Of a stretch of 14,083 nucleotides of DNA, positions 1 through 14,083 are shown in pieces. Positions within the stretch are counted from its first letter, which is position 1. Every line of letters starts with the position of its first letter. Made by a program: the position numbers and the translations under genes. The stretch is from Candidatus Omnitrophota bacterium (GTDB taxonomy: Bacteria > Omnitrophota > Gorgyraeia > B26-G9): positions 1 through 14,083 of the forward strand of contig DAOVNL010000002.1 of NCBI GenBank assembly GCA_030630245.1. Reading direction: 5' to 3'. A model generated the notes under the pieces. That model saw nothing but the letters and a program-made list of their open reading frames with translations. It was not told the DNA's origin and ran no database searches.

Positions 1-188
1 CTCATGCACTTGTGTGCTTGTGGTCACATAAAGTATTAGCACCAATTTCTCGGTGTTATCCTTAACTTGAGGGTAGATTACCCACGCGTTACTCACCCTT
101 TTGCCGCTATCCCGAAGGATCGCTCGACTTGCATGCCTAATCCACGCCGCCAGCGTTCGTTCTGAGCCAGGATCAAACTCTCCAAAAA
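1..188 (-). rRNA. rrs: 16S ribosomal RNA, 5' end (partial)
   Basis: Read on the minus strand, this is the start of a small-subunit rRNA. It has the universal 'GAGTTTGATCCTGGCTCAG' segment at about 162-180, then 'AACGAACGCTGGCGGCGTGG', 'GCATGCAAGTCGAGCG' and 'GGGTGAGTAACGCGTGGGTA'. The mature 5' end is placed near 188 by alignment with the E. coli end, where GAGTTTG begins at base 9; the exact base is not certain. Only the first 190 or so bases are present and the rest lies beyond position 1. The 'GGCGGCGTGGATTAGGCATG' stretch resembles Omnitrophota (OP3) and planctomycete-type 16S, from memory rather than from a search. Confidence 0.97.
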
Positions 189-240
189 AAAAAGAGTTTT
201 TTTATGGCCATCATTGACACGAGCTTGGCTATATTTTTCT

Positions 241-256
241 AATTTTACAAAGAACA
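241..256 (-). promoter_or_regulatory. boxA-like rRNA antitermination element
   Basis: The minus strand reads TGTTCTTTGTAAAATT, close to known rRNA boxA sequences (TGCTCTTTAACA in E. coli, TGTTCTTTGAAAA-type in many other bacteria). It sits in the leader about 55 bases before the 16S 5' end. In known systems boxA binds NusB/S10 and prevents Rho termination of untranslated rRNA. Confidence 0.65.
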
Positions 257-379
257 AACATAAAAAAAACAGGACACCTGAAAATGCCGCTGCTAAAAAT
301 TACTGCTTTTATTGATTTTCGGAAGACTTTATTTACTACTCCATCCTTCCTTGTAATCTTTAGTACATTTTTATACAGT

Positions 380-407
380 TTTGTACATCTTTTTTGTTTT
401 TTGTCAA
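380..407 (-). promoter_or_regulatory. rRNA promoter P2 (proximal)
   Basis: On the minus strand there is a perfect -35 TTGACA at 402-407 and a -10 TACAAA (4 of 6) at 380-385, with a 16-base A-rich spacer. Predicted start is near 373. It lies downstream of a better promoter, giving the tandem arrangement common for rRNA operons. Confidence 0.55.
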
Positions 408-440
408 TGTGCTACATTTGTTATTCAAAACGTAAATGAA

Positions 441-495
441 AATATACCATTTACTGTCATCTCTGTCAAGTATTTTTTTAATTATTTTTATTTTT
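441..495 (-). promoter_or_regulatory. rRNA promoter P1 with A-tract UP-like element
   Basis: The minus strand has -35 TTGACA (464-469), a 17-base spacer, and -10 TATATT (441-446, 5 of 6), predicting a start near 434. Directly upstream, 470-495 is almost pure A/T with phased A-tracts, as expected of an UP element contacted by the RNA polymerase alpha subunit. The element runs right up to the fabZ stop codon, so this strong promoter has no other spacer separating it from the LPS operon. Confidence 0.8.
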
Positions 496-930
496 TTAAG
501 ACAGATGTTTTACGCTAAATCCGATGGTTGCCTGAGCCACAATTTTCTCATCAACTTTGGCCTTCGCGTCCATTATTCCTCCGGTATTGAGCATCTTCAA
601 AGCCTCTATTTCTATAATCAGCTGGTCCCCGGGAACGACGGGAGCTTTCCACTTGATCTCAGCTTTGCCGAAATAATAACGCACATTGCTCTTTTCAACC
701 CGTTTTGTTTTCGCGTATAAAACGATCGCTGCCTGCGCCATTGCTTCTAAGATCAGCACACCCGGCATGACCGGCATAGTTGGGAAATGCCCTTCAAAAA
801 AATGCTCGTTTGTCGTGACGTTCTTTACCGCGATTATTTTTTTACCTTCCTGTATTTCAAGTACTTTATCTATCAGCAAAAAAGGATATTCCTGCGGCAG
901 GATTTCCTGCAGTTCTGTTATTGTAAGCAT
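496..930 (-). CDS. fabZ: 3-hydroxyacyl-[acyl-carrier-protein] dehydratase FabZ
   Basis: FabZ dehydrates (3R)-hydroxyacyl-ACP to trans-2-enoyl-ACP in type II fatty-acid synthesis, a cytosolic step that also balances the hydroxyacyl-ACP pool used for lipid A. The 144-residue protein is a typical full-length hot-dog-fold FabZ. It shows YPFLLIDKV at 15-23, the catalytic His48 in FEGHFP, and the catalytic Glu62 in MPGVLILEAMAQ. The usual 'HRYPFLL' is 'QEYPFLL' here, a small departure. Start ATG at 930 is preceded by GAGGAG at 937-942. It is the last protein gene of the block, 30 bases after hldA, and the rRNA promoter begins at its stop. No intrinsic terminator is visible between them. Confidence 0.96.
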   Translation of the reverse strand: MLTITELQEILPQEYPFLLIDKVLEIQEGKKIIAVKNVTTNEHFFEGHFPTMPVMPGVLILEAMAQAAIVLYAKTKRVEKSNVRYYFGKAEIKWKAPVVPGDQLIIEIEALKMLNTGGIMDAKAKVDEKIVAQATIGFSVKHLS

Positions 931-960
931 TACTTTCTCCTCTTTTTTTGAACTTTGATT

Positions 961-1947
961 TTAACTATCAGCATCTATCTTTTCAATCAGCTCTTTCTGC
1001 GAACATGAACCGACGCCGAGTTTGCCGACCACTACACCCGCGGCGTAATTAGAAATATGCGCGGCTTCATTAAAACTTGCCCCGCTCGCCAAGGCGAGCG
1101 TAAAAGCACCGATCACTGTATCGCCTGCTCCGGATACATCAAAAACCTCCTGAGCGCGGGTCGGGATATGCACGGGCTTTGTCCCTTTAACAAACAATGC
1201 CATACCCGCCTCGCCGCGTGTAATGAGTACAGCGTTAAGATTCAGTTCCCTCAGCAGTTTTTTTCCGGCAGCATTAAGAGACTTTAAACCCACAATTTTC
1301 AGCCAGGCTGCTTTCTCTGCCTCAAATTGATTAGGTGTGATACAAGTCACTCCTTTATAATATGAAAAATGCTCTTCCTTGGGATCGACCGTTACGATAA
1401 GTTTTCTTTTTTTGGCAATGCTTAATATCGCTTTTATTAAATAAGGACTGATCACTCCTTTGCCGTAATCTTCAATTATTATTGCTTTAAAACTTTTCGC
1501 GTTTTTCTTTACATAGGAGATTATTTTATCGGCTGTCTTTTTGCTCAAAGGGCTGATATGTTCCCTATCCACCCTTACTACTTGCTGGTGACGCGCCACA
1601 ATCCTTGTTTTCAATGTCGTATCGCGTCCGCTATCAACAATAATCCCTTTGATGTCCGACTTACGCTTTAAGTGGTTTTTAAGCGTTCTGCCCCAGAGGT
1701 CGCTTCCTATCGTGCCTGTAATGGCCGCGCTTCCCTGTAGATCCCTAATACTGCAGGCTACATTGGCCGCTCCTCCCGGCATAAAAGATTCTTTTTGAAC
1801 ATGCACGACCGGCACAGGCGCCTCAGGTGATATGCGTGATACATCCCCCCAGATAAACTGATCCAGGATCAGGTCTCCTATAACCAGGATTTTCGATTGC
1901 TTGAATTTATTAAGCAAAGATATCAGCCTTGCTTTGTCAATGCTCAT
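961..1947 (-). CDS. hldA: D-glycero-beta-D-manno-heptose-7-phosphate kinase (HldA/RfaE domain I)
   Basis: This PfkB/ribokinase-family kinase phosphorylates heptose 7-phosphate at C1, feeding ADP-heptose synthesis for the LPS inner core. Seen in its 328 residues: the RfaE-type RISPEAPVPV (38-47), the substrate-side GGAANVA (58-64), DYGKG (160-164), TPNQFE (204-209) and the ATP/anion-hole motif DVSGAGDT (270-277), whose Asp276 would be the catalytic base. The protein stops after the kinase domain; the nucleotidyltransferase domain of the bifunctional E. coli HldE is absent, so a separate HldC/RfaE2 is expected elsewhere. ATG at 1947 follows an AAGGA ribosome site. A promoter-like sequence precedes it, and fabZ follows 30 bases later. 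Confidence 0.94.
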   Translation of the reverse strand: MSIDKARLISLLNKFKQSKILVIGDLILDQFIWGDVSRISPEAPVPVVHVQKESFMPGGAANVACSIRDLQGSAAITGTIGSDLWGRTLKNHLKRKSDIKGIIVDSGRDTTLKTRIVARHQQVVRVDREHISPLSKKTADKIISYVKKNAKSFKAIIIEDYGKGVISPYLIKAILSIAKKRKLIVTVDPKEEHFSYYKGVTCITPNQFEAEKAAWLKIVGLKSLNAAGKKLLRELNLNAVLITRGEAGMALFVKGTKPVHIPTRAQEVFDVSGAGDTVIGAFTLALASGASFNEAAHISNYAAGVVVGKLGVGSCSQKELIEKIDADS

Positions 1948-1988
1948 AAGATCTTTCCTTTTTTTATTAGCTTTAAAATATATGCGCT

Positions 1989-2018
1989 ATTCTAACACAG
2001 CACCGACTGCTGAGTCAA
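1989..2018 (-). promoter_or_regulatory. Promoter for hldA-fabZ with inverted repeat in the spacer
   Basis: The minus strand carries -35 TTGACT (2013-2018, 5 of 6), an 18-base spacer and -10 TAGAAT (1989-1994, 5 of 6). The -35 begins immediately after the TGA stop of the lipoprotein gene. The spacer contains a perfect 5-bp inverted repeat, CAGCA-GTCGG-TGCTG (1998-2012), which could be an operator or a small RNA hairpin for transcripts reading in from upstream. No T-tract follows, so it is not a standard terminator. Confidence 0.55.
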
Positions 2019-2855
2019 TCAGGAATCAGGCAGCTCTATCTTTATCAGGGTTGCCTGCGCTGTGCCGATAGGAACCTTAAGCAGAATGATCAAAGGCACC
2101 CTGCGCATATCCGCGCTGAACCAGATACGCATGCTGCCTTCAGCATTCAACGAATCGTCAAACTGCCGCTCAGACTCCCGCGTGGGCTCCACCTGAAAAG
2201 CCCAGAAGCGCCCCGCAGGGGTTTTAATAAACCGCTCTCTACGCGCGTATATCCTGACCGGAAAGTTTTTCTTGCCCGCGTTTACCACAATATCCACCGG
2301 CTTGTTTAAGAAAACATTGTTCATCCTAAAATAATAGAACACGCCCAGCGGATCCAGGGTATCGGCGGTAATATCAAGCACATATTCGCCTTTCTTGTCC
2401 ACCGCATATACCTTTTGTTTTTTAAAGTCATAATCCATTTTCTTGAATACAAATTTCTTATTTATATGTGTCTGCGAATTGTACCTGAGCGGCTTGAACG
2501 TGTCCGCGTCAACAATTGATTCTATGCTTCCTTTTACATTATAGAAAAAGGAAAAAAAGCTGGTTGTCCAGGCCTTTAAAACCACCCGGCAGATTTTCCC
2601 ATTATTCTGCGTTTGGTCTTTTTTAACCTCTAAAGTAGCATCACCCACATGTATCCCCAGCCACGAAACCTTATAGGTCAGTTTTTCTCCTGGTACAAGC
2701 TTTCCCATCGGAGCAACTATTGTTCTTACGATCTCTGTTTTGGTTATAGAAGCGGGGCCGCCCCGTGTTCTCTTGCGTGCTTTAAAAGAACTGCAGCCAT
2801 TAATACTCAGCATAAAAACCAGAAATACGATCAAAATTAAACTTTTTCTGTTCAT
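2019..2855 (-). CDS. DUF3108 domain lipoprotein
   Basis: The 278-residue protein starts with a lipoprotein signal: MNRK, a hydrophobic core, then INGC with the lipidation cysteine at 21, followed by a basic stretch (KARKRTRGG). From about residue 55 it matches the DUF3108 pattern as I recall it, beginning PGEKLTYKVSWLGIHVGDA and rich in beta strands. Such proteins are envelope proteins of undefined function, and the predicted fold is a beta-barrel-like sheet facing the periplasm. Its place between heptosyltransferase and hldA suggests an envelope or LPS-linked role, but this is inference from context. ATG at 2855 follows AAAGGA. It is 14 bases after the heptosyltransferase stop and in the same transcript. 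Confidence 0.85.
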   Translation of the reverse strand: MNRKSLILIVFLVFMLSINGCSSFKARKRTRGGPASITKTEIVRTIVAPMGKLVPGEKLTYKVSWLGIHVGDATLEVKKDQTQNNGKICRVVLKAWTTSFFSFFYNVKGSIESIVDADTFKPLRYNSQTHINKKFVFKKMDYDFKKQKVYAVDKKGEYVLDITADTLDPLGVFYYFRMNNVFLNKPVDIVVNAGKKNFPVRIYARRERFIKTPAGRFWAFQVEPTRESERQFDDSLNAEGSMRIWFSADMRRVPLIILLKVPIGTAQATLIKIELPDS

Positions 2856-2869
2856 AGAATCCTTTCCCC

Positions 2870-3877
2870 TTAAAGCATCCTCAACACCTGCTCATACACC
2901 TCTTCAGGCGTGATCCTGTGCATGCAGCGGTTATCCGTGCATTCCTGCACATAGCACGGTATTTCACAGCCAACGTCTTTTTGTAAAATCACTGTTTTGC
3001 CCACTCCGACAGGGCCGGTCAGATTCGATGACGTGGGACCGAAAATCGCCACTGTATTTGCACCCACCGCGACAGATATATGCATGGGCCCTGAATCTGC
3101 GCTTATTACACAACATGAAGCTTTCATTATTGCCGCCAGCTGATGCAGTGTGGTTGAACCGGTAATTATTACCGGTTTTGTTTTCATCATGGATTCGATC
3201 TTTGCGGCCAGATCACTGTCTTTTTTCGCTCCGGCAATGACCACTTTCAGCTTGTTTTTTTGAGCGAGCATATCACCCAACTTGGCAAAGTTCTCCGCAC
3301 TCCAGCGCTTCATTTTCCAGTTTCCGCCGGGATTGATAACCACATATTTTTCTTTTCGTCCGATACCGTTTTCTTTTAGGATCTGCTGCGCTTCCTGAAC
3401 ATCTGTTTCATTTATAAAAAATTCACAGTTGCGGTCCTGCGCTTTGATCCCGCAGCTTTTAAGAATATTCAGAAAATAATCGATCTTATGCATCAGCTTA
3501 TCCGGCGCGGGAATTGACCTGCTCAGCAGAAAAGACCGGTTCTTGGTATTATAACCTGTGCGGCTTGGAATGCCGGCCAGGAACCCGATCATTGCCCTGC
3601 GCAGTGACGGATGCAGCACATAAACCTCATCAAATCTTTTCTTCCGAAGGTATCTGATGAATTTTATCTTTGCCAAAAGCGTTTGGTGCTTGCCGTATTC
3701 ATCATAGACTATTATCTCATTGATGCGCGGATTGTTCTTTAAAACATCCTCACAGCGGGAAATAACCAGGCAGGCAATATGCGCTTTCGGATTTGCAACT
3801 CTTAGCGCCTTAAGCACCGGGGTGGAAAAAACAATATCTCCTAACCAGTTTACATTTATAACTAAAATTTTTTTCAT
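2870..3877 (-). CDS. waaF: GT9 lipopolysaccharide heptosyltransferase (WaaF-like)
   Basis: Family GT9 enzymes transfer heptose from ADP-heptose to the LPS inner core at the cytosolic face of the inner membrane. The 335 residues show the N-terminal WLGDIVFSTP (11-20; Asp14 corresponds to the catalytic Asp13 of E. coli WaaC), INPGGNWKMKRW (181-192) and the donor-site ADSGPMH (260-266) followed by AIFGPT. Near the C-terminus is a four-cysteine cluster C304-x3-C308-x4-C313-x4-C318. Its start overlaps the stop of the upstream deacetylase gene by four bases (ATGA), indicating translational coupling. Whether it adds heptose I, II or III cannot be told; the waaF symbol is a best guess. Confidence 0.9.
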   Translation of the reverse strand: MKKILVINVNWLGDIVFSTPVLKALRVANPKAHIACLVISRCEDVLKNNPRINEIIVYDEYGKHQTLLAKIKFIRYLRKKRFDEVYVLHPSLRRAMIGFLAGIPSRTGYNTKNRSFLLSRSIPAPDKLMHKIDYFLNILKSCGIKAQDRNCEFFINETDVQEAQQILKENGIGRKEKYVVINPGGNWKMKRWSAENFAKLGDMLAQKNKLKVVIAGAKKDSDLAAKIESMMKTKPVIITGSTTLHQLAAIMKASCCVISADSGPMHISVAVGANTVAIFGPTSSNLTGPVGVGKTVILQKDVGCEIPCYVQECTDNRCMHRITPEEVYEQVLRML

Positions 3878-4647
3878 TTTCTTTTTACGCGTCTGTCTTT
3901 AAAAAATGTATAATAGCCGGAAACCTGGACCCAGAAGATCAGCATATTATCCGAGCTTTGAGATATCCTGATCCGGCGTATTGCATAGATGTCGTTTAAG
4001 GCTGTCCTTGCGTCAGGATGCGTTGCCAGCGCCGCTTTATAGCCGGAAAGTTCTGCCAGCTCCTTTACAAAAGGAGTAAAATTACCGCAGGGATAACAAA
4101 GATAATCTATAACTGTATTAAGCTTCTTCTCAAGGACGCGCTTGGACTCTCTGAGTTCTCTAATCGTAGAATCTTTACTCAGCGTATCCAGCAGACAGTG
4201 GCTCAGGCCGTGGCTTGCGATCTCAATAAGCTCATCGCCGTTAAGCTCTCTTATCTGCTCCCAGCTCATCATATCCCCTCTGCCCACCCATTCAGGGACA
4301 ACCGATATCGTAGCCGGTATTCTGTATTTTTTTAAAATAGGATAGGCATCCGTATAGTTATCAAGAAATCCGTCATCAAAGGTAATAACCACAGCTCTCT
4401 TATCCGGTTTTTTATTTTCTCTTAAAAGCTGCACGTATTCATCCAGGGATAGGATATGATAATTTCCCTTTTTTAAAAAACTCATCTGGCGTTCAAAACT
4501 CTCGGGAGTTACTATCAAGCGCGAATTCTCCGCTCCTTGCGCAATGCTGTGGTACATCAGCACAGGGACCGAATAAACATTGTATAAAAATATGCCGGTA
4601 AAAATACTCACGGCAACGAAAACTATTAAAATGATTTTCTTTTTCAT
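3874..4647 (-). CDS. Membrane-anchored polysaccharide deacetylase (NodB/CE4 domain)
   Basis: This 257-residue protein has one N-terminal membrane segment (about 4-22) and then a NodB-homology domain. Motifs in order: MYHS (31-34), TFDDGF (89-94) with the catalytic/metal Asp91-Asp92, the metal-binding SHGLSH (His146, His150), and YPCGN (185-189) in place of the usual YPYG. CE4 enzymes remove N-acetyl groups from sugars. With the anchor, the catalytic domain should face the periplasm. Its place among glycosyltransferases suggests a core or surface-sugar substrate rather than peptidoglycan, but the substrate is not shown by the sequence. It overlaps by four bases (ATGA) with both neighbours, the GT4 gene upstream and waaF downstream. 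Confidence 0.9.
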   Translation of the reverse strand: MKKKIILIVFVAVSIFTGIFLYNVYSVPVLMYHSIAQGAENSRLIVTPESFERQMSFLKKGNYHILSLDEYVQLLRENKKPDKRAVVITFDDGFLDNYTDAYPILKKYRIPATISVVPEWVGRGDMMSWEQIRELNGDELIEIASHGLSHCLLDTLSKDSTIRELRESKRVLEKKLNTVIDYLCYPCGNFTPFVKELAELSGYKAALATHPDARTALNDIYAIRRIRISQSSDNMLIFWVQVSGYYTFFKDRRVKRK

Positions 4648-5726
4648 GAATCTTTCTTTATAACTTCTTCATAAACCTTTTCTATATCAGCGGTCATCTT
4701 CCCTAAGTTAAACCTCTCCTCAACCTCCTGCCTTCCCTTCTGCCCCAGGCGAATCGCTAAACTCCTATCCTCCATCAGGCGCATGATCGCACCAGCTAAG
4801 GCCATGGTATTTCCCGGCTCAACAAGCAGTCCGGAAACATCATGTTTTATGATCGAAGGTATCCCTCCCACGTTTGAAGCAACCACCGGAACTCCGCAGG
4901 CCAGCGCTTCTAATATGGACAGCCCCAGTCCTTCCTGTACGGAGGGCATTACAAATATATCTATCTCCTGAAGTACTTCCGCTGTATTTGAAATAGATGG
5001 CAGAAAAAACACCTTTTCAGAGATCTTCAGGCTTTCCGCCTGCTTGATAAGTTCATACTTGATCTTCCCTTGGCCGAAAATAAATAAACGCGCGTCATCA
5101 AATTCGCGGATAACCCCAGCCATTGCCTCAATAAGATATTTATGGCCTTTAACCGTGGACAGCCTTGCTATAATACCCACGGTTCTAACCTTATAATCGG
5201 GATCTGACCTTTTAGCCAGGATCTTAAACTGGTCAACATCTATTCCGTTATATACCAGCTTCACCTTTTCTTCGGGCACGTAAAAATCGATCATCAAATG
5301 TTTTTTCACTGCCTCGCTTATAGCGATTACCCGCTTGCCCCAGCATGGATAAAGCTGCCTGCCCATATTGCGCCGGAAAAATCCGTGGCAAGTGGACATA
5401 AAGGGAATCTCAGTAAGCTTGCTCATATAACTCGCCAGGATCTGCGTAACCCGCGTTTGGGCATGGATAATATCAAACTTCTCCTTCCTGTTTAGCATCA
5501 ACAGCCTGATGAGGCTCATAATGATCATCGGGTTTAATTCGCTTTTTGTATTGATCGGAATATCGATCGTGCGTATTCCGTTTCTGTTAAAAAGAGAAAG
5601 CATCTCTCCTGAGGACGACGCGCAAACCACCTCATGGCCATTATTGATCAATGCTTTAGCCAGCGAAAATATATATGAACTTATCCCGCCGAAATTAATA
5701 TGTGTTGTTATAAGCAGTACTTTCAT
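4644..5726 (-). CDS. GT4-family glycosyltransferase
   Basis: A retaining GT-B glycosyltransferase of 360 residues, expected to add a sugar to LPS core or an O-chain precursor in the cytosol. Seen: the Gly-rich N-terminus THINFGGISSY (8-18), STCHG (111-115), the nucleotide-binding IARLSTVKGHKYLI (186-199), and the E-x7-E motif EGLGLSILE (Glu265, Glu273) followed by GVPVVASNVGG. The frame is open further upstream to a TTG at 5768, but the ATG at 5726 puts MKVLLITTH at the usual beta-1 strand and has AAAGGA just before it, so this start is preferred. It is a paralogue of the N-terminal half of the next gene upstream, sharing CHG(F/Y), WGKR and the V(L)(V/I)Y(N/R)G(I/V)D region. Confidence 0.92.
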   Translation of the reverse strand: MKVLLITTHINFGGISSYIFSLAKALINNGHEVVCASSSGEMLSLFNRNGIRTIDIPINTKSELNPMIIMSLIRLLMLNRKEKFDIIHAQTRVTQILASYMSKLTEIPFMSTCHGFFRRNMGRQLYPCWGKRVIAISEAVKKHLMIDFYVPEEKVKLVYNGIDVDQFKILAKRSDPDYKVRTVGIIARLSTVKGHKYLIEAMAGVIREFDDARLFIFGQGKIKYELIKQAESLKISEKVFFLPSISNTAEVLQEIDIFVMPSVQEGLGLSILEALACGVPVVASNVGGIPSIIKHDVSGLLVEPGNTMALAGAIMRLMEDRSLAIRLGQKGRQEVEERFNLGKMTADIEKVYEEVIKKDS

Positions 5727-5757
5727 AATTCCTTTAGTTAGCCGGTTCCCGGTTATC

Positions 5758-5770
5758 CCGTTAATCAATT
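5758..5770 (-). repeat. 13-base motif shared by two operon spacers, copy 1
   Basis: The minus strand reads AATTGATTAACGG, 12 of 13 bases identical to AATTGATTAGCGG at 7980-7992. Both copies lie in the two longest spacers of the LPS block, upstream of GT4-bearing genes. It could be a binding site or chance similarity in AT-rich DNA. Confidence 0.3.
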
Positions 5771-5811
5771 ATCTTAGTTACTTAATCCCTGAAAGTTATC
5801 TGACAACGGCC

Positions 5812-5823
5812 TTAACCGGTTAA
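5812..5823. repeat. 12-bp perfect palindrome over the stop of the GT4-GT9 gene
   Basis: TTAACCGGTTAA is its own reverse complement and includes the TAA stop codon (5820-5822) of the GT4-GT9 fusion gene. With no loop it would not form an RNA hairpin easily and has no T-tract, so a protein-binding site or chance is more likely than a terminator. Confidence 0.4.
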
Positions 5824-7925
5824 CGGCCAGCGTCAACTGATTTAGGCTGCATCAGATTCACTGCCGCCTCATATACCTCTTCAACCGTGATCTCTCTCAT
5901 GCAATTCTTCCTGAAACATTTCGGACTGTAGCAGGCAGAGCAAGACAACTCTTTTCTTATTAAAGCAAATTTTTCGGCAAATGGCAAATGCCGCACCGGG
6001 TCCGTAGGGCCGAACAGGGCCACAAAAGGCACTTTTAAGGCCGCGGCGATATGCATCGGCGCGCTGTCAACCGTTATCAAAACCGCGCAGTGTTTGATCA
6101 AAGCGCAAAGCTGCATTATCGATGTTTTACCCGCGGCATTTACCGGCCTGCACCGCGTACGCTTTATTATTTCCTCAATAGTACCTTTGGAATACTTTGT
6201 GCCCGTAAAAACAATACGCGCGTTGAATTTATTAGCAAGCATATCGGCAACTCTCGCGTAGGACTCAAGCATCCAGACCTTGCTCACCCAGCGGGGGCTT
6301 GCCAGCGCGTTTATACCGATAAGCATCTGCCCGCTGCTATACCAGTTCTGCTTCAGGAACTCCTGCATATTCCTCTCATCATAAACGCTTAACCATAACT
6401 CAAGCTTTTTATCAATATTGCTTTTGATCCCAAGGCCTTTAAGCACCTGAACCTGGTGTGTTACCGGATCGCAGTTTTTCATTGTATCTTTGATGCCGTA
6501 ATTGAGCAAAAATCCCAGTTTTTTATTGTTAAAGCCAAAACGCTGTTTTATTCCCGCAGCAAAAGCGATCATATGGCTCAGGTTATTATTTTGAAAATCA
6601 ACGCAGAAATTAAAATCCTTATGCCTGATCGCCATGATCTTTTTCATAACTTCAAAAAATCCCTTATGCCTTAAGATTATCAAGTCATCAATATACGGGC
6701 ATAACTGCAGGACATCCTTGAACTGGTTTTTTATCAGAACCTCAATCTGAGCATTGGGGAATTTCGCCCTTATAGCCCGCAAAGACGGTGTTATTAAAAT
6801 CGCATCCCCTAAAGCACCCAGTTTAATCACCAAGATCCTTTTCTTGTTTACCACATCCTTATAAACATCGATAGTCTTTCGCACAAGAACCTCTAAGGAG
6901 AAATTGTCTTCGACCTTTTTTCTTAAATTCCTGAGGCATTCATCTGCGAGTTTCTTGTCTTTTAAAACCCGCACCGCCGCGCCCGCGATCGCATGTGCAT
7001 CGGCCGGCTCAACTAAAAGCCCTTCCTTTTCATGCTCAATTATCTCAACAACACCGCCGACCTTTGTCGCCAATACCGGAACACCCACGGCTCCTGCCTC
7101 AATAACCACCCTTCCGAAGGCCTCTTGTGTTGTTGTTGAAAGCACCAGAAGATCAAGCTTTTTCAATATACCCGGGACATCCTTAACATTACCGAGAAAC
7201 TCCACCTTATCCGACAGGTTAAGGTCATCAACCATTCTTTTGAGTTCATCTAAATACTGATTTTTGTGCTCCGGGGCATCCCCGATAATTAAAGCCTTTG
7301 CCTGCGGGAATTCCCTCAATATACCAGGCAATGCCTTAATAAAATGCTTATGCCCTTTAAGTGGGGTTATCCTTCCGATAATCCCGATCACCTTTTGCTG
7401 TTTTGCAGGCATTGTTTCTTTTTTTTCAAACTTAAACTCATTCAAATCTACGCCGCGGTAGATCAGTCGTATTTTTTCCTTACTAACACCGAAATCATGC
7501 ATCATGTGCCTGCCGATTACCTGGCTAATGACTATTCCTCTTTTTCCCCAGCCCATAACGCGCGAAAAAAAGTGCCTGCTGTAATATCCGTGGCATGTTG
7601 TGACCAGCTCCGCTTTTGTGGATAGTGTCGCAAAAAAAGCGATCCAGGCAGGCACACGGCTTCTGGCATGCACGATATCTATGTTTTCCTTTTCAATAAT
7701 ATCCTTTAGTTTGACCACGCACCAGATAATTGAAAACAGGGATTTCCTGTGCACAGGCATTGTATAGTGCACAGACGAGGTAGCCTCAAGGTCTTTAACA
7801 AGTCTTCCCCCCGCAGAAACAACAACTGATTTATACCCGCTTTTGATCAAGGCATCAGCAAGATCTACGACTCCTCTTTCTACTCCCCCGCTTTCAAGCT
7901 CGGGAAGGATTTGTAAAATATTCAT
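5820..7925 (-). CDS. Fused glycosyltransferase: GT4 domain plus GT9 heptosyltransferase domain
   Basis: One 701-residue frame joins two complete enzymes. Residues 1-355 are a GT4 GT-B domain: SGGVERGV (12-19), TTCHGYY (109-115), IGRITPLKGHKHFI (183-196), and the E-x7-E motif with Glu268 and Glu276. Residues 361-695 are a GT9 domain: KLGALGDAILITP (368-380, catalytic Asp374), DSAPMHIAAAL (620-630), ALFGPTDP, and the four-cysteine cluster C662-x2-C665-x4-C670-x4-C675. The join lies near position 6845. Each half is close to full family length, so this is a true fusion by sequence rather than a remnant. It may add a heptose and another sugar in sequence. No good ribosome site precedes the ATG at 7925; a hairpin ends three bases before it. 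Confidence 0.9.
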   Translation of the reverse strand: MNILQILPELESGGVERGVVDLADALIKSGYKSVVVSAGGRLVKDLEATSSVHYTMPVHRKSLFSIIWCVVKLKDIIEKENIDIVHARSRVPAWIAFFATLSTKAELVTTCHGYYSRHFFSRVMGWGKRGIVISQVIGRHMMHDFGVSKEKIRLIYRGVDLNEFKFEKKETMPAKQQKVIGIIGRITPLKGHKHFIKALPGILREFPQAKALIIGDAPEHKNQYLDELKRMVDDLNLSDKVEFLGNVKDVPGILKKLDLLVLSTTTQEAFGRVVIEAGAVGVPVLATKVGGVVEIIEHEKEGLLVEPADAHAIAGAAVRVLKDKKLADECLRNLRKKVEDNFSLEVLVRKTIDVYKDVVNKKRILVIKLGALGDAILITPSLRAIRAKFPNAQIEVLIKNQFKDVLQLCPYIDDLIILRHKGFFEVMKKIMAIRHKDFNFCVDFQNNNLSHMIAFAAGIKQRFGFNNKKLGFLLNYGIKDTMKNCDPVTHQVQVLKGLGIKSNIDKKLELWLSVYDERNMQEFLKQNWYSSGQMLIGINALASPRWVSKVWMLESYARVADMLANKFNARIVFTGTKYSKGTIEEIIKRTRCRPVNAAGKTSIMQLCALIKHCAVLITVDSAPMHIAAALKVPFVALFGPTDPVRHLPFAEKFALIRKELSCSACYSPKCFRKNCMREITVEEVYEAAVNLMQPKSVDAGR

Positions 7926-7928
7926 AAA

Positions 7929-7969
7929 AAATCATTTCATGATTTAGCTTTAAGGTCTAAGCCTTAAGC
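7929..7969 (-). promoter_or_regulatory. Paired hairpins just before the GT4-GT9 start codon
   Basis: On the minus strand, a stem GCTTAAGG / CCTTAAAGC (7947-7969, one bulged base, 6-base loop) is followed by a perfect 7-bp stem AAATCAT-GAA-ATGATTT (7929-7945). The second hairpin ends three bases before the ATG at 7925, where a Shine-Dalgarno sequence would normally be. Possible roles are translational control, RNA stability or a weak terminator; the sequence does not decide. Confidence 0.45.
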
Positions 7970-7979
7970 CCTATATTAA

Positions 7980-7992
7980 CCGCTAATCAATT
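7980..7992 (-). repeat. 13-base motif shared by two operon spacers, copy 2
   Basis: The minus strand reads AATTGATTAGCGG, one base different from the copy at 5758-5770. It sits in the 126-base spacer (7926-8051) between the LpxL-ELM1 gene and the GT4-GT9 gene. That spacer also contains a third weak hairpin (CGAACT-GAAA-AGTTTCG) and no convincing promoter. Confidence 0.3.
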
Positions 7993-8051
7993 ACAATTAT
8001 CCGAAACTTTTTCAGTTCGTAATTTTTTTACTTATAGCTTATTAACTATAG

Positions 8052-9998
8052 CTATTTGATTATTTTTTCTTTTATTGCTTTATTCAGCTTTTTATTGTCA
8101 TCGAGTTTTTCAAGCGAAAACACCCCTTTTTCAAAATTCGTCAGCTCATCATAAAGCGCGTCGTGATGGGCAACGCGCATGATCTTCTCTTTTTCAAGAT
8201 GATCAATAAATTTTTCATGCTTTGTTTTTCTTCCAGCAGTTTTTTTCTTCAGCGGAAACACTATAGTATATGCATCGGAAGCCGCTGCCTCAGAAACCAT
8301 AGAGATACTCTCTCCGGTCACAACCATAACATCAGAAGCCCCTAAAATTCCGTTGACCGCAAAGTCATAATTCTTCTCTTTGGGAAAAACTTTAAAGATA
8401 CATCGCGGATAATTTTCCAGGCTCTTTTTTATATACTCATCGACATTATTCGGCGTGCGCCTGGATGTGGAAAGCAAAAGCCAGGCATTATGCTCATCCG
8501 CAAACTTTTTAAGCTCCTCAATGAATTTTTCCGCAAGCCCCGCATCAAGTGAATAATATTTGGAATCCCCGCCAATGAGAACCCCGATCTTAAGCCCTTT
8601 CTTCAGGTCTGCATGTTCACAGAGCTGCTCCCTTGCCTGAGCCAGGCTCTCGGATGAAACCATGTTTAAAGCCCCGTGCGTCATGACCACATTCTCTTGC
8701 TGTCTTGCCTCATCATGATAAGGTATGATGGAAAGATCAAAATCCTTTTCTGAAAAAGGCGACGGCTTCATCAGGCTTACTGTCTTTGCCAGGTTTTCCT
8801 CACCCAGTAGCAGCGCCGCAGCCCTGGTTGAGGAGCCGGTGCAGACGATAATATCAGCATGAGCGCCTTCAAGCCTATTAAAGGAATCCGCTGTTAATGC
8901 CATCTTAAGATACCTCATGGGGCAATGGAGAATTTTCCCGAACAGAAAGGTAATCAGGTTAAGCAGTTTTTCCGCAAAATGATTTTTAAAAACAACATCC
9001 AGCTCAACGGTCTTTACCGGGCTGGTTTGCTCAAGCACGGACTTTGCTACAGCCTGCGCCTGACGCAGGTGGCCGGTCATTCCGTCCTTAAGGATCATAA
9101 CCGTCCTTGCACTTGTATATTTCCAGCGCCTGTTTCCCCAAAGCCAAAGATACGGGTTTTTTCTGATATGCCGTTCGAGCAGATCGCGGTATTCCGCGGC
9201 ACCTCTTTTTACAAATTCCTCAATGTCCTCACCCTCACGTTTCTGTATGCGTTCCTCGATCACAAGCTCATGGTTAAAGCCGCTTCCATGGCGCAGGTTA
9301 AATGCAGGCAGGATCGGACTGCCTGTTTTTCCGGCTATTCTAAAAGTCCCGTCAGCAATAAAAACAGGCCTGCCGAAAAGATCCAGCAGCTGTCCCACCC
9401 TGCCGCTTTGGTCCCCGATCATACCGACAATGTTGTTTTGCTTAAGGTTCTTAACGATCTGCCTGAGCTGCACCCCCTTTTGAATGACTGTTGTACCTCT
9501 AATCTCACGGTTATAGTTAAGCAGGTCATTTAAAAAATAGGGCTTCTGCACTCTGGCTAAGGCATGCATCTTATATCCGTAATGAGCTGAAATGCTCGCG
9601 CAGAGTTCCCAGTTGCCGTAATGCGCGCTTAAGAAAACAATTCCTTTTCCCCCAGCAAGCGCTTCTTTGATCCTGTCTATATTCCTAACCTTTGTATATT
9701 TGCCGAAATACTTATCACTCATGCGAGGCATAAGAAAAAGTTCCGTAATATTCAGGCCGAAGTTCTTGAACATCTTTAGAACAACCTTTTTACGCTTTTC
9801 CCTGCTGAGTTTTTTTCCGAAAGCAGCCTTAAGGTTGGCATTGGCTATCCTTCTTCTTTTAACGTGGAGATAATACAGCGCCGCACCGACAAAAGCACCG
9901 AAATTAAGCACCGCGTTTATCGGCAGGATACGCGTTAGCAGCACCAGAATGCTAATCGGTAAATAAAGCAGATACGCGTTCCAGGAATCTTCTCTCAT
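8052..9998 (-). CDS. LpxL-like lipid A acyltransferase fused to an ELM1/DUF1022 domain
   Basis: A 648-residue protein with two domains (numbering from the ATG at 9998). Residues 1-295 match the LpxL/HtrB (LPLAT) family: a hydrophobic N-terminal segment (about 9-45), the catalytic H-x4-E in SAHYGNWEL (His126, Glu131), IGDQSGR (194-200), and the closing WLWGNRRWKY. These enzymes add a secondary acyl chain to lipid A on the cytosolic side of the inner membrane. Residues about 298-648 match the Mito_fiss_Elm1/DUF1022 family: KDGMTGHLRQA (304-314), LIGGDSKYY (474-482), STSRRTPN (510-517) and VVTGESISMVSEA (559-571), a GT-B-like fold of unclear bacterial function. A TTG start at 10007 is possible, but ATG 9998 has AGAGG nine bases upstream. 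It overlaps lpxK by 47 bases. Confidence 0.88.
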   Translation of the reverse strand: MREDSWNAYLLYLPISILVLLTRILPINAVLNFGAFVGAALYYLHVKRRRIANANLKAAFGKKLSREKRKKVVLKMFKNFGLNITELFLMPRMSDKYFGKYTKVRNIDRIKEALAGGKGIVFLSAHYGNWELCASISAHYGYKMHALARVQKPYFLNDLLNYNREIRGTTVIQKGVQLRQIVKNLKQNNIVGMIGDQSGRVGQLLDLFGRPVFIADGTFRIAGKTGSPILPAFNLRHGSGFNHELVIEERIQKREGEDIEEFVKRGAAEYRDLLERHIRKNPYLWLWGNRRWKYTSARTVMILKDGMTGHLRQAQAVAKSVLEQTSPVKTVELDVVFKNHFAEKLLNLITFLFGKILHCPMRYLKMALTADSFNRLEGAHADIIVCTGSSTRAAALLLGEENLAKTVSLMKPSPFSEKDFDLSIIPYHDEARQQENVVMTHGALNMVSSESLAQAREQLCEHADLKKGLKIGVLIGGDSKYYSLDAGLAEKFIEELKKFADEHNAWLLLSTSRRTPNNVDEYIKKSLENYPRCIFKVFPKEKNYDFAVNGILGASDVMVVTGESISMVSEAAASDAYTIVFPLKKKTAGRKTKHEKFIDHLEKEKIMRVAHHDALYDELTNFEKGVFSLEKLDDNKKLNKAIKEKIIK

Positions 9999-11013
9999 TT
10001 TTCTCAACCTCTAATTTGATTTTCAACACCAATATCTCAACCCCAGGCTGTTTATCTCTCATTACAGCCTTTATTCTCGGCTCATCCTTTGCCGTGGTTA
10101 TGATCAATCTTACCTTTAATTCAAGGCTCCTGGCAATAACAGATTTAAGCTCAACATCTGTAAAAGCATGGTGGTCCTCAAAATAAAAATTTTCCACTAT
10201 CTGCGCGCCCAGACCTTTCACAGTTTTCTCAAATAACTTCGGCTTGGCAATAGCGCACAGCAGCGCGACTTTTTCATCCCTAACAAATGAAAGTTCTCTC
10301 TTCTGAGCCTTATTTATATTATATAAAAACTCAGGAACATGACTGCTCTTGAATATCTCAGCCTTTTTATTATATGTGCGCAATTTATTTATTATCTCTT
10401 CAACTTTTCCGGGCGCCTGATCTGTGTGCGTGAGCACAAAAACCTGAGCATTGCCAAGATAGCAAAAAGGCACGCGCAGCAATCCCCGGGGCAAAACATA
10501 CCCGAACCCGAAGGGATTCAGGCAATCAATACAGACAATATCAAGGTCCTTTCCTGTTTTTAGATTCCCAAAGGCATCATCAAGCACAGCAACTTCGCAG
10601 CCCATTTCATGCTGTGCCAATTTAAGCGCGGCAAGCCTGTCCTTATTGATTATAACCTGTGCCTCGGGAAACCTGTTTTTAAGCATCTGCGGTTCATCCG
10701 CGATAACCCCCTTGCCTTGAATACCTTTATAGCCGCGGCTGATTATCGCAACACGCTTTTTCTCCTGCAGCAGATATTCGACAATTCTCTCAACAAGAGG
10801 CGTTTTGCCTGTGCCTCCCACAGTTATATTTCCGACACTGATAACTTTTATATTATGTCTGCTTACAGGCATAATACGTAAGCGGTAAACAAGCAGTCTA
10901 AGAGTAAGGATACCGGAATAGATCAGCGATAAAAAGTATAAAAAAATCCCCAAGACCCGGCTTTGGGCATCCTTTTTTTTGCCCGCTATGATAAGCAGCA
11001 GATATTTCTTCAT
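9952..11013 (-). CDS. lpxK: Tetraacyldisaccharide 4'-kinase LpxK
   Basis: LpxK phosphorylates the 4' position of the lipid A disaccharide at the inner membrane. Seen in 353 residues: an N-terminal membrane-associated helix (about 18-45), SVGNITVGGTGKTP with the P-loop (59-72), SRGYKG (92-97), DEP (106-108), Asp145-Asp146, the FEDHHAF region (278-284) and TTAKDEPR (306-313). The loop normally read as DDGFQH is DDAFGN here, a real departure in the catalytic area. The frame is open upstream to an ATG at 11046. The ATG at 11013 is chosen because it overlaps the rarA stop as ATGA, has AAAGGA before it and gives a normal N-terminus. Its 3' end overlaps the LpxL-like gene. Confidence 0.92.
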   Translation of the reverse strand: MKKYLLLIIAGKKKDAQSRVLGIFLYFLSLIYSGILTLRLLVYRLRIMPVSRHNIKVISVGNITVGGTGKTPLVERIVEYLLQEKKRVAIISRGYKGIQGKGVIADEPQMLKNRFPEAQVIINKDRLAALKLAQHEMGCEVAVLDDAFGNLKTGKDLDIVCIDCLNPFGFGYVLPRGLLRVPFCYLGNAQVFVLTHTDQAPGKVEEIINKLRTYNKKAEIFKSSHVPEFLYNINKAQKRELSFVRDEKVALLCAIAKPKLFEKTVKGLGAQIVENFYFEDHHAFTDVELKSVIARSLELKVRLIITTAKDEPRIKAVMRDKQPGVEILVLKIKLEVEKNERRFLERVSALFTD

Positions 11014-12350
11014 TCCTTTTCTGTCTCTCTCAGATATTCCAGCCATGCTTTTATCTTTTTCTCATAGCCCATTTCAGCCGGTTGATAATACTTCTTTTTT
11101 TTACTCATATACTCCTGTTTTGCATAATGATTCTTAAAATCATGCGCATATTTATAACCCGCGCCGCGATCCAGTTTCTTTGCGCTTTTATATGAGGCGT
11201 CCTTCAAATGATCGGGAACCTCCCGGCTTACTTCATTTGCAACATCATGCGCTGCTTTTTCAATGCCTAAATACGAGGCATTGCTTTTGGGAGCACAGGC
11301 CACATAAACAGCCGCCTGGGCCAGAGGGATCCGCGCCTCAGGCATGCCCAGCACTTCCACCGCATCATATGCGGCATTGGCCAGAACAAACGCATGCGGA
11401 TCGGCATTACCCACATCCTCTGATGCACAGATCAGAATTCTTCTGGCAATAAAACGCGGGTCCTCCCCCGCATAGATCATTTTTGCCAGCCAGTAAAGCG
11501 CCGCGTCAGGATTAGTACCCCGCATACTTTTGATAAAGGCGGAGATCACGTCATAATGATCGTCTTCGTCTGTGTCGTAGCGGATAATTCTTTTCTGTAT
11601 GGATTCCTCAGCCACCTGCTTTGTAAAATGAATCTTTTTGTCAATGTCTGGCTCTATTGTTAAAATACCCACCTCAAGAGCATTCAAGGCACGCCTTGCA
11701 TCGCCGTTACTTATGCGACAGATGTGTTCCAGGGCGTCTTTTTCAACCTCAACGCACAGATCGCCTAAACCTCTTTCTTTATCCCTTAAAGCAGCTTTTA
11801 ATATGGATAAGATGTTCTCCTGTGTATGCGGTTTAAATTCAAAAACATGCGAACGCGAGATCAGAGCAGGAACAACATAGAAAAAAGGATTATGCGTTGT
11901 CGCCCCTATCAGGATAATGTTGCCCAGCTCTACATCGTCCAAAAACACATCCTGCTGAGCTTTGTTGAAACGGTGAATTTCATCAACGAAAAGGATCGTA
12001 CGCATATCACGGTTCTTTTTTAATTTCCTTGCCGCAAGAAGCTTCTCTTTGACTTCTTTTACACCTACCGCAGCCGCATGCATAGAATCAAATTCAGAAT
12101 TTGTTAATTTGCTAATAATATTCCCCAACACGCTTTTTCCCGTGCCGGAAGGGCCGTAAAGGATAAGCGAGCTGATCCTGTCCGAATTGATCAATCGCCT
12201 CAGGAGCTTGCCCTGACCAAGAATATGATCCTGTCCGACAAACTCCTCAAGATTTCGAGGTCTCATTTTTAATGCAAGCGGAGCATTTTTTGAGATCTTT
12301 GCCTCTTTTCCTGTTTTTCCTACCTCAAAAAGATCACTTTTAGCACCCAT
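11010..12350 (-). CDS. rarA: Replication-associated recombination protein A (RarA/MgsA), AAA+ ATPase
   Basis: RarA is a homotetrameric AAA+ clamp-loader-like ATPase that acts at stalled replication forks and interacts with SSB. The 446 residues have full family length. Seen: PLALKMRPRNLEEFVGQ (24-40), Walker A GPSGTGKS (66-73; usually GPPGTGKT), Walker B ILFVDEIHRFNKAQQD (119-134), sensor 1 GATTHNP (149-155; usually GATTENP), GDARRALNALE, and the C-terminal YAGEDPRFIARRILICASEDVG tetramerisation region. ATG at 12350 has only a weak GGTGAG ribosome site. It stands at the head of the LPS block and is coupled to lpxK by ATGA, although it has no evident LPS role. The non-coding stretch upstream resembles 6S RNA. 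Confidence 0.96.
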   Translation of the reverse strand: MGAKSDLFEVGKTGKEAKISKNAPLALKMRPRNLEEFVGQDHILGQGKLLRRLINSDRISSLILYGPSGTGKSVLGNIISKLTNSEFDSMHAAAVGVKEVKEKLLAARKLKKNRDMRTILFVDEIHRFNKAQQDVFLDDVELGNIILIGATTHNPFFYVVPALISRSHVFEFKPHTQENILSILKAALRDKERGLGDLCVEVEKDALEHICRISNGDARRALNALEVGILTIEPDIDKKIHFTKQVAEESIQKRIIRYDTDEDDHYDVISAFIKSMRGTNPDAALYWLAKMIYAGEDPRFIARRILICASEDVGNADPHAFVLANAAYDAVEVLGMPEARIPLAQAAVYVACAPKSNASYLGIEKAAHDVANEVSREVPDHLKDASYKSAKKLDRGAGYKYAHDFKNHYAKQEYMSKKKKYYQPAEMGYEKKIKAWLEYLRETEKE

Positions 12351-12375
12351 AACTCACCATACACTTTTTATTCTG

Positions 12376-12388
12376 AAAAAAATTCCCC
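12376..12388 (-). terminator. Possible terminator at the 3' end of the candidate 6S RNA
   Basis: The 3' side of the RNA's closing stem (GGGGAA on the minus strand) is followed by a run of T (seven after the AA, 12376-12384 region). This is the layout of an intrinsic terminator, although the stem it would use is long and interrupted. Some read-through into rarA, 26 bases further on, is likely since no separate rarA promoter is clear. Confidence 0.45.
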
Positions 12389-12547
12389 GCTCATTGCCGT
12401 AAACACTTGAGGATTATTGAACCCGGTCTAACCAGGTGGGTACCATCTTAACCAGCCCACGGGCAGGCTAAAGGCAGGTTCCCTATAATCTTTTAATGGT
12501 TCAAAATATTACCAAGTGCTCACAAACATGGCAGGGAAAATTCTATT
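12377..12547 (-). ncRNA. ssrS: Candidate 6S RNA
   Basis: No protein gene fits here. On the minus strand a predicted transcript of about 170 nt folds as one long, interrupted hairpin. Complementary pairs from outside in: TTCCC (12534-12538) with GGGGAA (12383-12388); TGCC (12530-12533) with GGCA (12395-12398); CACTTG (12513-12518) with CAAGTG (12404-12409); TTGAACC (12498-12504) with GGTTCAA (12417-12423); GGGAACC (12477-12483) with GGTACCC (12438-12444, one mismatch); then an apical stem near 12450-12471. A roughly 14 by 14 base internal loop interrupts it, like the open-promoter bubble of 6S RNA, which binds and inhibits housekeeping RNA polymerase. A T-tract follows the closing stem. The location upstream of rarA matches the 6S neighbourhood I recall in several bacterial groups. 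A different structured RNA or rarA leader is possible. Confidence 0.6.
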
Positions 12548-12553
12548 AAACTT

Positions 12554-12582
12554 AATATAACACAAAACGCTGAAAAAGGCAA
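12554..12582 (-). promoter_or_regulatory. Promoter for the candidate 6S RNA / rarA
   Basis: The minus strand shows -35 TTGCCT (12577-12582), a 17-base spacer and -10 TATATT (12554-12559, 5 of 6). It predicts a start at about 12547, exactly where the self-complementary transcript begins, which supports both calls. Confidence 0.6.
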
Positions 12583-12616
12583 GGAAAAACGGCGCCTGAG
12601 CATAGATTTTCCCCTC

Positions 12617-13126
12617 TTAATTTGAACTCCGGTTCAATCTCCTTAAGTACCTCTGCATATATAGATTTTTCTTCCTATCAAGATAGCAAACGATCATGTC
12701 CCCTTTCCTGAGCAGCGGAGCCATGAAGCGCAGAGATTTTTTAAAGTCATCAACTGCAATGGAAATAACAATATTATCAAGATCTTTTTTGGAGCGTTTA
12801 ATAATAAGCAATCCCCCATCGACAAAACCATACACAGTGCTCTTAGGCATCCTTTGCAATAAAGAGCTGATCTCTTTCCTTTCCAGTTTTTTGTTCGATG
12901 CGATATTTTTAACATAGCCGTCTTCGGAAAACTCAAATATCTGGTGATTGGCAAAAAACAGCGACTTGTCTCTGAACAACGGGCTCACTGTCTGATAGAT
13001 CATCTTCCAGGTTCCGATCAAATCACTTTGTTTTGCCTTTCTGGATTTCTCGGCAAGCTCATTCTCAGCTAAGCTGACATTGCATGCGAGCAAAAAACAG
13101 CTGAAGATCAAAAGGAATTTTTTCAT
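12617..13126 (-). CDS. Small secreted protein of unknown function
   Basis: I do not recognise a specific family. The 169-residue protein begins with a clear export signal (MKK, hydrophobic core, SLA|EN cleavage near residue 20). A cysteine at 15 in FLLAC gives a poor alternative lipobox, so lipoprotein processing is possible but less likely. The mature part starts with a short basic linker, then DLIGTWKMIYQ, a GTW motif of the kind seen at the start of lipocalin-like small beta barrels, followed by alternating strands and a basic C-terminus (RRYLRRLNRSS). It probably is exported to the periplasm or outer membrane. It starts 15 bases after the upstream PepSY-repeat gene and likely shares its transcript. 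An inverted repeat TTGAAC-CGGA-GTTCAA (12622-12637) lies over its last codons. Confidence 0.7.
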   Translation of the reverse strand: MKKFLLIFSCFLLACNVSLAENELAEKSRKAKQSDLIGTWKMIYQTVSPLFRDKSLFFANHQIFEFSEDGYVKNIASNKKLERKEISSLLQRMPKSTVYGFVDGGLLIIKRSKKDLDNIVISIAVDDFKKSLRFMAPLLRKGDMIVCYLDRKKNLYMQRYLRRLNRSSN

Positions 13127-13141
13127 CTTCTCTCATCCCTG

Positions 13142-13663
13142 TCAATTTTTAAGATACTTATCTACAATTTTACTTTCAATTATGTCTCCAGATAACCCGA
13201 TCCTTATTCTATATGTCTTTTGCCCTATCACCCCTTCTATTTCATAGAGTTTCTTGCCATCTTTTCCCTCAATAATTTTGGCTTTAACAACTTTTAATCC
13301 TTTCACCTCTTTTCTTGCCGCAAGCAGAATATTACCCGGAACTCTGCTGATTGAAACATCGCTTTTTATTTCTTTTGCCGAACCGCCCTCCTGGACATTT
13401 CCTTTTGAATCAACCATTACTTCAAATGCCTTCTGCCCCACTGCTCCATCAATCATATAGATGATCTGCCCGTTTTCTTTTGTGATTATCTTTGCATCAA
13501 GAAGTCTGATACCGGAAATTTCTTTTTTAGCCGCTTTGAGCACCTTTTTAGGTACCTGTGAAAGTGGAATACCCTCTTGTGTATCCCTTGCCCGGCTAAT
13601 GCCCGGCAACAAAAGAAGTAAGACAATTAAGGTTAAAAAGAGTATTGTTTTTTTGATCTTCAT
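13142..13663 (-). CDS. Secreted protein with two PepSY-like repeats
   Basis: The 173-residue protein has a signal peptide (MKIKK, Leu-rich core, cleavage near ARA at 24-26) and then two similar units of about 60 residues: about 32-91 (LSQVPKKVLKAAKKE, then DGAVGQKAFEVMVD) and 103-162 (ISRVPGNILLAARKE, then EGVIGQKTYRIRI). The pattern, a helix VP..(V/I)L.AA.KE followed by strands with Y.I.G..G.K....(V/I), is that of PepSY-like domains, small periplasmic modules linked to peptidase inhibition or redox partners; the exact role here is unknown. GGAGGGAAA directly before the ATG at 13663 is a strong ribosome site. It begins 40 bases after the MarC-family stop and precedes another secreted protein. 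Confidence 0.8.
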   Translation of the reverse strand: MKIKKTILFLTLIVLLLLLPGISRARDTQEGIPLSQVPKKVLKAAKKEISGIRLLDAKIITKENGQIIYMIDGAVGQKAFEVMVDSKGNVQEGGSAKEIKSDVSISRVPGNILLAARKEVKGLKVVKAKIIEGKDGKKLYEIEGVIGQKTYRIRIGLSGDIIESKIVDKYLKN

Positions 13664-13694
13664 TTTCCCTCCGTTTTTTTGCTTATTGGGTTTA

Positions 13695-13725
13695 ATTATC
13701 CGATTATCTAAAATAAACGGATAAT
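13695..13725 (-). terminator. 8-bp inverted repeat across the MarC-family stop codon
   Basis: ATTATCCG (13695-13702) and CGGATAAT (13718-13725) are perfect reverse complements separated by 15 bases, spanning the TAA stop (13704-13706). On the minus strand the hairpin is followed by TTAAACCC, not a T-tract, so it is at best a weak terminator. It could instead be an operator or stabilise the mRNA 3' end before the PepSY-repeat gene. Confidence 0.35.
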
Positions 13726-14083
13726 CCCTGCATTAACAAATGAATGCCGATAGCAGCAATAAAAAGACATAAGATCTTAGAGATAACCATGCAGACCACT
13801 TTGCCAAGAATCAGATAGATCTTATCGATAAACCTGAGCATCAGCCAGGTGAGCGCAAATACAACGAGTATTGATACCGCCGCAACCCCAAATCCATGCT
13901 CCGTGGAAGTAACCAGTACGCTCATCATCGCCCCGGGCCCGGCAAGTATGGGACAGGCTATCGGAACCGCACCGATATGATGCGCGTCCTGGCCTCTAGA
14001 ACTTAAAACCCCTTTGACCAGTCCTCCAAAAACCAGATGGTCGATGGCAATGATTAAAAGCAGCAATCCGCCCGCGGCCATCA
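13704..14083 (-). CDS. MarC-family (UPF0056) integral membrane protein, C-terminal part
   Basis: Only the last 126 or so codons are in the window; the frame runs open past position 14083, so the ATG at 14081 is probably internal. The family has about 200 residues and six membrane helices. The visible part has at least three hydrophobic segments: GGLLLLIIAIDHLVFGG, the AVSILVVFALTWLML helix, and the final VISKILCLFIAAIGIHLLMQGL helix. Between them lies the recognisable AVPIACPILAGPGAMMSVLV, close to the MarC pattern (FPLA.P.LAGPGAI). MarC proteins sit in the inner membrane; their transport substrate is not established despite the 'multiple antibiotic resistance' name. Confidence 0.88.
   Translation of the reverse strand, partial: MAAGGLLLLIIAIDHLVFGGLVKGVLSSRGQDAHHIGAVPIACPILAGPGAMMSVLVTSTEHGFGVAAVSILVVFALTWLMLRFIDKIYLILGKVVCMVISKILCLFIAAIGIHLLMQGLSVYFR

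What the first reader, a model, noticed from the sequence alone, without database searches (positions are those of the whole stretch)
8052..9998. LpxL acyltransferase fused to an ELM1/DUF1022 domain
A catalytic lipid A acyltransferase (H-x4-E intact) is joined in one frame to a full ELM1-family domain with its conserved STSRRTP and VTGESISMVSEA motifs. ELM1 homologues in bacteria are poorly understood, and a covalent link to a lipid A enzyme directly downstream of lpxK is strong context for an LPS role, perhaps as a GT-B enzyme acting on the same lipid. I am not aware of this architecture having been characterised.
Basis: partly seen in the sequence, partly recalled or inferred. Interest (0 to 1): 0.7.

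Follow-up and report, generated by a model that had tools for sequence, protein, structure and literature searches.

The report
Two-in-one lipopolysaccharide enzyme of Omnitrophota
In a little-known bacterial phylum, the enzyme that adds a fatty chain to the outer-membrane lipid is fused to a second enzyme that probably adds an early sugar, most likely Kdo, to the same molecule.

Summary
The fusion is real. One 648-aa frame (9998 down to 8052, minus strand) holds a PF03279 lipid A acyltransferase and a PF06258 (ELM1) domain with no stop between. It is not local: PF06258 is present in 265 of 285 Omnitrophota genomes, and 26 of the 30 best-scoring loci are fused. I saw no fusion in samples of Verrucomicrobiota or Pseudomonadota. 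The gene follows lpxK (usually waaA-lpxK) and precedes a second fusion, GT4::GT9, in 21 of 21 loci examined. The ELM1 half is modelled as GT-B and keeps the residues studied in KdoT, the PF06258 Kdo-III transferase of Acinetobacter (PMC12856342). The GT4 half of the next protein is closest to GnaT, KdoT's partner; stand-alone KdoT relatives lie directly before a GnaT-like gene in 39 of 78 loci. WaaA is present in 266 of 285 genomes, so this is not a WaaA substitute. Most likely a bifunctional LpxL/KdoT-like enzyme acting on WaaA's product. The Kdo donor is inferred: in the tree the fused domain is a separate lineage, not inside the KdoT clade.

The parts
8052..9998 (-). LpxL-type acyltransferase fused to ELM1/KdoT-like glycosyltransferase (648 aa)
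9120..9968 (-). LPLAT domain (PF03279), residues 11-293 in the 648-aa numbering
9606..9623 (-). catalytic H126-x4-E131
   Evidence: H126 and E131 invariant in 83 of 83 fusions
8067..9074 (-). ELM1 domain (PF06258), modelled GT-B fold
9069..9086 (-). D305...H310, aligned with KdoT D8 and H13
8712..8717 (-). H428-D429, aligned with KdoT H109-D110
8454..8465 (-). S512-R513-R514-T515 (SRRT), aligned with KdoT S178-T181; R514 is the counterpart of the activity-critical R180
9952..11046 (-). lpxK, directly upstream; overlaps the fusion ORF by 56 bases (from TTG 10007) or 47 bases (from ATG 9998)
   Evidence: PF02606 E 2.1e-67; lpxK directly upstream in 20 of 21 loci
6846..7925 (-). GT4 half of the next protein; closest protein in A. 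nosocomialis is GnaT/LpsB
5820..6845 (-). GT9 (heptosyltransferase-like) half of the same downstream protein

Best explanation
The protein is a bifunctional enzyme of early LPS assembly, probably bound to the inner membrane. Its N-terminal domain is an LpxL-type secondary acyltransferase (H-x4-E) that adds an acyl chain to Kdo-lipid A precursors. Its C-terminal domain is a GT-B glycosyltransferase of the PF06258 family that works like KdoT: using a nucleotide sugar, most likely CMP-Kdo, it adds one inner-core sugar to the product of WaaA, with R514 of SRRT holding the donor. The next enzyme in the operon, a GnaT-like GT4 fused to a GT9, then extends that sugar. Joining the two domains puts two enzymes that use the same acceptor (Kdo-lipid IVA, made by WaaA after LpxK) on one chain. 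Shown here: the fusion, its spread, its operon, the predicted folds, the kept motifs and the GnaT-like neighbour. Inferred: both activities, the Kdo donor, the acceptor and any benefit of the fusion.
Against: The fused ELM1 domain is a separate lineage (98% SH-aLRT), not nested in the KdoT clade. Diagnostic columns are split evenly: fusion=KdoT 11, fusion=alpha-type 12, KdoT=alpha-type 11; my tally of that list gives 8 against 1 in the N-terminal half but 3 against 11 in the C-terminal half, where GT-B enzymes usually bind the donor (recalled; stated for GnaT), so the donor may not be that of Acinetobacter KdoT. A. baumannii outer-core loci hold four further PF06258 proteins (GtrOC14, 19a, 19b, 22), so the family need not be uniform. 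H310 alone is a weak mark: H13A KdoT still worked, and one of my search patterns selected for it. The LPLAT part is below every NCBIfam cut-off that it matched (best 140.3 against 248), so its chain and position are open. In 27 of the 78 stand-alone loci, all 10 Acinetobacter ones among them, no GnaT-like gene was in the fetched stretch.
Confidence: 0.58

Rival explanations
1. Same architecture and step, but the ELM1 half uses a donor other than CMP-Kdo (for example a uronic acid, heptose or hexosamine nucleotide) to add the first non-WaaA inner-core sugar.
For: The fused domain is its own lineage; its C-terminal, presumed donor, half shares more diagnostic residues with the alpha-type ELM1 group than with KdoT; five PF06258 proteins occur among the A. 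baumannii core loci.
Against: The SRRT arginines are invariant in the 83 fusions; a GnaT-like partner follows it as it follows KdoT relatives elsewhere; Kdo synthesis genes are almost universal in the 62 genomes looked at.
Confidence: 0.27
2. The ELM1 half is not a catalyst but a scaffold or sensor that binds the LPS intermediate or a nucleotide sugar and gates the acyltransferase.
For: In A. baumannii, KdoT acts in cells only if GnaT is present and active (PMC12856342), so gating exists around this step; candidate-base mutants of KdoT keep activity.
Against: The motif residues D305, H310, H428, D429, S512, R513 and R514 are invariant in 83 of 83 fusions; a stand-alone member of the fusion clade (L008) keeps SRRT and the HD pair.
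Confidence: 0.08
3. The LPLAT half acts on a lipid other than lipid A, and the pair makes a different glycolipid.
For: LPLAT scores below the NCBIfam lipid A cut-offs; its best structural matches are PatA, a phosphatidylinositol mannoside acyltransferase; two near-complete genomes without WaaA, LpxK and an over-cut-off KdsA still hold LPLAT genes, unfused.
Against: The fused LPLAT is a lineage apart from the stand-alone LPLATs that I compared (97% SH-aLRT) and lies with waaA and lpxK; over-cut-off LpxL genes adjoin ELM1 or GnaT in Marinobacter and Acinetobacter.
Confidence: 0.05
4. ELM1 takes part in membrane fission or cell division, as the plant protein's name suggests.
For: Family name; A1S_2903 (kdoT) mutants of A. 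baumannii form chains (PMC10936431).
Against: Predicted GT-B fold, LPS operon and in vitro activity of KdoT; the authors of PMC10936431 propose that the division defect follows from the disturbed LOS and cell wall synthesis.
Confidence: 0.02

Closest known systems
KdoT (A1S_2903, probably GtrOC1) of Acinetobacter baumannii, PF06258
   Same: Family, GT-B fold, D/H/HD/SRRT residues, functional link to a GnaT-like GT4, WaaA also present
   Different: KdoT stands alone (292-318 aa in the 10 Acinetobacter loci measured), sits in the outer-core locus and is a different lineage; the fusion is tied to an acyltransferase and to lpxK
LpxL/LpxM/PatA-type acyltransferases, PF03279
   Same: Fold, H-x4-E, lipid A gene neighbourhood
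   Different: C-terminal glycosyltransferase; below NCBIfam cut-offs
GnaT/LpsB (GT4) of Acinetobacter
   Same: Best match of the GT4 half of the next protein, 36% identity; an EX7E is kept
   Different: In Omnitrophota it is fused to a GT9 heptosyltransferase-like domain
WaaA/KdtA Kdo transferase
   Same: GT-B fold, presumed Kdo donor (WaaA's fold and donor recalled, the donor also)
   Different: Different Pfam family; WaaA is also encoded by 266 of 285 genomes, so the ELM1 half does not replace it

Membership tests
PF06258 (Mito_fiss_Elm1 / ELM1-GtrOC1) | Profile match over curated cut-off, nearly full length | tested here: met
   174 bits against 27, profile 2-302 of 304
KdoT | GT-B fold | tested here: met
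KdoT | SRRT motif with the activity-critical arginine | tested here: met
   S512-R513-R514-T515 align with S178-T181; R514 invariant in 83 of 83
KdoT | Orthology: inside the clade that holds the Acinetobacter enzymes | tested here: not met
   Separate lineage, 98% SH-aLRT; quick tree, midpoint root
KdoT | Genomic link to a GnaT-like GT4 (not seen beside KdoT in Acinetobacter itself) | tested here: met
   21 of 21 loci examined; 39 of 78 stand-alone loci
KdoT | CMP-Kdo : Kdo2-lipid IVA transfer in vitro | not testable with these tools
   Needs biochemistry
LpxL-type lipid A acyltransferase | PF03279 match and H-x4-D/E | tested here: met
   161 bits against 22.3; H126 and E131 invariant in 83 of 83
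LpxL-type lipid A acyltransferase | NCBIfam cut-off for LpxL/HtrB models | tested here: not met
   140.3 against 248 (NF006270); 102.1 against 297.8 (TIGR02207)
WaaA (GT30) | PF04413 match | tested here: not met
   No PF04413 row for this protein at E 0.01; WaaA is a separate gene in relatives

The most novel reading that the evidence does not exclude
Omnitrophota couple late lipid A acylation to a WaaA-independent Kdo addition in a single bifunctional enzyme acting on Kdo2-lipid IVA, followed by a fused GnaT-heptosyltransferase. If so, the KdoT-GnaT step worked out in Acinetobacter is an old inner-core module shared by Omnitrophota, Verrucomicrobiota and Gammaproteobacteria, sometimes linked to LpxL, and in one phylum it is wired directly to the acyltransferase as an acylation checkpoint.
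Probability: 0.4. Interest if true: 0.76.

Novelty: new variant of a known kind. Interest (0 to 1): 0.6.

Why it matters
ELM1-type proteins in bacteria had no assigned activity, as far as the papers that I saw go, until KdoT was assayed in late 2025 (PMC12856342). A phylum-wide covalent link of an ELM1 domain to a lipid A acyltransferase, with a GnaT-like enzyme as next gene, is independent genomic support that this family works on the inner LPS core, and makes a clear prediction (Kdo or another sugar added to Kdo2-lipid IVA by the C-terminal half). It would also be a natural case of joining acylation and glycosylation of the same intermediate, and it corrects the names 'mitochondrial fission protein' and 'lauroyltransferase' that databases give to these proteins.

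Tried and rejected
ELM1 as a replacement for WaaA: rejected, because WaaA is present in 266 of 285 genomes. Assembly artefact or frameshift: rejected. Fusion in other phyla: Verrucomicrobiota 69 of 288 genomes have PF06258; the 6 frames of 490 aa or more and 4 shorter ones were read and none holds an LPLAT match joined to ELM1 (BLASTP at 1e-6). Pseudomonadota 53 of 299; 5 of the 6 frames of 490 aa or more were read, both over 560 aa among them, none joined to an LPLAT; the sixth (G667, 496 aa) was not opened. Shorter frames were not opened, so divergent fusions are not excluded.

Loss of the domain in Omnitrophota: 20 of 285 genomes have no PF06258 match. In 7 of these lpxK is found, and by the locus lengths (my arithmetic) the contig ends inside it or within about 680 bases after it, so the fusion cannot be judged. 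The other 13 have no lpxK match either. Nine genomes lack both ELM1 and WaaA (1.3 expected by 20x19/285), but the two genes are near neighbours, so assembly gaps can cause this. G079 (2 contigs, 96% complete) and G114 also lack WaaA, LpxK and an over-cut-off KdsA and look like true losses.

H310 as a KdoT-only signature: 83 of 83 fusions, 78 of 78 KdoT-like, 2 of 19 alpha-type, but the KdoT-like set was partly fetched with a pattern containing that H, so I give it little weight. For that comparison 2 of 80 stand-alone loci were left out by a script filter on start position. In the ELM1 tree 4 of the 25 fusions picked were dropped because the motif used to cut the domain was not found. WaaA as a match of the model was not among the 50 rows shown; inconclusive.

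Full report
Observation. The window encodes, on the minus strand from 9998 (ATG) to 8052, a 648-aa protein with a complete PF03279 acyltransferase and a nearly complete PF06258 ELM1 domain and no break between them. Its genome, a MAG that is 69.5% complete, has this as its only PF06258 match. The phylum name comes from relatives at 83-84% identity called Candidatus Omnitrophota/Omnitrophica.

Spread. phmmer with the whole protein gave 64 hits, the window's own included, of which 61 carry both Pfam domains by the precomputed annotation; those of the 61 that bear an organism name are Omnitrophota, Omnitrophica or 'PVC group' (about 8,000 candidates scored). A profile search with 83 fusions gave 47 hits, 45 with both domains (same limit). 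In 285 genomes of the window's phylum PF06258 is found in 265. Of the 150 matches listed (276 by the table) I counted 138 in open frames of 560 aa or more. For the 30 fetched loci, the best-scoring ones, I tested the frame itself: 26 of 30 hold LPLAT then ELM1; the other 4 are short stand-alone copies. LPLAT is found in 284 of 285 genomes, mostly as 2-5 copies. In the LPLAT tree the fused ones (21 rows) and stand-alone Omnitrophota ones (28 rows, all from the genomes without a PF06258 match) fall on two sides of one branch (97% SH-aLRT), so a single fusion event is not ruled out and is the simplest reading. Samples of two other phyla that have ELM1 gave no fusion (Verrucomicrobiota 69 of 288 genomes with ELM1; Pseudomonadota 53 of 299; long frames read).

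Operon. I fetched 20 loci, chosen by me for long contigs and different families. Together with the window: lpxK lies directly upstream in 20 of 21, waaA directly upstream of that in 16 of 21 by strict adjacency (a waaA-cluster gene occurs in 19 of 21 loci), and a GT4::GT9 fused protein directly downstream in 21 of 21. The gaps to either side run from an overlap of 62 bases to 126 bases. The usual order is dprA, topA, xerC-like, waaA, lpxK, LPLAT::ELM1, GT4::GT9, GT4, deacetylase, GT9 (the symbols dprA, topA and xerC are my reading of Pfam matches in one locus, L046, and the deacetylase cluster is named from the window protein). In the window the gene upstream of lpxK is an MgsA-type ATPase instead. 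G000 has no WaaA match, but the same-genus genome G152 has one. KdsB is over cut-off in 60 and KdsA in 58 of 62 genomes that I chose, about one per family.

The key comparison. PMC12856342 (passages read) reports that the ELM1-like A1S_2903 of A. [quoted passage not shown] D8, H13, H109 and D110 alanine mutants kept function. PMC10936431 (passages) gave the genetics, and PMC10327509 (passages) lists GtrOC1 as PF06258. That A1S_2903 is GtrOC1 is my inference from locus and names. The genome scan with stand-alone sequences gave 80 named loci, the best of 314. An A. nosocomialis protein has exactly D8, H13, H109, D110 and S178-T181, so I take it for a KdoT ortholog; the paper reports that the A. 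nosocomialis homolog complements a kdoT mutant. Against it the window's ELM1 half gives 25.7% identity over 311 positions (E 5.6e-19), with D8, H13, H109, D110, S178, R179, R180 and T181 on D305, H310, H428, D429, S512, R513, R514 and T515. All but T515 are invariant in 83 fusions. In the KdoT-like set R180 is kept in 78 of 78 but R179 in 71 of 78, which agrees with the published mutants.

The partner. The GT4 half of the downstream protein finds in A. nosocomialis first a 366-aa protein with E283 and E291 in an EX7E motif (209 bits; next 88 bits), the residues reported for GnaT. Among 78 stand-alone ELM1 loci with room, a GnaT-like gene (130 bits or more) is directly downstream in 39 and somewhere in the locus in 51; in the other 27, all 10 Acinetobacter loci among them, none was seen in the fetched stretch.

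The LpxL link outside Omnitrophota. In Marinobacter litoralis (L164) an unfused acyltransferase ORF over the NCBIfam LpxL-family cut-off (322 against 297.8 bits) ends 4 bases inside the ELM1 ORF; a GnaT-like GT4 follows and waaA lies beside them. In A. nosocomialis the ORF beside the GnaT gene is an LpxL-family acyltransferase (299.2 against 297.8 bits). In four Verrucomicrobiota loci (L114, L137, L145, L172) an LPLAT match lies about 0.5 kb upstream of ELM1. Only 11 of the 80 loci hold an LPLAT match at all, so this link is occasional.

Against a simple transfer of function. In a quick tree of 66 ELM1 sequences the fused domains form their own branch (98% SH-aLRT), with one stand-alone Omnitrophota copy inside, apart from the KdoT clade and from the alpha-type group ('alpha-type' is my label, not from a call). 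Diagnostic columns are shared almost evenly among the three pairs (11, 12, 11). By my tally of that list, the fused domain is nearer KdoT in the N-terminal half (8 against 1) and nearer the alpha-type in the C-terminal half (3 against 11). So it works like KdoT at best; it is not filed as KdoT, and the donor remains open.

Judgement. A bifunctional acyltransferase/glycosyltransferase of the inner core is well supported by anatomy. CMP-Kdo as donor is the best single guess. I saw no report of the fusion in the listings of nine searches. One search found no paper; some searches listed 15 of 414, 8 of 138 and 8 of 12 papers. Only the three papers named above were opened, and the library lacks most subscription papers and all preprints.

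Noticed in passing
window 5820-7925 (-): GT4::GT9 fusion, directly after the finding in 21 of 21 loci; a second widespread fusion of core-LPS enzymes whose GT4 half is closest to GnaT.
   Followed up: partly
L105 336-1394: In a MAG labelled Nealsonbacteria (label doubtful) a GnaT-like GT4 N-terminal stretch and an ELM1 domain lie in one open frame; could be a different fusion or a chimera. A longer GnaT-like match follows at 3370-4467.
   Followed up: no
L008 1375-2448 (-): Stand-alone ELM1 that groups inside the fusion clade, next to an ORF that reads like an ABC transporter (not profile-tested), in a genome (G020) that also has a 655-aa PF06258 frame: probably a copy that lost its LPLAT.
   Followed up: partly
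L002, L003, L004: Three Omnitrophota genomes hold PF06258 copies with very high scores to the family model; the two put in the tree group with alpha-type ELM1. Recent transfer or contamination.
   Followed up: partly
G079, G114: Two Omnitrophota genomes (96% and 93% complete) with no WaaA, LpxK, ELM1 or over-cut-off KdsA but with LPLAT genes: likely loss of Kdo-LPS.
   Followed up: partly
ELM1 half, 8067-9074: Diagnostic residues are mosaic: N-terminal half KdoT-like, C-terminal half alpha-type-like.
   Followed up: no
L208, L214: Loci from the Verrucomicrobiota sample with unfused LPLAT and ELM1 frames side by side, in opposite orders.
   Followed up: no
window 2019-2855 (-): DUF3108 protein between a PfkB-type heptose-7-phosphate kinase (961-1947) and a GT9 (2870-3877).
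   Followed up: no
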